Shown: positions 1 through 64,000 of the stretch, piece by piece
How positions within the stretch are numbered: the stretch's first letter is position 1
How the letters are laid out: the number at the start of each line of letters is the position of its first letter
Assembly: GCF_900105675.1 (NCBI RefSeq)
Contig: NZ_LT629786.1
Location: forward strand, 2,852,001-2,916,000
Direction: 5' to 3'
DNA from: Pseudomonas synxantha
Lineage (GTDB): Bacteria > Pseudomonadota > Gammaproteobacteria > Pseudomonadales > Pseudomonadaceae
DNA length: 64,000 bases
The notes under the pieces: model-generated
The model's database searches: none
The model's input: only the letters and a program-made list of their open reading frames with translations
What the model was told of the DNA's origin: nothing
Program-made: the position numbers and the translations under genes

Positions 1-1
1 T

Positions 2-2761
2 CGCACCGGTGACCGTGGCCGCTACCTGCCGGGGGGTGAGCTGGAGTTTCTCGGCCGTGACGACGGCCAGGTCAAGATCCGTGGGCACCGCGTGGAGCTG
101 GGCGAAATCGACGCCGCACTGCTCGCCACCCCAGGCGTGGACAGCGCCGTCAGCCTGCTCAGCGGCGAGCTGCTGGCCTTTGTCACGGCGGCGCGTGTCG
201 AACCCGAGCCGCTGCCGGGCACACCACTGCTGACGGCGGTGCAGCGTTATGCCGACAGCCAGGTCGGCAACTTTGACGCGCAGCAGGTACGCGACTATCA
301 GGCTGACCTCAACGCCGCCGCCTTGAGTTCGATGCTGGATGTCATGCTCAAGGCCCAGTTGTTCAGCGGCGCGATGGCCGAGCCGGATGCAGCTGCAATC
401 CTCAGTGCCTTGCAGGTGCAACCGCGCCATCACTGGTTGGTGCGGCGTTGGTTGCTGGCCTTGTGTGACGCGGGCCTGTTGCAGCGCGAACAATCCCGCT
501 ATCGCCTGCTGCATGGCGAGCCAACCCCGGCGTTGGCCTGGGGCCGGGTGGAACAGGCGGTGGCGTGCGGGCTGTGCAGCCAGGCGCTGCTTGACTACCA
601 GCTCAACCATGTAGCGCAACTGCCGCAACTGCTGCGCGGCGAGGTCAACCCGTTCGATCTGTTGTTCCCCCAGGGCCAGCAAGACCTGGCGTTGCAGCTG
701 TATGGCGCGGATGCGGTATCGCGCTACAACAACCACAGCATCGCCGCGCTGATCAACCGGCTTGCCACCCACCATGACGGCGATGGCCCGCTACGCATCC
801 TTGAAATCGGTGCGGGCACCGGGGCCACCAGCACACCGGTGATCAGCCTGCTCGACGGCCTGAACGTGGATTACCTGTTCACTGACATGACCGCGTTTTT
901 CCTGCCGGCGGCCAAGCAGCGCTTTGCCGATCACGCCTGGGTGCGCTACGGCGTGCTGGACATTGACCAGGATATTCGCCCCCAGGGCCTGGCCAGCAAC
1001 AGCGTGGATATCGTGCTGTGCGCGGGCATGCTCAACAGCGTCAAGGACATCGACAACGCCCTCGGCCAGATCACCGAATTGCTCAGCCCCGGTGGCTGGC
1101 TGGTGTTCAGCGAACCGACCGGCGAATGGCCGCCGATCCTGCTGACCCAAGGCTTTATGATGACCCCGGCGGGCGACGACCACGACGTGGGCCGCAGCGA
1201 TTTGCGCGCTGCGGATATCTGGCAGGCACGGGTCCAGGCATTCGGCGGCGAATGCCTGCCGGCCCTGCCCCACGCCGACCACCCGCTGGCCGCCCTCGGC
1301 ATGCAGGTGTTCGCCGCACGCTTCAAGGCCGGGCTGCAGCGCTTGAGCGTCGACAGCCTGCGCCGCGCCCTGGCGCAACGCCTGCCGGACTACATGCTGC
1401 CGGCGCACCTGCAAGTGCTCGACCGTCTGCCCCTGACCGCCAACGGCAAGGTCGACCGCAAGACCCTGGCCAACTGGCGCCCAACCATCGATGCCCAGGC
1501 CGGCAGTAACGAAGCGGTGCCCAGTGACCCGCTCACCGCCGAGCTGTGCAGGGTGTGGGCCGAAGCCCTGGGCCTTTCGCAGATCGGCGCCGACGACAAT
1601 TTCTACGAGAAAGGCGCCGATTCGCTGATCCTCGCCCGCGTTGCCGGCCAGCTGCGTGAACAACTGCCCCAGGCGCACAGCCTGAGCTACGACACCCTGC
1701 TGCGGCAGATGCTCAACGAGCCGACTGTCAGCGCCCTGGCGCGCCTGCTCAACCACGATGAAAGCCCCCCCACCGCCGCAGCGCCTGACCAGTCGCAGCG
1801 CGCCACCCACAGCAACGCCCTGGTAGTGCCGTTCGGCGGTGGCGAGGTCGGCCCGGTGCGAGTGATGTTCCATGCCGCCCTGGGCACCCTGGATTATTTC
1901 CAGCACCTGGGCCGTGCGCTCGCCGCCCAGCAGGCCGGGCCGGTGATCGGTTTTGCGGTGGCAGACACCGCGCAGTACCTGGCCCTGGAACCCAAGCGCC
2001 TGATCGAAAGCGTGGCCCAGGACTACGCCGAACGCTTGATCGCCGACGGTCATCAGCGCTTCCAGCTGATCGGCTACTGCCTTGGCGGCCTGCTCGCCAC
2101 CGAAGTCGCCCGGCGCCTGCTGGAGCGCGGCATGGAGGTGGTGGACCTGAGCCTGATCGACAGCATCCCGATGTTTATCGACACCGACGAAGAGCTGGCC
2201 TATGAGGCGATCTTCGTGCCCAACCTCAACCTCGACCCGGTCAAGACCGTGTTCGGCGCCCATATCGAAGACTACGACGTGTACCGCGCCATCGACCTGC
2301 TGATGGCCCGCGACAACCGGCGCGTGCCCGCCGGGGCCATGGCTGCCCTGGGCGGCGACCCGGGCCTGGAAGCACTGGCGCTGGCGGTCCGGCAACAATC
2401 GGCGCGCAGCCAGGAAGAGCGCCTGGCCGAGTACGCCCGCCTGGCGTCTGGGCAGGCCGGGGTGCCGATCGGCCCCGAGCTGGTGCCGACGCTGTTCCGC
2501 GTGTGTCGCCACAGCATGCGTGCGGCGCGGTTCGACCCACCACCGTTCCTCGGCAACATGACCTACCTGCGCTGTCTGGAGCAGCAATCGTTCGGCATTA
2601 CCGGCGGTGTCGGCCACCTCGCGGCGCCGTTCTGGGAGGACGCCTGCCTGGGCCAGTTCAACTTGATCGACGTGCCCGGCAACCACTTCAGCGTGATCGA
2701 ACCACCCCACGTGCACATCGTTACTGCGCACCTGCTTGAGGCCCTTCGGAAAAACTCATGA
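2..2761 (+). CDS. NRPS C-terminal part (A-MT-PCP-TE), 5' truncated by window edge
   Basis: This is the 3' end of a nonribosomal peptide synthetase; the reading frame is open from base 2 and the start lies outside the window. In order it shows adenylation core motifs A7 (TGDRGRY, residues 2-8) and A8 (KIRGHRVELGEI), an embedded SAM methyltransferase (LEIGAGTG, 267-274), the A10 motif (NGKVDRK, 481-487), a carrier domain whose phosphopantetheine serine is in GADSL (S541), and a terminal thioesterase (GYCLGG, C693; D720; H895). A-MT-PCP-TE is the architecture of the last module of pyochelin-type synthetases (PchF), where a cysteine-derived ring is N-methylated and the chain released. The thioesterase nucleophile appears to be Cys rather than Ser. 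It is followed, with an ATGA overlap, by the ABC transporter genes. Family placement is secure; the substrate is inferred. Confidence 0.93.
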   Translation, partial: RTGDRGRYLPGGELEFLGRDDGQVKIRGHRVELGEIDAALLATPGVDSAVSLLSGELLAFVTAARVEPEPLPGTPLLTAVQRYADSQVGNFDAQQVRDYQADLNAAALSSMLDVMLKAQLFSGAMAEPDAAAILSALQVQPRHHWLVRRWLLALCDAGLLQREQSRYRLLHGEPTPALAWGRVEQAVACGLCSQALLDYQLNHVAQLPQLLRGEVNPFDLLFPQGQQDLALQLYGADAVSRYNNHSIAALINRLATHHDGDGPLRILEIGAGTGATSTPVISLLDGLNVDYLFTDMTAFFLPAAKQRFADHAWVRYGVLDIDQDIRPQGLASNSVDIVLCAGMLNSVKDIDNALGQITELLSPGGWLVFSEPTGEWPPILLTQGFMMTPAGDDHDVGRSDLRAADIWQARVQAFGGECLPALPHADHPLAALGMQVFAARFKAGLQRLSVDSLRRALAQRLPDYMLPAHLQVLDRLPLTANGKVDRKTLANWRPTIDAQAGSNEAVPSDPLTAELCRVWAEALGLSQIGADDNFYEKGADSLILARVAGQLREQLPQAHSLSYDTLLRQMLNEPTVSALARLLNHDESPPTAAAPDQSQRATHSNALVVPFGGGEVGPVRVMFHAALGTLDYFQHLGRALAAQQAGPVIGFAVADTAQYLALEPKRLIESVAQDYAERLIADGHQRFQLIGYCLGGLLATEVARRLLERGMEVVDLSLIDSIPMFIDTDEELAYEAIFVPNLNLDPVKTVFGAHIEDYDVYRAIDLLMARDNRRVPAGAMAALGGDPGLEALALAVRQQSARSQEERLAEYARLASGQAGVPIGPELVPTLFRVCRHSMRAARFDPPPFLGNMTYLRCLEQQSFGITGGVGHLAAPFWEDACLGQFNLIDVPGNHFSVIEPPHVHIVTAHLLEALRKNS

Positions 2762-4497
2762 GCACCGCCCTGGATACCCTGAAACGCCCGGTCAACCGCT
2801 TGATCCGCCTCGGCGTGGTGTTTGCCGCAGTCGGCGCGCTGGTCAACCTGGTGCCCTTTATCGGCCTCACTGAACTTGGCCGCCTGCTGCTCGCCGGCAA
2901 CGCCGACAGCGCCACCCTGTGGCAGTGGGCAGCGCTGGTGGTGGTCGCCCTGAGCCTGGGCTGGATGGCCAGCGGCGCCGCGCTGTGGCTGACCCACCTG
3001 GCCGACCACCGCCTGCAATCGAGCCTGCGCGAGGCCATGGTGCGCAAGCTGGGGCGCGTGCCCCTGGGCTGGTACACCGACACCACTTCCGGCGCCGTGC
3101 GCAAGGTGGTGCAGGACGACCTCGAAGACCTGCACCATCTGGTTGCTCATCACGCCGTCGAAGTGACGGCGGCGATTGTCACGCCCTTGGCGGGATTGAT
3201 CTGGCTGGCGACGTTGAACTGGCGCCTGGCACTGCTGGCGGTGATGACCCTGCCGATCTACGCGCTAGCCTACAGCCTGATGATGCGCGGCTTCGGCACC
3301 AAGATGCAGTTGCTCGACAAGAGCATGACCCGGGTCAGCGCGGCGATTGTCGAGTTTGTCCACGGCATTGCCGTGGTCAAGGCATTCGGGCAGGTCGGCC
3401 AGGCCCATCGCAGTTATCAGCAGGCGGTCAACCAGTTCAGCACCCAGTACGCCGGCTGGGTCAAGCCACTGCTGCGCCTGGAAGCCTTCTCGTCGATGGC
3501 CTTGAGTGTGCCGGTGATCCTGCTGGTCAGCCTGAGCGTGGGCAGCCTGTTACTGGCCCAGGGCTGGATCACGCCATTGCAGTTGTTCGCCGAAACCCTG
3601 GTGGCGGTGGTGATCCCGCAGTCGCTGCTGGTGATCAACCAGAGCCTGACCGCGCAACGCACCGCTCTCGCTGCGGCCGAGCGCATCGAAGCGCTGCTGG
3701 GCGTCGAGGAGCTGCCGACGCCCAAGGTTTGCGTACCGCCCCAGGGCAGCGACATCCGCTTTGAACAGGTGCAGTTCGGCTATGACCCCGGGCATATGAT
3801 CCTCAATGGTGTCGACCTGCACTGCCCGGCCGGCAGCGTCACCGCGCTGGTGGGTGCCTCCGGCGCGGGCAAGTCGACCCTGGCCAAGCTGGTGCCGCGC
3901 TTTCACGACGTCAGCGCCGGGCGGGTCTGCGTAGGCGGTGTGGATGTGCGCGAGATCGACCCGCGCCAGCTGTATCAGCACGTGGGCTTTGTGTTGCAGG
4001 ACGCGCAACTGGTGCACGGCACGGTGGCCGACAACCTGCGCCTGGGCCGCCCCGAGGCCAGCGATGCCGAGGTCGAGGCCGCCGCCCGTTCGGCGCAGAT
4101 TCACCAACGCATCCAGGCCCTGCCCCGGGGCTATCAATCGGTGGTTGGCGAAGACGCGATTTTCTCCGGCGGTGAAGCCCAGCGCCTGTCCATCGCCCGC
4201 ACGCTGTTGGCCGATACGCCGGTGCTGATCCTCGATGAAGCCACCTCCCACGCCGACCCCGAGTCCGAAGCCTTGATCCAGGACGCGCTGTCTGCCCTGG
4301 CCCGCGGTCGCACGGTGCTGGTGATCGCGCACCGCCTGGCGAGCATCTGCGGCGTCGACCAGATCGTCGTGCTCGACCACGGCCGCGTCCTCGAAAGCGG
4401 CCGCCATGACCAGTTGCTGCAGGCCAACGGCGCCTATGCCCGGCTGTGGCGCGCCGGCACCGAAACCACCGCCCCCGACCTGGAGATGTCCTTGTGA
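2758..4497 (+). CDS. ABC transporter, fused TMD-NBD (YbtP/PchH-like)
   Basis: A 579-residue half-transporter with an N-terminal six-helix membrane domain (about residues 1-310) and a C-terminal ATPase. Visible motifs are Walker A (GASGAGKST, about 366-374), signature (FSGGEAQR, about 470) and Walker B (VLILDEATS, about 490). Pairs of such exporter-fold proteins beside siderophore synthetases (YbtP/YbtQ, PchH/PchI) act at the inner membrane; YbtP/Q import ferric yersiniabactin although they have an exporter fold. The next gene encodes the probable partner, so a heterodimer is likely. The ATG overlaps the NRPS stop by 4 bp (ATGA), indicating translational coupling. Whether it imports the metal complex or exports the product cannot be read from sequence. 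Confidence 0.92.
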   Translation: MSTALDTLKRPVNRLIRLGVVFAAVGALVNLVPFIGLTELGRLLLAGNADSATLWQWAALVVVALSLGWMASGAALWLTHLADHRLQSSLREAMVRKLGRVPLGWYTDTTSGAVRKVVQDDLEDLHHLVAHHAVEVTAAIVTPLAGLIWLATLNWRLALLAVMTLPIYALAYSLMMRGFGTKMQLLDKSMTRVSAAIVEFVHGIAVVKAFGQVGQAHRSYQQAVNQFSTQYAGWVKPLLRLEAFSSMALSVPVILLVSLSVGSLLLAQGWITPLQLFAETLVAVVIPQSLLVINQSLTAQRTALAAAERIEALLGVEELPTPKVCVPPQGSDIRFEQVQFGYDPGHMILNGVDLHCPAGSVTALVGASGAGKSTLAKLVPRFHDVSAGRVCVGGVDVREIDPRQLYQHVGFVLQDAQLVHGTVADNLRLGRPEASDAEVEAAARSAQIHQRIQALPRGYQSVVGEDAIFSGGEAQRLSIARTLLADTPVLILDEATSHADPESEALIQDALSALARGRTVLVIAHRLASICGVDQIVVLDHGRVLESGRHDQLLQANGAYARLWRAGTETTAPDLEMSL

Positions 4498-6239
4498 TCC
4501 GCAGCCTCGTGACTTTATTGGGCCCGGCCCATGCCGCACGCCTGTACCGCTACCTCGCCTGGCTGGTGACCAGTGCCGTACTGCAAGGCGTGGCCGTGGC
4601 GTTTTTGGTGCCGATCCTGCACGCGCTGTTTGCCGGCGACCTGCACAGCGCCTTCCATTGGCTGGCGGGCCTGGCGGCGATGGCGGTGCTGACCTGCATT
4701 GCCCACTACCAGCAGGCCATGAAGGGGTTTGCCCTGGCCCTGGTGGTGTTGACCACCCTGCATGATCGCCTCGGCCAGCACCTGGTGACCTTGCCTTTGG
4801 GTTGGTTCAATTCGGAGAAGGTCGGACGCCTGTCGCGCAGTGCCACCAGCGGCACCCTGATGGTCACCGGCTTGTTTGCCCATTACCTGGGGCCGGTGGT
4901 GTCCGGCGTGGTGGTGCCGGCCACGGTGGCGCTGAGCCTGTTCGTGTTCGACTGGCGCCTGGGCCTGACGGCCGTGCTGTGTGCGCCGCTGATCTACTTC
5001 ACCCATCACTGGTCGGCGGCGGCCATCGGCAGCAACGACGCACGGGTGGAAGCCGCCGCGACCCTGGCCGGCAACCGCGTGGTGGAATTCGCCCGCTACC
5101 AGCAAGTGCTGCGCGCCTTTGGTCGCACCCAGGACGGGTACGCGCCGTTGCAGGCCGCCAACCTGGCGCAGAAACACGCGGGCGGCTCGATGCTGTCCCA
5201 GACCTTTCCGAAATTGCTGGCCGGTGGGTTGACCGTGCAGTTGGCGTTTGCACTACTGGTGGGCGTAGGCATTGCCCTGGCTGCCCACGGCGACATCGAC
5301 GCCATCCAGTTGGTCGCCCTGCTGGCTCTGACAGCGCGCTTTGTCGGGCCACTGGCCGAAGCGGCGGCGCGCAGCGGCCTGTTGCGTATGGCCGGTAACG
5401 ACCTCGACCAACTGGTGAGCATCCTGCGCGAGCCGTCGTTGCCGGAGCCGGCGGTGAGCCAAGCGCTGACGGCGCCCGGCAGCCTGGCCTTTGACCAGGT
5501 CAGCTTCGCTTACCCCAGCGGGCCCAAGGTGCTGCACCGCCTGACGTTCAACGCCCCGGCCCATTCCATGACCGCGATTGTCGGCGCCTCGGGCTCGGGC
5601 AAGACCACCGTCACGCGCCTGCTGATGCGTTTTTTCGATGCCAGCGAGGGCAGCGTCAAGGTCGGCGGCGTGGACGTGCGCGAGCTGTCCAATGCCGCGC
5701 TGATGGCGCAATTGTCCCTGGTGATGCAGGACGTGTACCTGTTCGACGACAGCCTTGAGGCCAACATTCGCGTCGGCAGCCCGGACGCCAGTGCCGAACA
5801 AGTCGCCGAAGCCGCACGGCTGGCCGGCGTGGATGAAATCGTCGCACGCCTGCCCCAGGGCTGGAACACGCCAGTGGGCGAAGGCGGCGCGGCGCTGTCC
5901 GGGGGCGAACGCCAGCGCGTATCCCTGGCCCGGGCCCTGCTCAAGCGGGCGCCCATCGTATTGCTGGATGAAGCCACGGCGGCACTGGACCCGCACAACG
6001 AAGCCTTCGTACAGGCAGCGATCCGCAGCCTGATGCAAAGCTCCACGGTGCTGGTAATTGCCCACCGCCTGCCGACCATCATGGCCGCCGACCAGATCCT
6101 GGTGCTGGATGAAGGTTGCCTGGTGGAGGCCGGCACCCATGCGCAGTTGCTGGCCCGCAACGGTCGCTACGCAGGGTTCTGGCATGACCGCCAGCGCGCC
6201 GGCGGCTGGCGTCTGAACGCCGAGGCCCAGCCATGCTGA
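4494..6239 (+). CDS. ABC transporter, fused TMD-NBD (YbtQ/PchI-like)
   Basis: Second half-transporter, 581 residues, with an N-terminal membrane domain and an ATPase showing Walker A (GASGSGKTT, about 363-371), signature (LSGGERQR, about 469) and Walker B (IVLLDEATAALD, about 488). The GTG at 4494 was chosen because it overlaps the previous stop in a GTGA, matching the coupling used through the operon; the longer frame starting at 4446 would run deep into the upstream ATPase. It probably pairs with the preceding protein. As with YbtP/YbtQ, the two genes sit between synthetase and tailoring genes, so the substrate is likely the metallophore made here. Confidence 0.91.
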   Translation: MIRSLVTLLGPAHAARLYRYLAWLVTSAVLQGVAVAFLVPILHALFAGDLHSAFHWLAGLAAMAVLTCIAHYQQAMKGFALALVVLTTLHDRLGQHLVTLPLGWFNSEKVGRLSRSATSGTLMVTGLFAHYLGPVVSGVVVPATVALSLFVFDWRLGLTAVLCAPLIYFTHHWSAAAIGSNDARVEAAATLAGNRVVEFARYQQVLRAFGRTQDGYAPLQAANLAQKHAGGSMLSQTFPKLLAGGLTVQLAFALLVGVGIALAAHGDIDAIQLVALLALTARFVGPLAEAAARSGLLRMAGNDLDQLVSILREPSLPEPAVSQALTAPGSLAFDQVSFAYPSGPKVLHRLTFNAPAHSMTAIVGASGSGKTTVTRLLMRFFDASEGSVKVGGVDVRELSNAALMAQLSLVMQDVYLFDDSLEANIRVGSPDASAEQVAEAARLAGVDEIVARLPQGWNTPVGEGGAALSGGERQRVSLARALLKRAPIVLLDEATAALDPHNEAFVQAAIRSLMQSSTVLVIAHRLPTIMAADQILVLDEGCLVEAGTHAQLLARNGRYAGFWHDRQRAGGWRLNAEAQPC

Positions 6240-7336
6240 TCGGGGTGTTGGGCGCCAGCGGCGACGTGGGGCTGGCCAGCGCCCAGGCGTTGTTGACGCT
6301 GGGAGTCAATGAGCTGCGCCTGGGCGGGCGCGATGCCGTCAAGGGTGCGCACTGTGTGCAAGTGCTCCAGCAACAATGGCCACAGGCGCGCTTGCAATGG
6401 GTCGCGGCGGACTTCACCGACGCCAGGGCTTTGGCCGCGTTCGCCCGTGGTTGCGATGTGCTGCTCAACTGCGCCGGCCCGTCCTGGCGCGTAGAGGCGC
6501 GTGCCGCACACGCCGCGTTGCAGGCCGATGCCCATTACGTCGATGCCGCCGGCCACATGCACCTCGACCCGGCCCAATGGCGTGGCCGCTGCGCGGTGCT
6601 GGGTGCCGGCCTGCAACCCGGGCTCACCGGCCTGCTGCCGCGCTGGCTGGCGGAGCAGGCATTCACCCTGGTGCGCAGCCTGACCAGCTATTTCGGCTTG
6701 CGCGATCACTTCACCGCCGTGGCTGCCGACGACTTTTTGCAAGGCGCGGTGGACGGCAGCAGCGAACCGCTGGCGGCCTGGCACAACGGCCGCTGCAGCC
6801 GTGCACTGCGGCGCCGGCGCGAGGTGTCGGTGCCGTGCTTCCCCGGCCAGGTCCACCTGTTGCCCTACCTGAACCTCGAGGGCGAACGCCTGGCCATGGA
6901 CCTGAACCTGGAGGTCGGCCAGTGGTTCAACGTGATCACCGATGGCTACGTGCTCAAGGCCCTCGACCAGGCCCACGGCCTGCCACGGGCCGACGCCGTG
7001 CAGCGTTTGTGCGAGGCCAGTCGCCTGGATCTGAGCGGGCAAGCGCCTTTTGTCACCCTGCTGCTGCAACTCGATGGCGTGTACCACGAGCAGGCCCTGA
7101 CCCGCAGCCTGGTGCTCAGCGGCGCCGGCAATGCGGCGCTGACCGGTGCCATGGCCGCCGCCACGGCGATCAGCGTGGTGGAGGGCGAGATCCGGTCCGG
7201 CTGCCATGCAGCTGCCGAGGCCCTGCCCCCCGCCGCCAGCCTTGAACGCCTGCTGCGCACCTCGGCGATCCGCGCCCTGAACCTGCTGCACAGCCCGCTC
7301 GATCAACTGCATGCCGCCGAAGAAGGTTGCCTATGA
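6233..7336 (+). CDS. Saccharopine dehydrogenase-like NAD(P)-binding protein
   Basis: A 367-residue protein opening with a Rossmann dinucleotide-binding motif (GVLGASGDVGLASA, residues 4-17). The fold resembles the saccharopine dehydrogenase NADP-binding family (COG1748-like). A saccharopine role is unlikely because the gene sits in the middle of a metallophore operon, so it is more likely a reductase or oxidoreductase tailoring step, perhaps on an imine or thioester intermediate. It overlaps the preceding gene by 7 bp and the next by 4 bp. This gene is not part of the classical pyochelin set as I know it. The exact reaction is unknown. Confidence 0.8.
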   Translation: MLIGVLGASGDVGLASAQALLTLGVNELRLGGRDAVKGAHCVQVLQQQWPQARLQWVAADFTDARALAAFARGCDVLLNCAGPSWRVEARAAHAALQADAHYVDAAGHMHLDPAQWRGRCAVLGAGLQPGLTGLLPRWLAEQAFTLVRSLTSYFGLRDHFTAVAADDFLQGAVDGSSEPLAAWHNGRCSRALRRRREVSVPCFPGQVHLLPYLNLEGERLAMDLNLEVGQWFNVITDGYVLKALDQAHGLPRADAVQRLCEASRLDLSGQAPFVTLLLQLDGVYHEQALTRSLVLSGAGNAALTGAMAAATAISVVEGEIRSGCHAAAEALPPAASLERLLRTSAIRALNLLHSPLDQLHAAEEGCL

Positions 7337-8367
7337 ACACCGCTCTGAACGAGTTGGAACACGTCAGCCTGGGCGTGATGGCCCAGGTGCTGCTGCACGC
7401 CCAGGCGTTGCCGTTGCAAGCCTGGCGCAGCGCCGAACAGATCAACGCCGCGCTGGGCACGGCTGCGCGGCATGCCTGGGTGGTGCGGCGTTGGCTGGCG
7501 GCGTTGACCCGTGCGGGCATGCTGCGCGAAGACGGTGAACAGCTGGGTTGGCAAGCAACACCCCTCGATCCGCGGGTAGGTGAACTGCCGCGCCTGTATG
7601 CCGAGTTGGGCTTCCCGGCCACTATGGCGCGCCTGCACACCCAAGTCATCGAGTGCCTGCCCGAGCTGCTGCGCGATCAATTCACCCTCACCCACTTGCT
7701 GATGCTCGGCAGCGACCCGGTGAAGGCGCTCGGCGCCTACCAGCACAATCCTTTCACTGCGGCGATCAATCATGCCCTGGCCAAACGGGCGCGGCAAGTC
7801 AGCGCCGCTGGTGGAACGTTGCGGGTACTGGAACTGGGCGGTGGTGCCGGCTGCACCACCGACGCGGTGCTTGCAGCGCTGCAAGCGCGGCAAAAGGACT
7901 ATCGCTTCACTGATATCAGCTCGCTGTTTACCGGCGCGGCACAGCGCCAGTATCGCCTCGAGCCGGGGATGCAATTCGGCCTGCTCGACCTCGATCGCAG
8001 CTTCAGCGACCAGGGTATTGCGCCCCACAGCCAGGACCTGGTGATCGCCGGCAATGTGCTGCACAACGCCCGCAACCTGCCCGATTGCCTGGGGCAGATC
8101 CGCACCAGCCTGGGCGACAGCGGCACCTTGCTGTTCAGCGAGTCCATCGCCGACAACCCGGCGATGCTGACCTTCATGCACCTGTTGTTGTCGCCCCCCG
8201 CCGATGCACCGTTGCGCGCCAGCGATGAAGCCTTCATGGCACCCGACGCCTGGCACCTGGCCTTGGAAAGCGAGGGGTTTGAATTGCTCGAAGTCTGGCC
8301 TAGCGCCTGCGATCCGCTCGCCGCCGCGGGGCAACGCTTGTTCCATGCCAGAGGAGTTTCAACATGA
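7333..8367 (+). CDS. Standalone SAM methyltransferase related to NRPS-embedded MT domains
   Basis: A 344-residue class I methyltransferase with an SAM-binding motif (LELGGGAGCT, about residues 165-174), preceded by a helical region (ARHAWVVRRWLAALTRAGML) that parallels the region before the MT domain of the NRPS (HHWLVRRWLLALCDAGLL). This suggests it descends from an MT domain of the A-MT type that became free-standing. It could methylate carbon or nitrogen of a thiazoline ring or the peptide backbone. The ATG at 7333 overlaps the previous stop (ATGA); the TTG at 7327 is a less likely start. The product ends in an ATGA overlap with a second methyltransferase. Confidence 0.82.
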   Translation: MNTALNELEHVSLGVMAQVLLHAQALPLQAWRSAEQINAALGTAARHAWVVRRWLAALTRAGMLREDGEQLGWQATPLDPRVGELPRLYAELGFPATMARLHTQVIECLPELLRDQFTLTHLLMLGSDPVKALGAYQHNPFTAAINHALAKRARQVSAAGGTLRVLELGGGAGCTTDAVLAALQARQKDYRFTDISSLFTGAAQRQYRLEPGMQFGLLDLDRSFSDQGIAPHSQDLVIAGNVLHNARNLPDCLGQIRTSLGDSGTLLFSESIADNPAMLTFMHLLLSPPADAPLRASDEAFMAPDAWHLALESEGFELLEVWPSACDPLAAAGQRLFHARGVST

Positions 8368-10034
8368 ATGTCGACACCTTGCTGATCGACCTACCCGCTG
8401 CCTTTCCTTGGCATCTACCGGCCTTTACCGACCTGGGCGTGCATCAACAGGCCCCGGCCCGGTTGCTGGCGGTGCTCGAACGCCAGCGCCCGGCGGTGGT
8501 GGTGATGGGCGCCGAACAACTGGAACGCCTGCTGGATTTTCCCGGCCTGGCCTTGAGTAACCTGAGCCACCTGGAACAGGTGCTGTTCGTCAGCCCGCGC
8601 CCGGGCGACTGGCAACTGGCAGAACGCGCCGCGGCGCAACTCGATTGCCGCGTGCAGGGTTTTACCGAAGACGGGCGCGAGCTGGCCAGCGTCAAGCGTG
8701 AGCACCAGCGCTGGTGTGAGCGGGCCTTGGGGCATCCTCAGGTCAGCGCCGTCGCGCTGCATGGCCAGACTTTGTTCGCCGTGCCCCAGCCTTGCGCACC
8801 GGCAGCGGTGGACGATCATCTGGACGCGACCGGGGCCGCCGTCGATCAGCAGTTCAGCACCACGCAACTGCACGACGCCGTGCAGTTGAACCAACGCTTG
8901 AGCCACGCCGCGTTGCTGTCGATGCTCAACGGCCTTGAGCAATGTGGCCTGCTGCCGGCGCCCCTTAACGACGTGGCGCAAAGCCTCGCCAACGCCGGCA
9001 TCGCCCCTGGCCACCGGCCCTTGATCGCACGCTGGCTGGACGTGTTGCAGGCCGAGGAGCTGCTGCGCCGCCAAGGCGACCACCTGCATCCCAGCCTCGA
9101 CCCCAACGCCTGGAGCGACGCCAGCCTGGACGCTATCTGGGCGCAACTGAGCCTGGGCTGGGAACACAACACCGGCGGCTGCGCCACCCTCGACTATGCG
9201 CGGGACAATGCCCGCCAGCTACCAGCGCTGATGCGCGGTGACTGCGCGGCGGTGCACCTGCTGTTTCCCGAAGGCCGCACCGAACGCGCGGCGGCGTTGT
9301 ACCGCGAAAGCCTCGCGGCGCAGTACCAGCATCGCGCCGTGGCCCACTGGATTGGCGCCTGGGCGGCACGCCAATCAACTGAACCTTTGCGCGTGCTGGA
9401 GGTGGGGGCTGGTACCGGCTCCACCACCCAGGCGGTGTTGCCGGCCCTGGCGAATCTAACGGTGGACTACCTGTGCACCGACGTGTCGCGCTACTTCAGT
9501 GAACAGGCCGCCGAGCGTCTGCGCGCCTGGCCATGGGTGCGCCACGGTGTGTTCGATATCGACCGCCCCGCCGTGGCCCAGGGGTATCCCACCCAGAGCT
9601 GGGACCTGATCGTCGCCGGTGGCGTGCTCAACGCCGCCCGCGACACCCAGCGTTCGCTGTCCACCCTGCTGGCTTTGCTCAAGCCGGGCGGCTGGCTGGT
9701 ATTCAGCGAGCCGACCCAGGAAGAATTCTGGGTCATGGCGTCCCAGGCGTTCATGCTCAACCAGGCCAGCGATGAGCGTGCGCTGGGCCGCAGCACCTTC
9801 CTCAACCTCGAGCAGTGGCAGACCGCCCTGGCCCGCGCCGGCTTCCAGGGCAATCGCAGCCTGCCCGCTGCCGATCACCCATTGGCGCGCCTGGGCCATC
9901 GAGTGTTCGCCGCCCAGGTGCCGAGCCAGCGCCTGAGCCGTGCCGCCTTGGCCGCCCACCTGGAACACCCCGACCTGCAGCTTGAACTGCTCGACCATTT
10001 GCCCGACCTGCCTAACGTCAAGGACTTGCCATGA
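8364..10034 (+). CDS. Methyltransferase with degenerate adenylation-domain flanks
   Basis: A 556-residue protein with a clear MT core (LRVLEVGAGTGST, about residues 341-353; later LLALLKPGGWLVFSEPT) closely resembling the MT embedded in the NRPS at 2-2761. The N-terminal ~170 residues resemble a shortened, motif-poor piece of an adenylation domain (LSHLEQVLFVSPRPGDW), and the last ~40 residues resemble the A10 region, but the NGKVDRK catalytic lysine stretch is replaced by DLPNVKDLP. It therefore looks like an A-MT didomain that lost adenylation and the carrier while keeping methyltransferase. It is coupled by ATGA to its neighbours. Methylation of a carrier-bound intermediate in trans is inferred. 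Confidence 0.8.
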   Translation: MNVDTLLIDLPAAFPWHLPAFTDLGVHQQAPARLLAVLERQRPAVVVMGAEQLERLLDFPGLALSNLSHLEQVLFVSPRPGDWQLAERAAAQLDCRVQGFTEDGRELASVKREHQRWCERALGHPQVSAVALHGQTLFAVPQPCAPAAVDDHLDATGAAVDQQFSTTQLHDAVQLNQRLSHAALLSMLNGLEQCGLLPAPLNDVAQSLANAGIAPGHRPLIARWLDVLQAEELLRRQGDHLHPSLDPNAWSDASLDAIWAQLSLGWEHNTGGCATLDYARDNARQLPALMRGDCAAVHLLFPEGRTERAAALYRESLAAQYQHRAVAHWIGAWAARQSTEPLRVLEVGAGTGSTTQAVLPALANLTVDYLCTDVSRYFSEQAAERLRAWPWVRHGVFDIDRPAVAQGYPTQSWDLIVAGGVLNAARDTQRSLSTLLALLKPGGWLVFSEPTQEEFWVMASQAFMLNQASDERALGRSTFLNLEQWQTALARAGFQGNRSLPAADHPLARLGHRVFAAQVPSQRLSRAALAAHLEHPDLQLELLDHLPDLPNVKDLP

Positions 10035-11209
10035 CCCCGCTGGCCTACCCCTTCAACGCCTTCACCGACCTGGAGCTGGCTGAACCTTACCGCCACGCCC
10101 AGCAGGCGCCAGGCCTGTTGCGCATCCAGATGCCCATCGGCGCGCCCGCCTGGCTCGCCACTCGTTATGACGATGTACGCCTGGTGCTGGGCGACCGGCG
10201 TTTCAGCCGCAGCGAAGCGTTCCGCCGCGACGACGCTCCACGGGCGTTCCCGCGGATTGCCGGCGGCATTGTGATGATGGACCCGCCGCAACTCACACGT
10301 ATCCGCTCCCGCGCCGCCCAGGCGTTTACCCGGCGCCGCGTCGAAGCCTTGCGCCCCCATGCCCGGGCCTACGCCCATGAATTGATCGACCGCATGCTCG
10401 CCGCCGGCCCGCCAGCGGACCTGGTCAATGACTATGCCTTGCCGCTGCCCCTGGGGTTGATCTGCGAACTGCTCGGCGTGCCGCTGCAAGACCGCGAACG
10501 CTTCAAGCTGTGGAATGACTCGCTGCTGTCGACCCGCCCCGAAGACGCCGCCCTGACCCAGCAACACCTGGGCGAACTCGCAGCGTATATCAAGGGCCTG
10601 ATCACCGAGCGCCGCCGCCAGCCACAGGACGATTTCATGACCGCCCTGGCCCAGGCCGATGAACAAGGCGAGCGTCTGAGCGAAGACCAACTGCTGCTGT
10701 TGTGCATCGCTATCCTTGTCGCCGGCTACGAAGGCAGCGCTTCGCAGATCCCCAACTTCATCCAGGTGCTGCTGGACAATCCCGCGCAGTGGCAACAGCT
10801 CAAGGCCCATCCCGAACAGATTCCCCAGGCTGTGGAGGAGCTGCTGCGCTATATCCCGCTGGCGTCGGCGGCAATGTTTGTGCATTACGCCCTTGAAGAC
10901 ATTCAGGTGGGTGAGACTTTGGTACGCCATGGCGAGGCAGTATTCGCCTCGATTGGCGCAGCCAACCATGACCCGGCGCGCTTTGCAGAGCCGCAGACCC
11001 TCGACCTGCAACGCGATGCCGCCGGCCATTTCGGCTTCGGCCATGGCCTGCATCACTGTATCGGCTCGGCCCTGGCGCGGGTGGAATTGCAGGAGGCCTT
11101 GCAGGCGCTGGTGGAACGCCTGCCCAACCTGCAACGCTGTGGCGAGGTGCAGTGGAAAACCGCGACGTTCTTTCGCGGCGCCCATTGCCTTCCGGTGACC
11201 TGGTCATGA
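10031..11209 (+). CDS. Cytochrome P450
   Basis: A 392-residue soluble bacterial P450. The haem-binding loop is FGHGLHHCIG with cysteine C343, and the ExxR motif is E270-L-L-R273. The I-helix reads AGYEGS (residues 231-236): the usual threonine after the acid is Gly235, followed by Ser236. Loss of this threonine is known from P450 EryF, where the substrate helps oxygen activation. A P450 next to a thiazolinyl imide reductase occurs in the coelibactin cluster of Streptomyces, but is not in the standard pyochelin or yersiniabactin sets. It probably hydroxylates or oxidises the metallophore. The gene is joined by ATGA overlaps to the genes on both sides. Confidence 0.92.
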   Translation: MTPLAYPFNAFTDLELAEPYRHAQQAPGLLRIQMPIGAPAWLATRYDDVRLVLGDRRFSRSEAFRRDDAPRAFPRIAGGIVMMDPPQLTRIRSRAAQAFTRRRVEALRPHARAYAHELIDRMLAAGPPADLVNDYALPLPLGLICELLGVPLQDRERFKLWNDSLLSTRPEDAALTQQHLGELAAYIKGLITERRRQPQDDFMTALAQADEQGERLSEDQLLLLCIAILVAGYEGSASQIPNFIQVLLDNPAQWQQLKAHPEQIPQAVEELLRYIPLASAAMFVHYALEDIQVGETLVRHGEAVFASIGAANHDPARFAEPQTLDLQRDAAGHFGFGHGLHHCIGSALARVELQEALQALVERLPNLQRCGEVQWKTATFFRGAHCLPVTWS

Positions 11210-12345
11210 GGGGCGCACGTAAACGCGTGATCGTCGCCGGCACCGCGTTCGGTCGCATCTACCTGCAAGCCCTGGCCCGTGCCCATGAGCGCTATGAACT
11301 GGTGGGCATCCTGTCGCGGGGCAATGCCTATTCCCAAGCCTGCGCCGACCACTACGGCGTGCCGCTATTCGAAGCGGTCGAGCAGGTGCCCAATACGGTG
11401 GATATCGCCTGCGTGGTGGTGCGTTCCGGCGCCACCGGAGGCGCCGGCAGCGAACTGGCCCAGCAGCTGTTGCGCCGTGGCATCCACGTGTTGCAGGAAC
11501 ACCCGGTGCACCACCGTGAAATTGCCGCGTGCATGCAGGCGGCGCGCCAGGGCCAGGCGGCCTACGCGGTGAATACGCTGTACCCGAATATCCTCGCGAT
11601 CCGCCGCTTTCTGGCGGTGGCCGCGTACCTGCGTGAGCAACAAGGGCTGGCCTATATCGACGCGGCCTGTAACAGCCAGGTGGCCTACCCCTTGCTGGAT
11701 ATTCTCGGGCGCCTGGCCGGTGGTTTACGGCCCTGGGCATTTGCGGCGCCGGCGGCCAGCGTCGGTGCGCAGCCCTTCACACGATTGAACGCCAGCTTCA
11801 ATGGCGTGCCGATCAGCCTGCGCGTGCAAAACCAGGTGCATCCCCAGGACCCCGACAACCACTCGTTCCTGCTGCATCGCCTTGAAGTCGGCTGTGAAGG
11901 CGGCGTGCTGAGCCTGTGCGATACCCACGGCCCGGTGCTATGGAACCCGCGCCTGCATGCGCCACGGGACGACACCGACCGCCTGATCATGGCAGGTGAA
12001 GGCAGCGAGCGGCTGGCCGGGCCGAGCATGGTGGTGCTCGACCCGCAGATACCCGCCAGCTATCACCAGGTGTTCAGCGACCTCTGGCCCGACGCGGTCA
12101 GCCTCGCCCTCGACGCGCTGTGCGACGACATCGACGAGCCGGCGCGACGCCTGCGCAGCGGCCTGTGGTCCACCGAGGTGTCGATGGCCTGGCGCGAGAT
12201 GAACAGCCTGATCGGGATGCCCGAATTAATTGAACCGCCGATTCCCCGGGCATTGCCGCTGGCCGAGCTGCACCGCTGCGCCGACGCTGTGCAACCCCCT
12301 CGCGCTGACCCTGGCGCGCAACTGTTGGGAGCCCTGCCCTTGTGA
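11206..12345 (+). CDS. Thiazolinyl imide reductase (Irp3/PchG/YbtU type)
   Basis: A 379-residue NADPH-dependent oxidoreductase of the Gfo/Idh/MocA-like thiazolinyl imide reductase family. The N-terminus has the Rossmann motif (VIVAGTAFGRIYLQAL), followed by the family-typical VVVRSGATGGAGSELAQQLL and GIHVLQEHPVHH. In yersiniabactin and pyochelin assembly this enzyme reduces one carrier-bound thiazoline to thiazolidine. Its presence implies that the product has at least one thiazolidine, which would then be the substrate for N-methylation by the MT domain. The ATG at 11206 (ATGA overlap with the P450 stop) is preferred over the in-frame start at 11152, which lies well inside the P450 gene. Confidence 0.93.
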   Translation: MRGARKRVIVAGTAFGRIYLQALARAHERYELVGILSRGNAYSQACADHYGVPLFEAVEQVPNTVDIACVVVRSGATGGAGSELAQQLLRRGIHVLQEHPVHHREIAACMQAARQGQAAYAVNTLYPNILAIRRFLAVAAYLREQQGLAYIDAACNSQVAYPLLDILGRLAGGLRPWAFAAPAASVGAQPFTRLNASFNGVPISLRVQNQVHPQDPDNHSFLLHRLEVGCEGGVLSLCDTHGPVLWNPRLHAPRDDTDRLIMAGEGSERLAGPSMVVLDPQIPASYHQVFSDLWPDAVSLALDALCDDIDEPARRLRSGLWSTEVSMAWREMNSLIGMPELIEPPIPRALPLAELHRCADAVQPPRADPGAQLLGALPL

Positions 12346-13061
12346 ACACTACCCAATCCCGCTCGTCCTGCAGCCATGTGCTGCTGTGGGTGCGCGACCT
12401 GCACCAGGCCGTGGCGAACTTTCGCGCCGCCGGGTTCGAGGTCACCTACGCCACTGCCGAGGCCCGTGCCCAACACGCGCATATCTGGTTCAGCCATGGG
12501 CCGATCATTGAGTTGCTCACTACGCCTCGCCACGCCTGGCTGTTCAAGTGGCCCATCGACTGCCTGGCCGGCCGAGGTGCCGGGCAGCGCATGTTGCGTT
12601 GGGCCGCCCACGGCGAAGGCTTCTGCGACCTGGCCTTGCTGTGCGATGAGCAACTGCTGGCGCCGCGCCTCAAGGATCTGGCGGCCTGCGGCGTGGCCAT
12701 GGGCCGGGTTGTGAAGTGGCAGCGCACCTGTGCGGACGGCAGCCAGACGCGCTTTCGTTTCGTCTACCCGCGCCATGCGCGCCTGCCGTTCCTGGTCACG
12801 CCCTACACGCCTTCTCAACATCCGGAGCGACTGATCCACCCCAACGGCGCCACCGGGCTGGCGGCGATTCGCCTGGGGGTCAGCCCTGCCGACCGCACCG
12901 CCCTCGACCTGCTGGCGGGCGACGATCCGATGTTGCGCCTGCATCCGGCTGAATATACCGGCGTACAGGCGGTGCAAATCGCCGGCCTGACGCAACCGCT
13001 GACCCTGCATGGCGCCCAGTTGCTGGGTTGCCCGACTGCCCAAGGAGATTTCCATGCTTGA
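12342..13061 (+). CDS. VOC / glyoxalase-like domain protein
   Basis: A 239-residue protein of the vicinal oxygen chelate superfamily. The N-terminus (SCSHVLLWVRDLHQAVANFRAAGFEVTYA) is the usual first beta-alpha-beta module, and the length suits a Glyoxalase_3-like protein. It starts with GTG overlapping the upstream stop (GTGA) and overlaps the next gene by 8 bp. VOC proteins in biosynthetic clusters can be isomerases, dioxygenases or drug-binding resistance proteins. Nothing in the sequence decides which. It is an extra gene relative to classical pyochelin operons. Confidence 0.78.
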   Translation: MNTTQSRSSCSHVLLWVRDLHQAVANFRAAGFEVTYATAEARAQHAHIWFSHGPIIELLTTPRHAWLFKWPIDCLAGRGAGQRMLRWAAHGEGFCDLALLCDEQLLAPRLKDLAACGVAMGRVVKWQRTCADGSQTRFRFVYPRHARLPFLVTPYTPSQHPERLIHPNGATGLAAIRLGVSPADRTALDLLAGDDPMLRLHPAEYTGVQAVQIAGLTQPLTLHGAQLLGCPTAQGDFHA

Positions 13062-14652
13062 TGGCTGCACTGACTGGCCCGAAGACTTTATCCGCCGCTA
13101 CCGCGAGCAAGGCTATTGGCAAGGCGTGCCCCTGGGCCAACTGCCGCGCGAACAATCCCAGAGCACGCCGCAACAGGAAGCCTTGGTGGACGGCAATCGA
13201 CGCTGGAGCTACGCCGAGCTGGACCAACAGGCCGACCGACTGGCCGCCGGCCTCGCCGAACGCGGGCTGGTCGCTGGCCAGCGGGTGCTGGTGCAACTGC
13301 CCAATATCGCCGAGTTTTTCGCCCTGACCTTCGCCCTGCTGCGCCTGGGGGTGATCCCGGTGTTTGCGCTGCCGGCCCATCGCGAACATGAACTGGAACA
13401 CCTGGCGCACCTGAGCCAGGCGGTGGCCTATGTGATTGTCGACCAGCACCTGGGCTTCGATTACCGCCCGCTGGCGCGCACCCTGCGTGAGCAAGTGCCG
13501 AGCTTGCAACAGGTGTGGGTGGTGGGCGCGCCCGAGGAGTTCGTAGCCCTGGCCGATTGCGTCGCCGCGCCCCGCCAATTCCCCACGCCGGACGCCCGGG
13601 ACGTCGCGGTGCTGCTGTTGTCCGGCGGCACCACCGGCCTGCCCAAGCTGATCCCACGCACCCATGACGACTATGCATGCAATGCCCGGCTGGCGGCCCG
13701 CGCCTGCGGCTTCGACGGCCACACCCGTTACCTGGCAGCGCTGCCGGTGGCGCACAACTTCCCGCTGGCCTCGCCTGGCGCGCTCGGGGTGTTCAGTGTC
13801 GGCGCTACCCTGGTGCTGGCGCCGGAGCCGAGCCCGGACACCGCCTTCGAACTGATCGAACGCGAACGTATCACCCACACCGCCTTGATCCCGCCGCTGG
13901 TATTGCTGTGGCTGGAAGTCGCGCAATGGTCCGACCACGACCTCAGCAGCTTGCAATGGCTGCAAGTCGGCGGTGCGCGGCTCAAGGCCGAGATCGCCGC
14001 CCGCATCCGCCCGGCCCTGGGCTGTGGCCTGCAACAGGTGTACGGCATGGCCGAAGGCTTGCTGTGTTTTACGCCGCTGGACGATCCCGAGGAACGAGTC
14101 TTCGACACCCAGGGCCTTCCCCTTACGACGGCGGATGAGATCCGTATCGTCGATGCCGACGATGTACAGGTGGCGCCCGGCGCCGTGGGGGAATTGTTGG
14201 TGCGCGGGCCCTACACCATCCGTGGCTATTACAACGCCGCCGAGCACAACCAGCGGGCGTTTACCGCCGACGGGTTTTATCGCAGCGGCGACCTGGTCCG
14301 GCGCCTGCCCGAGGGGCATTTGATTGTCGAGGGGCGCAGCAAGGATGTAATCAACCGCGGCGGCGAGAAGATCCCGGTGGAAGAGATCGAGAACCTGCTG
14401 CTCGGCCATCCGCTGATCCGCGATGTGGCGCTGGTGGCCCTGGCCGACGAATTGCTGGGGGAACGCAGTTGCGCCTGCGTACTGGCCCACGGTGAACCCT
14501 TGGACCTGGCCTCGATCAACGCCTGGCTGCGCGAGCGTGGGCTGGCGGCCTACAAGTTGCCGGACCGCTTGCAGGTGCTACGCGAGTTCCCGCTGACGCG
14601 CCTGGGCAAGGTCAACCGCAAGGCCCTGGCTGAACAGGTATTGGCCTCATGA
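13054..14652 (+). CDS. pchD: Salicylate-AMP ligase (PchD/YbtE type)
   Basis: A 532-residue stand-alone aryl-acid adenylating enzyme. It carries the AMP-binding P-loop (LLSGGTTGLPKLIPRTHDDY), the aryl-acid pocket HN pair (PVAHNFPLASPG), the SGD motif (GFYRSGDLV) and the C-terminal lysine motif (LGKVNRKAL). It activates salicylate as the acyl adenylate and loads it on the aryl carrier protein of the upstream synthetase. With PchA and PchB homologues in the same operon, salicylate is the likely starter, although 2,3-dihydroxybenzoate ligases share this fold. The ATG at 13054 has a strong AAGGAG site at 13042-13047; the frame opens earlier at 13009 but lacks such a site. Confidence 0.93.
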   Translation: MLDGCTDWPEDFIRRYREQGYWQGVPLGQLPREQSQSTPQQEALVDGNRRWSYAELDQQADRLAAGLAERGLVAGQRVLVQLPNIAEFFALTFALLRLGVIPVFALPAHREHELEHLAHLSQAVAYVIVDQHLGFDYRPLARTLREQVPSLQQVWVVGAPEEFVALADCVAAPRQFPTPDARDVAVLLLSGGTTGLPKLIPRTHDDYACNARLAARACGFDGHTRYLAALPVAHNFPLASPGALGVFSVGATLVLAPEPSPDTAFELIERERITHTALIPPLVLLWLEVAQWSDHDLSSLQWLQVGGARLKAEIAARIRPALGCGLQQVYGMAEGLLCFTPLDDPEERVFDTQGLPLTTADEIRIVDADDVQVAPGAVGELLVRGPYTIRGYYNAAEHNQRAFTADGFYRSGDLVRRLPEGHLIVEGRSKDVINRGGEKIPVEEIENLLLGHPLIRDVALVALADELLGERSCACVLAHGEPLDLASINAWLRERGLAAYKLPDRLQVLREFPLTRLGKVNRKALAEQVLAS

Positions 14653-15395
14653 GCCCGTGGCTGCGCGCATTGCGTGAAAGCGAACAGCCCCGCGCACGCC
14701 TGGTGTGCCTGCCCCATGCCGGCGGCAGCGCGAGTTTTTTCCGTCCGTGGCTGGCGCACCTTCCAGGGGACATCGACCTGCTGGCGGTGCAGTATCCCGG
14801 CCGTGAAGAGCGCTTCAACGAGGCGCATATCCCGTGCCTGGCGAGCCTCGCCGAACACATCAGCCAGGCGTTGCTGGCCTTGCCTGCGCGGCCCCTGTGG
14901 CTGTTCGGCCACAGCATGGGCGCGGCGCTTGCCTATGCCGTGGGCATACAGCTTGAAGCCGCTGGCATGGGGGCTGCCCACGTATTTGTCTCGGCCCACG
15001 CACCGCCGCACCGGCAGCCGCCCAGCGACCTGCACCGCCAGGACGACACCACGCTGATCGCCGACATCCTGCGCCAGGACGCCCAGGCCGCCGACCTGTG
15101 GGCCAACCCGCAGTTGCGTGCGCTGTTCCTGCCGGTGTTGCGCAGCGACTACCAGGCCATCGAGACCTGGCGCCCCGCCCACCTGCTGCCCTTGGCCGCA
15201 CCGCTCGATGTGCTGTTGGCGCACGACGACGCCGAGGTCAGCCTGGAACAGGCCCGCGCCTGGGCCGACCTGAGCCGCCACACCCCGGATATCCGCTGGT
15301 TCGACGGCGATCACTTTTACCTCAAGCATCAGCCGCGACCGGTGATCCACCACCTGTTGCAGCGCAGCGCCTACCTTCAGGAAGACTCACAATGA
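14649..15395 (+). CDS. pchC: Type II thioesterase (PchC/YbtT type)
   Basis: A 248-residue alpha/beta hydrolase of the type II thioesterase family, with VCLPHAGGSASFFRPW near the N-terminus, nucleophile motif GHSMGAALAY and a C-terminal histidine in GDHFYLKHQ. It removes wrong or stalled acyl groups from carrier domains. It has the usual Ser nucleophile, unlike the terminal thioesterase of the NRPS upstream. It overlaps its neighbours by ATGA on both sides. Confidence 0.93.
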   Translation: MSPWLRALRESEQPRARLVCLPHAGGSASFFRPWLAHLPGDIDLLAVQYPGREERFNEAHIPCLASLAEHISQALLALPARPLWLFGHSMGAALAYAVGIQLEAAGMGAAHVFVSAHAPPHRQPPSDLHRQDDTTLIADILRQDAQAADLWANPQLRALFLPVLRSDYQAIETWRPAHLLPLAAPLDVLLAHDDAEVSLEQARAWADLSRHTPDIRWFDGDHFYLKHQPRPVIHHLLQRSAYLQEDSQ

Positions 15396-15700
15396 AAACC
15401 CCGGAACACTGCACTGGCCTTCACGACATCCGCCACGCCATCGACAGACTCGACCAGCAGATCATCGACGCCCTCGGCCTGCGCATGCAGTACGTCAAGG
15501 CCGCCTCAGCGTTCAAGCCGGACCAGGCCAGTATCGCCGCCCCGGAGCGCGTCGCAGCGATGTTGCCCCAACGCCGGCAATGGGCGCAGGACGCCGGGCT
15601 GGATGGCGAATTTATCGAAAGCCTGTTCAACCAGATCATCCACTGGTACATCGCCGAGCAGACGGCCTTCTGGCTGCAGAAAAAGAGCAAGGCCGTATGA
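15392..15700 (+). CDS. pchB: Isochorismate pyruvate lyase (PchB type)
   Basis: A 102-residue AroQ-fold protein (DIRHAIDRLDQQIIDALGLRMQYVKAA). Helical arginines and lysines typical of chorismate mutase-related lyases are visible. It converts isochorismate to salicylate and pyruvate. It sits between pchC and pchA as in pyochelin operons. The ATG at 15392 overlaps the pchC stop (ATGA); the longer frame from 15098 is an extension across pchC. Confidence 0.95.
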   Translation: MKTPEHCTGLHDIRHAIDRLDQQIIDALGLRMQYVKAASAFKPDQASIAAPERVAAMLPQRRQWAQDAGLDGEFIESLFNQIIHWYIAEQTAFWLQKKSKAV

Positions 15701-17124
15701 ACGCGGCCGACTTGCTCACGGTGTTCCAGGCCGCGCACCAACGGGCGGTGGCGTACCAACGGCCGGTGATTGCCGTCAGCGCCTACCCCGCGCCGACGCT
15801 GGCGCCTTTGGCGCTGTATGCAGCCCATCGGCAGGGCTTCTTCTGGTGCGCACACTCGCCTGACCTGAGCCTGTTCGGCCTGGGCTGCGCCTGGCAGATC
15901 GAAGCCTGCGGGCCTGGGCGCATGGCCGAGGTGGATCGCCAATGGTTTGCGCTGTGCGCCGATGCGTTGGTGCAAGGGCCCTACCCGGCGGTGCTGCTGG
16001 GCGGCATGCGTTTCGATGAACAGCAATCCTGTGCATCCCATTGGGCGCCGTTTGCCGATGCCAGTTTCCAACTCGCCCACTGGTTGCTCAGCGAAGATGC
16101 CACAGGGCGCTGGCTGCGCTGCCAGCGTGTGGTCGAGCCGGGCAGCGATCCTGCCGCACTGGTGCAGGAAAGCCTGGCCGTCTACGAACAGTTGCTCAAC
16201 CCCGCCCCCCATGTAACCTCTACACCCGATGTGCTGGAGCGCCGCGCACTGCCCCGGCATCAATGGCAGGCCAAGGTCGACACCGCGCTGCACGCCATCG
16301 CCGGGGGTGAGTTGAACAAGGTGGTGCTGGCGCGGCATATCGACCACCATCTGGACGCCACCCTCGATACCGGCGCGGTGATGGGCCGCCTGCACGAGCG
16401 CCGCAACGCCTCGCACCTGTTCGCCATCCACCGTGGCGAGCACTGTTTCATGGGCGCCACGCCAGAGCGATTGCTCAGTTGCGACGCGGGCCGCCTCACC
16501 ACCCACGCCCTGGCAGGCAGCACCCGTCGCGGGCTCTGGCCGGATGAAGACCAAGCCCTGGGTGAGCGGCTATTGGCCGACCCCAAGGAACAGCACGAAC
16601 ATCAGCTGGTGGTGCAGACCATCACCCAGGCCCTGCACGACAAGGTCACCGACCTGCATGCCGCCCCGTGCCCTGGCCTGTTGAAACTGGCCACCGTGCA
16701 GCACCTGAGCACGCCCATCACCGCACAACTGAATGTCGGCAAGCGCCTGCTCGACGGCGTCCAGGCGCTGCACCCCACCCCCGCCGTCGGCGGCTTGCCC
16801 AGGGCACCTGCGCTGGGCTTCATCCGTGGACACGAAGGCTTCGACCGTGGCTGGTACGCCGCGCCGGTGGGCTGGCTGGACGCCAATGGCAACGGTGACT
16901 TCCTGGTGGCACTGCGCTCGGCCTTGATCACGCCCAGACACTGCCATGCTTTTGCCGGCTGCGGCATTGTCGAAGGCTCGTTGCCGGCCAACGAGTACGA
17001 AGAAACCCAGATCAAGCTGGCAAGCATGCAACAGGCGCTGCAACTGGCCTGCCCTGCTGATACTGACGTGGCGTACAGCCAAACTCACGACGAAACACCG
17101 TATGCAAGTACTGCGCAGAGGTGA
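15697..17124 (+). CDS. pchA: Isochorismate synthase (PchA type)
   Basis: A 475-residue chorismate-utilising enzyme. The conserved C-terminal core includes GGELNKVVLAR, FMGATPERLL, LAGSTRRG, QHLSTPI, HPTPAVGGLPR and FAGCGIVEGSLPANEYEETQIK. It converts chorismate to isochorismate for PchB, giving salicylate for the metallophore. It is the last gene of the operon. The family core ends around residue 450; the final ~23 residues (PADTDVAYSQTHDETPY and following) are encoded antisense to the 3' end of xylR, so they are probably a tail acquired at the junction with the xylose locus. Confidence 0.94.
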   Translation: MNAADLLTVFQAAHQRAVAYQRPVIAVSAYPAPTLAPLALYAAHRQGFFWCAHSPDLSLFGLGCAWQIEACGPGRMAEVDRQWFALCADALVQGPYPAVLLGGMRFDEQQSCASHWAPFADASFQLAHWLLSEDATGRWLRCQRVVEPGSDPAALVQESLAVYEQLLNPAPHVTSTPDVLERRALPRHQWQAKVDTALHAIAGGELNKVVLARHIDHHLDATLDTGAVMGRLHERRNASHLFAIHRGEHCFMGATPERLLSCDAGRLTTHALAGSTRRGLWPDEDQALGERLLADPKEQHEHQLVVQTITQALHDKVTDLHAAPCPGLLKLATVQHLSTPITAQLNVGKRLLDGVQALHPTPAVGGLPRAPALGFIRGHEGFDRGWYAAPVGWLDANGNGDFLVALRSALITPRHCHAFAGCGIVEGSLPANEYEETQIKLASMQQALQLACPADTDVAYSQTHDETPYASTAQR

Positions 17125-18217
17125 AGCCGCAGCTGGCGGCGATGTCGGCGATGGCCAGGTCCTGGTTCTCCAGGCCCTTGGCGGCAGCGGCGAGTTTGAA
17201 ACCGAGGATTTCATCATGCACGCTGCAGCCGCGCACCTTGCGAAAGTGCGCTTCCAGGGAAGAGCGTGAGACGCCGACATAAGCGGCAACCTGGTCGGTC
17301 TTGATCCCCTGGCAAGCGTACTGCCGGATAAACAGCAATGCCTGCATCACATAAGGGTTGCCCAAGGGCTGATGCAGGCTGGAGGCCTGCACGTTGATCG
17401 CATCCGGCGGCACCAGCACCTGCGTGCCGGTGCAGGGCTTGCCATGCAGCATCTGGTGCAGCAAGGCCGCGGCGGTACGGCCCATGGTCTCGGTGCCCTG
17501 GATCACCGAACTCAGCGGCACCCGCGTGAGGGTGCGGGTCAGTGGGTCGTTGTCGATACCGATCAACGCCACTTGCTCCGGCACGGCAATCCCGGCGGTC
17601 AGGCAGGCTTGCAGCAATTGCCGGGCACGGGCATCGGTCACGGCGATAATGCCGATAGGCTTGGGCAGGCTGTGCAGCCAGGCAATCTGCTGCTCCACCG
17701 CGCTGTCCCACAACGGCGCGCTGGTGCCCAGGCCGCGATAGATCTCCACCTGCAAGCCATCGCGGTGCATCAAGCGGCGAAAGGCTTTCTCACGCTCCTG
17801 GGCCCAACGATTGGCCTGGGCTTCGGGCAGGCTGAAACAGGCAAACCGCGTCAGCCCGGCCTCGATCAAATGCTCGTAGGCCAGCTTCATCAAGGCATGG
17901 TTATCGGTGGCGACATAGGGAATGCCCTTGGGGTACGAGCTTGCGTCCTCATAAGAACCACCCACCGCCACCACCGGTATCCGACTCCCAGCCAGCGCCT
18001 CGCCGATCAGCGGGTCATCGAAGTCGGCAATGATGCCGTCCCCCTGCCAACGCTCGATACCGCGCAGACGGCAAAGAAAATCCTCCTCCAGGAACAGGTC
18101 CCAGGACGCGCGGGTACTGCTCAGGTAATTGCCGATACCGGTGATGATGCCGCGGTCGTAGATTTTGCTGCCGTTGAAGAGCAAGGCGATGCGGTGCACG
18201 GGCGGTAGGGTTTTCAT
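17012..18217 (-). CDS. xylR: Xylose operon regulator XylR (AraC family with sugar-binding domain)
   Basis: A 401-residue regulator. The N-terminal LacI-like periplasmic-binding domain is visible (RIALLFNGSKIYDRGIITGI, then VALIGIDNDPLTRTLTRVPLSSV), and a C-terminal AraC helix-turn-helix follows (DQVAAYVGVSRSSLEAHFRK; IADIAASCGFTSAQYLHTVFRREFG). It activates xylose genes when D-xylose binds. The ATG at 18217 has AGGACA upstream and matches the family start; the frame opens at 18334 but would cross the terminator hairpin. Its target xylAFGH lies about 5 kb away, beyond a block of secretion effector genes. Its 3' end overlaps pchA by 113 bp tail to tail. Confidence 0.93.
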   Translation of the reverse strand: MKTLPPVHRIALLFNGSKIYDRGIITGIGNYLSSTRASWDLFLEEDFLCRLRGIERWQGDGIIADFDDPLIGEALAGSRIPVVAVGGSYEDASSYPKGIPYVATDNHALMKLAYEHLIEAGLTRFACFSLPEAQANRWAQEREKAFRRLMHRDGLQVEIYRGLGTSAPLWDSAVEQQIAWLHSLPKPIGIIAVTDARARQLLQACLTAGIAVPEQVALIGIDNDPLTRTLTRVPLSSVIQGTETMGRTAAALLHQMLHGKPCTGTQVLVPPDAINVQASSLHQPLGNPYVMQALLFIRQYACQGIKTDQVAAYVGVSRSSLEAHFRKVRGCSVHDEILGFKLAAAAKGLENQDLAIADIAASCGFTSAQYLHTVFRREFGCTPRQYQQGRPVAAPVACLPA

Positions 18218-18277
18218 TGTTTTTGTCCTGGGGCCGGTGGGTGCAGATGAGTACGCAAAGGTCTGACTGCTCAGGAT

Positions 18278-18301
18278 AGCGGGCCTCGGATGAGGCCCGC
18301 T
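18278..18301 (-). terminator. Perfect hairpin between the effector block and xylR
   Basis: The inverted repeat AGCGGGCCTC ... GAGGCCCGCT has a 10-bp perfect stem and a 4-base loop (ggat). It lies 5 bp past the end of the last immunity gene (18306) and 60 bp upstream of the xylR start. It is a likely terminator of the effector-immunity transcript that insulates xylR; the T-run expected of an intrinsic terminator is weak. Confidence 0.6.
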
Positions 18302-18305
18302 TAAC

Positions 18306-18695
18306 TTACCTAAATTCCACCAATATGGCTGCAACTGCTGCCCAAAAGACGGAACCGATCAACATCATCATATTGATGGTCAACAGACGTTTTAGATGAG
18401 GTGGGAAGTTTTCAAGATCGACAGGGTCCAGTTCTCCGATGCGAATAGACGCCTTCGGTAACGTCACCATTCCGGCAATTTTTGATATTTCCAGAAGCGA
18501 CCAGATTACCCCCCTCTTTCCCAGGCTTGTTCCCCAGATATAAATAAAACGACTGTTTTTCAGCGCATCTTTCATAGAGTCCAAGTGTCGACGACTAAGG
18601 TAAAGACTAAAAGTAATGCCAGCAGCGGCAAGCAAAATTGGCCCCCCTGTAACGATGATTGCGATCCAGGGAGGCCAAGTGTCGATACCGGTCAT
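18306..18695 (-). CDS. Probable T6SS immunity protein A (two-TM membrane protein)
   Basis: A 129-residue protein with hydrophobic segments at both ends (about residues 9-33 and 105-127) and a conserved polar core (RRHLDSMKDALKNSRFIYIW, then RGVIWSLLEISKIAGM and GELDPVDLENFPPHLKRLL). It is paralogous to the products at 20454-20843 and 20910-21296. The ATG overlaps the stop of the PAAR effector gene upstream (ATGA, 18692-18695), so the two are translated together. An inner-membrane immunity protein fits an effector whose C-terminus is hydrophobic and glycine-rich. The immunity role is inferred from context only. Confidence 0.72.
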   Translation of the reverse strand: MTGIDTWPPWIAIIVTGGPILLAAAGITFSLYLSRRHLDSMKDALKNSRFIYIWGTSLGKRGVIWSLLEISKIAGMVTLPKASIRIGELDPVDLENFPPHLKRLLTINMMMLIGSVFWAAVAAILVEFR

Positions 18696-20104
18696 GGCTG
18701 CCTTGCCTCGTAAATTTTTTCACCTATGTACTCACCCGTTTTACCACCGTAAGTCGTACCCACCCAGGCGCCAGTGCCTACAACAGCAGCGACGCAGATA
18801 ACACCACCGATTCCTGTTGTGACGCCTAGTGCTACGCACACTGCAGTACTGGCATAGCTGGCTGCCAATCCGCTTGCAGCACCGATAGCAGTAGACCCAG
18901 CGAATTTCCCTCCTTCAGTAAATTTAACCTTCTCACACGCCGCCCCAGAATCCCCATTACACACCTGCTGAATAGCCAACAACGAAGACACCCCACCAAG
19001 GCCTATACCGATATAACCACCTGCCTTCATATACTTCGTGGCACGACTAACAGCCTCCACATGAGCCGCATACCCCGGAATCTGACCCGGCCCGCCCGCC
19101 TTGTCCCAGTGATGCACCAAGCTGCGGCTGGAAATGCCCAGGGCCGTTTTCAACTTCGGGTGATCGCCCAAGGTTGTCTGCCCGCGCAAGCGCGTGGAGT
19201 TGAGCAAATGGGCATCCAGCTGGTTCATCAGTCGCTGACGATCAGCAAAGAACTGCGGTGATCTAAGGTGGCCGTGCTGCCGATAGCTTTCCTGGTGCAA
19301 GCGCTCCATCGCCTGGAGTGTGTCGCGCAGATTACTCAGGTGCTTCTCCATCACCACCGCACTCACGCCGAGCCAGGTTGAGGTATGGCCGATAAACCCG
19401 GCAATTTCAGCGCCGTGGCGAAACAGGAAGTCGGCCTCGTCTGGCGTCAAGGCATCCAGGGAGGCGTCAACCTGTCGAGCAGCCTGCATCAGTTGCGCTT
19501 CCTGATAAGTGCAGGAGGTGTTGTTCGGATCGCTGAGCACGATCATCGAGCCGGCTTTGACGTGCCCTGTGTTGGGATTCAGTGATTGAAACTTGCGCAT
19601 CACAGCCGGGTCGAGCGTCGGGAAAAGTGCCGCCTCCAGTGCTTCGCGGGACATGCTCTTGGGCACGATATAGAAGCCTGGTTCCTGACCCTGCACGCTG
19701 TTGACTACCGTTGGCACTGCATGATCGGAAGGCGTGAAAGCAGACTGAGACGGTGTCACTGGGTTACCGTTTACAGTTGCCTCGCCCGGTTGAGCAACCC
19801 GCTGACTCGCTGGCGGTTCTGCTTCTCGCTTTTCGTAGGTGGCCGTTAATACCGAAGGAATCAGCCGGGCTCCACAGGGGCAACTGCTCACGCTATCCAG
19901 CGTGCCAGCAACACGTTTTCCATTACGCCTCATATTGGAAATGCCGCCTAGGATCCGAAAACTTCCGGCATGATTTCCGCAAGTGACCCGAGCACCTTCC
20001 AGAGCACGGTGAAGGCCACGTAACTTGAATGTTGGATCACCTTCGAGAATTCGTCCGCCGCACGTCGTTTGGTCACCTAAAACAACATAGTGTCCTTTTC
20101 TCAT
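18692..20104 (-). CDS. PAAR-domain T6SS effector 1 with LysM-like and hydrophobic C-terminal region
   Basis: A 470-residue protein. The N-terminal PAAR-type domain (HYVVLGDQTTCGGRILEG ... GARVTCG) would cap the VgrG spike. A linker follows, then a LysM-like stretch (GFYIVPKSMSREALEAALF ... SLNPN), a long helical part, and a C-terminus with glycine-rich hydrophobic helices (GGYIGIGLGGVSSLLAI; ALGVTTGIGGVICVAAVVG) ending in GEYIGEKIYEARQP. Such C-termini suggest membrane insertion (pore or ion-channel toxin). The middle is almost identical to effector 2 at 21293-22702, but the N- and C-terminal parts differ. The immunity gene follows with an ATGA overlap. No VgrG or T6SS core genes are in the window. 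Confidence 0.8.
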   Translation of the reverse strand: MRKGHYVVLGDQTTCGGRILEGDPTFKLRGLHRALEGARVTCGNHAGSFRILGGISNMRRNGKRVAGTLDSVSSCPCGARLIPSVLTATYEKREAEPPASQRVAQPGEATVNGNPVTPSQSAFTPSDHAVPTVVNSVQGQEPGFYIVPKSMSREALEAALFPTLDPAVMRKFQSLNPNTGHVKAGSMIVLSDPNNTSCTYQEAQLMQAARQVDASLDALTPDEADFLFRHGAEIAGFIGHTSTWLGVSAVVMEKHLSNLRDTLQAMERLHQESYRQHGHLRSPQFFADRQRLMNQLDAHLLNSTRLRGQTTLGDHPKLKTALGISSRSLVHHWDKAGGPGQIPGYAAHVEAVSRATKYMKAGGYIGIGLGGVSSLLAIQQVCNGDSGAACEKVKFTEGGKFAGSTAIGAASGLAASYASTAVCVALGVTTGIGGVICVAAVVGTGAWVGTTYGGKTGEYIGEKIYEARQP

Positions 20105-20129
20105 TTACTGCCCCACTTAGCTAAAGTTG

Positions 20130-20281
20130 ATCAACACCCGAACCTTGAAGAGGCATTTCCCCACCGTAAAGTCAGACGTTTCCCTAAATCACGTACTCCC
20201 TGAGCCGTTCTGACTCCCCCACTCAAAATCGCACTACACCTTGGTGATTTTCATAAGCAGCACCTCAGGTGCCGTTGCTAG
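20130..20281. repeat. Copy A of a ~150-bp direct repeat (module upstream region)
   Basis: The sequence from about 20130 to 20281 matches 23279-23426 almost base for base, including CCCCACCGTAAAGTCAGACG and GCACTACACCTTGGTGATTT, and both copies end at GTTGCTAG. The other copy separates the effector block from xylA. This copy sits in front of effector 1, so it marks a tandem duplication of the module start. The palindrome-like CACCTTGGTG lies within it. Confidence 0.85.
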
Positions 20282-20453
20282 GACCCTCGTAGATTTTTTC
20301 ACCCACGTACTCACCAATTTTTCACCGTAGGTTGAATTTCTCTCCAAACAGTTTCACCAACCATCCTCCGGGCGTACCAACCGAGGCCTAATGATGTCCA
20401 GGCCACGATTGGAACGCCGATAACATTTACAGCCAAGGCCATCGCTACCCAAA
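20281..20453 (-). pseudogene. Remnant of a PAAR-effector 3' end (orphan tail a)
   Basis: Reading leftwards from 20453, a short frame encodes a hydrophobic segment (VAMALAVNVIGVPIVAW, then LGLGWYARRMVGETVW). It is followed, after a frameshift, by GEYVGEKIYEG, which matches the terminal GEYIGEKIYEA of effector 1. There is no start, no PAAR domain and no following immunity gene; the frame runs straight into repeat copy A. It looks like the decayed C-terminus of a third effector. Confidence 0.65.
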
Positions 20454-20843
20454 CTACCTATATTTCACCAGCAAGGCTGCAACTATTCCCCAAGTTAGAG
20501 CTGTGAAGGCCATCGTAGTAATAGCGATCAAGTGTCGTTTCAAATGAGGAGGGAAATTTTGAAGGTCTATTGGATCCAGCTCCCCACTTATAATAGAAGC
20601 CTTCGGCCACACCACCATTCCGGCAATTTTTGCCATTTCCAGCAGGGACCAAAGCAAACCTCTTTTCCCTAGACTACTTCCCCAAATATAAATGTAGTGA
20701 CTGTTTTTTAAGGCTTCCTTGATAGCATCCAAATGACGATGGGTCATGTACAGACTGTAAGCAAGACCAATTACGGAGAGCAGACCGGGACCTCCCGTGA
20801 TAATGATCGCGACCCACCTTGGCCAGGTATCGATGCTGGTCAT
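20454..20843 (-). CDS. Probable T6SS immunity protein B (orphan, two-TM)
   Basis: A 129-residue paralogue of immunity protein A, with the same two hydrophobic ends and core (HRHLDAIKEALKNSHYIYIW; RGLLWSLLEMAKIAGM; GELDPIDLQNFPPHLKRHL). It is closer to A than to C. Its start overlaps in ATGA with the stop of a ~20-residue orphan effector tail, while a complete cognate effector is missing. It may protect against kin that still carry the lost effector. The role is inferred. Confidence 0.7.
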   Translation of the reverse strand: MTSIDTWPRWVAIIITGGPGLLSVIGLAYSLYMTHRHLDAIKEALKNSHYIYIWGSSLGKRGLLWSLLEMAKIAGMVVWPKASIISGELDPIDLQNFPPHLKRHLIAITTMAFTALTWGIVAALLVKYR

Positions 20844-20909
20844 CGCTGTGTAGCCTCGTAAATCATTTCGCCTATGTATTCGCCACCTAGCATCCCATCC
20901 ACCAAATCA
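20840..20909 (-). pseudogene. Orphan effector 3' tail b
   Basis: Immediately after immunity gene C, a frame reads MLGGEYIGEMIYEATQR and stops at 20840-20842, overlapping the ATG of immunity gene B in the ATGA arrangement used by intact effector-immunity pairs. The peptide matches the very end of effector 1 (GEYIGEKIYEARQP). No upstream effector body remains, so this is the stub of a displaced effector gene. Confidence 0.72.
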
Positions 20910-21296
20910 TTAAAGCTCCTGCAGCACAGATATGATCGCTAGCCAAACGACACCACTAGTCAGCATCACAAAATCAATCTTCAAAAGAAGCTTCAAATCT
21001 TGAGGGAAATCCTTCAGATCTACAGGGTCGAGGTCTCCCAGACGGATATATGCCCTAGGCATCATTACCATTCCTGTAATTTTTGCTATCTCCAAGAGGG
21101 ACCATACTAAACCTCGCGTTCCTAGGCTCGGCCCCCAAAGATACACATAACGACTGTTCTTCAAAGCAGCTTTTATGGAGTCCAAATGGCGACGGCTTAG
21201 ATACAGACTATATACAACGCTGGTAAGTCCAAGCAGGAATGGGCCAGCTACAAGGCAGATACCCAGCCAAGACCTCCAAAATTCCTCCGTTATCAT
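20910..21296 (-). CDS. Probable T6SS immunity protein C (two-TM)
   Basis: A 128-residue paralogue of A and B (RRHLDSIKAALKNSRYVYLW; RGLVWSLLEIAKITGM; GDLDPVDLKDFPQDLKLLL), with hydrophobic segments at both ends. It overlaps effector 2 by 4 bp (21293-21296), so it is the cognate immunity gene for that effector. The divergent N-terminal half compared with A and B parallels the divergence of the effector C-termini, as expected for specificity. Confidence 0.73.
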   Translation of the reverse strand: MITEEFWRSWLGICLVAGPFLLGLTSVVYSLYLSRRHLDSIKAALKNSRYVYLWGPSLGTRGLVWSLLEIAKITGMVMMPRAYIRLGDLDPVDLKDFPQDLKLLLKIDFVMLTSGVVWLAIISVLQEL

Positions 21297-22702
21297 GGCA
21301 AGGTTTTCTCATACAATTTCTCTCCTAACCCCTCGCCCTTCATACCACCGACAGTCGTACCCAGCCAAGTTCCAGCTCCCACAACGACCGCAACACAAAC
21401 AACACCACCTATACCCGTAGAGACGCCAAGCGCCAAGCAGATGGGGCCACTTGCTGATTGGGCGATCTTTCCAGTCATATAACCACCAATAGTAGACCCA
21501 CCAAATTTCCCCCCTTCAATAAACTTAACCTTCTCACAAGCAGCATCCGAATCGCCGTTACATACTTGCTGAATAGCCAGAACCGACGACACTCCGCCAA
21601 TACCAATCCCGATATACCCGCCGGTCTTCATGTATTTTGCAGCCCGACTCGTCGCCTCAACATGAGCGGCATACCCCGGAATCTGCCCCGGCCCGCCCGC
21701 CTTGTCCCAGTGATGCACCAGGCTGCGGCTGGAAATACCCAGGGCCGTTTTCAACTTCGGGTGATCGCCCAAAGTTGTCTGGCCGCGCAGGCGCGTGGAG
21801 TTGAGCAAATGGGCGTCCAGCTGGTTCATCAGCCGCTGACGATCAGCAAAGAACTGCGGCGATTTAAGGTGGCCGTGCTGCCGATAGCTTTCCTGATGCA
21901 GGCGCTCCATCGCCTGGAGTGTGTCGCGCAGATTACTCAGGTGCTTCTCCATCACCACCGCACTCACGCCGAGCCAGGTTGAGGTATGGCCGATGAAACC
22001 TGCGATTTCGGCGCCGTGGCGAAACAGGAAGTCGGCCTCGTCTGGCGTCAAGGCATCCAGGGAGGCATCGACCTGCCGAGCGGCCTGCATCAGTTGCGCT
22101 TCCTGATAGGTGCAGGAGGTGTTGTTCGGATCGCTGAGCACGATCATCGAGCCGGCTTTGACGTGACTTGTATTGGGGTTCAGTGATTGAAACTTGCGCA
22201 TCACAGCCGGATCGTGAATTGGAAACAGCGTGGCCTCCAGTGCTTCGCGAGTCATGCTTTTGGGCACGATATAAAAACCTGGTTCCTGGCTCGAGAGGTT
22301 GTTAAATGCGGGCGGCGCCGAATGGCTTGTCGGGGTGTAAGCGTTTTGAGACGGCGCTGCCCAGTGAGTCGTTGGCCGGACCGGCTCCGCGGCTTGCCTG
22401 TTGGCACTCACCACCGAGCCACCTCTGCTGTGATACTTGGCTGAAAACACCGAAGGCACCAGCTCGGCTTTACAGGGACAGTCACTGTAGCTATCCAACG
22501 TACCGGCCATAAGCCGGCCATGGCTGTTCATGAATGAAATGCCACCGACGATCCTATAGGTTTGCCCATCCTTGCCACAGGTAACTCGGTCACCTTCGCA
22601 CGCATGAAGAAGGCCATGTATGTTGATTCTGTTATCTCCGTCCAGCACTTCCCCGCCGCAGGTGGTTTTATCACCCAGGCCAATGAAATAACCTACGCTC
22701 AT
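21293..22702 (-). CDS. PAAR-domain T6SS effector 2
   Basis: A 469-residue protein with the same plan as effector 1: an N-terminal PAAR-type domain (GYFIGLGDKTTCGGEVLDG ... DRVTCG), a variable linker, a LysM-like segment (GFYIVPKSMTREALEATLF), a conserved helical middle, and a glycine-rich hydrophobic end (YIGIGIGGVSSVLAI; ALGVSTGIGGVVCVAVVVG) closing with GEGLGEKLYEKTLP. The ATG at 22702 has AAGGA upstream and matches the start of effector 1; the frame opens at 22738. The gene upstream (22765-23247) probably encodes a helper. A membrane-damaging toxin is inferred from the C-terminus and the membrane immunity protein. Confidence 0.8.
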   Translation of the reverse strand: MSVGYFIGLGDKTTCGGEVLDGDNRINIHGLLHACEGDRVTCGKDGQTYRIVGGISFMNSHGRLMAGTLDSYSDCPCKAELVPSVFSAKYHSRGGSVVSANRQAAEPVRPTTHWAAPSQNAYTPTSHSAPPAFNNLSSQEPGFYIVPKSMTREALEATLFPIHDPAVMRKFQSLNPNTSHVKAGSMIVLSDPNNTSCTYQEAQLMQAARQVDASLDALTPDEADFLFRHGAEIAGFIGHTSTWLGVSAVVMEKHLSNLRDTLQAMERLHQESYRQHGHLKSPQFFADRQRLMNQLDAHLLNSTRLRGQTTLGDHPKLKTALGISSRSLVHHWDKAGGPGQIPGYAAHVEATSRAAKYMKTGGYIGIGIGGVSSVLAIQQVCNGDSDAACEKVKFIEGGKFGGSTIGGYMTGKIAQSASGPICLALGVSTGIGGVVCVAVVVGAGTWLGTTVGGMKGEGLGEKLYEKTLP

Positions 22703-22764
22703 TGTTTTTTCCTTAATCTGTTCCGGACGTCCCGGCATATTTCCAACAGGACATTGCGCCCCTG

Positions 22765-23247
22765 CTATTTCATAGACGGTAGAAAATCTTTTGCCAATGG
22801 AACGCCCTGACGTTCAATCAAGATTGACGAGTCTTGAGGCGTATTAATAATCTGGTCGCCATTGCTGAGATAACTGCCTACCAGCGCGAGATGGCCATTA
22901 TCTTCGCCCGATCCTGTCACGATAGGCGCTTGAGTGCCGTCGGCATATTCCACGTAATCACCCTTGTGTGCCGCACGTACTTGCGAGCCGTCGGCCAATC
23001 TAAACTCAAGCCCTGAAGCGGTTTTCTTGATGACACCACCGTTACGGGTCTGACTGCCTTCGGCGGCAATTCGGTAAATAGCAATAGGCGGGTGAGCGTT
23101 GCAATAAGCCTGCTGATCCTTAACGAGCTGCAAAGCGCGCTCATTGAAGCTGGATAACTGCTGCTCCGTAAAGGGTGATTTATTTAATTGATTGAGTAAG
23201 TCAGGCGTCACTTCATTGGTATATAGCGAAAAGTGCGATGCGTTCAT
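22765..23247 (-). CDS. Hypothetical protein linked to PAAR effector 2
   Basis: A 160-residue protein with no family I recognise. It is helical and polar at the N-terminus (SFNERALQLVKDQQAYCN) and beta-rich after residue 50 (GLEFRLADGSQVRAAHKGDYVEYADGTQAP ... LSNGDQIINTPQDS). The second half, with repeated G-D-x-I/V turns, resembles PAAR-like or other needle-type beta folds, but this is only a resemblance. The ATG at 23247 has a good site (AAGGAAG). It is first in the effector 2 module and absent from the effector 1 module. It could be a loading adaptor or a second spike part. Confidence 0.6.
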   Translation of the reverse strand: MNASHFSLYTNEVTPDLLNQLNKSPFTEQQLSSFNERALQLVKDQQAYCNAHPPIAIYRIAAEGSQTRNGGVIKKTASGLEFRLADGSQVRAAHKGDYVEYADGTQAPIVTGSGEDNGHLALVGSYLSNGDQIINTPQDSSILIERQGVPLAKDFLPSMK

Positions 23248-23278
23248 GATGTCTTCCTTATTGATGGTCTTAGCTGAC

Positions 23279-23426
23279 ACCCCCAAACTTTGAAGAGGCA
23301 TATCCCCACCGTAAAGTCAGACGTTTCCCTAAATCACGTACTCCCTGAGCCGTTCTGAACGCCCCACTCAAAATCGCACTACACCTTGGTGATTTTCATA
23401 ATCAGCACCCCAGGTGCCGTTGCTAG
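23279..23426. repeat. Copy B of the ~150-bp direct repeat, between effector block and xylA
   Basis: This matches 20130-20281 closely and likewise ends at GTTGCTAG. It lies between the divergent starts of the 160-residue gene (23247) and xylA (23463). It may hold the promoter of the effector module and part of the xylA control region; the other copy shows that the segment was duplicated with the module. Confidence 0.85.
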
Positions 23427-23462
23427 TATCCAGGCACCGCCAAGAACAATAAGGAAACCGCC

Positions 23463-24779
23463 ATGCCGTACTTTCCCGGTGTCGACAAGGTTCGCTTCGA
23501 AGGCCCTGCCAGCGAATCCCCCCTCGCCTTTCGCCATTACGACGCCAACAAACTCATCCTCGGCAAACCCATGCGGGAGCACCTGCGCATGGCCGCCTGT
23601 TACTGGCACACCTTTGTGTGGCCAGGGGCGGATATGTTTGGCATGGGCACGTTCAAGCGCCCATGGCAGCGCAGTGGCGATCCGATGGAGCTGGCGATCG
23701 GCAAGGCGGAGGCGGCCTTTGAGTTTTTTTCCAAGCTGGGTATCGACTACTACAGTTTCCACGACACCGACGTGGCGCCGGAGGGCAGCTCGCTCAAGGA
23801 GTACCGCAACCACTTTGCGCAGATGGTCGATCACCTGGAGCGTCATCAGGAACAGACCGGCATCAAGCTGCTATGGGGCACCGCCAACTGCTTCAGCAAC
23901 CCGCGTTTTGCCGCCGGGGCCGCGAGTAATCCGGACCCGGAAGTGTTCGCTTTCGCTGCCGCCCAGGTGTTCAGTGCGATGAACGCCACGCTGCGGCTCA
24001 AGGGTGCCAACTATGTGCTATGGGGTGGTCGTGAAGGGTATGAAACCCTGCTCAACACCGACCTCAAGCGCGAGCGCGAGCAGCTTGGGCGCTTTATGCG
24101 CATGGTGGTGGAGCACAAGCACAAGATCGGCTTTACCGGCGACCTGTTGATTGAACCCAAGCCCCAGGAGCCGACCAAGCACCAGTACGATTACGACAGC
24201 GCCACGGTGTTCGGCTTCCTGCATGAGTACGGCCTGGAGCAGGAGATCAAAGTGAACATCGAGGCCAACCACGCGACATTGGCCGGGCACAGTTTTCATC
24301 ATGAGATCGCCACCGCCGTGTCACTGGGGATCTTCGGCAGCATCGACGCCAACCGCGGTGACCCGCAGAACGGCTGGGACACCGACCAGTTCCCCAACAG
24401 CGTTGAGGAAATGACCCTGGCCACCTATGAAATCCTCAAGGCCGGGGGCTTCAAGAACGGCGGCTACAACTTCGACTCCAAGGTCCGGCGCCAGAGCCTG
24501 GACGAGGTAGACCTGTTCCACGGGCATGTAGCGGCCATGGACGTGCTGGCCCTGGCCCTGGAGCGTGCGGCGGCGATGGTGCAGGACGACCGCTTGCAGC
24601 AGTTCAAGGACCAGCGTTATGCCGGTTGGCAGCAGCCGCTGGGCCAGGCGGTGCTGGCGGGTGAGTTCAGCCTGCAGTCCCTGGCTGAGCATGCGTTCGC
24701 CCAGGAGCTGAACCCGCAGGCGGTGAGTGGTCGGCAGGAAATGCTGGAGGGGGTTGTGAATCGGTTTATCTATCGGTGA
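23463..24779 (+). CDS. xylA: Xylose isomerase
   Basis: A 438-residue enzyme that isomerises D-xylose to D-xylulose, of the usual length for class II xylose isomerases. Visible conserved blocks are the catalytic-histidine region ([14 protein letters not shown]), [16 protein letters not shown] and [17 protein letters not shown], with metal-ligand acids in between. ATG at 23463 follows AAGGAAACC. It heads xylA-xylF-xylG-xylH. No xylulokinase gene (xylB) is in the window. Confidence 0.97.
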
Positions 24780-24780
24780 C

Positions 24781-24823
24781 ATTTGCACGACAAATCTATG
24801 CACAGAGCGTCAAGGGACGCTCT
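24781..24823 (+). promoter_or_regulatory. Two hairpins in the xylA-xylF spacer
   Basis: Directly after the xylA stop there is ATTTG-cacga-CAAAT (24781-24795), then AGAGCGTC-aagg-GACGCTCT (24804-24823, 8-bp perfect stem). The spacer before xylF is about 100 bp, while the other genes in this operon are close together or overlap. Such hairpins often set mRNA stability so that the binding protein is made in excess; that role is inferred. Confidence 0.5.
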
Positions 24824-24880
24824 ACAGTTCTACCCGCATCACCTTGTGTCTTTCCAACAACAATAAAGGGACGCACCACC

Positions 24881-25882
24881 ATGAAATCATTTAAACGCAC
24901 CCTGCTCGCCACGGCCCTGGCCCTGCTTGCCCTGCCGGTGATGGCCGATTCTGCCCATCCGAAGATCGGGTTTTCCATCGATGACCTGCGCCTGGAGCGC
25001 TGGTCCCGCGACCGCGATTACTTTGTTGCGGCCGCGGAAAAACTCGACGCCAAGGTGTTCGTGCAGTCCGCCGATGCCAACGAACAGAAGCAGATTTCCC
25101 AGATCGAAAACCTGATCTCCCGGGGCGTCGATGTGATCGTGATCGTGCCGTTCAACGCCACGGTGCTGACCAATGCCGTGGCCGAAGCCAAGAAGGCCGG
25201 GATCAAGGTGGTGTCTTATGACCGCCTGATCCTCAACGCGGATATCGACGCGTACATTTCCTTCGATAACGAAAAAGTCGGCGAGATGCAGGCCAACGGT
25301 GTGCTGCAGGCGGCGCCAAAGGGCAACTACTTCCTGCTCGGCGGCGCACCGACGGACAACAACGCCAAGGTGCTGCGCGAAGGCCAGATGAAGGTGCTGC
25401 AACCGGCCATCGACAAGGGCGATATCAAGATTGTCGGCCAGCAATGGGTCAAGGAGTGGAACCCCACCGAAGCCTTGAGCATCGTCGAAAACGCCCTGAC
25501 CCGTAATGACAACAAGATCGACGCCATCGTCGCGTCCAACGACGCCACCGCCGGCGGCGCAATCCAGGCCCTGGCTGCGCAGAAGCTGGCGGGCAAGGTG
25601 CCGATCTCCGGCCAGGACGCCGACCTCGCGGCGGTCAAGCGCGTGATCGACGGCACCCAGACCATGACCGTCTACAAGCCGCTCAAGCTGATCGCCACCG
25701 AAGCCGCCAAGCTCTCGGTGCAACTGGCGCGCAACGAAAAACCCACTTACAGCTCGCAGTATGACAATGGCAGCAAGAAGGTCGACACCATCCTGCTCAC
25801 CCCGACGCCGTTGACCAAGGCCAACATCGACCTGTTGGAAAAGGACGGGTTCTATACCAAAGAGCAGATCGCCGGGCAGTGA
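24881..25882 (+). CDS. xylF: D-xylose ABC transporter, periplasmic binding protein
   Basis: A 333-residue periplasmic sugar-binding protein. A signal peptide is clear ([18 protein letters not shown]), followed by the type I periplasmic-binding fold ([57 protein letters not shown]). The ATG at 24881 with AAAGGG upstream gives the signal peptide; the longer frame from 24776 does not. It delivers xylose to XylGH. Confidence 0.95.
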
Positions 25883-25887
25883 CCGCT

Positions 25888-27432
25888 ATGGCCGACTACC
25901 TGCTGCAAATGAACGGCATCGTCAAAAGCTTTGGCGGTGTCAACGCGTTGAATGGCATCGATATCAAAGTCAGGCCCGGGGAATGCGTCGGCCTGTGCGG
26001 CGAGAACGGTGCCGGTAAGTCCACCTTGATGAAGGTGCTGTCGGCGGTCTACCCCCATGGCACCTGGGAGGGTGAAATCCTCTGGGATGGGCAGCCGCTC
26101 AAGGCCCAGTCCATCAGCGAAACCGAGGCGGCCGGCATCGTTATCATCCACCAGGAACTGACCCTGGTGCCGGACCTGTCGGTGGCCGAAAACATCTTCA
26201 TGGGCCACGAGCTGACCCTGCCCGGCGGGCGCATGAACTACCCGGCGATGCTGCACCGTGCCGAAGCCTTGATGCGCGAGCTGAAGGTGCCGGACATGAA
26301 TGTGGCGCTGCCGGTGTCGCAGTACGGCGGCGGCTACCAGCAACTGGTGGAAATCGCCAAGGCCCTCAACAAGCAGGCGCGCCTGTTGATTCTTGATGAG
26401 CCTTCTTCGGCGTTGACCCGTTCGGAAATCGAAGTGCTGCTGGACATTATCCGGGACCTCAAGGCCAAGGGCGTGGCCTGCGTGTATATCTCCCACAAGC
26501 TCGATGAAGTGGCGGCGGTGTGCGACACCATCGCGGTGATTCGCGATGGCAAACACATCGCGACCACCGCCATGGCCGACATGGACATCCCCCGGATCAT
26601 CACGCAGATGGTCGGCCGCGAGATGAGCAACCTCTACCCCACCGAACCCCATGAAGTGGGCGAGGTGATTTTCGAAGCGCGCAATGTCACCTGCTACGAC
26701 GTCGACAACCCCAAGCGCAAGCGTGTCGACAATATTTCCTTCGTGCTCAAACGCGGCGAAATCCTCGGCATTGCAGGGCTCGTAGGCGCCGGGCGCACCG
26801 AACTGGTGTCGGCACTCTTCGGCGCCTACCCCGGCCGCTACAGCGCCGAGGTGTGGCTGGACGGCCAACTGATCGACACACGCACGCCGCTGAAGTCGAT
26901 CCGCGCCGGGCTGTGCATGGTGCCCGAGGACCGCAAGCGCCAGGGCATCATCCCCGACCTGGGTGTGGGCCATAACATCACCCTGGCGGTACTTGATACC
27001 TATGCGCACCTGACCCGCATCGACGCCGAGGCCGAACTGGGCAGCATCGACCAGCAAATCGCGCGTATGCACCTCAAGACCGCCAGCCCGTTCCTGCCGA
27101 TCACCAGCCTCTCCGGCGGCAACCAGCAGAAGGCCGTGCTGGCGAAAATGCTGATGGCCAAGCCCAAGGTGCTGATCCTCGATGAACCCACGCGGGGTGT
27201 GGATGTGGGCGCCAAGTACGAGATCTACAAGCTGATGGGCGCGCTGGCGGCCGAAGGCGTGTCGATCATCATGGTCTCCTCGGAACTGGCCGAGGTACTG
27301 GGGGTATCCAACCGCGTGCTGGTGATGGGCGACGGCCAGCTGCGGGGCGATTTCGTCAATGCCGGCCTGACCCAGGAACAGGTGCTCGCCGCGGCGCTCA
27401 GCCAACCTAATAACCTTCGGAAGACCCTGTAG
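25888..27432 (+). CDS. xylG: D-xylose ABC transporter, ATP-binding protein
   Basis: A 514-residue double ATPase of the sugar (monosaccharide) ABC class. The first nucleotide-binding domain has Walker [10 protein letters not shown], and the second has the degenerate motif [10 protein letters not shown] plus [16 protein letters not shown] and [13 protein letters not shown]. This matches XylG, RbsA and AraG-type proteins. ATG 25888 gives MADYLLQM; an in-frame GTG at 25879 overlapping the xylF stop is possible. Confidence 0.95.
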
Positions 27433-28569
27433 ATGAATCAGGTCAAACACCTTTTCACCCGCTACAAAATGCTCGCGCTGGTGATCGCCGTGGCGTTTAT
27501 CTGGCTGTTTTTCAGCTGGCAGACCGAGGGCGGCTTCCTCACCCCGCGCAACCTGTCCAACCTGCTGCGGCAGATGTCGATCACCGGAATATTGGCGTGC
27601 GGCATGGTGCTGGTGATCATCAGCGGCGAGATCGATTTGTCGGTGGGCTCGTTGCTCGGGCTGCTGGGCGGGCTGGCGGCGATCCTCGACGTGGTTTATC
27701 ACGTGCCGCTGCTGGCCAACCTCAGCCTGGTGGCGCTGTGCGGCCTGATGATCGGCCTGGCCAACGGCTACATGACCGCTTACCTGCGCATCCCCTCGTT
27801 TATCGTCGGCCTGGGCGGCATGCTGGCATTTCGCGGGATTCTGCTGGGGATTACCGGCGGCACCACCATCGCGCCGGTGTCGCCATCGCTGGTGTATGTG
27901 GGCCAGGGTTACTTGCCTCACACGGTAGGCGCAGGGCTGGGTGTAGTGCTGTTCGCACTGACGCTTTTTCTGACCTGGAAACAACGGCGTAACCGCGCGC
28001 TGCATGGCCTGGCCGCGCACTCGCTGGTGCGTGACGGGCTGCGTGTGGTGCTGATCGGCGCGGTGCTCGCCGGGTTTGTCACCACCCTCAACAGCTACGA
28101 CGGCATCCCGGTGCCGGTGCTGCTGTTGCTGGTGCTGCTCGGCGTGTTCAGCTACGTCACCAGCCAGACCGTTTTTGGTCGACGGGTGTACGCGGTGGGC
28201 AGCAATATGGAAGCCACACGCCTGTCGGGCATCAATGTGCAAGCGGTGAAACTGTGGATCTTCGGCATCATGGGCGTGATGTGCGCCCTCGCCGGCCTGG
28301 TCAACACCGCCCGCCTCGCTGCCGGGTCACCGTCGGCGGGCAACATGGGTGAACTCGACGCCATCGCCGCCTGCTTTATTGGCGGCACCTCGATGCGTGG
28401 CGGCTCGGGCACGGTATACGGCGCGTTGCTCGGGGCCTTGGTGATTACCAGCCTGGATAACGGCATGTCGATGCTGGACGTGGACAGTTACTGGCAGATG
28501 ATTGTGAAGGGCAGCATTCTGGTGCTGGCGGTGTGGGTGGATGTGAGTACGCGGGCGGGTCGGCGGTAA
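27433..28569 (+). CDS. xylH: D-xylose ABC transporter, permease
   Basis: A 378-residue integral membrane protein of the sugar permease (BPD_transp_2) family with about ten hydrophobic segments. Typical blocks are GMVLVIISGEIDLSVGSLLGL, IVGLGGMLAFRGILLGITGG, YAVGSNMEATRLSGI and ACFIGGTSMRGGSGTVYGALLGAL. It starts at the stop codon of xylG with no gap. A REPIN-like hairpin follows 29 bp downstream and may end the transcript. Confidence 0.95.
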   Translation: MNQVKHLFTRYKMLALVIAVAFIWLFFSWQTEGGFLTPRNLSNLLRQMSITGILACGMVLVIISGEIDLSVGSLLGLLGGLAAILDVVYHVPLLANLSLVALCGLMIGLANGYMTAYLRIPSFIVGLGGMLAFRGILLGITGGTTIAPVSPSLVYVGQGYLPHTVGAGLGVVLFALTLFLTWKQRRNRALHGLAAHSLVRDGLRVVLIGAVLAGFVTTLNSYDGIPVPVLLLLVLLGVFSYVTSQTVFGRRVYAVGSNMEATRLSGINVQAVKLWIFGIMGVMCALAGLVNTARLAAGSPSAGNMGELDAIAACFIGGTSMRGGSGTVYGALLGALVITSLDNGMSMLDVDSYWQMIVKGSILVLAVWVDVSTRAGRR

Positions 28570-28597
28570 GCCCATGCTTACCAACACTGAGTAACCC

Positions 28598-28686
28598 TGT
28601 GGGAGGGGGCTTGCTCCCGATGAGGGAGTGTCAGTGAACACATCTGTGACTGACACACCGCCATCGGGAGCAAGCCCCCTCCCACA
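28598..28686. repeat. REPIN-like paired inverted repeat 1
   Basis: TGTGGGAGGGGGCTTGCTCC at the left and GGAGCAAGCCCCCTCCCACA at the right form a long imperfect hairpin around a short core (CAGTGAACACATCTGTGACTG is also self-complementary). The same unit recurs at 29362, 30126, 33969 and 42736. It follows xylH and begins the first 764-bp tandem unit. Confidence 0.9.
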
Positions 28687-28857
28687 TTTGTCTGCATTCC
28701 AAATGAGGGGTTGGTGGCATTTGGTCATGGTTTTTAAAGGGCCAGCAAGGCGTGTCTCTTTAAATTGCAGGACGTTTCCTAGACAATCCCTGCCGCCTTG
28801 TGCCTGCTGGAATCGATGGCTAGTCTGCGGTCCGTCACTGCCAATTCAGTGATCGGG
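28687..28857 (+). other. Conserved region upstream of the leader RNA, copy 1
   Basis: This segment is almost identical to 29451-29621. It contains CCAGCA-AGGCG (from about 28742) pairing with CGCCTTG...TGCTGG (about 28795-28810), and the hairpin TCACTG-ccaatt-CAGTGA (28835-28852). No protein gene is supported here. It probably carries the promoter of the downstream small gene; I could not pick confident -35/-10 boxes. Confidence 0.5.
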
Positions 28858-29038
28858 TTTAGTCGCCCGGTATTCCAAAAGGCGCATGAACCACCCATGT
28901 TTTACGGTGGCTGTGCGCAGGGCGCCCTTGGGTGCGCCGGATTTTGCCTTTTGGCCGGTCGACTAACCTGCGTACAGCCGCCACCCTACGTTTAGTCGCG
29001 AAAGGTTCGGCTCCTTGAAACCAAAAGGAAGCTAAACA
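28858..29038 (+). ncRNA. Candidate structured 5' leader RNA, copy 1
   Basis: Several long pairings precede the small gene. TTTAGTCGcCCGG (28858-28870) pairs with CCGGTCGACTAA (28955-28966). CCAAAAGG (28875-28882) pairs with CCTTTTGG (28947-28954). GGTGGCTGTGCGCA (28906-28919) pairs over 14 bp, including two G-U, with 28969-28982, crossing the first two helices (pseudoknot or alternative fold). GGCGC/GCGCC (28921-28938) forms a small hairpin. TTTAGTCG recurs at 28991-28998 and could compete for the same partner. TCCTT (29012-29016) can pair with the ribosome site AAGGA (29025-29029) or with AAGG at 29002-29005. Copy 2 shows compensatory changes in the second helix. Confidence 0.65.
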
Positions 29039-29347
29039 ATGAGTAAAGTCCTACCCGACCCACCCCGCGATCCCGCAAAAGACCGCGCCGCCTTCAACCG
29101 CGCCATCGACCACTACCTGCCCACCCAAGGCTTCCACTGTGTCAACGAAGACCTGAGCTTCGAAGACGCCCTGCTCTACACCGCCAGTCTGCTCGATAGC
29201 GCCTCCGCCACCGCACTGGATTGCGGCGAGCTGCTGCAAAGCCCCGAGCGGGCGAAGATCCTGGCGGTGTGGCATTTGCTGGAAATTGCCAAGACCACGG
29301 TGGATCGCTCCATCGAATGCCTGACCTGCACAAAAGCCACTGCCTAA
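29039..29347 (+). CDS. Small DUF6124/DUF3077-like Pseudomonas protein, copy 1
   Basis: A 102-residue soluble, acidic-helical protein (KVLPDPPRDPAKDRAAFNRA; LSFEDALLYTASLLDSASA; RAKILAVWHLLEIAKTTVDRS). It has no signal peptide, and cysteines in the middle (HCVNED) and near the end (ECLTCTK). It resembles the small multi-copy DUF6124/DUF3077-type proteins of Pseudomonas, whose function is unknown to me. It differs from copy 2 only at residues 2 and 10. The AAGGAAG ribosome site lies in a possible hairpin of the leader. Confidence 0.85.
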   Translation: MSKVLPDPPRDPAKDRAAFNRAIDHYLPTQGFHCVNEDLSFEDALLYTASLLDSASATALDCGELLQSPERAKILAVWHLLEIAKTTVDRSIECLTCTKATA

Positions 29348-29361
29348 AACGCGGTTAAAAC

Positions 29362-29450
29362 TGTGGGAGGGGGCTTGCTCCCGATGGCGGAGTGTCAGTA
29401 AGCACATTTGTTACTGACATACCGCCATCGGGAGCAAGCCCCCTCCCACA
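29362..29450. repeat. REPIN-like paired inverted repeat 2
   Basis: Same GTGGGAGGGGGCTTGCTCCC / GGGAGCAAGCCCCCTCCCAC structure as at 28598, exactly 764 bp further on. It ends the first tandem unit and begins the second. Confidence 0.9.
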
Positions 29451-29621
29451 TTTGTCTGCATTCCAAATGAGGGGTTGGTGGCATTTGGTCATGGTTTTTA
29501 AAGGGCCAGCAAGGCGTGTCTCTTTAAATTGCAGGACGTTTCCTAGACAATCCCTGCCGCCTTGTGCCTGCTGGAATCGATGGCTAGTCTGCGGTCCGTC
29601 ACTGCCAATTCAGTGATCGGG
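29451..29621 (+). other. Conserved region upstream of the leader RNA, copy 2
   Basis: Almost base-for-base copy of 28687-28857, with the same internal pairings and no supported protein gene. The near identity shows recent duplication, in contrast with the diverged positions in the leader downstream. Confidence 0.5.
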
Positions 29622-29802
29622 TTTAGTCGCCCGGATTTTGAACAGGCGCATGCTCCCATGAAGCTTTATGGTGGCTGTGCGCAGGGCGCCCTCGGGCGCG
29701 CCGGGTTCCTGTTCTGACCGGTCGACTAACCTGCGTACAGCCGCCACCTTCGTTTAGTCGCGAAAGGTGTCAGCTCCTTGATATTCAGACAGGAACTACA
29801 CC
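29622..29802 (+). ncRNA. Candidate structured 5' leader RNA, copy 2
   Basis: Equivalent of 28858-29038. The outer helix is kept (29622-29634 with 29718-29729), as is the crossing 14-bp helix (29670-29683 with 29733-29746). The middle helix changes from CCAAAAGG/CCTTTTGG to GAACAGG/CCTGTTC (29640-29646 with 29708-29714), so two pairs changed on both sides (A-T to C-G and C-G to G-C). The hairpin loop also changes with pairing kept (GGCGC ... GCGCC). TCCT at 29775-29778 can pair with AGGA of the ribosome site (29791-29794) or with AAAGG at 29763-29767. Confidence 0.65.
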
Positions 29803-30111
29803 ATGAATAAAGTCCTACCCGATCCACCCATCGATCCCGCAAAAGACCGCGCCGCCTTCAACCGCGCCATCGACCACTACCTGCCCACCCAAGGCTTCCA
29901 CTGTGTCAACGAAGACCTGAGCTTCGAAGATGCCCTGCTCTACACCGCCAGTCTGCTCGACAGCGCATCCGCCACCGCGCTGGACTGCGGCGAGCTGCTG
30001 CAAAGCCCCGAGCGGGCGAAGATCCTGGCGGTGTGGCATTTGCTGGAAATTGCCAAGACCACCGTGGATCGCTCCATCGAATGCCTGACCTGCACAAAAG
30101 CCACTGCATAG
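29803..30111 (+). CDS. Small DUF6124/DUF3077-like Pseudomonas protein, copy 2
   Basis: A 102-residue near-identical copy of the product at 29039-29347 (S2N and R10I). The cysteine positions and all other residues are unchanged, which indicates a recent duplication or selection on the protein. Ribosome site AGGAAC lies 7-8 bases before the ATG and can be masked by the leader. Confidence 0.85.
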   Translation: MNKVLPDPPIDPAKDRAAFNRAIDHYLPTQGFHCVNEDLSFEDALLYTASLLDSASATALDCGELLQSPERAKILAVWHLLEIAKTTVDRSIECLTCTKATA

Positions 30112-30125
30112 AACGCGGTTGAAAC

Positions 30126-30213
30126 TGTGGGAGGGGGCTTGCTCCCGATGGCTGAGTGTCAGTCAGTATCTGCTTGACTGATACACCGCTATCGGGGGCA
30201 AGCCCCCTCCCAC
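30126..30213. repeat. REPIN-like paired inverted repeat 3
   Basis: TGTGGGAGGGGGCTTGCTCC ... GGCAAGCCCCCTCCCACTTT. It starts exactly 764 bp after repeat 2, closing the tandem array. The flanking positions suggest that crossing-over between such repeats made the duplication. Confidence 0.9.
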
Positions 30214-30253
30214 TTTGATCTCCCACATTGATCTCCATTTTTTCCAGGGGTTA

Positions 30254-30286
30254 TTGCGCACAAGAACTAAATGTCCATAATAGACA
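30254..30286 (+). promoter_or_regulatory. Candidate dau promoter with overlapping operator
   Basis: A -35-like TTGCGC (30254-30259) and -10-like CATAAT (30276-30281) are 16 bp apart. The -10 lies inside the 15-bp near-perfect palindrome TGTCCATAATAGACA (30272-30286). An operator over the -10 fits repression of dauBAR by DauR, which is relieved by arginine in P. aeruginosa; the assignment of this palindrome to DauR is inferred. Confidence 0.5.
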
Positions 30287-30309
30287 AATTAGTTTACCTG
30301 GAGACATCC

Positions 30310-32403
<2,094 letters not shown>

Positions 32404-32404
<1 letters not shown>

Positions 32405-33030
32405 TGACCATCGCCGAACAAGACACCGTCATGCAAAACTTTCGTGGCATCGCCGATGCGATCGCCACCCTGTTCTTTCCCCATGCGGAAGTGGTGCTGC
32501 ATGACTTGCGTACGCAAACCGTCGACTACATCGCCAACAATCTATCTAAACGCAGTTTGGGTGATGATTCGTCGCTGGAGGACATGCTGGACGGTGACAT
32601 CAGCGAAGTGAATATCGGCCCTTACGAAAAACTCAACTGGGACGGTCAGAAAATTCGCAGCCTGAGCACTGTGTTGCACGACCACAAAGGTCGCCGGCTG
32701 GCCGTGCTGTGCATCAACCTGAATATCTCGATGTTTGAAACCGCCAAGGCGGCGCTGGACCTGTTCCTGTCGCCGAGCAAGCTGATCGCCCAGCCGGATG
32801 CACTGTTTCGCGATGATTGGCAGGAACGCATCAACACGTTCCTGCATGCCTGGCTGCGCGAGCGTCAGCTGAGCCTCAACCTGCTGACCCGCGACCACAA
32901 GCGTGAACTGGTGCTGGCGCTGCATGCCGAAGGCGCATTCAAGGGCAAGAGCGCCTCCAACTATGTGGCCAATGTGCTGGGCATGGGGCGGGCGACGGTC
33001 TACAAGCATTTGAAGGAGTTGAAGGGTTAA
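32404..33030 (+). CDS. dauR: DauR, YheO-like PAS/HTH transcriptional regulator
   Basis: A 208-residue regulator with an N-terminal YheO-type PAS domain (FFPHAEVVLHDLRTQTVDYI ... NIGPYEKLNWDGQKIRSLS) and a C-terminal helix-turn-helix (KGKSASNYVANVLGMGRATVYKHL). In P. aeruginosa, DauR represses dauBAR and responds to L-arginine. The ATG at 32404 is shared with the dauA stop. Confidence 0.9.
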
Positions 33031-33061
33031 CGCCCGCCACACCCGTTCGCCGCAGTGACCT

Positions 33062-33838
33062 TCAGTCGCCGTAGATATCGGTCTTGAAGTACTGCTGCGA
33101 AATCTTCTGGTATTCGCCACTGGCTCGAATGCCATCGATGGCCGCATTCAACTCGCTGACCAATGCCGTATTGCCCTTGCGCACCGCAATCCCCGCACCC
33201 TCGCCCACGTATTTCGGATCCTTGAGCTCCGGGCCGACAAAGGCGTAGCCCTGGCCGCGTGGCATCGCCAGGAAGTCGCTCAGGGGGATGGTGTCGGCAA
33301 AGATCGCATCCAGGCGCCCTGCTGCCAGGTCCATGTAGATTTCTTCGTTATTGCTGTAGCGCTTGACGTTGATGCCCTTGGGCTCGAACACCTCGGTGGC
33401 ATAACGGTCGGTGGTAGTGGCGCGCTGCACGCCGACGTTCTTGCCCTTGAGGCTGGCGTACTGGTCATCCACTACCGCACCGTCCTTCATCACCAGGCGT
33501 GAGGAGGTGAAATAATACTTGTGGGTGAAATCCACTGATTTCTTGCGGTCTTCGTTGATGGTCATGGACGACAGCGCCATGTCGATTTTCTTGACCTTGA
33601 GGGACGGAATCAGACCGTCGAACTCACCTTCGACCCACACACACTTGACCTTCATTTGCGCACACAGGGCGTTGCCGATGTCGTAGTCGAAACCGACGAT
33701 CTTGCCGTCACCAGTCTTTGAGGCGAACGGCGGGTAAGCGGCCTCGATGCCGATACGCAGCGGTTTCTCGGCGGCGAGCAAGTGACTTGCGGCAAACAGG
33801 CTCAGGGCCAGGGCGGGGATAAGGTGACGTTTCTTCAT
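33062..33838 (-). CDS. Amino-acid ABC transporter solute-binding protein (dau-linked)
   Basis: A 258-residue periplasmic protein with signal peptide ([17 protein letters not shown]) and a bacterial extracellular solute-binding protein family 3 fold ([59 protein letters not shown]). It resembles lysine/arginine/ornithine-binding proteins. It is convergent with dauR, 31 bp away, as in the P. aeruginosa dau region (PA3865-like). Uptake of D- or L-arginine is probable. No permease or ATPase genes are adjacent. Confidence 0.88.
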
Positions 33839-33968
33839 GATCGGGTTCTCGCGGGTTGTTGTTGGTTTGGCAAGAGTGAAGAAAAACGTGTAGCGATGAA
33901 TTTGTACTTATAATTCCATACTGGACTTTTATGTTCTTAGCGTCAATTCAGAGCAAACACATAAAAAT

Positions 33969-34056
33969 GTGGGAGGGGGCTTGCCCCCGATTGCGGTGTA
34001 TCAGCCACCTTTACAGTGCCTGACACTCTGCAATCGGGAGCAAGCCCCCTCCCACA
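33969..34056. repeat. REPIN-like paired inverted repeat 4
   Basis: TGTGGGAGGGGGCTTGCCCC ... GGAGCAAGCCCCCTCCCACA, same family as at 28598. It lies between the start of the solute-binding gene and the end of mmsA. Confidence 0.88.
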
Positions 34057-34082
34057 CTTGGATCTACAGTGCCTGTGAGATC

Positions 34083-35582
34083 TTACTTGGACACCGGCAT
34101 CGCAAATTCCGCGCCCTGCTCAATGCTCTCCGACCAACGCTGCATGATCGACTTCTGCTTGGTGTAGAAGCGCACGCCCTCGGTGCCGTAGGCATGCATG
34201 TCGCCGAACAGGCTCTTCTTCCAGCCACCAAAACCATGCCAGGCCATTGGCACCGGGATCGGCACGTTGATGCCGACCATACCCACTTCAATGCGGCGAG
34301 CGAATTCGCGGGCGATGTTGCCGTCGCGGGTGAAGCAGCTGACGCCGTTGCCGAACTCATGGTCGTTGACCAGCTTTACCGCCTCGGCGAAATCATTCAC
34401 GCGTACACAGGCCAGAACCGGGCCGAAGATTTCTTCGCGGTAGATGCTCATGTCCCGGGTCACGTGGTCGAACAAGGTGGCGCCGAGCCAGAAGCCGTTT
34501 TCCAGGCCGGGCTCGGTGGGCAGGTAGTCACGGCCATCGAGCAACAAGTGCGCGCCGGCCTGTACGCCCTGCTCGATATAGCCGCTGATGCGCTCCAGCG
34601 CGGCCCGCGACACAATCGGACCCATTTCGGCTTTCAAATCGCGGCCATCGGTGATGCGCAACGTCTTGGCGCGCTCGGTCAAGGCGGCAATGACTTTATC
34701 GCCCACATCCCCCACCAGCACCGCCACCGAGATCGCCATGCAGCGCTCGCCGGCACTGCCGTAGGCGGCGCCCATCAGCGCGTCGACGGTACGCTCGATA
34801 TCGGCATCGGGCATCACCACCATATGGTTCTTCGCCCCGCCCAGGCCCTGCACGCGCTTGCCGTGACGTGCACCGCTCTCATAGATGTACTGGGCGATGG
34901 GCGTGGAGCCGACAAAACTCACGGCCTTGACGTCGGGGTGTTCGATCAGTGCGTCCACCGACTCCTTGTCGCCCTGCACCACGTTGAACACACCTTTGGG
35001 CAAGCCGGCTTCACGCAGCAGCTCGGCCATGAACAGCGCGGCACTCGGGTCAGTAGGGCTGGGCTTGAGGATGAAGGTGTTACCCGCCGCGATGGCGATG
35101 GGGTACATCCACATCGGCACCATCACCGGGAAGTTGAACGGCGTGACGCCAGCGACGACGCCCAGAGGTTGGCGCATCGTCCAGTTGTCCATGCCACGGG
35201 ACACCTGGTCGGAATGCTCGCCCTTGAGCAGGTTGGGAATGCCGCAGGCGAATTCGAGGATATCGATGCCACGGTCGACTTCGCCCTGGGCATCGGTGAA
35301 CACCTTGCCATGCTCGGCGACGATGATGCGCGCCAGGTCGTCCTTGCGTTCGCGCAGCAGGTGCAGGTATTCGAACAGTACACGGGCGCGGCGGATCGGC
35401 GGCGTGTCGGCCCACCCGGCAAAAGCAGCCTGGGCGGCATCGACGGCTTCGGCCACGGTCTGGCGGCTGGCCAGGGCTACGCGCCCGGTCACTTCGCCCG
35501 TGGCTGGGTTGTAGACGTCCTGGTAGCGATCATCGCGGCTGACGCGCTGGTCGTTGATGTAGTGTTCGATGGTGGTGTTCAT
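34083..35582 (-). CDS. mmsA: Methylmalonate-semialdehyde dehydrogenase (CoA-acylating)
   Basis: A 499-residue aldehyde dehydrogenase of the MmsA type. Visible blocks are [32 protein letters not shown], the [14 protein letters not shown] stretch and the catalytic-cysteine region [18 protein letters not shown]. It converts (methyl)malonate semialdehyde to propionyl- or acetyl-CoA in valine, inositol or beta-alanine breakdown. The ATG at 35582 fits the family N-terminus; the frame extends to 35729 but across the divergent promoter region. A LysR gene is divergent 109 bp away. Confidence 0.93.
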
Positions 35583-35691
35583 GGCAGTGGATCCCCGGTG
35601 GGTAGCGTTGGGACACACGATAGGCTTTCGATTTGTTCCAAACCAGAGCAGAATCCAGAACTTATTGTCCTGATAGGCGAACAATACACTC

Positions 35692-36627
35692 ATGGAAAAG
35701 GCTGAGATCGAAGGCTTGTGGACCCACATTCACTGGCTGTCGGTGTTGGAGGAACACGGCACCTACACCGCTGCGGCTGCCCGCCTGGGGGTGAGCAAAT
35801 CCGCGGTCAGCCAGCGTATCTCCGACCTGGAGAAAGCCACCGGCACGCGCCTGGTGACCCGCACCACGCGCAGCGTGCGACTGACCGAGGCCGGGTTGTC
35901 CTTGACCCGCGACGTGCGCAGCGCCTACGCGCAGATCGCTCGCAGCTTCTCCTCGGTGCGCGACTCGGTCGGCGAGATTCGCGGCCTGGTACGCCTTACC
36001 GCCCCGGTGGCGTTCGCTCGGCAACAACTGGTGCCGCATCTTTCCGGTTTTTTGCAGCAGTATCCGCAGGTGCGCATTCAGCTCGATGTATCCGACGCCT
36101 TGAGCTCACTGGCGGCCGAGGGTTACGACCTGGCGGTGCGCCATGGTTTCCAGGTGCCGGAAACCCATGTGGCGTGGAAGCTGTGCGACACCACCTCGGT
36201 ATTGGTCGCCACTCGAGACTACCTGCAACACCACGGCGAACCGCGAACCCCGGCAGATCTCAGCGCGCATAACTGCCTCTACTACCCACGGGGCAGCGAC
36301 CAGCCGGCCTGGACCTTCGAACGCGGCGGTAAAAACAGCCAGCGCGTCACCGTGCCCATCGCCGGCAGCTTTTCCACCAACAACAGCGAAGCCTTGCGTG
36401 ACGCGGCGCTCAACCACCTGGGCATCGCCCTGCTCCCAGACTTCAGTGCCCAGGCCGCTTTAGCCAGCGGCAAGTTGGTGCAGGTATTGAAGGGGTGGAC
36501 GCTCAAGGGTGCGTTTGCCGATGAGATCTATTTGATCAGGCCGTACTCGCCCCATGTGCCCAAGGCAGTGACGGCGTTGGTGGGGTATTTGAAGGAGAAA
36601 CTGGCGGGAGGGTTTCGGTTCATTTGA
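35692..36627 (+). CDS. LysR-family transcriptional regulator, divergent from mmsA
   Basis: A 311-residue LysR protein with an N-terminal winged helix ([29 protein letters not shown]) and a co-factor-binding domain. Divergent orientation with a ~110-bp shared intergenic region suggests control of mmsA. Its ligand is unknown. Confidence 0.9.
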
Positions 36628-36658
36628 TCAAAGGTGGTATTGGCTGGCATCAGTGAAA

Positions 36659-36685
36659 ATGTGGAAGGAGGCTTGCCCCCGATAC
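36659..36685. repeat. Single REP-like half element
   Basis: ATGTGGAAGGAGGCTTGCCC, a diverged half of the paired repeats, with no matching second arm nearby. It lies just after the LysR gene. Confidence 0.6.
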
Positions 36686-36699
36686 GTAACCACGATGCG

Positions 36700-36926
36700 A
36701 AGCGAGCCGCTCTTGATCTTGATCTTAGGCGCCCCGTTAAACCACGCTGGCCGGAATTCGACAGGGATTTGGGGGGTAAACCGGCAGGGATGCCGGTTTA
36801 GCCGCCCCGCGCCATGGATGGCGCGTGGCGGCGCCCCCCCAAATCCCTGTCGGATTACGGGCACACCGAGCCTGGGCGAGGTGCCGAGTGGTGGGGCAAG
36901 GACCTTTTGCTTACTTTTGGGTCCTT
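36700..36926. repeat. Structured ~400-bp intergenic repeat, copy 1, left part
   Basis: Near-identical to 61055-61306. It folds as nested inverted repeats: CGACAGGGATTTGGGGGG against the complementary CCCCCCCAAATCCCTGTCGG; inside it TAAACCGGCA-ggga-TGCCGGTTTA; and GCGCCATGGATGGCGC. It stops at 36926 where an IS element is inserted, and continues at 38188. Small frames across it are not real genes. Confidence 0.88.
36921..36926. repeat. Target-site duplication, left (GTCCTT)
   Basis: GTCCTT precedes the left end of the IS and is repeated at 38188-38193. The uninterrupted repeat copy near 61.3 kb has a single GTCCTT at this point, confirming it as the target. Confidence 0.88.
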
Positions 36927-38187
36927 CTGTACGGACCGGACACATGGTTGACACCTGTGCGGGGACATAGTGGACACATTATGCCCCGTAGTCAGGGTTG
37001 TTTACGTCGAAGGTCCGTAGAAATTGATGGCAGAAATAGACGTCAAACAAGCCATCTCTTTCAGCGTTAGGGCGTATTGCTATGTGTTGCCCACGCAGGC
37101 CTTTGGCGATGCTGAAGTAGCGTTTCTGAAAGCGAAATCGACTGTCATAAACCTTTGCCAATACATCATCTGGGCCATATTCAAAGTCCGACAGTTGCTG
37201 TGGATATGCCCAGGGGCTACTCCGATAGCGGTCCATCGGCACCTTGTAGCCCAGCGCCTGATGAGGGCGCTGCAGGTTATAAACCTCACGCCATTGATCA
37301 AAAGCCGATTGAGCGTCCATCAGTGTGGAAAAGTACCGTCCATCAAGTACTTCTGCTTTGAGCGAGCGGTGGAAACGTTCGATCTTTCCATTGGTTTGAG
37401 GGTGGCGAGGACGGCTGAAGCTGATCCGGATTCCCAGGCGAATCAGCCAGATACTCAACTCTGAAACCTCACCTGGATTGCGTGGCGAGCCCCAGGGAGC
37501 ACCGTTATCAACGTTGATCCGAACCGGCAAGCCATAGCGCTGGAAAACCTCAATCATCTTCTCCTTCACCGTGGCTCCCCGTTCGTTATCACAGGCCTCA
37601 ATGGCTAGGCTGAACCGGGAGTGGTCGTCCAACAGAGTCAGGGGGTGGCATCGACCTTGCTGCAGTGCGAAATGCCCTTTGAAATCCATCTGCCAAAGAT
37701 CATTAGGCGCGTCGTGTTCAAATCGCAGCGTCGCCGAATGCTCCTTCAGAGACGGTTGAATCAGGTCATGCCGGTGCAAGATATTGGTGACGGTGCTGGG
37801 GGCGATGCGCTTTTCCAACAGGCTACTAATTGTGCGTCCGCCCCATGCTGGATGGGCCTGTCTAAGTGTGATGACTTGTGCTTCCAAGGCCGTCTGGGTC
37901 AGTTTGGGACTGCTCGCTGGTCTGCGGGATTTCTCTTGCAGACCAGGCTGACCCAGCGCCTCGTAGCGTTTGAGCCACTTGTACGCTGTTTGTGGGCTGA
38001 TACCGAATCGTCGACACAGCTCACGTTTGTTGCTGCCGGGTTGCCGTGCTAAGGCAACGAACTCTTCTTTCAGGCTCATGGTGTCTCTCGTAGTCCAAGG
38101 CATGATGGCTTCCCGGCGAAGTTAGTTCGCCGCAAAGTGTCCACCATGTCCCCGCACACCCGTCAACCATGTGTCCGGTCCGTACAG
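36927..38187. mobile_element. IS481-type insertion sequence (1261 bp)
   Basis: The element is bounded by long terminal inverted repeats: CTGTACGGACCGGACACATG at the left and its complement CATGTGTCCGGTCCGTACAG at the right. Similarity continues inward to GTGGACAC for about 51 bp with a few mismatches. It contains one transposase gene and is flanked by a 6-bp duplication. It sits inside a non-coding repeat, so it breaks no gene. The near-perfect ends and intact transposase frame suggest it is potentially active. Confidence 0.93.
36979..38103 (-). CDS. IS481-family transposase
   Basis: A 374-residue transposase with an N-terminal helix-turn-helix (GSNKRELCRRFGISPQTAYKWL) and an rve-type DDE catalytic core (NDLWQMDFKGHFALQ; DDHSRFSLAIEACDNE; INVDNGAPWG; RHPQTNGKIERFHRSLKAEVL; YNLQRPHQALGYKVP). 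A start at 38103 has GGGAAG upstream; a second ATG at 38079 is also possible. The frame is complete within the inverted repeats. Confidence 0.93.
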   Translation of the reverse strand: MPWTTRDTMSLKEEFVALARQPGSNKRELCRRFGISPQTAYKWLKRYEALGQPGLQEKSRRPASSPKLTQTALEAQVITLRQAHPAWGGRTISSLLEKRIAPSTVTNILHRHDLIQPSLKEHSATLRFEHDAPNDLWQMDFKGHFALQQGRCHPLTLLDDHSRFSLAIEACDNERGATVKEKMIEVFQRYGLPVRINVDNGAPWGSPRNPGEVSELSIWLIRLGIRISFSRPRHPQTNGKIERFHRSLKAEVLDGRYFSTLMDAQSAFDQWREVYNLQRPHQALGYKVPMDRYRSSPWAYPQQLSDFEYGPDDVLAKVYDSRFRFQKRYFSIAKGLRGQHIAIRPNAERDGLFDVYFCHQFLRTFDVNNPDYGA

Positions 38188-38321
38188 GTCCTTCCAAAAG
38201 TGAGCCGCTGTAAGAGCGGAACCAATAGTGGCCGTCACCTAAACAATGGATATGTACTCGAACCCATCCAACATTCCGGTCGGCTATCAGGCCGCCATCG
38301 GGAGCAAGCCCCCTCCCACAG
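38188..38321. repeat. Structured intergenic repeat, copy 1, right part
   Basis: Continues the repeat interrupted at 36926, starting with the duplicated GTCCTT and then CCAAAAGTGAGCCGCTGTAA, GCGGAACC and AATGGATATGTACTCG, as in the copy at 61301-61435. It ends in a half REP (GGGAGCAAGCCCCCTCCCAC, 38300-38319). Confidence 0.88.
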
Positions 38322-38660
38322 GTACAGCGCCATACCAGAAGTTGTGTAGATACCTATGCCCCGATGAGGGCGTCCAATAAGTGCACCTGTGGCTGACCCA
38401 CCGCCATCGGGGCCCCCTCCCACATTTGCTATAGCTCATTCCTCGCGAATGCTTGCCTGATCCTCCGACTTATCAGCCCCTGCCATAGATAGCCCTTGCG
38501 CCGTAGTCTAGAGTCCAATAATGCGCGCGGGGTGGGGATGAAAATCCTGCCCGACCGCGTCGCCACACCAAGTCGCCCATGAGCGACCCCGAGGGAAGGC
38601 CATGCCGCACTCCCCTTATAAAAAACAAAGCACCACCAACCGTTGATCAGCAGGTGAGCC
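38322..38660. other. Non-coding stretch with one more half REP
   Basis: It holds a truncated half REP (CCATCGGGGCCCCCTCCCAC, about 38403-38422). After that comes sequence without a convincing gene up to the start of the 2Fe-2S subunit gene. It presumably holds the promoter of that operon. The minus-strand frame 38429-38677 overlaps the next gene start and has no recognisable domain, so I do not call it. Confidence 0.5.
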
Positions 38661-39116
38661 ATGGAATTACGTATCAACCAAAAGGCCTATCAAGTCGATG
38701 CCGAAGCCGACACCCCCTTGTTGTGGGTGATCCGCGACAATCTGGGGCTGACCGGCACCAAGTACGGCTGCGGCCTGGCCCAGTGCGGCGCCTGCTCGGT
38801 GCTGGTGGACGGCAACGTGGTGCGCTCCTGCGTCACCCCGGTGGCGGGCGTGATCGGCCGCGAAATCACCACCATCGAGGCCATCGAAACCGATGAGGTG
38901 GGCAAGCGTGTGGTCGCCACCTGGGTCGAGCGCCAAGTGGCGCAATGCGGTTACTGTCAGTCCGGGCAGGTGATGGCGGCCACTGCATTGCTCAAACACA
39001 CCCCGGCGCCCACCGCTGAGCAGATTAACGCGGCGATGATCAACTTGTGCCGCTGCGGCACTTATAACGCTATCCAGAGCGCCATGCAGGACCTGGCAAA
39101 GCAGGAGAGCGTCTGA
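38661..39116 (+). CDS. Molybdenum hydroxylase, 2Fe-2S subunit (IorA-like)
   Basis: A 151-residue electron-transfer subunit with two [2Fe-2S] clusters: the plant-type site CGLAQCGACSVLVDG ... RSC and the second site CGYCQSGQ ... CRCGTYNAI. It passes electrons from the molybdopterin subunit to the cytochrome encoded downstream. It is similar to isoquinoline 1-oxidoreductase alpha and aldehyde dehydrogenase iron-sulfur subunits. It overlaps the next gene by one base. Confidence 0.93.
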   Translation: MELRINQKAYQVDAEADTPLLWVIRDNLGLTGTKYGCGLAQCGACSVLVDGNVVRSCVTPVAGVIGREITTIEAIETDEVGKRVVATWVERQVAQCGYCQSGQVMAATALLKHTPAPTAEQINAAMINLCRCGTYNAIQSAMQDLAKQESV

Positions 39117-41362
39117 TGAATACGCCCATCAAGATTCCTCAAGGCCTGCTGGACCTGGCATCGGGTGAGCCTATCAATCTGTCCCGCCGCCGCTTCCTGG
39201 CCAGCACCGCCGTAGGCGCGCTGGTGATCGGTTTCGGCTTGCCGCTGGGCTCGGCCCGAGTACAAGCGGCTACCAGCGCCGCCGAACGTGGCACCCAGGT
39301 GCCGGCGTTCCTGGAGATTCGCCCGGACGGCAGCGTGCGCTTGCTCAGCCCGTTCATGGAAGGCGGGCAAGGCACCCACACGGCCATGGCGCAAATCGTC
39401 GGCGAAGAACTGGATGCCGACCCGGCCACTTTCATCGTCGAAAGTGCGCCGCCCGGCGAAGCCTATGTAGTGATGGAAAACGGTATGCGCATCACCGGCG
39501 GCAGTATGTCGGTGCGCATGAGCTATCCGACCATGCGCCGCCTCGGCGCCCTGGCGCGGGCCATGCTGCTGCAAGCGGCGGCTGAACAAATGGGTGTGCC
39601 GGTGGCGCAATTGACTACCCAACCCGGCCGCGTGGTGCATACCGCGTCGGGCCGTTCCCTGGGCTATGGTGAATTGGCCGGCCGCGCCCTGGACATGCCG
39701 GTGCCCGACCCGGCCAGCATCACCCTGCGCGACCCGAGCCAGTTCCGCTGGATCGGCAAGCCGGTCAAGCGCCTGGATGCCTACGACAAATCCACCGGCA
39801 AGGCGCAGTACTGCATCGACCTCAAGGTCGACGGCATGCTCCACGCCGCCGTGCAGCATGCGCCGCGCCTGGGCATGAGCGTGGGCAGCCTGCGCAACCA
39901 GGCCGAGGTACAAGCCATGCAAGGCGTGCACTCGGTGCATGTGCTGCCCGGCGCGGTGGCGGTGGTGGCCGAGCGCTGGTGGCACGCCAAGCGCGCGGTC
40001 GAGGCCATCCAGGTTGACTGGCAGCAAGCCCCTGCCGATTCGACGGTACGGGTGATGCCGGCAGATTTTTCCAGCGACAAGCACCGCGACTTCCTCGCCG
40101 CCCAGCAAGGCCCGGCCCGCGATGACGAAAACGAAGGCGACGTGGCCGGCGCGCTGGCCGCTGCCAAGACCCAGGTGCAGGCCACCTACCACAACCAATA
40201 CCTCAACCACGCCCAGCTTGAGCCGCCGTCGGCCCTGGCACGCTACAACCCGGACGGCACCCTGGAGGTGTGGTTGCCCAACCAGGCGCCGGATATGTTC
40301 CGCAACGACATTGCCAAGCGCACTGGCCTGGCCGCCGAGAAGATCACCTTGCACTCGCCCTTGCTGGGCGGTTTCTTTGGCCGGCATTTTCTCTATGAGT
40401 CCGCCAACCCTTACCCCCAGGCCATCGAGTTGGCCAAGGCCGTGGGGCGCCCGATCAAGCTGATCTGGACCCGTGAAGAAGAGTTCCTGCGCGATGTGCT
40501 GCGCCCGGTGGCGGTGGTCAAGTTCCGCGCCGGCCTGGACGCCAACGGCCTGCCGGTGGCCATCGAGGCGGTCAGCGCCACCGAAGGCCCGACCGAAGCC
40601 CTCGCCGGCAAACAGGGTGAAAAAATCGACCCAACGGCCATGGAGGGGCTGTCGGGCAAGGCCTATGCAATCGCGAACAAACGCATCGCGCAGATCTACG
40701 TCAAGGGCCCGGTGATGCTGGGCTACTGGCGCTCTGTAGGCAACTCGCTCAACGATTTCTTCTACGAAGCGTTCCTCGATGAGCTGGCGGACAAAGGCGG
40801 TCAAGATCCCTTTGACCTGCGCCTGCACCTGCTACGTGATAACCCGCGATTGACCACCCTGCTGCAAGCCGTGGGTGAGCTGTCCGGTGGCTGGAAGCGT
40901 GGCCCGTTCACCGCCGAAGACGGCAGCCGGCGTGCGCGGGGCGTGGCCATGGCGTCGCCGTTTGGCTCCCATGCGGCGGTGATCGCCGAAGTGTCGATTG
41001 AAAACGGCCAGGTCAAGGTGCATGACATCTGGCAGGCCATCGACCCCGGCAGCATCGTCAACCCGGCGATCATTGAAGCCCAGGTCCACGGCGCTGTGGC
41101 CCTGGGGTTGTCGCAAACGTTGATCGAGGAAGCGGTGTACGTGGATGGAAAGCCACGGGCACGCAACTACGACCTTTACCCAGTGCTGCCGCCTGCGCGG
41201 ATGGCGCGGGTGCATGTGCGTATTGTCGAGAGTGGCGAAAAGATGGGCGGTATCGGCGAACCGCCGCTGCCCGCGGTGGCGCCGGCGGTGGCCAACGCGG
41301 TGGCGCAGTTGACCGGCCAGCGCATCCGCAGTCTGCCATTGAGCCGCTACACCTTTAGCTAA
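39116..41362 (+). CDS. Molybdenum hydroxylase, molybdopterin-binding subunit (IorB-like)
   Basis: A 748-residue catalytic subunit of the xanthine dehydrogenase family, isoquinoline 1-oxidoreductase beta type. It opens with a twin-arginine-like signal (LSRRRFLASTAVGALVIGFG), placing it in the periplasm. Typical blocks are FLEIRPDGSVRLLSPFMEGG, NGMRITGGSMSVRMSYPTMR, HSPLLGGFFGRHFLYE, GYWRSVGNSLNDFFYE and GEKMGGIGEPPLPAVAPAVANA, whose Glu is the usual active-site acid. The substrate (N-heterocycle or aldehyde) cannot be read from sequence. No FAD subunit is present, which fits electron delivery to the cytochrome c gene next door. Confidence 0.92.
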   Translation: MNTPIKIPQGLLDLASGEPINLSRRRFLASTAVGALVIGFGLPLGSARVQAATSAAERGTQVPAFLEIRPDGSVRLLSPFMEGGQGTHTAMAQIVGEELDADPATFIVESAPPGEAYVVMENGMRITGGSMSVRMSYPTMRRLGALARAMLLQAAAEQMGVPVAQLTTQPGRVVHTASGRSLGYGELAGRALDMPVPDPASITLRDPSQFRWIGKPVKRLDAYDKSTGKAQYCIDLKVDGMLHAAVQHAPRLGMSVGSLRNQAEVQAMQGVHSVHVLPGAVAVVAERWWHAKRAVEAIQVDWQQAPADSTVRVMPADFSSDKHRDFLAAQQGPARDDENEGDVAGALAAAKTQVQATYHNQYLNHAQLEPPSALARYNPDGTLEVWLPNQAPDMFRNDIAKRTGLAAEKITLHSPLLGGFFGRHFLYESANPYPQAIELAKAVGRPIKLIWTREEEFLRDVLRPVAVVKFRAGLDANGLPVAIEAVSATEGPTEALAGKQGEKIDPTAMEGLSGKAYAIANKRIAQIYVKGPVMLGYWRSVGNSLNDFFYEAFLDELADKGGQDPFDLRLHLLRDNPRLTTLLQAVGELSGGWKRGPFTAEDGSRRARGVAMASPFGSHAAVIAEVSIENGQVKVHDIWQAIDPGSIVNPAIIEAQVHGAVALGLSQTLIEEAVYVDGKPRARNYDLYPVLPPARMARVHVRIVESGEKMGGIGEPPLPAVAPAVANAVAQLTGQRIRSLPLSRYTFS

Positions 41363-41378
41363 CCGACAGGGAACGCCC

Positions 41379-42722
41379 ATGAACAACCGCCGATTCGCAA
41401 GAACCGCAGGGTGGCTGGTGCTGCCCTGCCTGGTCGCCGCAGGCCTGCTGGCCTGGTACGTCACACGCCAGCCCGCTTCGCCTTTTGAACAGCAACAGGC
41501 TACAAGTTTCGAGCCCGCCTTGGTCAGTCGCGGCGAATACGTTGCGCGGGTGAGTGACTGCGTGGCCTGTCACAGCCTCGCCGGCAAGCAGCCCTTTGCC
41601 GGTGGCCTGGAAATGGCCACGCCACTGGGGGCGATTCACGCCACCAACATCACCCCCGACCGCGAGCATGGCATTGGCGCCTATAGCCTGGCCGACTTCG
41701 ACCGCGCCGTACGCCACGGCGTAGCGCCGGGCGGGCGACGGCTGTACCCGGCTATGCCCTACCCGTCCTATGTAAAGCTCAGCGATGACGACGTGAAGGC
41801 GCTGTACGCGTTTTTCATGCAAGGCGTGCAACCCGCCAACCAGGCGAACATCCCCAGTGACATTCCCTGGCCGCTCAATATGCGCTGGCCCATCGCCCTG
41901 TGGAACGGCGTGTTCGCCCCCACCGCCACCTATACGGCCAAGCCCGGCCAGGACGCACTGTGGAACCGTGGCGCCTATATAGTCCAGGGCCCCGGCCATT
42001 GCGGCAGTTGCCATACACCCCGTGGCCTGGCCTTCAACGAGAAAGCCCTGGATGAGTCCGGCGCGCCGTTCCTCGCCGGTGCCCTGCTCGACGGCTGGTA
42101 CGCGCCGAGCCTGCGCCAGGACCACAACACCGGCCTGGGCCGCTGGAGCGAGGCGCAGATCGTGCAGTTCCTCAAGACCGGGCGCAATGCCCATGCCGTG
42201 GTCTACGGTTCGATGACTGAAGCGTTCAACAACTCCACGCAGTTCATGCAGGACGAGGACCTGGCGGCCATCGCTCGTTACCTCAAGTCACTGCCCGGCG
42301 ACCCGCAGCGTGACGGCTCACCGTGGCAGTATCAGGCGGTCGCCAACACCCCGGCGCAAAACCCGGGCGCCCATACCTATGCCACACGCTGCGCCTCGTG
42401 CCACGGCCTGGACGGCAAGGGCCAGCCGGAGTGGATGCCGCCATTGGCTGGGGCCACATCAGCCTTGGCGAAGGAAGACGCCTCCGCGATCAACATCACC
42501 CTCAACGGCTCGCAACGCGTGGTGACCGCCGGCCTGCCGGACGCCTACCGTATGCCGGCGTTCCGTGAGCAACTGTCCGATCAGGAAATCGCCGACGTGC
42601 TGAGCTATGTGCGCGGCACCTGGGGCAACAACGGTGGCGCGGTCGATGCGAAGGCTGTGGGTAAATTGCGCGGGCATACCGACCCGGCGAGTAGCAGCCC
42701 GATCATCCTGCATATGCGCTGA
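41379..42722 (+). CDS. Tri-haem cytochrome c, electron acceptor of the hydroxylase
   Basis: A 447-residue membrane-anchored cytochrome with an N-terminal hydrophobic segment (GWLVLPCLVAAGLLAWYV) and three CxxCH haem sites (CVACH, CGSCH, CASCH), as in alcohol and aldehyde dehydrogenase cytochrome subunits. It lies 16 bp after the molybdopterin gene and probably passes electrons to the respiratory chain. The three genes form one operon closed by a REPIN-like hairpin. Confidence 0.93.
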   Translation: MNNRRFARTAGWLVLPCLVAAGLLAWYVTRQPASPFEQQQATSFEPALVSRGEYVARVSDCVACHSLAGKQPFAGGLEMATPLGAIHATNITPDREHGIGAYSLADFDRAVRHGVAPGGRRLYPAMPYPSYVKLSDDDVKALYAFFMQGVQPANQANIPSDIPWPLNMRWPIALWNGVFAPTATYTAKPGQDALWNRGAYIVQGPGHCGSCHTPRGLAFNEKALDESGAPFLAGALLDGWYAPSLRQDHNTGLGRWSEAQIVQFLKTGRNAHAVVYGSMTEAFNNSTQFMQDEDLAAIARYLKSLPGDPQRDGSPWQYQAVANTPAQNPGAHTYATRCASCHGLDGKGQPEWMPPLAGATSALAKEDASAINITLNGSQRVVTAGLPDAYRMPAFREQLSDQEIADVLSYVRGTWGNNGGAVDAKAVGKLRGHTDPASSSPIILHMR

Positions 42723-42735
42723 GTGATGTATGAAC

Positions 42736-42824
42736 TGTGGGAGGGGGCTTGCTCCCGATGGCGGTAGTTCAGTCACAGCTGCATAGACTGACACACCTAT
42801 ATCGGGAGCAAGCCCCCTCCCACA
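42736..42824. repeat. REPIN-like paired inverted repeat 5
   Basis: TGTGGGAGGGGGCTTGCTCC ... GGAGCAAGCCCCCTCCCACA, 14 bp past the cytochrome gene and convergent with the small lipoprotein gene. A possible bidirectional terminator. Confidence 0.88.
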
Positions 42825-42840
42825 TTTAGTCCAGGGACCT

Positions 42841-42990
42841 CTACTTGCTCTCGTCAGCCTTGCCTTCCTGCATCTGCACCGACGACTTGGTGCCGCTGGT
42901 ATTGTCCTTGGTGGTGTTGTCGGAGCTGTCAAAACAGCCGTGAAGCATGAACGCGCTGCACAATCCCAGACACATATAGAGCTTCTTCAT
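42841..42990 (-). CDS. Small lipoprotein, 49 residues
   Basis: The predicted peptide starts MKKLYMCLGLCSAFMLHGCF, a short signal with lipobox LHGC, then a polar Ser/Thr/Asn/Lys-rich tail (SSDNTTKDNTSGTKSS). It would be a lipid-anchored peptide of about 31 residues. A ribosome site is present (CAGCAGGTGAATC upstream). No family recognised; the lipobox and signal make it a credible gene. Confidence 0.72.
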   Translation of the reverse strand: MKKLYMCLGLCSAFMLHGCFDSSDNTTKDNTSGTKSSVQMQEGKADESK

Positions 42991-43237
42991 GATGATTCAC
43001 CTGCTGCTGAGTGAGTGATATCCAGGGCGCCAGACGAGCGCAACGTTCGTCGGCCCGTTATATATCTGTCCGGAACGAAGGCGCAGGCGTTCAACAAATC
43101 GGCGCAGGCTTGGACGAATGGTCGGCCACTCGTCGAAGCCTGTGCAAATTGTTAAAACTTTAGCCCCCACGGTCCCTTCAAATGCATATGAAGCGGCGCA
43201 TTCGCCCGCCACTTCAAGCACGCGCGGAGATTAGTTC

Positions 43238-43675
43238 ATGAACGTCCGACTGCCGATCACCTTGCTACTTATCCTTACGTCCTCGACGGCCCTGGCCGAC
43301 GCCTGCGATGTGGTTACACGCGGGCAAAGCGACCAGGTGCCGACGGTCGAGCAACATACCTGCTACCGCTACGAGGGCATGCCGCCTGAAGCCATCGACT
43401 GGTCTTGCAGCAACGAGAACAAAGAGATGATGCCCACTACGAAAAACAAGGTCGCGGCCTGTGCCAGCAACCATGTCGCCAGCTGCAAAGCCACGCCGAC
43501 CCAGGAGGCCCTGGCCAACCCCCATTCGACGTCCAAGGCGCCGGATCACGAAGGCGCATTGCTGCCCAAGAATGCCCGCGTAGTGACCTACTACTATGCC
43601 GCCAATGATCTGGTCCAAGCCAAGATCGACTGTGAAAAAGCCGGCGGCGAATGGGCCTCGCAGCCAGTCAAATAA
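43238..43675 (+). CDS. Secreted Cys-rich hypothetical protein
   Basis: A 145-residue protein with a signal peptide (VRLPITLLLILTSSTALA, cleavage before DACDVV) and six mature cysteines (ACDVV, HTCYRY, WSCSNE, AACASN, ASCKAT, DCEKAG) suggesting disulfides. It is soluble and periplasmic or secreted. No family recognised. It stands alone, 8 bp before the convergent CinA-type gene. Confidence 0.7.
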   Translation: MNVRLPITLLLILTSSTALADACDVVTRGQSDQVPTVEQHTCYRYEGMPPEAIDWSCSNENKEMMPTTKNKVAACASNHVASCKATPTQEALANPHSTSKAPDHEGALLPKNARVVTYYYAANDLVQAKIDCEKAGGEWASQPVK

Positions 43676-43682
43676 GGCTTCG

Positions 43683-44183
43683 CTAGCCTTGCTCACCGGC
43701 CAGGGCGCGCTGGTGAAAATGTGCCAGCCACTTCAAGGCATGCTCCGCCGCGTACAACTGTACTTGCTCACGAGAACCCAGGAAGCGTTCCTTGCGGCTG
43801 AAAATAGTCACCCCCTGCCCCACCCGATAAGCCCAGGCGAAGCAAATGGTCCCGGCTGGAATGCCATCCATGTCGTCAGGGCCGAGCAGCCCGGTGGTGG
43901 CCACGGCCACGTCCGCCGGACTGTCGTGCATCGCGCCTGCGGCCATCTCACGGGCGACCTCGCAACTGGTGAGGTTGAAGGTCTCAATCGTATACGCACG
44001 TACGCCCAACAAACGCTGCTTGGCTTCAGGGGAATACACCACGTACCCACTCTCGATACACGCCCCACCGCCCTCGACTTCCGACAGCAGGGTGATGATT
44101 TTCCCCGCTGTACAGGACTCGGCCGTGGTAAGGGTCATATCGTATTGTTTCAGGTAGTCAATAGTGGAAACGGCGATAGACAC
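43683..44183 (-). CDS. CinA C-terminal domain protein (nicotinamide-nucleotide amidohydrolase, PncC-like)
   Basis: A 166-residue single-domain CinA protein with the family motifs LTTAESCTAGKIITLLSEV, SGYVVYSPEAKQRLLGV, MAAGAMHDSPADVAVATTGL and GPDDMDGIPAGTICFAW. It deamidates NMN to nicotinate mononucleotide in NAD recycling. The GTG at 44183 is preferred because AGGAGG lies about 8 bases upstream; the GTG at 44201 would place that site inside the gene. This is probably a second copy besides the canonical pncC/cinA near recA. Confidence 0.85.
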   Translation of the reverse strand: MSIAVSTIDYLKQYDMTLTTAESCTAGKIITLLSEVEGGGACIESGYVVYSPEAKQRLLGVRAYTIETFNLTSCEVAREMAAGAMHDSPADVAVATTGLLGPDDMDGIPAGTICFAWAYRVGQGVTIFSRKERFLGSREQVQLYAAEHALKWLAHFHQRALAGEQG

Positions 44184-44225
44184 GGTTTTATCCTCCTGCA
44201 CGTCATGTGCGAGCCTGATGCTGGT

Positions 44226-45317
44226 TCAGTACGTGGCCAGGTAGTCGGCCAGGGTCTGTGCGCACGCTTGGATCGCACCGTCGACGATCACCTCATAGCC
44301 ATGGGTGTTTTCCGTGGGAATCGCCACACAGCCGGCGCGAGCCGAGGTGCCGTTACTCATGACCGCGCTGGCATCCGAGGCAAAATCCACCAGCAGGGCG
44401 TATTGCGGCGCATAACCACAGCGTTGCGCTGCAGCCGCCAGGCCGCTCACTACCGAGCGGGTGTAATAACCTTTCAGGTCGCCGGTATTGATAATCGGAT
44501 CGACCCCCAGACGCGTACCGTACTCGTCCATCACCGGGCCGACTTCCACCGCGATAGTGGTATCGCCCGGCAGCGTTGCCGCAGCGTACATGGCGCCAGC
44601 ATTGCACTCTTCTTCAAGGGTGGTGAAGACGAAGTACACATCGCAGGAAAGCGCTTGTCGTCGTCGCTTTAGGCACTGCGCAGCAAGGAGCACCGCGGCG
44701 ATGGGCGCACGGTCGTCCAGGAAGTGCGCGGCAATGGCGTCCCCCACCCGAAACGGCTCGCGCCAGTGTTGGCTCAGGGTTACGCGGCTGCCGGGACGCA
44801 CCCCATAATCACGCAAAATCTGACTTGAGCAACGAGTGATGACATGCACATCATTCCAGTGCACATCCCCGGACAACACATCGGCGCCCTGGGGCGCGTT
44901 GGCCGTCATGTGCATCGAGCCAAAGGACAGCACACCCGGGATAATCTGGTGATCGCCGAGAATATCCACCGGGCACATGCCGAAGTTCACCGGATTCGCG
45001 CCGCCCAACGCCGTCACGCGCAGCGTGCCATCCGCTTCGACATGCTTGACCACCATGGCGATTTCATCCATGTGCGCCATGATTTTCACCGCACGCCCGG
45101 GCTCGTGGTTGCCCTGCGCCGCCTTGATCAGGCCGATCACATTGCCAGCGGGATCGACCCAGGTTTCGTCACACAGCGGTCCGAGGCTTTCCAGGCAAAT
45201 GGCACGCACCTCGTCTTCCTGGCCTCCGGGGCCACGCGCGCGCAACAGTCTTTCAAGCAGTTGTGCCACGCCCTGCGCATCGTCGTTGCAATGGTCATCG
45301 TTTGGCTGGGGCTGCAT
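44226..45317 (-). CDS. M42-family metallopeptidase
   Basis: A 363-residue zinc aminopeptidase of the M42 (glutamyl aminopeptidase/FrvX) family. Metal-site segments are VKIMAHMDEIAMVV (His), FVFTTLEEECNAGAMYA (Glu-Glu), AVEVGPVMDEYGTRLG (Asp) and PTENTHGYEVI (His). Such enzymes trim peptides in the cytoplasm and form large tetrahedral complexes. It is upstream of the CinA-type gene (42-bp gap) in the same orientation. Confidence 0.88.
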   Translation of the reverse strand: MQPQPNDDHCNDDAQGVAQLLERLLRARGPGGQEDEVRAICLESLGPLCDETWVDPAGNVIGLIKAAQGNHEPGRAVKIMAHMDEIAMVVKHVEADGTLRVTALGGANPVNFGMCPVDILGDHQIIPGVLSFGSMHMTANAPQGADVLSGDVHWNDVHVITRCSSQILRDYGVRPGSRVTLSQHWREPFRVGDAIAAHFLDDRAPIAAVLLAAQCLKRRRQALSCDVYFVFTTLEEECNAGAMYAAATLPGDTTIAVEVGPVMDEYGTRLGVDPIINTGDLKGYYTRSVVSGLAAAAQRCGYAPQYALLVDFASDASAVMSNGTSARAGCVAIPTENTHGYEVIVDGAIQACAQTLADYLATY

Positions 45318-45573
45318 CCGCCGGTTTCTCCCTTGTCGAAATCGATATCGGACGGTTCATGGGCAACGCTGCTCGCTGCACCCACCGCCGCGCTTGAGCG
45401 CCTATAAAAAATGACCCGTCGCGCTGACCAGTGTTCCAAAACTTTTAGCACTTGGGCTGCATCCCCGGCGACGCGGGGCCTATCGACAGCCGCTCGCCAA
45501 TCCGGTTGAACACCTGCGCGGCCAAGCCTTCTAACCCTCGGTACAGCCTCACCGACCATGGAGGGAATCCACG

Positions 45574-46311
45574 ATGAAAAAACTCAGTCTGACACTGTCC
45601 ATTGCCTTGCTGACCGCCTGCGCCAGCAACAACTCACCGTCCAATGTGGTTGCGCCCGGTGATGCGAAATCGCCCACCACGCGCACCCTGGATGCTGGCG
45701 CTGCGGTGCTGCAATCGCGCCCGCCGGTGGATGCGTTGAATGCCTACCTGGACGGCTTCCATTTCTACAACGGCCACCCCGATGTGCAGATGGAAGCTCA
45801 CCACTACTGCGCGATCCTCAATGAAGAAGTGATCCAGTGCGTGATCTACGACGGCAACCGCAAGGATGCCAAGCTGATGGGTGTGGAATACATCATCAGT
45901 GAGCAGCTGTTCAACACCCTGCCAGCGCAGGAGAAGGCGCTGTGGCATAGCCACGTGCATGAGGTCAAATCAGGCCAGTTGGTTGCACCGGGCATTCCAC
46001 AGGTGGCCGAACATGCCCTGATGGAGAAACTCGTGCATACCTATGGCAAGACCTGGCACACCTGGCATACGGACCTTCACAAGCAGCTGCCGTTGGGCGT
46101 GCCGCAACTGATGATGGGCTTTACCACCGACGGCCAGGCCGACCCGAAGATGGTCGCCGAGCGGGATAAGCGCCTGGGCGTGGACAGTAACCAGAAGAAG
46201 GCCGCACGCGCGGATATCGCCGCACCCGCCATTGCTCCAGGGGCGGACGCGTGGCGCCAAGGCAGGATTATCCAGATCGACGACCCTACCCAGACTCCCC
46301 ACCGGCACTGA
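45574..46311 (+). CDS. OBAP/DUF1264-family lipoprotein
   Basis: A 245-residue protein with a lipoprotein signal (LSLTLSIALLTAC, Cys16 in LLTAC) and the oil-body-associated protein (DUF1264) domain: YLDGFHFYNGHPDVQMEAHHYC, VIQCVIYDGNRKDAKLMGVEYI and LWHSHVHEVKSGQLVAPG. The family occurs in plants and bacteria; its bacterial role is unclear to me. GGAGGGAATCC gives a good ribosome site. Confidence 0.86.
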   Translation: MKKLSLTLSIALLTACASNNSPSNVVAPGDAKSPTTRTLDAGAAVLQSRPPVDALNAYLDGFHFYNGHPDVQMEAHHYCAILNEEVIQCVIYDGNRKDAKLMGVEYIISEQLFNTLPAQEKALWHSHVHEVKSGQLVAPGIPQVAEHALMEKLVHTYGKTWHTWHTDLHKQLPLGVPQLMMGFTTDGQADPKMVAERDKRLGVDSNQKKAARADIAAPAIAPGADAWRQGRIIQIDDPTQTPHRH

Positions 46312-46410
46312 CCGCTGACCACCGAAGTGCCAGCTATCGAGGTGTCTGACAATCTTTCTGAATTTTTTCTGGCGTCAAATATCTGTAGCACATGAGCTTA
46401 GGGAGGCCTC

Positions 46411-46668
46411 ATGAAAACCAACGAACTGTTTACCATCGAGTATCAACTTCACGGCAAGCCCAAGTCGTTCATCTTGCGTGCGCCGCAGATGAATAATGCC
46501 GACGCCTGGCATTGGGCAAGTTGCGATGCCGGTGTGGCGGTCATACCGAGGTTCGGGCAAAACAACCTCAAGCGCGTTTCCAAACCGATGGCGGAAAAAT
46601 ACGGCATCACTGATGTGCGCTGGTGCGGTGCGGCGCAACTCCAGTGGGCGGAGGATTTGACACAATGA
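46411..46668 (+). CDS. Hypothetical protein (DUF6555-like)
   Basis: An 85-residue soluble protein (LFTIEYQLHGKPKSFILRAP; DAWHWASCDAGVAVIPRFGQ; ADVRWCGAAQL-like end). It resembles small Pseudomonas proteins annotated DUF6555. Strong ribosome site GGGAGG. It overlaps the next gene by ATGA, so the two are one unit. The stretch 46360-46387 upstream (GAATTT, 16 bp, TCTGTA) resembles an AlgU promoter. Confidence 0.75.
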   Translation: MKTNELFTIEYQLHGKPKSFILRAPQMNNADAWHWASCDAGVAVIPRFGQNNLKRVSKPMAEKYGITDVRWCGAAQLQWAEDLTQ

Positions 46669-46928
46669 ACAGCCAGACGCTCGACTACACGCCTGGACAG
46701 GCATGGGAAGACGAAATAGCGCAGAACACCCGGATGTTTTTCGAAGCTGATCGGCTCGATACCTTGGCGTATCAAATCATCGAGTCCTACAGCGGCGATG
46801 CGAAAACCTGGCTGCGTTTCACCGAAGCCAAGAAGCTCGCGGATGCGCAACGCACGGCGGCGTATCAAGAATGGATGCGCATCCATCGAGCGAAGGGAAG
46901 TAAGCGCCAACCCGGGCATTATTCGTAG
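46665..46928 (+). CDS. Hypothetical protein coupled to the DUF6555-like gene
   Basis: An 87-residue charged, helical protein (AWEDEIAQNTRMFFEADRLD; YSGDAKTWLRFTEAKKLADAQ) with no membrane segment and no family I recognise. ATG 46665 overlaps the previous stop (ATGA). Its end overlaps the convergent DUF421 gene by 10 bp. Confidence 0.7.
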   Translation: MNSQTLDYTPGQAWEDEIAQNTRMFFEADRLDTLAYQIIESYSGDAKTWLRFTEAKKLADAQRTAAYQEWMRIHRAKGSKRQPGHYS

Positions 46929-47362
46929 GGGATGACCGAGATCTTGCCGTTGCGCTCCAGAATCGCGAAGCGTATCTGCCGGATCTCGACAAGCCCTTGG
47001 GTGGACCGGGCCGCCTCAAGGATGTCGCCTTCATCCAGGCGCGCATGCTTGAGGCGTTTGTGCAGTACCTGGCCCTCCTCGACCAGCACCGTCGGCCCGC
47101 CATCCAGCACCCGTGCGAACCAGGTTGAGCGCTGCTTGACCAGCGAGAAGCCAATGTCGATGGCAATCAAGGTGACGATCACCATCACGGCATTGGTCAG
47201 CGAGAAATCGTCGCCGAGCAGTGCCTGCTGGGTGGCCTCGCCGATGACCATCAACAGCACCAGGTCAAAGGTGGTGAGTTCAGCCAGTGTGCGCCTGCCG
47301 GCAACCTTGAACAGCACCAGCAGTACCAGGTAAATCGCCGCAGCCCGCAACACAGAGTCCAT
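46919..47362 (-). CDS. DUF421 (YetF-like) membrane protein
   Basis: A 147-residue protein with about three N-terminal membrane segments (AAIYLVLLVLFKVAGRRTLA; LVLLMVIGEATQQALLG; AVMVIVTLIAIDIGFSLV) and a small C-terminal soluble part (LVEEGQVLHKRLKHARLDEG; ISVIPYE), the standard layout of DUF421. The ATG at 47362 fits the family start; the frame extends to 47506. It is downstream of and probably co-transcribed with the gene at 47371. Confidence 0.88.
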   Translation of the reverse strand: MDSVLRAAAIYLVLLVLFKVAGRRTLAELTTFDLVLLMVIGEATQQALLGDDFSLTNAVMVIVTLIAIDIGFSLVKQRSTWFARVLDGGPTVLVEEGQVLHKRLKHARLDEGDILEAARSTQGLVEIRQIRFAILERNGKISVIPYE

Positions 47363-47370
47363 GGTCGCCC

Positions 47371-47886
47371 CTAGGGATAAATGAATTGGGAAAGGCCCAC
47401 TGAGGCGCCCGATGCCAGCGCCACCTTGGTTTGAAAGCTGCCAACACCGTCGCTGTTGAGGGTCACGTGAAGCATTGCGTGACCATCGTCGTCGCTCAGT
47501 ACCCACACCTTCATGCCATCGCCTGCGGTACTGGCCTTGAGTGGCTGGGGTTGCAGCATTTGCACATTGAAGCCCTGCAACAGCGCGCCACTGAGCTCCA
47601 CTTCAAGGGTCTCACGCGCCCGGCCTTGCACGTGAATCACCAATGCATCGGAAGAACCATTGCGCAGGAAGCGCTGGTACTCGACATGCAGCTGCCCATC
47701 GGCGCTGCGTACCTCGGCACTGCTCAATGGGCCCTTGGAAAACAGGCCGGCCAGGGTCAAGCCCATTAGCACTACCAACCCATACCAACCCCATCGCTCG
47801 AAGCACCAGACCTTGCGTTGCAAGGTCATGTCCTCGCTGACCGGGTAATTGCGGCTATGCAGGTCACGATGGTCTGGCGGCTTCAT
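47371..47886 (-). CDS. Hypothetical single-TM protein upstream of DUF421
   Basis: A 171-residue protein with one membrane segment (GWYGLVVLMGLTLAGLF, about residues 33-49) and a beta-rich extracytoplasmic domain (HVEYQRFLRNGSSDALVIHV; MLHVTLNSDGVGSFQTKVAL). The ATG at 47886 is preferred over 47910. The 8-bp gap to the DUF421 gene suggests a two-gene operon and a shared membrane function. No known domain recognised. Confidence 0.72.
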   Translation of the reverse strand: MKPPDHRDLHSRNYPVSEDMTLQRKVWCFERWGWYGLVVLMGLTLAGLFSKGPLSSAEVRSADGQLHVEYQRFLRNGSSDALVIHVQGRARETLEVELSGALLQGFNVQMLQPQPLKASTAGDGMKVWVLSDDDGHAMLHVTLNSDGVGSFQTKVALASGASVGLSQFIYP

Positions 47887-48055
47887 ACCCTGTCCCCGGG
47901 TCCGGTTCATAACCTCTTAGGTGTGCGTGGGGTTGCGCGGGTTCATTCTTTCGCGGGGCAACCCAGCCACCATCTAAAAAGAAGATGGTTTGGGCGGAAC
48001 TGAATCGTTGAAATGATCGAAATTTCAGCGGCAACCCAGTTGATACCGAGCCTTT

Positions 48056-48089
48056 TTAAGCGGGTCACAGCTCTATCAGTCCCGCTTAA
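48056..48089 (+). promoter_or_regulatory. Long leader hairpin upstream of the 48104 gene
   Basis: TTAAGCGGG (48056-48064) pairs perfectly with CCCGCTTAA (48081-48089) over 9 bp around a 16-base loop. The repeat ends 1 bp before the ribosome site CAGGAG. It could act as an operator or translational control stem. Confidence 0.5.
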
Positions 48090-48103
48090 CCAGGAGCCTC
48101 GTC

Positions 48104-48403
48104 ATGCAATACAACGACACGTACACCCAGATGATGGCCTGCCGTCAATTGGCGATGGAGCAGAACCAGAAGCTGTTCAACCAGGCCAATGCCCTCAGCC
48201 GCAGCGCATACCAATTGCTGGAAAGGCCCGACCTGGACAGCGAGCTGTTTGATCAATACCTGCATCTGCGCGGCAAGGCTGAGGCGCTGTTTCGGGAAGC
48301 GATTGATCACCTCGGCGTGCTCAACGAGCATTTTCCGGCACCGTCTTCATTGCTTGAAAATGAGCGCTCTAGAAACGCCCAAATTACCAAGGAGGTGGCC
48401 TGA
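48104..48403 (+). CDS. Hypothetical small helical protein
   Basis: A 99-residue all-helical polar protein (QMMACRQLAMEQNQKLFNQA; SELFDQYLHLRGKAEALFRE; IDHLGVLNEHF). Strong ribosome site AGGAG 5-9 bases before ATG. It ends in a TGATG overlap with the next gene. No family recognised; probably cytoplasmic. Confidence 0.72.
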   Translation: MQYNDTYTQMMACRQLAMEQNQKLFNQANALSRSAYQLLERPDLDSELFDQYLHLRGKAEALFREAIDHLGVLNEHFPAPSSLLENERSRNAQITKEVA

Positions 48404-48654
48404 TGAACGACTCACAACGCGCCTGGGAACTGGCCATGGTGCTGATTGCCAATGGCAGGATCCCGTTCGACCCGGCCAACCCGAGTGGGTCGGTGAAGAT
48501 CCTCTCGCGGCATCTTAAAGCGCTGGAAGCAGCGCTGCATGACCAGGCGATTAGCGCCAACACAGCGCCGATGCACATCACCGGGCATGAACACACGCGC
48601 CACGAGCGCCTGGGCAAAAGCCATCGTAAGCCCTCGCTGGTGTGTGCCGATTGA
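48403..48654 (+). CDS. Hypothetical small protein
   Basis: An 83-residue protein with a helical front (SQRAWELAMVLIANGRIPFD; VKILSRHLKALEAALHDQAI) and a histidine- and basic-rich end (HITGHEHTRHERLGKSHRKP). Its own ribosome site GGAGGT lies in the end of the upstream gene, and the ATG shares a base with that stop. Function unknown. Confidence 0.7.
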   Translation: MNDSQRAWELAMVLIANGRIPFDPANPSGSVKILSRHLKALEAALHDQAISANTAPMHITGHEHTRHERLGKSHRKPSLVCAD

Positions 48655-48776
48655 GAGTGGGCAACCCTGTATGATAGGTTCGATCTGGAACCTCTCCATG
48701 GCCACTGTACGGACACCATGACTGTGACTGATCAGCAAGCAGGCTGGATAAAAGCTCAAACCGAAGCGGGCCATTC

Positions 48777-49232
48777 ATGACTGAATCCCGCTTTGCCCCC
48801 GCCCCCCCACGCTGGCTGATCCGCCAGGCCATGCCCGATGATGTGCATGCCCTGGTCGGACTGGATGCCTACGCCACCGCCCACGCCAGCCGTCGCGTGT
48901 TTATCTATGACGCCGTGGTTCGCCAGCAATGCCTGGTCGCCGTCGACGCTGGCGTATGCGCCGGCTACCTGGTGCTCACCCATGACTTTTTCGATCACGG
49001 CTTCGTCGCGCTGGTGGTTGTGTCACCCGCGCACCAGCGCCAGGGTGTGGCCCTGCGTCTGCTGGCGGCAGCCGAAGCGGCCTGCAAGACGCCCAAGCTC
49101 TTCGCCTCGACCAATGCCTCCAACACCGCATCCCAAGCACTTATGACCAAGGCCGGCTTTGTCCCCAGCGGGCAGATCGAGAACCTTGACGAAGGTGACC
49201 CGGAGCGCATTTACGTCAAATTCATTCGCTGA
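48777..49232 (+). CDS. GNAT-family N-acetyltransferase
   Basis: A 151-residue acetyltransferase with N-terminal WLIRQAMPDDVHALVGLD and the acetyl-CoA motif A (VVVSPAHQRQGVALRLLAAAE), then STNASNTASQALMTKAGF. The substrate is unknown. The ribosome site is poor. Confidence 0.85.
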   Translation: MTESRFAPAPPRWLIRQAMPDDVHALVGLDAYATAHASRRVFIYDAVVRQQCLVAVDAGVCAGYLVLTHDFFDHGFVALVVVSPAHQRQGVALRLLAAAEAACKTPKLFASTNASNTASQALMTKAGFVPSGQIENLDEGDPERIYVKFIR

Positions 49233-49249
49233 CCGCCAGATCCATTTGT

Positions 49250-49725
49250 GACTGATCACGCCCAGGCGATCACCCACGCAGCCATGTAGAGGCCCACACG
49301 TTGCGTTTTTATGAAAAGAAAGGCTTGATCGCCTCGACAGCCAACTGGGTGCTCGCCGCCAGTTTGCCGCGACAGTGGTTGAACAGTTGGCGGTAATCGC
49401 GCTCGGCCAGGCCGGTGGACTGTCGTTGGATGAGATATTGGCCATGCTGTCGCCCAATGGCCAGGCCGAGGTGGATAGAAGTGTGCTGCTGGCCAAGGCC
49501 GATGAGATCGATGCGACGGTCAAACAACTGAAGGCCATGAGTCGAGGCTTACGTCACGCCGCCGCCTGCCCTGCACCCAATCACGCGCAATGCCCAAATT
49601 TCCAGCGGTTGCTCAAATCGCTGCCGCAGGGGCGTTCAAGCGCAGTACTGTCGGACGCCACACTGGGGTTCGGCCTGTTCAATCAACCGTTGAGGCATCA
49701 TGATTCGCGACTTTCAACACACTGA
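49250..49725 (+). pseudogene. MerR-family regulator, frameshifted
   Basis: The first part reads TLRFYEKKGLIAS (about 49302-49340), a classic MerR helix-turn-helix boundary. The remainder continues in another frame (ARRQFAATVVEQLAVIALGQ, then LSLDEILAML and ACPAPNHAQCPNFQRLLKSL), typical of SoxR/MerR-like proteins. The break lies around 49345-49356, and the N-terminus has no start codon. The open part 49375-49725 is thus the 3' half of a dead gene. Confidence 0.72.
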
Positions 49726-50149
49726 CCTGAAACCTGTGCTGGATATCTGGCTGCAAGCTTCAATCCAGGCCCATCACTTCATCGCCCCGTCGTTCTGGCA
49801 TGACCAACTGGGCGCCATGCGTGACGTCTACCTGCCCAGCGCCGTGACACGCGTGTTTGAGGCCGATGGAACAGTCCTCGGGTTCAGTTGCGTGTATGAA
49901 GACACCCTGGCGGCGCTGTTTGTAGCGCCCGCGCATCAGGGCGGCGGCGTGGGTACGCGGTTGCTCGCAGACGCAATGGAATCCCGATCAGTTTTACAAC
50001 TGAGCGTGTATTCGCAAAATTTACCCAGCCTGCACTTTTACAAGAAACACGGGTTTATCGTACTCAACGAACAACGGGACGAACATACGGGTCACTTGGA
50101 AAAGGTGATGTGCTGGAGCGCTGCTGGCGTCCCAGGAACCTTTCCTTGA
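49700..50149 (+). CDS. GNAT-family N-acetyltransferase (YjaB-like)
   Basis: A 149-residue acetyltransferase. The front is typical of the YjaB group (IRDFQHTDLKPVLDIWLQAS; AHHFIAPSFWHDQ), and the acetyl-CoA site is LFVAPAHQGGGVGTRLLADA, followed by SVYSQNLPSLHFYKKHGFIV. Substrate unknown. Its start lies inside the end of the MerR pseudogene. Confidence 0.86.
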   Translation: MIRDFQHTDLKPVLDIWLQASIQAHHFIAPSFWHDQLGAMRDVYLPSAVTRVFEADGTVLGFSCVYEDTLAALFVAPAHQGGGVGTRLLADAMESRSVLQLSVYSQNLPSLHFYKKHGFIVLNEQRDEHTGHLEKVMCWSAAGVPGTFP

Positions 50150-50200
50150 ATACACAATCTGTGGTTCACCCTTTTGAGCTGATGTGAGAACCACCCTCCC

Positions 50201-50350
50201 ATGATCCTGATAAAAGCCGCCTTCTGCCTTTCACTGCTCAGCGCAGGCTTCATCGTTGGCTACGCGGCGAAACCCACAAACGAGCTACAACTCACAGCCG
50301 GCCAGCTCATGGAGTGCGGCGAACTCACGATGCCGACACTTGGGATGTGA
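50201..50350 (+). CDS. Possible small membrane or secreted peptide
   Basis: A 49-codon frame starting MILIKAAFCLSLLSAGFIVG, a hydrophobic signal or anchor, followed by a short polar end (LTAGQLMECGELTMPTLGM). There is no clear ribosome site (CCACCCTCCC precedes the ATG). A gene is possible but weakly supported. Confidence 0.4.
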   Translation: MILIKAAFCLSLLSAGFIVGYAAKPTNELQLTAGQLMECGELTMPTLGM

Positions 50351-50378
50351 ACCGGCAAGCACATAAGTACAGGCCGTT

Positions 50379-51902
50379 TCAGCCGCCCGAAGCAATGTCC
50401 GTGGGCTGCCGGGAAAACCCATTGCGCCCGGCAGCCTTCGCACCGTAAAGCGCCGCATCGGCCGCCTCGATCAAACCTGATACTGGCTCCAGCCGTGAGC
50501 CTGTACCCGTCGCAATGCCGATACTCACACTCACGCGCCCGAACGGGCTACCGGGATGGGGGATGTTTGCCTGTTGCAGTCGCGCAAGGATCCTTTCTGC
50601 GACCACCGTCGCGCCTTCGCTGTCGGTCGCCGGCATAATGATCGCTATTTCTTCTCCGCCATAGCGCGCCACCAAGTCTGATGGACGCTGCACACAGCCC
50701 TCCAACAGTGTACTGACTGCCTGCAAACACGCATCTCCCGCGACGTGACCGCAGGCATCGTTGAAGCGTTTGAAATAGTCGATATCGATCATCAGCAACG
50801 CCAGCGACGTACCGTCGCGCTGCGCTCGGCGCGCTTCCAGGGCTAGGGTTTCGTCGAAGCAGCGGCGGTTTGCCAGGCCGGTCAGCGCATCCTTCTTGGC
50901 CAACAGCGCCAATTGCCGATTGGAGTCGAGCAACTGTTGCTGGGCGACGCGCAGCGCCTCTTCCGCCGCTGTACGCCGGCGGATATCGAGGATCAGGAAC
51001 CAGCCGATCACCCCTGTCAGCCCCAGCAGCCCTACCACCACGACTGCGGACAACGCCGCCTCGATACGCCACGCAGCGAGGGCTTCATGCTTGCCCAATG
51101 CGACCGTGGTGATCAGCGGCAGGGTCTCGCTTTTACGGAACGCGTAGAGTCGCTCCACACCGTCCAGGCTGGAAGTGTAGGCGGCGGTGCCGACCGATTG
51201 GTCGACAAGGTACTTGGCATAGATAGGCGACTTGGAAAAGTTGCGGCCCATGTCTTGTTCGCGGAAAGGATAGCGCACCAACAGCGTGCCATCGGCATAG
51301 GACAAACCGATCGCCCCCTCCTGGCCCACATCGAGTTTGCCGAACACGCGCAGGAAGTTTTCCACCCCCAGGGTGACCGCAACCACCCCGGCGAAGTTGC
51401 CCGACGCATCATTGAAGCGGCGGCTGATGGTCACCACCCACTCGTGGTTGGTACGACTCTGGATCGGCGGGCCGATAAAAGGCTCACGGCTCGGATCATC
51501 GCGATGATGAATGAAATAAGCGCGATCGCTGCTGTTGGCACCCACTGGGATCGGACGGTTCGACGACATCAACCAGTGGCCGTGATGGTCGTAGACGGTG
51601 ATGCCACTGAGTTGCGGCATCAACGGCTGCTGCCGACCGATCAGGGTATTGATACGCTCGATCTGCGCCGGGCCACTGCCTTCAGTTTCCAGGCGTTCGA
51701 CCAGCCCGAGCAACAGCAGCGAGCTTTGCCGCACGATACCTTCGGTGTAGGTGGTGAGTGCCTGGGTCAGGTTCAGGCCGTGCACGTCCACCTCCGCCAG
51801 CGCGCGCTCACGGGAAGACAAGACTTTCCAGATGGTCAGGGAGGTCAGGGAACAGCCAATTACCAACAGCAAAAGCATCACAAGGCGAGTATCACGCTTC
51901 AC
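50379..51902 (-). CDS. Diguanylate cyclase with Cache sensor domain
   Basis: A 507-residue membrane protein: TM1 (LVMLLLLVIGCSLTSLTIW, about 8-26), a periplasmic Cache domain (YDHHGHWLMSSNRPIPVG; SDRAYFIHHRDDPSREPFIG; VTISRRFNDASGNFAGVVAV), TM2 (LSAVVVVGLLGLTGVIGWFLIL) and a C-terminal GGDEF domain (KDALTGLANRRCFDETL; MIDIDYFKRFND; active site YGGEEI). RPSD four residues before the active-site YGGEE fits a product-inhibition I-site (RxxD). It makes c-di-GMP in response to an extracytoplasmic signal. Confidence 0.93.
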   Translation of the reverse strand: MKRDTRLVMLLLLVIGCSLTSLTIWKVLSSRERALAEVDVHGLNLTQALTTYTEGIVRQSSLLLLGLVERLETEGSGPAQIERINTLIGRQQPLMPQLSGITVYDHHGHWLMSSNRPIPVGANSSDRAYFIHHRDDPSREPFIGPPIQSRTNHEWVVTISRRFNDASGNFAGVVAVTLGVENFLRVFGKLDVGQEGAIGLSYADGTLLVRYPFREQDMGRNFSKSPIYAKYLVDQSVGTAAYTSSLDGVERLYAFRKSETLPLITTVALGKHEALAAWRIEAALSAVVVVGLLGLTGVIGWFLILDIRRRTAAEEALRVAQQQLLDSNRQLALLAKKDALTGLANRRCFDETLALEARRAQRDGTSLALLMIDIDYFKRFNDACGHVAGDACLQAVSTLLEGCVQRPSDLVARYGGEEIAIIMPATDSEGATVVAERILARLQQANIPHPGSPFGRVSVSIGIATGTGSRLEPVSGLIEAADAALYGAKAAGRNGFSRQPTDIASGG

Positions 51903-52062
51903 GTCAGTACCTTAAGGAAAGTCCGGTTTCCCATTCCAGTCGTCATTCAAACGCCGGCGCTTAGCCGCGGCCACATGTTCCGCGGCGCAAGCATACAAGC
52001 AGTCTGGCGTGGCTGCAGCTACTGTGAGCGCATAGGTTGAATCCGCGCTGTTGCGTCAAGAC

Positions 52063-52962
52063 CTACACGCACAGGCGCCGGGCCAGATCATTAAGAAGCC
52101 AACGGCCTGCTATGCCCAGAGAACGGTTTTGCATGTGCGCCGCATAGATCGTCAGCGTGTCGGGGGTACGCTGAAGTTCGGCGCTCAGCTCAAGGGGCAG
52201 GAGGCGCCCTGATGCCAGATGATCGACAATCAGATGCTCGGGCATGCGACACCAACCGAACCCGGCGAGCAAAAAATCCAGGCGCCGTGCCAGGTCGACA
52301 AACCGCCACGGCTGACTGCCCACCACCCCATAGTTGGGGCCGTCGGGGGAAACCGGATCGGAAAGTACCAGTTGTACATAGGGCGCGAGGTCCGCACGGG
52401 TAGCCGGACGGCCCAGCATCGCCAAGGGGTGCCCGCTGGCGATGACAGGCTTGAGGGCGACGCTGAGCAGCGCCAAGGCGTGGATATCATCGGGCACGGT
52501 GGGAATCAATGTGCATAGCGCCAGTGCCGCCGCGCCGTTGCGCAGTCGGCGCTCTGCCCCACCCAGGCCCTGCGTGGAAAAACTCACGGTCAGGTGCGGG
52601 AAAGCCTCACGGATAGCGCGCAGGCTCTCAATAAGCGGTGCGCTGGGGACCAGCGGGTCTATGGCAAGCGCCAACTCCGGCTCAAGCCCTGCTGCTGTAC
52701 TGGCAGCCATTGCTTCGAACTGGGCAGCGCTTGCCAGCACTGCGCGAGCCTGAACCACAAGCACCCTGCCCACCTCGGTGAGCACCGGACGATGACCGCT
52801 GCGATCAAACAGTTGCACACCTTGAACGGACTCAAGCGTGGCAACTGACTGGCTAATGGCAGATTGAGCGCGGCGCAGCTGGCGCCCGGTGGCTGAAAAA
52901 CTCCCGGTCTCTGCGATGGTGACCAGAATCCGCAACTGGTCCAGGCTGAGGTTTCCGATCAT
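52063..52962 (-). CDS. LysR-family regulator, divergent from azoR
   Basis: A 299-residue LysR protein with helix-turn-helix [32 protein letters not shown]. The 133-bp gap to the divergent azoreductase gene points to control of that gene. The ligand is unknown. Confidence 0.9.
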
Positions 52963-53095
52963 GACCTATCACTTGGACAGATGGACTCAATCATATTTAC
53001 ATCACTCCTGCTTAGAGATCGCATTGGATAGAGTGTGTCGCACATCGCCGACAGCGACAACGCAAAACACACCATCGTCCCCAGGAGTTACGTTC

Positions 53096-53710
53096 ATGCC
53101 CCAGCTACTCAGCATTGAAACCAGCCCACGCGGCGCTGCTTCGATTTCCCGGCAACTCACTCGCCGATTTGTCGCTGCATGGGAAGCTGCACATCCGGCA
53201 GGCACGGTCAAAATACGCGATCTGACTGACGCGCCGCTCAGGTTCGTGGAGGCTCCCTGGCTCCAGGCTTACTTCAAGCCAGAGAGCCAACACTCGCCAG
53301 AGATGAAAACCCTGTTGCAGCTTTCTGATCAGCTGGTGGCCGAGTTACTGGAAACCGATCACTTGGTTATCTCGACACCGGTCTACAACTACAATGTGCC
53401 TGCCGCGCTCAAGGCATGGGTGGATCACGTGGTACGCAAAGGCCTGACGTTGGGCTTTGACGGCAAGGGGCTGGTGACCGGTAAAAAGGCCACGGTGCTC
53501 ATCGCCTCGGGCGGTGTGTACAGCGGGGATTCCCCGATCAGGGAGCGTGACATTGCGAGCCAGTATTTGAAACTGATCCTGAATGTCCTGGGCATCACCG
53601 ATATCACCTTTATTGCAGCCGGCGGCGCTAAAGCGGTAGATCTGGGAGAAATCAGCATGCAGGATTTTCTCGCCGGCTTTGATGATCAAATCCAGGCAGC
53701 GCTGGCCTAG
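53096..53710 (+). CDS. azoR: FMN-dependent NADH-azoreductase / quinone reductase
   Basis: A 204-residue flavodoxin-fold enzyme. Visible are the FMN-phosphate region near the start ([22 protein letters not shown]), the flavin-binding [20 protein letters not shown], and [21 protein letters not shown]. It reduces quinones and azo dyes with NADH. ATG 53096 follows CAGGAG. The longer frame from 52889 runs back into the regulator. Confidence 0.9.
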
Positions 53711-53757
53711 ACCGGCGCCAGGCCTGGCCGGCGCTCACCGACGCCGGCATGACTGAC

Positions 53758-54519
53758 TCATTTGCCTCCCGTCACATCCAGGAATGTACCTGTCACGAAT
53801 GACGCCTCGGCACTGGCCAACCACAAAATCGCCCGGGCCACCTCCTCCGGCTGGCCGCCACGCCCCATGGGGATCGAGTCCTTGACCCGATCGACACGCC
53901 CCGGCTCACCGCCGCTGGCATGCATGTCGGTATAGATGTGCCCGGGGCGCACACAATTGACGCGGATGCCTTCCCGGGCCACTTCCTTGGCAAACCCGAT
54001 GGTGAAGGTTTCCAGCGCGCCCTTTGACGCCGCGTAGTCAAGGTATTCATTCGGGCTGCCAAGACGCGCCGAGGCCGAGGAGATATTGATCACTACGCCG
54101 CCCGCACCGTTGTGCCGATACGCCATGCGCTTCACCGCCTGCTGGGCGCAGAGCATCGGGCCGATGGAGTTGACCGCGAAAATGCGCTGCATGCGCTCCA
54201 GGCTCAGGCCCTCGAGGCGCGACTGAGTCGCCAGCACGCCAGCATTATTGACCAAGACGTCGATGCGCCCGAACCTGCGGTCGATGGCGGTAAACAAATC
54301 GGCGACCTGATCGGGGTGAGCGCTATCGGCCCGTACGGCCAGGGCCTTGCGGCCCATTGCCTCGATATCCGCAACCACCGCCAGCGCCGCGGACTCGTTG
54401 GCAACGTAGCTGATCGCCACGTCATAGCCTTTTGCGGCGGCCAGTCGGGCCGTCGCGGCACCCACTCCGCGGCTGCCACCGGTGATCAGAATCAGCGGTG
54501 CCTGTGAGACGTCAACCAT
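53758..54519 (-). CDS. Short-chain dehydrogenase/reductase
   Basis: A 253-residue classical SDR: cofactor motif TGGSRGVGAATARLA (residues 14-28), NNAGVL, active-site Ser in VINISSASARLGSPNEYLDYAASKGAL with Y and K, and C-terminal TGTFLDVTGGK. A reductase or dehydrogenase of unknown substrate. AAGGAGGT is a strong ribosome site before 54519. It is convergent with azoR and downstream of the EamA gene. Confidence 0.9.
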   Translation of the reverse strand: MVDVSQAPLILITGGSRGVGAATARLAAAKGYDVAISYVANESAALAVVADIEAMGRKALAVRADSAHPDQVADLFTAIDRRFGRIDVLVNNAGVLATQSRLEGLSLERMQRIFAVNSIGPMLCAQQAVKRMAYRHNGAGGVVINISSASARLGSPNEYLDYAASKGALETFTIGFAKEVAREGIRVNCVRPGHIYTDMHASGGEPGRVDRVKDSIPMGRGGQPEEVARAILWLASAEASFVTGTFLDVTGGK

Positions 54520-54547
54520 TGAAAATACCTCCTTAGAAAATGCTGTT

Positions 54548-55375
54548 TCAGCCGATGATGAAGGTGCCGCCGGCGATCACCACACACGCCAGGATCCTGC
54601 GTGCGGTAAGGGTTTCGCCAAGAAAAAAGTAGCCAATCAACATCGCGAACAACACGCTGGTTTCGCGCAATGCCGATACCGCGCCCAACGGCGCTTCGTT
54701 CATGGCGTAGATCACGATTGCATAGGCCAGCAAAGACACCAGCCCGCCGACCACCGCGGCCAAGGTTCCGGGACGCAGGCGCAATAAACTGCGGGCATCG
54801 CGCAGGCCGATGTACACCGCTGGCATCAGCACGCCCCACAACGCGCACATCCATACGGTGTAGGCCAGCGGTGCGCCGGAGAGCCTGGCGCCAATGCCAT
54901 CGACGACACTGTAGGCGGCGATGAAGCAGCCCGTTCCCAGCGCATAGGGCAGGCTGGGAACCGACAACCGACGCCCGCTGAAGGCCAGGGAAATAATCCC
55001 GCCTGACACCAGCGCAACCCCCAGCAACTCGCCGAGGGCAATGCGCTCCCCGGCGAAGACAGCAGCCCCCAGGGTGATCAGTGCCGGCGATGAGCCACGG
55101 GAAATCGGATAGATCTGCCCCAGGTCGCCCACCCGGTAGCTGCGCACCAGGAACAGGTTATAGCCAACATGCAGCAACGCCGAAAACACCCCATAGCCCC
55201 AGCTCTCAATCGCCGGCGCTACCATGAACGTTGCGGCGATGAGACTGGCGACGGCGATGGCCATGCACATTACTGTCATCGACCACAGCCGATCGGCACC
55301 GCCACGCAGCAGCGCGTTCCAGCTGGCATGCAGGAGCGCGGCGAACAGCACCAGGAAGATGATATGAGTCGGCAT
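54548..55375 (-). CDS. EamA/DMT-family transporter
   Basis: A 275-residue integral membrane protein with about ten hydrophobic segments, and family patterns FAALLHASWNALLRGGADRL and VSALRETSVLFAMLIGYFFLGETL. A drug/metabolite exporter with unknown substrate. ATG 55375 is chosen (MPTHIIFLVLF); the frame opens at 55396. It lies 28 bp upstream of the SDR gene and may be co-transcribed with it. Confidence 0.9.
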   Translation of the reverse strand: MPTHIIFLVLFAALLHASWNALLRGGADRLWSMTVMCMAIAVASLIAATFMVAPAIESWGYGVFSALLHVGYNLFLVRSYRVGDLGQIYPISRGSSPALITLGAAVFAGERIALGELLGVALVSGGIISLAFSGRRLSVPSLPYALGTGCFIAAYSVVDGIGARLSGAPLAYTVWMCALWGVLMPAVYIGLRDARSLLRLRPGTLAAVVGGLVSLLAYAIVIYAMNEAPLGAVSALRETSVLFAMLIGYFFLGETLTARRILACVVIAGGTFIIG

Positions 55376-55443
55376 GCGCCATCTTAGGCAAGCCAAGGCC
55401 CCGGCTTACAGCGAAGTCTCCTCATCACTGCATGAACAGATAC

Positions 55444-56346
55444 TCATACTGCCCGTTGCAGTTTCAGTGACTCTGCGAGCAACCATTGACGAAAGCTGAC
55501 CACATGGGGTTGCGATTCGATGCCCTTGGGGCACACAAAATAGTAGGCAAGCGGTGACGGGAACGGCACATCGAACAGGCGCACCAGGCGGCCGTCGCTG
55601 ATTTCCTGCTCCACATGCCCGCTGCGCACCAACGCGATGCCATGGCCGAGCAAGGCCGCCTCGACGGTCATGTTGGTGTCGCCAAACCTGACGCTTTCCC
55701 GGAGCGGCGAAAAGGCCAGCCCCACGGCTTGAAACCAGACCTCCCATTTCGGCGCCAGCTCGGCGCCATCCCGGGCCAGCAGCGGGAAATCCAATAAATG
55801 GGCAGGGCTGCCTGGAGTGCCGAGGCGTCGCAACAGTTCGGGGCTGGCCACGGGAAACACCTGCTCGCCGAACAGGAATTCCGAATACAGGCCCGGGTAG
55901 TTCCCCTTGCCCAGCCGGACCGCGACATCCGCTTGGGCATCGGAAAAGTGGATGACGTCGTCCGTGGTGTCCAGCGCAACCAGCAGCTCGGGGTGCTGGC
56001 GAGCGAGGTTCGGCAAGCGTGGCAGCAGCCATTTCAAGGCAAAGGAATAGGTGGTGCTGACCTTGAGCCGCACCCTGCCCTTTTGCTCGCGCAGGTCGGC
56101 CAAGGTCGTCTCCAGGCTCATGAAAAATTCGCGCACGATGGGCGCCAGCGTAGCCCCCGCCGGGGTCAGTCGTAACGACTGGCCGCGCTCGAACAATGCC
56201 AAGCCCCACAGCGCCTCCAGATGCTTGAGCTGGTGGCTGACTGCGCTCTGGGTCACATGCAACTCCTGGGCGGCCGCCGTAAAGGTCGGGTGCCGAGTGG
56301 CGGCTTCAAAGGCGCGCAATGTGGCGGTGGGCGGCAGGTCTCTCAT
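55444..56346 (-). CDS. LysR-family regulator (GcvA-like)
   Basis: A 300-residue regulator opening MRDLPPTATLRAFEAATRHP with HTH (FTAAAQELHVTQSAVSHQLKHLE), then VRLKVSTTYSFALKWLLPRLP and a substrate-binding domain. This N-terminus is typical of GcvA/AmpR-like LysR proteins. ATG 56346 is preferred to 56400. Its target may be the EamA-SDR pair downstream or the efflux operon upstream; sequence does not decide. Confidence 0.88.
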   Translation of the reverse strand: MRDLPPTATLRAFEAATRHPTFTAAAQELHVTQSAVSHQLKHLEALWGLALFERGQSLRLTPAGATLAPIVREFFMSLETTLADLREQKGRVRLKVSTTYSFALKWLLPRLPNLARQHPELLVALDTTDDVIHFSDAQADVAVRLGKGNYPGLYSEFLFGEQVFPVASPELLRRLGTPGSPAHLLDFPLLARDGAELAPKWEVWFQAVGLAFSPLRESVRFGDTNMTVEAALLGHGIALVRSGHVEQEISDGRLVRLFDVPFPSPLAYYFVCPKGIESQPHVVSFRQWLLAESLKLQRAV

Positions 56347-56407
56347 AGGTGGGGTATCCGGCGAGTGGGCAGTAAGCGCTGAGCATGAGCGTTGACTCAT
56401 GTTAGCG

Positions 56408-58363
56408 CTAATCCATGAGGTTCGCGTACTGCTCCAGCAGCCACGCCAAGTCCTGATAAGCGCTCGCCAGATGAGGCGCGCCGAGCCTGCTCAACGACCG
56501 GGATGTGCGCCGCGCCTGTGCGGCGCCGATTGCGGGATGATGGGCATATCGTGCAACCCGCCGCGCACCGCTTTGCACACATCGGGCAACGGGAGATGCC
56601 GGATCGATACCGCTGGCTTTGCGCTGCAGCCGATTCAACTGCTTGCTCAGTTGCAGCGACAAGTAGCCCGCCTGGTATTCGTGCGGGTGATCCGCGCCAA
56701 GCAAACTCTTCAACGTAACTAACCGATGTTGTTGCTTCGCTTGCCATTGAGCATGGTCGATTGTACTTGCCTGACGTAGCAGCAGGCGTGTGTGCTGGTG
56801 GAGCGCACGTTTCAATGCGCGTACCTGCCTGGCTGGATCTTTGGGCAGGATCTGGAACGCCAAGAGGCACACAAGCATCGCCACGATCCAGGCCAGCGCC
56901 TGGTTGGCGAAGCCGACGAAATCGTAGGTGGCGGTCATGCCGGTGCTTACCAAAGTGTTGAAGCCAATCAGGTAGGCAACCCCTTGCAGGGCATGGCGCG
57001 GCTGGCACGTCGCATGGATGCCGAACGACCAGAACCCTGCCATGACCAGCAGCAACAGAGGGAAGCCATTGATCTGCGGCATCAGCAGGAATTTGCACAG
57101 CGCTGCCGCCACAATCGCGTAGAGCGTGCCGCGGATAAAGCCGTTGATGCCTTGGGTCGGCGCGGCAGCCGTCGCCACCAGTGTGCAGCATGGCCCCAGC
57201 ACCGCCAGTAATGTGGGCCCCTGATCCCAACCGCTGAAATACCAGATCGCACCCGCACTCAGTGTGGCGAGCAGTGCCCGGATGCCGTTTCGCGCTGCAT
57301 CCGCGTAATGGCGGTGATACCCCACGGCGCGTATCGGCCCGCGGCGGGCATGATCGAGGCTGGAGAAGTTCAGCAAGGCCGCGCCCAGGTCCGTCAGTGG
57401 GTCGTCCAAGCGTTCGTTGCGCAACAGCACCTGTGGGCTTGAGTCGGCACGATCATCCGCACAGCGACGCAATTGCTCCAGCGTATCGGCCGCGGTGCGA
57501 AAGTCGCAGCGGGCATCCGCCAGGCATGCACTCAGTTGCTGCAACCCTGTGCTTATCCGGGCGCACAACGCCGGGTCGATTCCGTGGTATGGGTGCTCCG
57601 GGTGCGCATCGAGCACCGCCGATTGCAGATGTGCCAGGCCGGCCTGAATCGCCAGCTGCCGCGAGCGGATCAGCGCCGACTCGCCACGGCCGAGCCCCAG
57701 CTGGTCGTCCACCTTGCTGATATCGATCGCGAGCTGGTGCCGTTGCCTCGCCAGCTGCGCAGGCTCTTCGCCCACAAGGCTTGCCGCGAGCAGCCGGGCA
57801 CTGCGCGCGCAGGCGTCGAGGAGCGAGCTTCGAACTTTATGCTCCATGGTCTTGGCGCTGAACAGCGTCGCTACCAGGCTCAAGCTGAGCACGCCGAGTG
57901 CTACCGCCGTGCCACGGGTGATGATGTGGTCGAAGCCCTGTTCCGGGGCGACGATGGCAGGGCCCAGCGCCAAACACACCGTATAGCCCGCCACCACTGC
58001 CGCGGTGGCCTGGTAATGACGCAAGACCGTCATTGCACCGACGCACAGACCCAGCCATATACCGACGCCCAGTATGAACAACAGCATCTGTTGCGCGAAC
58101 AGCCCCATCAGCACAAAGGCTGCGACCATGCCGACCAGCGTGCCCAGCATCCGGTACACACCCTTGCCTCGCACTGCCCCCTGGATAGGCTGCACCAGCA
58201 GCAACACGGTGGAAGCACCCGAGAACGGCGAATCCAGATGCAGTTGCAAGCCAAGCCACAGTGCCAGGCCGGCCGCCAATAGACTGCGCAGTACGTAGGC
58301 AAGCGTGGCGGACGTCCAGGGCCGAGGGATCGCCGCGAAAAAGCGTGTCGCCAGGCCAGTCAT
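56408..58363 (-). CDS. FUSC-family aromatic acid/multidrug exporter, inner-membrane subunit
   Basis: A 651-residue FUSC/AaeB-like protein with two blocks of membrane helices (for example YVLRSLLAAGLALWLGLQL and LRHYQATAAVVAGYTVCLALG; later IRALLATLSAGAIWYFSGW and VLGPCCTLVATAA) and a soluble part in between and at the end. With the HlyD subunit it would export aromatic carboxylic acids or similar compounds across the envelope. ATG 58363 overlaps the HlyD gene stop (TGATG). Confidence 0.9.
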   Translation of the reverse strand: MTGLATRFFAAIPRPWTSATLAYVLRSLLAAGLALWLGLQLHLDSPFSGASTVLLLVQPIQGAVRGKGVYRMLGTLVGMVAAFVLMGLFAQQMLLFILGVGIWLGLCVGAMTVLRHYQATAAVVAGYTVCLALGPAIVAPEQGFDHIITRGTAVALGVLSLSLVATLFSAKTMEHKVRSSLLDACARSARLLAASLVGEEPAQLARQRHQLAIDISKVDDQLGLGRGESALIRSRQLAIQAGLAHLQSAVLDAHPEHPYHGIDPALCARISTGLQQLSACLADARCDFRTAADTLEQLRRCADDRADSSPQVLLRNERLDDPLTDLGAALLNFSSLDHARRGPIRAVGYHRHYADAARNGIRALLATLSAGAIWYFSGWDQGPTLLAVLGPCCTLVATAAAPTQGINGFIRGTLYAIVAAALCKFLLMPQINGFPLLLLVMAGFWSFGIHATCQPRHALQGVAYLIGFNTLVSTGMTATYDFVGFANQALAWIVAMLVCLLAFQILPKDPARQVRALKRALHQHTRLLLRQASTIDHAQWQAKQQHRLVTLKSLLGADHPHEYQAGYLSLQLSKQLNRLQRKASGIDPASPVARCVQSGARRVARYAHHPAIGAAQARRTSRSLSRLGAPHLASAYQDLAWLLEQYANLMD

Positions 58364-59271
58364 CACATGAACGCCTGCAGCCATTGGATGAGTCGCCAGC
58401 GCGGTGCGGCGCCCGGCTGCGTCACTTCGACACTGGCGGTCATGCCCGCCGCCAACTCTACCCCGTCCGGCACCTTGTCCAACTCGATACGCACGGGCAC
58501 ACGCTGCGCCAACCGAATCCAGCTGAAGGTCGGGCTCACCTGGGGCAAGCCGCTGTCGTTGCGCAACTCATTGGTGTCGGCAATGCCCCTGCCCAGGCTT
58601 GCCACGTGGCCTTGCAGCAACGGGTCAAAGCCCATCAGCTTGATCGACACCGCTGCGCCGATGCGTACACCCGGCAACTTGGTCTCTTCAAAATAGCCCG
58701 TGATCCAGAAACTATGACTGTCGACCACAAACAGGTTAGTGACGCCCGCCTGCGCGTAGTCACCGGGCTGCAGGCGCAATTGCGTGACATAGCCATCCAC
58801 CGGCGCACGAATGGTGGTGCGGTCCAGGTCGAGCTGGGCCTGGGCCAACTGGCTGCGTGCCGCGTCCAGGCGCGCCTGGGCCACGGCCAAGTCACGCGCG
58901 GCATTGTCGATCTCTTCACGGGCGATGGCGCCGCCCAGCTGTGCGCGCCGCTTGAATTGCGCACTGCGCTGCTCGAACACACTGCGCGCTTCTGCGAACT
59001 CTGCGGTGCGCTGCTGCTGGGTCAATCGATAAGCACGCGCATCGATGCGATAGAGCGGGTCGCCCTTTGCCACCCATTGGTTGTCACTGGCCCACAACTG
59101 ATCGATTTGGCCGGACACCTCGGGGGCAATGCGGATCACCTGGGCACTCACCCGCCCGTCCCGCGTCCAGGGCGCCAGCACGTAGGCCCGCCAGAGTTGC
59201 AGGCAAAACACCAGGGCCAACACGCCCAGCCCCAGGGTGGCGGCAGTTTTAAGGAGTTTGACGATAGACAT
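58363..59271 (-). CDS. HlyD-family membrane fusion protein (AaeA/EmrA-like)
   Basis: A 302-residue periplasmic adaptor: N-terminal anchor (AATLGLGVLALVFCLQLW), barrel-sandwich motif (VSAQVIRIAPEVSGQIDQLW; RTTIRAPVDGYVTQLRLQPG) and a coiled-coil hairpin in between (QQRTAEFAEARSVFEQRSAQ). It is the partner of the FUSC protein. The DUF1656 gene lies 12 bp upstream. Confidence 0.92.
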   Translation of the reverse strand: MSIVKLLKTAATLGLGVLALVFCLQLWRAYVLAPWTRDGRVSAQVIRIAPEVSGQIDQLWASDNQWVAKGDPLYRIDARAYRLTQQQRTAEFAEARSVFEQRSAQFKRRAQLGGAIAREEIDNAARDLAVAQARLDAARSQLAQAQLDLDRTTIRAPVDGYVTQLRLQPGDYAQAGVTNLFVVDSHSFWITGYFEETKLPGVRIGAAVSIKLMGFDPLLQGHVASLGRGIADTNELRNDSGLPQVSPTFSWIRLAQRVPVRIELDKVPDGVELAAGMTASVEVTQPGAAPRWRLIQWLQAFM

Positions 59272-59283
59272 GCGCGGCCTCGC

Positions 59284-59472
59284 TCAGCAATGGACGACCA
59301 TCGTCGACACGACGATGAGCGAGACGAAAAAACGCGCCAGCGCCGGGTGCCACACCCGGTCCAACCAGCGGCGGGTCAGGCGCTCGATCAGCTGGTAGGC
59401 CAGGACGGACGCACCCAGGTAAATCAACAAGGGCGGAAAGTAGAGGTTGGCAATCGAGATTTCGCTGAGCAT
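59284..59472 (-). CDS. DUF1656 small membrane protein (AaeX-like)
   Basis: A 62-residue protein with two membrane segments (LYFPPLLIYLGASVLAYQLI; LARFFVSLIVVSTMVV), typical of DUF1656 genes that head FUSC efflux operons. ATG 59472 is used; a GTG at 59481 is also in frame. It is the first gene of the efflux operon. Confidence 0.86.
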   Translation of the reverse strand: MLSEISIANLYFPPLLIYLGASVLAYQLIERLTRRWLDRVWHPALARFFVSLIVVSTMVVHC

Positions 59473-59547
59473 GGCAAGCACCGGGATTCGGAAGGTCTGG
59501 CATTCGCCCGCCCACTGAAGGCGGGGCTTGCAGGTAATGCTAGGGAA

Positions 59548-59576
59548 TTACTGCTGCTGCCGATATTGAGTATACT
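59548..59576 (+). promoter_or_regulatory. Candidate promoter of the AraC gene in the divergent region
   Basis: TTACTG (59548-59553) and TATACT (59571-59576) are 17 bp apart, a fair sigma70 match, 44 bp before the AraC gene start. The AT-rich segment GTATACTGCCAAAATATAAT around it may also serve the opposite efflux operon. Confidence 0.45.
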
Positions 59577-59619
59577 GCCAAAATATAATCAAATTCGGAC
59601 AAACCCTGGATGACCTTGC

Positions 59620-60405
59620 ATGGCCGAAATCCACGTCGATCAGTTTGAGTACGACACCCTTTCCCAGCCCGCCGTAGCGCTGATGCTGGAAACCCAACGC
59701 AACGACAGCGAATCCGCCGTACACAAGCACCGCAAGGGGCAACTGGTGGTGGCGTATTGCGGTGGCATTGTGTGTACGGTCGAAGATGGCGTATGGATGG
59801 TGCCGTCAGGGTTCGGCGTGTGGATTCCGGGGGGCGTCGCCCACAGCAACCGCGTGACGGCCAACGGGCAGGTGTGTTTTCTGTTCGTGGAGCCCGGCGC
59901 CGCGTCGCTGCCGGATCGCTGCTGTACCTTGGCGCTGTCGCCATTGATCCTGGAACTGATCCTGCACCTGAGCGGCCAGGCCCAGGATTACCCGGCCAAT
60001 TCGCGCAGTGCGCGGTTGGCCCACGTACTGCTCGAAGAACTTGAACTGGCCCCCACCGAACAGCTTTACCTGCCTTTACCCGCCTCAAACCCACTGCGCA
60101 CCATCGCCCGGGCACTGGCGCAAGATCCCGCCAACCGCGCCACCATGGCGAGTTGGGCACGCAACGTCGCCATGAGCGAACGCTCGCTTGCCCGCCTGGT
60201 AAAAGCCGAAACCGGCCTGACCTTCGGACAATGGCGCAAGCAATGGCAGATCATCGTCGCCCTGCAAAGTCTGGCCGAAGGGCAATCGGTGCAGAGAACC
60301 GCTGAAGCCCTCGGCTATGAGTCTGTCAGCTCGTTCATCACGATGTTTCGTAAAACCCTGGGCACCTCACCGGCCCGTTACCTGCGCAATACCACATTGC
60401 GGTAA
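59620..60405 (+). CDS. AraC-family regulator divergent from efflux operon
   Basis: A 261-residue protein with an N-terminal cupin sensor domain (VHKHRKGQLVVAYCGGIVCT; VPSGFGVWIPGGVAHSNRVT) and a C-terminal AraC domain (SWARNVAMSERSLARLVKAE; RTAEALGYESVSSFITMFRK). It is divergent from DUF1656-HlyD-FUSC and is its likely regulator. Confidence 0.92.
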   Translation: MAEIHVDQFEYDTLSQPAVALMLETQRNDSESAVHKHRKGQLVVAYCGGIVCTVEDGVWMVPSGFGVWIPGGVAHSNRVTANGQVCFLFVEPGAASLPDRCCTLALSPLILELILHLSGQAQDYPANSRSARLAHVLLEELELAPTEQLYLPLPASNPLRTIARALAQDPANRATMASWARNVAMSERSLARLVKAETGLTFGQWRKQWQIIVALQSLAEGQSVQRTAEALGYESVSSFITMFRKTLGTSPARYLRNTTLR

Positions 60406-60541
60406 TGAACCGGTAACGCGCTTAAAGTGCGTAAGAAGCCGCCGCCGCAGTGGATGTGTAGTTTTTTTTGGGGGTATCAAGCTCGAACAGAAAAGCGCAC
60501 GTTCATGTGGTCTCGTCCTTTATCACCTCAGCATTCCAGCT

Positions 60542-60739
60542 CTACGTGATCTCATCTGACAATCCAAACAGAAGCAGGCTACGTAACAGCGCAGCCTTTA
60601 CGCGCGGTTCCTCCTTCACATCTTTGGCAAGATAAGCCCCCGCCTCATTGAGCAAGTCATGGCGTGACCACTGCTCCTGGAAACGCTCTAGTAAGACCGC
60701 GTCGGCTCCGCCCTCCTCTCGACTAGCGGTTACTTCCAT
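60542..60739 (-). CDS. Uncertain small ORF, possible antisense to nothing known
   Basis: The last part of a longer frame reads MEVTASREEGGADAVLLERF, then AYLAKDVKEEPRVKAALLRS and LLLFGLSDEIT, helical and of natural-looking composition. I see no ribosome site before 60739. The frame beyond that runs over the leader of the opposite gene, so the true start is unclear. Low confidence. Confidence 0.35.
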   Translation of the reverse strand: MEVTASREEGGADAVLLERFQEQWSRHDLLNEAGAYLAKDVKEEPRVKAALLRSLLLFGLSDEIT

Positions 60740-60761
60740 CACTTTTTTGGAGGTTTGAACC

Positions 60762-60956
60762 ATGAAAGACGAATACGACTTCAGCAGCGGCAAGCGCGGC
60801 GCCATCGCCAGCAGCAAAGGCAAGACTCGCATCACCAGCATCAACCTTTTTGAGGTTGAAGCGCTGGAGCAACAATTGATCGCTGTCGCTGGCGAATTGA
60901 ATCGAGTGCTGCGAACACCAAAACCAACTAAAGCTAAAGATGAAACCACCCAATGA
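60762..60956 (+). CDS. Small protein with BrnA-antitoxin-like N-terminus
   Basis: A 64-residue protein starting MKDEYDFSSGKRGAIASSKG followed by KTRIT, very like the first ~25 residues of BrnA-type antitoxins. The rest (LFEVEALEQQLIAVAGELNR) is unlike the ribbon-helix-helix end of that family. Strong ribosome site GGAGGT. There is no BrnT-like toxin gene beside it. It may be an orphan or rearranged antitoxin fragment. Confidence 0.5.
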   Translation: MKDEYDFSSGKRGAIASSKGKTRITSINLFEVEALEQQLIAVAGELNRVLRTPKPTKAKDETTQ

Positions 60957-61054
60957 GTACTGACCCGATGGCGGTGCGTCAGCCCCAAATGTATTGACTG
61001 ACACGTCCTCATCGGGGCATGGGTACCTACACAACTGTGTAGCAGCCGACGGTA

Positions 61055-61435
61055 ACCACGATGCGCAGCGAGCCGCTCTTGATCTTGATCTGCTTTTGTT
61101 CTCAGGCGCCCCGTCAAACCACGCTGGCCGGAATTCGACAGGGATTTGGGGGGTAAACCGGCAGGGATGCCGGTTTAGCCGCCCCGCGCCATGGATGGCG
61201 CGGGGCGGCGGCCCCCCAAATCTCTGTCGGATTACGGGCACACCGAGCCTGAGCGAGGTGCCGAGTGGTGGGGCGAGGACCTTTTGCTTGCTTACTTTTG
61301 GGTCCTTCCAAAAGTGAGCCGCTGTAAGAGCGGAACCCTAAGTGGCCGTTACCTAAATAATGGATATGTACTCGGTTTGATCCAAGATCCCGGTCGACTC
61401 TCAGGCCGCCATCGGGAGCAAGCCCCCTCCCACAT
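61055..61435. repeat. Structured ~400-bp intergenic repeat, copy 2 (intact)
   Basis: Uninterrupted copy of the repeat split by the IS at 36927. Nested stems: CGACAGGGATTTGGGGGG with CCCCCCAAATCTCTGTCGG (one mismatch), TAAACCGGCA/TGCCGGTTTA, and GCGCCATGGATGGCGC. The end is a half REP (GGGAGCAAGCCCCCTCCCAC, 61413-61432). It lies in the gap between the small gene at 60956 and cheB; no protein is supported here. Confidence 0.9.
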
Positions 61436-61527
61436 TTTTTACCGCGTGCAGTCAATCAGACCGCCACGAAATCGAGCTGCCTCGGGTCAGGGCGCCGCCA
61501 AAGTTGTGAGTCGCCTGGCACTCAAGT

Positions 61528-62583
61528 TCACCGATGCAAAATCGCCCGATGAATATCTTCCAGCGCCATGACGCGCTGGGCGGCGTTGAGCTTGATCGCT
61601 TCCTTGGGCATGCCAAACACCACGCAACTGGCCTCGTCCTGGGCCACCGTGGCGGCGCCGGCGTCGAACATTTCCTTGAGCCCGCGCGCGCCGTCGTCGC
61701 CCATGCCGGTCATGATGATGCCCAGAGCGTTGCAACCGGCACTGCGGGCAACGGAACGAAACAGCACGTCAACCGAGGGCCGATGCCGGCTCACCGGTGG
61801 GCCGTCAACGATCTCCACCTGATATTGGGCACCGTTGCGCTTGAGCACCATGTGTCGGCCGCCGGGGGCGATCAATGCGCAACCGGGGATGACCCGGTCG
61901 CCATTTTTCGCCTCCCTGACCTCGATTTCACACAGTCGATTGAGTCGCTCGGCAAACGCCGCGGTGAAGTGTTCAGGCATGTGCTGCACGATCACGATGC
62001 CCGGGCACACCCTGGGCAACGCGGTCAGTATCAACTCCAGGGCTTGAGTACCGCCTGTGGAAGTGCCAATGGCGACAATATTGTCGGTGGTACGCACCAT
62101 CGCCTGGGTACCCCCGGGAACAATGACGTCGGCATTTACCCTAGCGGGAGCACGTTCACCGCACGCCACCATTCGTTTCATGTTGGCCTTGGCCGCAGCC
62201 TTGACGGCCCCCGCCAACTCATCGGCGCTGTCGGTCAGGAACTGGCGCAAATTCAACTGCGGCTTGGTGACGATACTGACAGCCCCTGCCGCCAAGGCTT
62301 GCATGGTGGTGGCCGCGCCCTTCTCGGTCAAGGTCGAGCAGATGACCACCGGCGTGGGGTGTTCGGCCATGAGTTTCTTGAGGAACGTAATGCCGTCCAT
62401 GCGCGGCATTTCGACGTCCAGCACGATCACATCCGGCCATTGCTTGTTCATTTTATCCATGGCGAATACCGGGTCTGCCGCCGCGCCTATCACTTCAATG
62501 GCGGGGTCTCGTCCCAGGGTCGCCGTCAATACCTGGCGGACCACGGCAGAGTCGTCAATGATCAGTACTTTGATAGGACTCAT
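61528..62583 (-). CDS. cheB: Chemotaxis protein-glutamate methylesterase CheB
   Basis: A 351-residue response-regulator/methylesterase. The receiver domain has [11 protein letters not shown], the phospho-acceptor Asp in [16 protein letters not shown] and a switch Lys in SIVTKPQ. The catalytic domain has [16 protein letters not shown] (Ser), [16 protein letters not shown] (His) and [17 protein letters not shown] (Asp). It demethylates or deamidates receptors. The ATG at 62583 overlaps the cheD stop (ATGA); the frame track upstream of this is not part of the gene. Confidence 0.95.
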
Positions 62584-63101
62584 AGCGCACGCTCTCGTTG
62601 AGGGCTGCTGAGGGGGCGCTGCAGCGCCAGGTAGTTGAGTTGAATATTGCCATTGGCCAGATCGAATACCACGGTGCGATACCCCACGCCTTCCACGTGC
62701 CAATTCAGACACCGCAGGTGATGCATATCGAGCAGGCGCCTGGCTTGCTCGACATTGCGTTGCCCGACGTAGTGGTTGTCCGGGCGCACCAGCCCGGGAA
62801 ACATATTCCCGCCGCCATACACATTGATCCTGAACTCCGTCGGCGGCACCTTGCTCGCGCGCATGGCATTGAGCAGCAGTTGCAGCGCTTGATTGCCATA
62901 TCGACCGTCCAGAGGCTCGGCGCCCGTCGCAGCACGCTGGGGCAGCAGGTAATGACACATGCCGCCCAGCAAGCGCTGCGGATGCCAGAACACCAGGGCC
63001 ACGCAGGAGCCCAGCACGGTGCGCAGCCGAATCGCGCCGGTACCGAAAAACCACTCGCCAGGATTCAGGAACACCTCGCGCGAAGGTTGAGTGTCAGGCA
63101 T
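62580..63101 (-). CDS. cheD: Chemoreceptor glutamine deamidase CheD
   Basis: A 173-residue CheD protein with the catalytic cysteine in [13 protein letters not shown] and histidine in GGMCHYLLP, plus ALQLLLNAM and [15 protein letters not shown]. It deamidates receptor glutamines. It is coupled to cheB by ATGA and overlaps cheR by 8 bp. Confidence 0.94.
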
Positions 63102-63897
63102 GTGGCCTCCGATAGATCGAAGGCTTGACCAGCTTCAGCTCGTCGGTCACGCCGTTGAGGCTTTCCGAGTGGCTGACCAGGAAATAGCCGCCAGGCTTGA
63201 GATGGCTGACCAGACGCTTGACGACCTGCACTTTGGTATCGCTGTCGAAATAGATCATCACGTTGCGCAGGAAGATCACGTCGAACATGCCGACTTTCGG
63301 CAGCGGATTGTTCAAATTGATCGCCTGGAAATCGATTTTCGCCGCGAGCGCCGGATCGACCATGAAGCAACCGTGGTTGGCACCGACGCCCTTGAGGCAA
63401 TATTTGTGCAGCAGCGCTTCGGGAATGCCGCGTATACCCTCGAGGGGGTAGCGCCCTTGGCGGGCTTTATCCAGCACACGGCTGCTGATGTCCGACGCCA
63501 TGATCTCCCAAGGCCGACCGGCCAGGTTGTCCGCCAGCACCATTGCCAGGGTGTAAGGTTCTTCACCGGTGGAGCAGGCGCCACTCCATACCCGCAGCGT
63601 TGCGTTGCCACGCAGTTCGGGCAGGGCCACGTCGCGCAGGAAGTCAAAATGCTTGGGTTCGCGGAAAAAATAGGTTTCGTTGGTGGTCAGCATGTCTACC
63701 GCCACCTGCAGTTCCGTGGCGTCCTTCATCAACACCTTGTAGTAAGCACCGTAGGTCGTGAGCTCGAACGCCTGCAGTCGCTTGGCAAGCCGTGCGCTGA
63801 CCAACTGTTTTTTCGCATCGGACAGGCTGATGCCGGCGATCTGATGGATAAGGCTGCGAAACTGCTGGAACTCGGCGTCGGAGAGAATCACGTTCAT
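63094..63897 (-). CDS. cheR: Chemotaxis protein methyltransferase CheR
   Basis: A 267-residue CheR: N-terminal helical domain (FQQFRSLIHQIAGISLSDAK; LTTNETYFFREPKHFDFLRD) and the SAM-binding domain (RVWSGACSTGEEPYTLAMVL; FDVIFLRNVMIYFD; GGYFLVSHSESL). It methylates receptor glutamates. With cheD and cheB it matches the order of the Che2 cluster of P. aeruginosa (cheR-cheD-cheB). Confidence 0.95.
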   Translation of the reverse strand: MNVILSDAEFQQFRSLIHQIAGISLSDAKKQLVSARLAKRLQAFELTTYGAYYKVLMKDATELQVAVDMLTTNETYFFREPKHFDFLRDVALPELRGNATLRVWSGACSTGEEPYTLAMVLADNLAGRPWEIMASDISSRVLDKARQGRYPLEGIRGIPEALLHKYCLKGVGANHGCFMVDPALAAKIDFQAINLNNPLPKVGMFDVIFLRNVMIYFDSDTKVQVVKRLVSHLKPGGYFLVSHSESLNGVTDELKLVKPSIYRRPHA

Positions 63898-63918
63898 AAG
63901 GGCATCCCAAAAGTTGAA

Positions 63919-64000
63919 TCAGGCGGTGGCAGGCAGCAAGGCTTCAAAGTCCGCCAGCCCATCGATCGGTTCCAGGGACAACACGCGACCGATATCCAGC
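63919..64000 (-). CDS. cheW: CheW-like coupling protein, C-terminal end (partial)
   Basis: Only the last 27 codons are in the window: LDIGRVLSLEPIDGLADFEA and then LLPATA. The LLDIxxLLS-type ending and position just upstream of cheR suggest CheW. The rest lies beyond the window edge, so this is a fragment call. Confidence 0.6.
   Translation of the reverse strand, partial: LDIGRVLSLEPIDGLADFEALLPATA

Follow-up and report, generated by a model that had tools for sequence, protein, structure and literature searches.

C4 is a textbook phage antisense RNA. The heteroimmunity of phages P1 and P7 is recounted in passages of PMC12197685 and PMC5320573, and a section of PMC5320573 has the P1 antisense segment b' partly covering the ribosome site. 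Sections of the same paper report, for A. baumannii, 21 homologous C4-like Group 1 sRNAs in one genome, most of them with the C4 fold; their loops vary, and RNA-seq coverage suggests processing at a GGW site. C4 is also listed elsewhere, together with c4-a1b1 in a part of PMC2864571 and, for Xylella, together with isrK in a part of PMC12189769. Within the open-licence literature, a search on C4 antisense RNA and RF01695 found no title on DUF6124 units, and a search on DUF3077 and DUF6124 found PMC9630843 alone, a portion of which reports that a DUF3077 pseudogene in P. putida has gained an inserted base.

The DNA analyzed here, called the window, is a stretch of 64,000 nucleotides from a 6.84 Mb single-contig genome of Pseudomonas synxantha. 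It contains two tandem leaders, 764 nt apart, amid ordinary metabolic genes (Table 1). Both leaders include the known C4 antisense RNA (RF01695) behind its upstream target region (RF03163). The C4 matches cover the whole model (positions 1-87) with E-values of 1.5e-13 and 6.4e-16, and both exceed the curated cut-off of 45 bits; for the upstream target region, copy 2 lies above the curated cut-off and copy 1 just under it. The isrK model (RF01394) gave 38.1 and 35.4 bits in the two copies, below its curated cut-off of 50. An initial annotation of this DNA had known of no described element of this form, whereas RF01695 and RF03163 already describe C4 and its targets. It had rightly placed near-identical small genes behind both leaders, and the two proteins indeed differ at only 2 of 102 residues. 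REP-like inverted repeats (GGAGGGGGCTTGCTCCCGATG and its complement) lie on either side of the two units and between them, at about 28602-28683, 29366-29453 and 30130-30211, and the REP-like stretch is covered by many search matches. Elsewhere in the window, TwoAYGGAY RNA (RF01731, cut-off 43 bits) was matched at 36743-36869 and 61120-61246 with 61.6 and 61.4 bits.

Table 1. Features of the two tandem units, in window coordinates. Duplex energies are RNAduplex values (kcal/mol), which leave out competing folds.
Feature	Position	Strand	Evidence
Copy 1 promoter-like pair	28798..28826	+	TTGTGC 28798-28803, 17-nt spacer, TAGTCT 28821-28826
Copy 1 upstream target region (c4-a1b1)	28820..28873	+	RF03163 46.5 bits, 0.2 under curated cut-off
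Copy 1 target b1 (TTTAGTCG)	28858..28865	+	duplex with b' -18.0
Copy 1 target a1	28874..28885	+	with own a' -14.9; with copy 2 a' -8.2
Copy 1 C4 antisense RNA	28900..28988	+	RF01695 71.7 bits; closing stem 28906-28919/28969-28982
Copy 1 antisense loop a' (hairpin loop)	28944..28955	+	model match and duplex energies
Copy 1 antisense linker b'	28958..28967	+	model match and duplex energies
Copy 1 target b2	28991..29000	+	duplex with b' -8.7
Copy 1 target a2, with Shine-Dalgarno-like AAGGA	29020..29029	+	with own a' -11.8; with copy 2 a' -8.9
Copy 1 gene, 102 aa, DUF6124	29039..29347	+	PF19619 36.2 bits, cut-off 27
Copy 2 promoter-like pair	29562..29590	+	exact repeat of copy 1 (28798 and 29562)
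Copy 2 upstream target region (c4-a1b1)	29584..29637	+	RF03163 48.9 bits, cut-off 46.7
Copy 2 target b1 (TTTAGTCG, as copy 1)	29622..29629	+	duplex with b' -18.5
Copy 2 target a1 (with GAACAGG)	29637..29650	+	with own a' -14.8; with copy 1 a' -6.4
Copy 2 C4 antisense RNA	29664..29751	+	RF01695 81.2 bits
Copy 2 antisense loop a'	29703..29718	+	model match and duplex energies
Copy 2 antisense linker b' (as copy 1)	29721..29730	+	sequence identity
Copy 2 target b2	29753..29762	+	duplex with b' -8.7
Copy 2 target a2, with Shine-Dalgarno-like CAGGA	29784..29798	+	with own a' -19.2; with copy 1 a' -6.5
Copy 2 gene, 102 aa, DUF6124	29803..30111	+	PF19619 36.2 bits

The initial annotation had drawn an outer and a middle helix as the leader's own fold, crossed by a third helix. 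The sequences it named are all present at the positions given, including the return of TTTAGTCG at 28991-28998, within b2 of copy 1. However, the Rfam models for C4 and c4-a1b1 show that the first two helices are contacts between an antisense RNA and its targets. In the outer helix, b1 pairs with the C4 linker, b' (28858-28870, TTTAGTCGCCCGG, with 28955-28966, CCGGTCGACTAA). The middle helix is a1 with the hairpin loop, a' (in copy 1, 28875-28882, CCAAAAGG, with 28947-28954, CCTTTTGG; in copy 2, GAACAGG at 29640-29646 with CCTGTTC at 29708-29714), and two of its pairs are altered on both sides between the copies, a compensatory change that had been seen correctly. The crossing helix of 14 bp, with G-U pairs (28906-28919, GGTGGCTGTGCGCA, with 28969-28982, TGCGTACAGCCGCC), does exist and is the C4 closing stem. 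A GGT at the start of the stem (28906 and 29670) is a putative RNase P GGU site. We name the a and b segments by position, and the names may be swapped relative to the P1 papers.

The C4 hairpin loop and linker are unpaired in the model, and their targets lie both upstream (a1, b1) and downstream (b2, a2). The downstream a2 covers the Shine-Dalgarno-like sequence in both copies; this third site, absent from the initial annotation, changes along with the first two. Because this second target overlaps the ribosome-binding site, the DUF6124 gene behind each leader is most likely silenced by C4. In an alignment of the copies begun at 28700, the initial 171 nt, through b1, are identical. There are 36 leader differences: 19 among the 52 positions assigned to a1, a' and a2, and 17 in the other 287, the a positions having been chosen after the pairing was seen. 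The b address is identical in both copies and the a addresses are private, with every crossed duplex between the copies weaker than the cognate one (Table 1). Given the shared b address and the private a addresses, each window C4 prefers its own gene by pairing energy.

A promoter-like pair, TTG-17-TANNCT, recurs upstream of the target hairpin. In an alignment of 36 of 54 units, chosen by having a -10-like motif and aligned on it, the -35 place reads T in 35/36, T in 33/36 and G in 32/36. A generic consensus promoter scan gave no promoter at this site in the window. The first seven model positions of RF03163 fall on the -10-like element (in copy 1, the first 7 nt overlap), and these positions may not be RNA.

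The initial annotation would have been refuted had the two copies been the only members, but the family is far larger. The P. synxantha genome has 28 C4 matches, all above the cut-off. At E 0.001 it also has 28 c4-a1b1 matches, of which 8 exceed the cut-off. It has 27 DUF6124/DUF3077 genes at E 0.001 or better, one of them a fragment; C4 stands directly upstream of 22, three have an a1-b1-like leader without C4, and two have neither. Counted from the RNA, the 28 C4s precede a DUF6124/DUF3077 gene in 22 cases, other small proteins in three, a truncated gene in one (L023) and no small gene in two (L012, L016). Two further loci (L029, L030) keep the target region with a broken C4. The three C4-less genes with an upstream-target-like hairpin (L031, L032, L033) lack C4 before the ribosome site, their leaders score 46.0, 37.8 and 28.4 bits, below the cut-off, and among the C4s of the genome we found no trans partner with both contacts at cognate strength. 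One C4-less DUF6124 gene adjoins a PrrF RNA (160.2 bits) on the same strand (L034, 129-534). Across the genus, C4 was found in 110 of 119 genomes at E 0.001, the P. synxantha genome included (109 above the cut-off), and at least 73 of those 110 carry ten or more; at most 33 candidates were scored per genome, and the per-genome counts are lower bounds. A second Pseudomonas genome, G111, has 45 C4s when scored fully. In a sample of the class, C4 occurs in 18 of 274 genomes, P. synxantha included, and DUF6124 in 1 of 274, P. synxantha itself. One small genome has four C4 matches within about 1.4 kb (L221, G392:C9:1700-3092).

All antisense segments were paired with all targets within each of two genomes, taking 26 of the 28 P. 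synxantha units (L012 and L016, with no small gene behind, were left out) and the 30 of 45 in G111 that were given as loci. Cognate pairing gave z values of -11.6 (a'-a2), -11.8 (a'-a1), -10.0 (b'-b2) and -11.2 (b'-b1) in P. synxantha, and of -13.0, -13.4, -8.1 and -12.0, in the same order, in G111; the upstream contacts here include one unit with no upstream target (L003) and one with a wrongly picked target (L092). For each contact in both genomes, 0 of 20000 permutations equaled the cognate pairing, and eight crossed-contact controls gave z between -1.5 and 1.8. When a2 and b2 were summed, the own target was best for 17 of 26 C4s in P. synxantha and 14 of 30 in G111; for a1 and b1 summed it was best for 21 of 26 and 17 of 30. 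Specificity is graded, and cross-talk between units may occur. Among G111 paralogs whose proteins are at least 90% identical, the a' loops resembled each other no more closely than in other pairs (mean 0.46, 10 pairs); in P. synxantha, the two paralog pairs at least 90% identical had a' loops somewhat more alike (0.64, 0.69). We also considered selection for mutual insulation: within genomes, 1 of 26 pairs shared an a' core, compared with 150 of 2190 pairs between genomes, a difference that is not significant. The sole within-genome case, L135/L136, has the same coordinates on two contigs from a single assembly and could be a duplicate created in assembling.

Close relatives of the window protein, with flanks, are encoded in 142 stretches, from which 78 distinct loci were kept; the named loci are all Pseudomonas. 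C4 lies directly upstream in 76 of the 78; of the other two, L185 begins at a contig start and none was found in L202. In two loci (L199, L201), a2 and the start codon are missing and C4 is joined directly to coding sequence. Dropping four units without a clear start and five with repeated address sets left 67 units, with 28 a' cores and 4 b' types. Nearest relatives that differ in at least 4 of the 19 a' bases were then paired off. Double-mutant-cycle energies for a2 were below zero in 33 of 33 such pairs (-2.3 to -29.0) and those for a1 in 27 of 27 (-5.6 to -21.2), the a1 test covering the 56 units with b1 found and leaving out 11 of the 67. Loop and targets change together in evolution. The initial annotation had taken the leader to be structured and its pairing to be under constraint, and the C4 E-values and these matched changes bear it out on both points. 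The b address switches as a set, TCTGCTAACC going with TTTAGCA(G) in 9 units and TCGACTAACC with TTTAGTC(G) in 56, and two types occur once each. Mean identity across 59 units is higher in both C4 stem strands (0.96), b' (0.94), the b1 hairpin (0.87), the stretch before the b1 hairpin (0.84), b2 (0.76) and the coding sequence (0.73) than in a1 (0.46), a' (0.51), a2 (0.52) and the b2-a2 spacer, which varies just as much (0.53). The median dN/dS is 0.17 (496 of 500 sampled pairs).

Each leader is very probably a self-contained C4 antisense unit that controls its DUF6124 gene in a P1-like mode. A single promoter would give an RNA holding b1-a1, C4, b2-a2 and the DUF6124 gene. C4 would fold through its own stem and expose the hairpin loop a' and the linker b', each of which is, by computation, complementary to an upstream and a downstream target. 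By analogy with phage P1, RNase P would excise C4 from the transcript, and the excised RNA would bind b2-a2 in cis or in trans, leaving ribosomes unable to start and the gene off; a1-b1 would bind or titrate C4 as a further contact. Against the C4 reading we count the short a'-a2 duplex of copy 1, the graded specificity, the lack of significant avoidance of shared addresses and the c4-a1b1 score of copy 1 just under its cut-off.

A cis-acting leader, either a pseudoknot or a two-state, riboswitch-like device, would place the outer and middle helices in one intramolecular fold that controls the gene. The a1-b1 region and C4 do share a transcript and pair well (-14.9, -18.0), and the loop and linker, being unpaired in the model, could form that contact within one molecule. 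Yet the loop and linker also match the ribosome-site target, where the loop match covaries just as strictly (33/33), the family that the fold fits is described as an antisense RNA that is processed and acts in trans, and three DUF6124/DUF3077 genes keep an a1-b1-like leader without C4; we regard such a leader as improbable. The upstream contact could also act by attenuation, if C4 on a1 favored an intrinsic terminator between a1 and C4 and limited its own transcription. A terminator-like site is found there in 12 of 26 P. synxantha units (mononucleotide shuffles expect 1.7) and in 10 of 30 G111 units (expect 1.3), two units match the isrK model above its cut-off (L035, L126), and the IsrK RNA of prophage Gifsy-1 may share the layout. 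Among the 76 close relatives of the window units, however, the site is present in only 3 (expect 1.7). We found no terminator-like site between a1 and C4 in either window copy. Since the site is rare in the relatives and none was found in either copy, attenuation is a very improbable mode for the two window units.

Other readings concern what the unit is for. Its small protein, an antisense RNA over the ribosome site and many copies per chromosome would suit a type I toxin-antitoxin-like unit, in which DUF6124 would be harmful and C4 its RNA antitoxin. Phage operons under such RNAs contain lethal genes (P1 icd, P4 kil), which we count in favor of this reading. It is nevertheless unlikely: C4 and the gene lie on the same strand, apparently under one promoter; three family proteins had no PADLOC match and one folded model had no significant fold match; and three genes in the same genome lack C4. 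That the units are decaying prophage relics with no present function is scarcely credible. Some do look decayed, having no small gene (L012, L016), a truncated one (L023) or a broken C4 (L029, L030), but the low dN/dS, the matched changes in 33 of 33 pairs and the near-identity of the C4 stem strands all argue against it.

For the DUF6124 protein, AlphaFold2 gave a model with helices at 12-26, 41-64 and 70-100 (mean pLDDT 76.7). With that one model, Foldseek returned no match with an E-value as low as 0.001 (best 0.12 viral, 0.34 PDB), and a PDB sequence search with the window protein and a PADLOC search with three family proteins were likewise negative. The genes icd and ant-type antirepressor genes of the P1-type immunity operon are not downstream of the window C4s, where DUF6124 stands instead. 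DUF3077, a domain similar to DUF6124, stands behind C4 in loci that resemble mobile elements. A satellite-like immunity operon in G111 has the order AlpA-type regulator, C4, small ORFs, DUF3077 and DUF927 protein; its DUF3077 protein shares 47% identity with a chromosomal one of P. synxantha over 81 columns, and a tblastn search with it gave no match in phage records. Of three viral contigs with a DUF3077 relative, C4 lies just before it in two (L208, L210) and was not seen in L209. We call L208 and L210 P2-like because a nearby terminase matches gpP-like, a match barely above the cut-off. In L208 (1645-4228), a reverse-transcriptase gene (RVT_1) adjoins the C4-DUF3077 unit, and terminase genes are on the contig. 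Two G111 C4s (L128, L129) immediately precede Bro-N antirepressor-like genes; judged by eye, the neighbors of L128 resemble ordinary chromosomal genes. Of the 17 other C4-bearing genomes of the class, 10 were viewed, at 12 loci. C4 precedes an AntA or Rha regulator at two of these loci and a Toprim or DUF927 protein at two more, eight being left unclassified. The small protein behind another P. synxantha C4 (L014) resembles a G403 ORF between C4 and a Toprim protein (33%, 86 columns). The units probably arose from immunity operons of prophages or satellites and multiplied on Pseudomonas chromosomes.

The permease gene upstream of the window pair also precedes a unit in 12 named loci, in 5 of which the downstream gene is visible too and the unit is single. 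Among these 12 relatives at the orthologous locus there are six a' types. Pairing is strongest within a type, and most crosses are much weaker, but some are as strong as -11 to -13; the loop of L131, for instance, gives -12.8 on the target of L146, whose own loop gives -14.1. One of these loci, L201, lacks a2 and its start codon, and no upstream target was found in L137. The copy 2 loop equals that of L131 and the copy 1 loop that of L130, and the window genome carries two of the six address types in tandem. We infer that the tandem pair arose by recombination between two alleles. More speculatively, and with considerable doubt, the addresses of the C4 family may behave like immunity types, escape from the resident C4 driving address turnover while the protein stays unchanged. 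An incoming unit with the resident address would then be silenced at once and one with a new address expressed, different species would hold different address alleles at one fixed locus, and escape would proceed as between phages P1 and P7, across a large natural set of matched antisense-target pairs.

As far as our literature searches reach, gene-linked, address-diversified, many-copy C4 in Pseudomonas, with address alleles at one locus, is new. Totals of 28 and 45 C4 per genome contrast with the textbook phage role, and almost all complete units come with matching targets of their own and a small gene behind. The proposal is a first regulatory hypothesis for DUF6124/DUF3077 genes. The units also provide many matched antisense-target pairs, distinguished by a loop of about a dozen bases, with which the evolution of antisense specificity in three separated sites at once becomes testable.

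Among the described systems, the P4 CI RNA, in the parts of PMC4825925 that treat it, resembles these units as a processed antisense RNA between two complementary sites (seqA, CI, seqC) in an immunity operon, and the satellite-like G111 locus adds to the likeness; CI, however, acts by transcription termination, whereas we found no site resembling a terminator in the window units between a1 and C4. The IsrK/STnc1160 pair of Gifsy-1, from the same parts of PMC4825925, combines a short upstream RNA with a processed RNA downstream, the two having complementary sequences in common; L035 and L126 exceed the isrK cut-off, and the window copies fall below it. For the A. baumannii Group 1 sRNAs, sections of PMC5320573 describe targets as not identified and propose co-option to other RNAs, whereas each complete unit here has matching cis targets and a gene. 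The C4 of phages P1 and P7 fits the same model and likewise has a target region ahead of it, two antisense segments, a ribosome-site target and, in passages of PMC12197685 and PMC5320573, loop differences giving separate specificities. Unlike in those phages, the gene behind is DUF6124 rather than ant, and there are dozens of chromosomal units with many address types, even at one locus.
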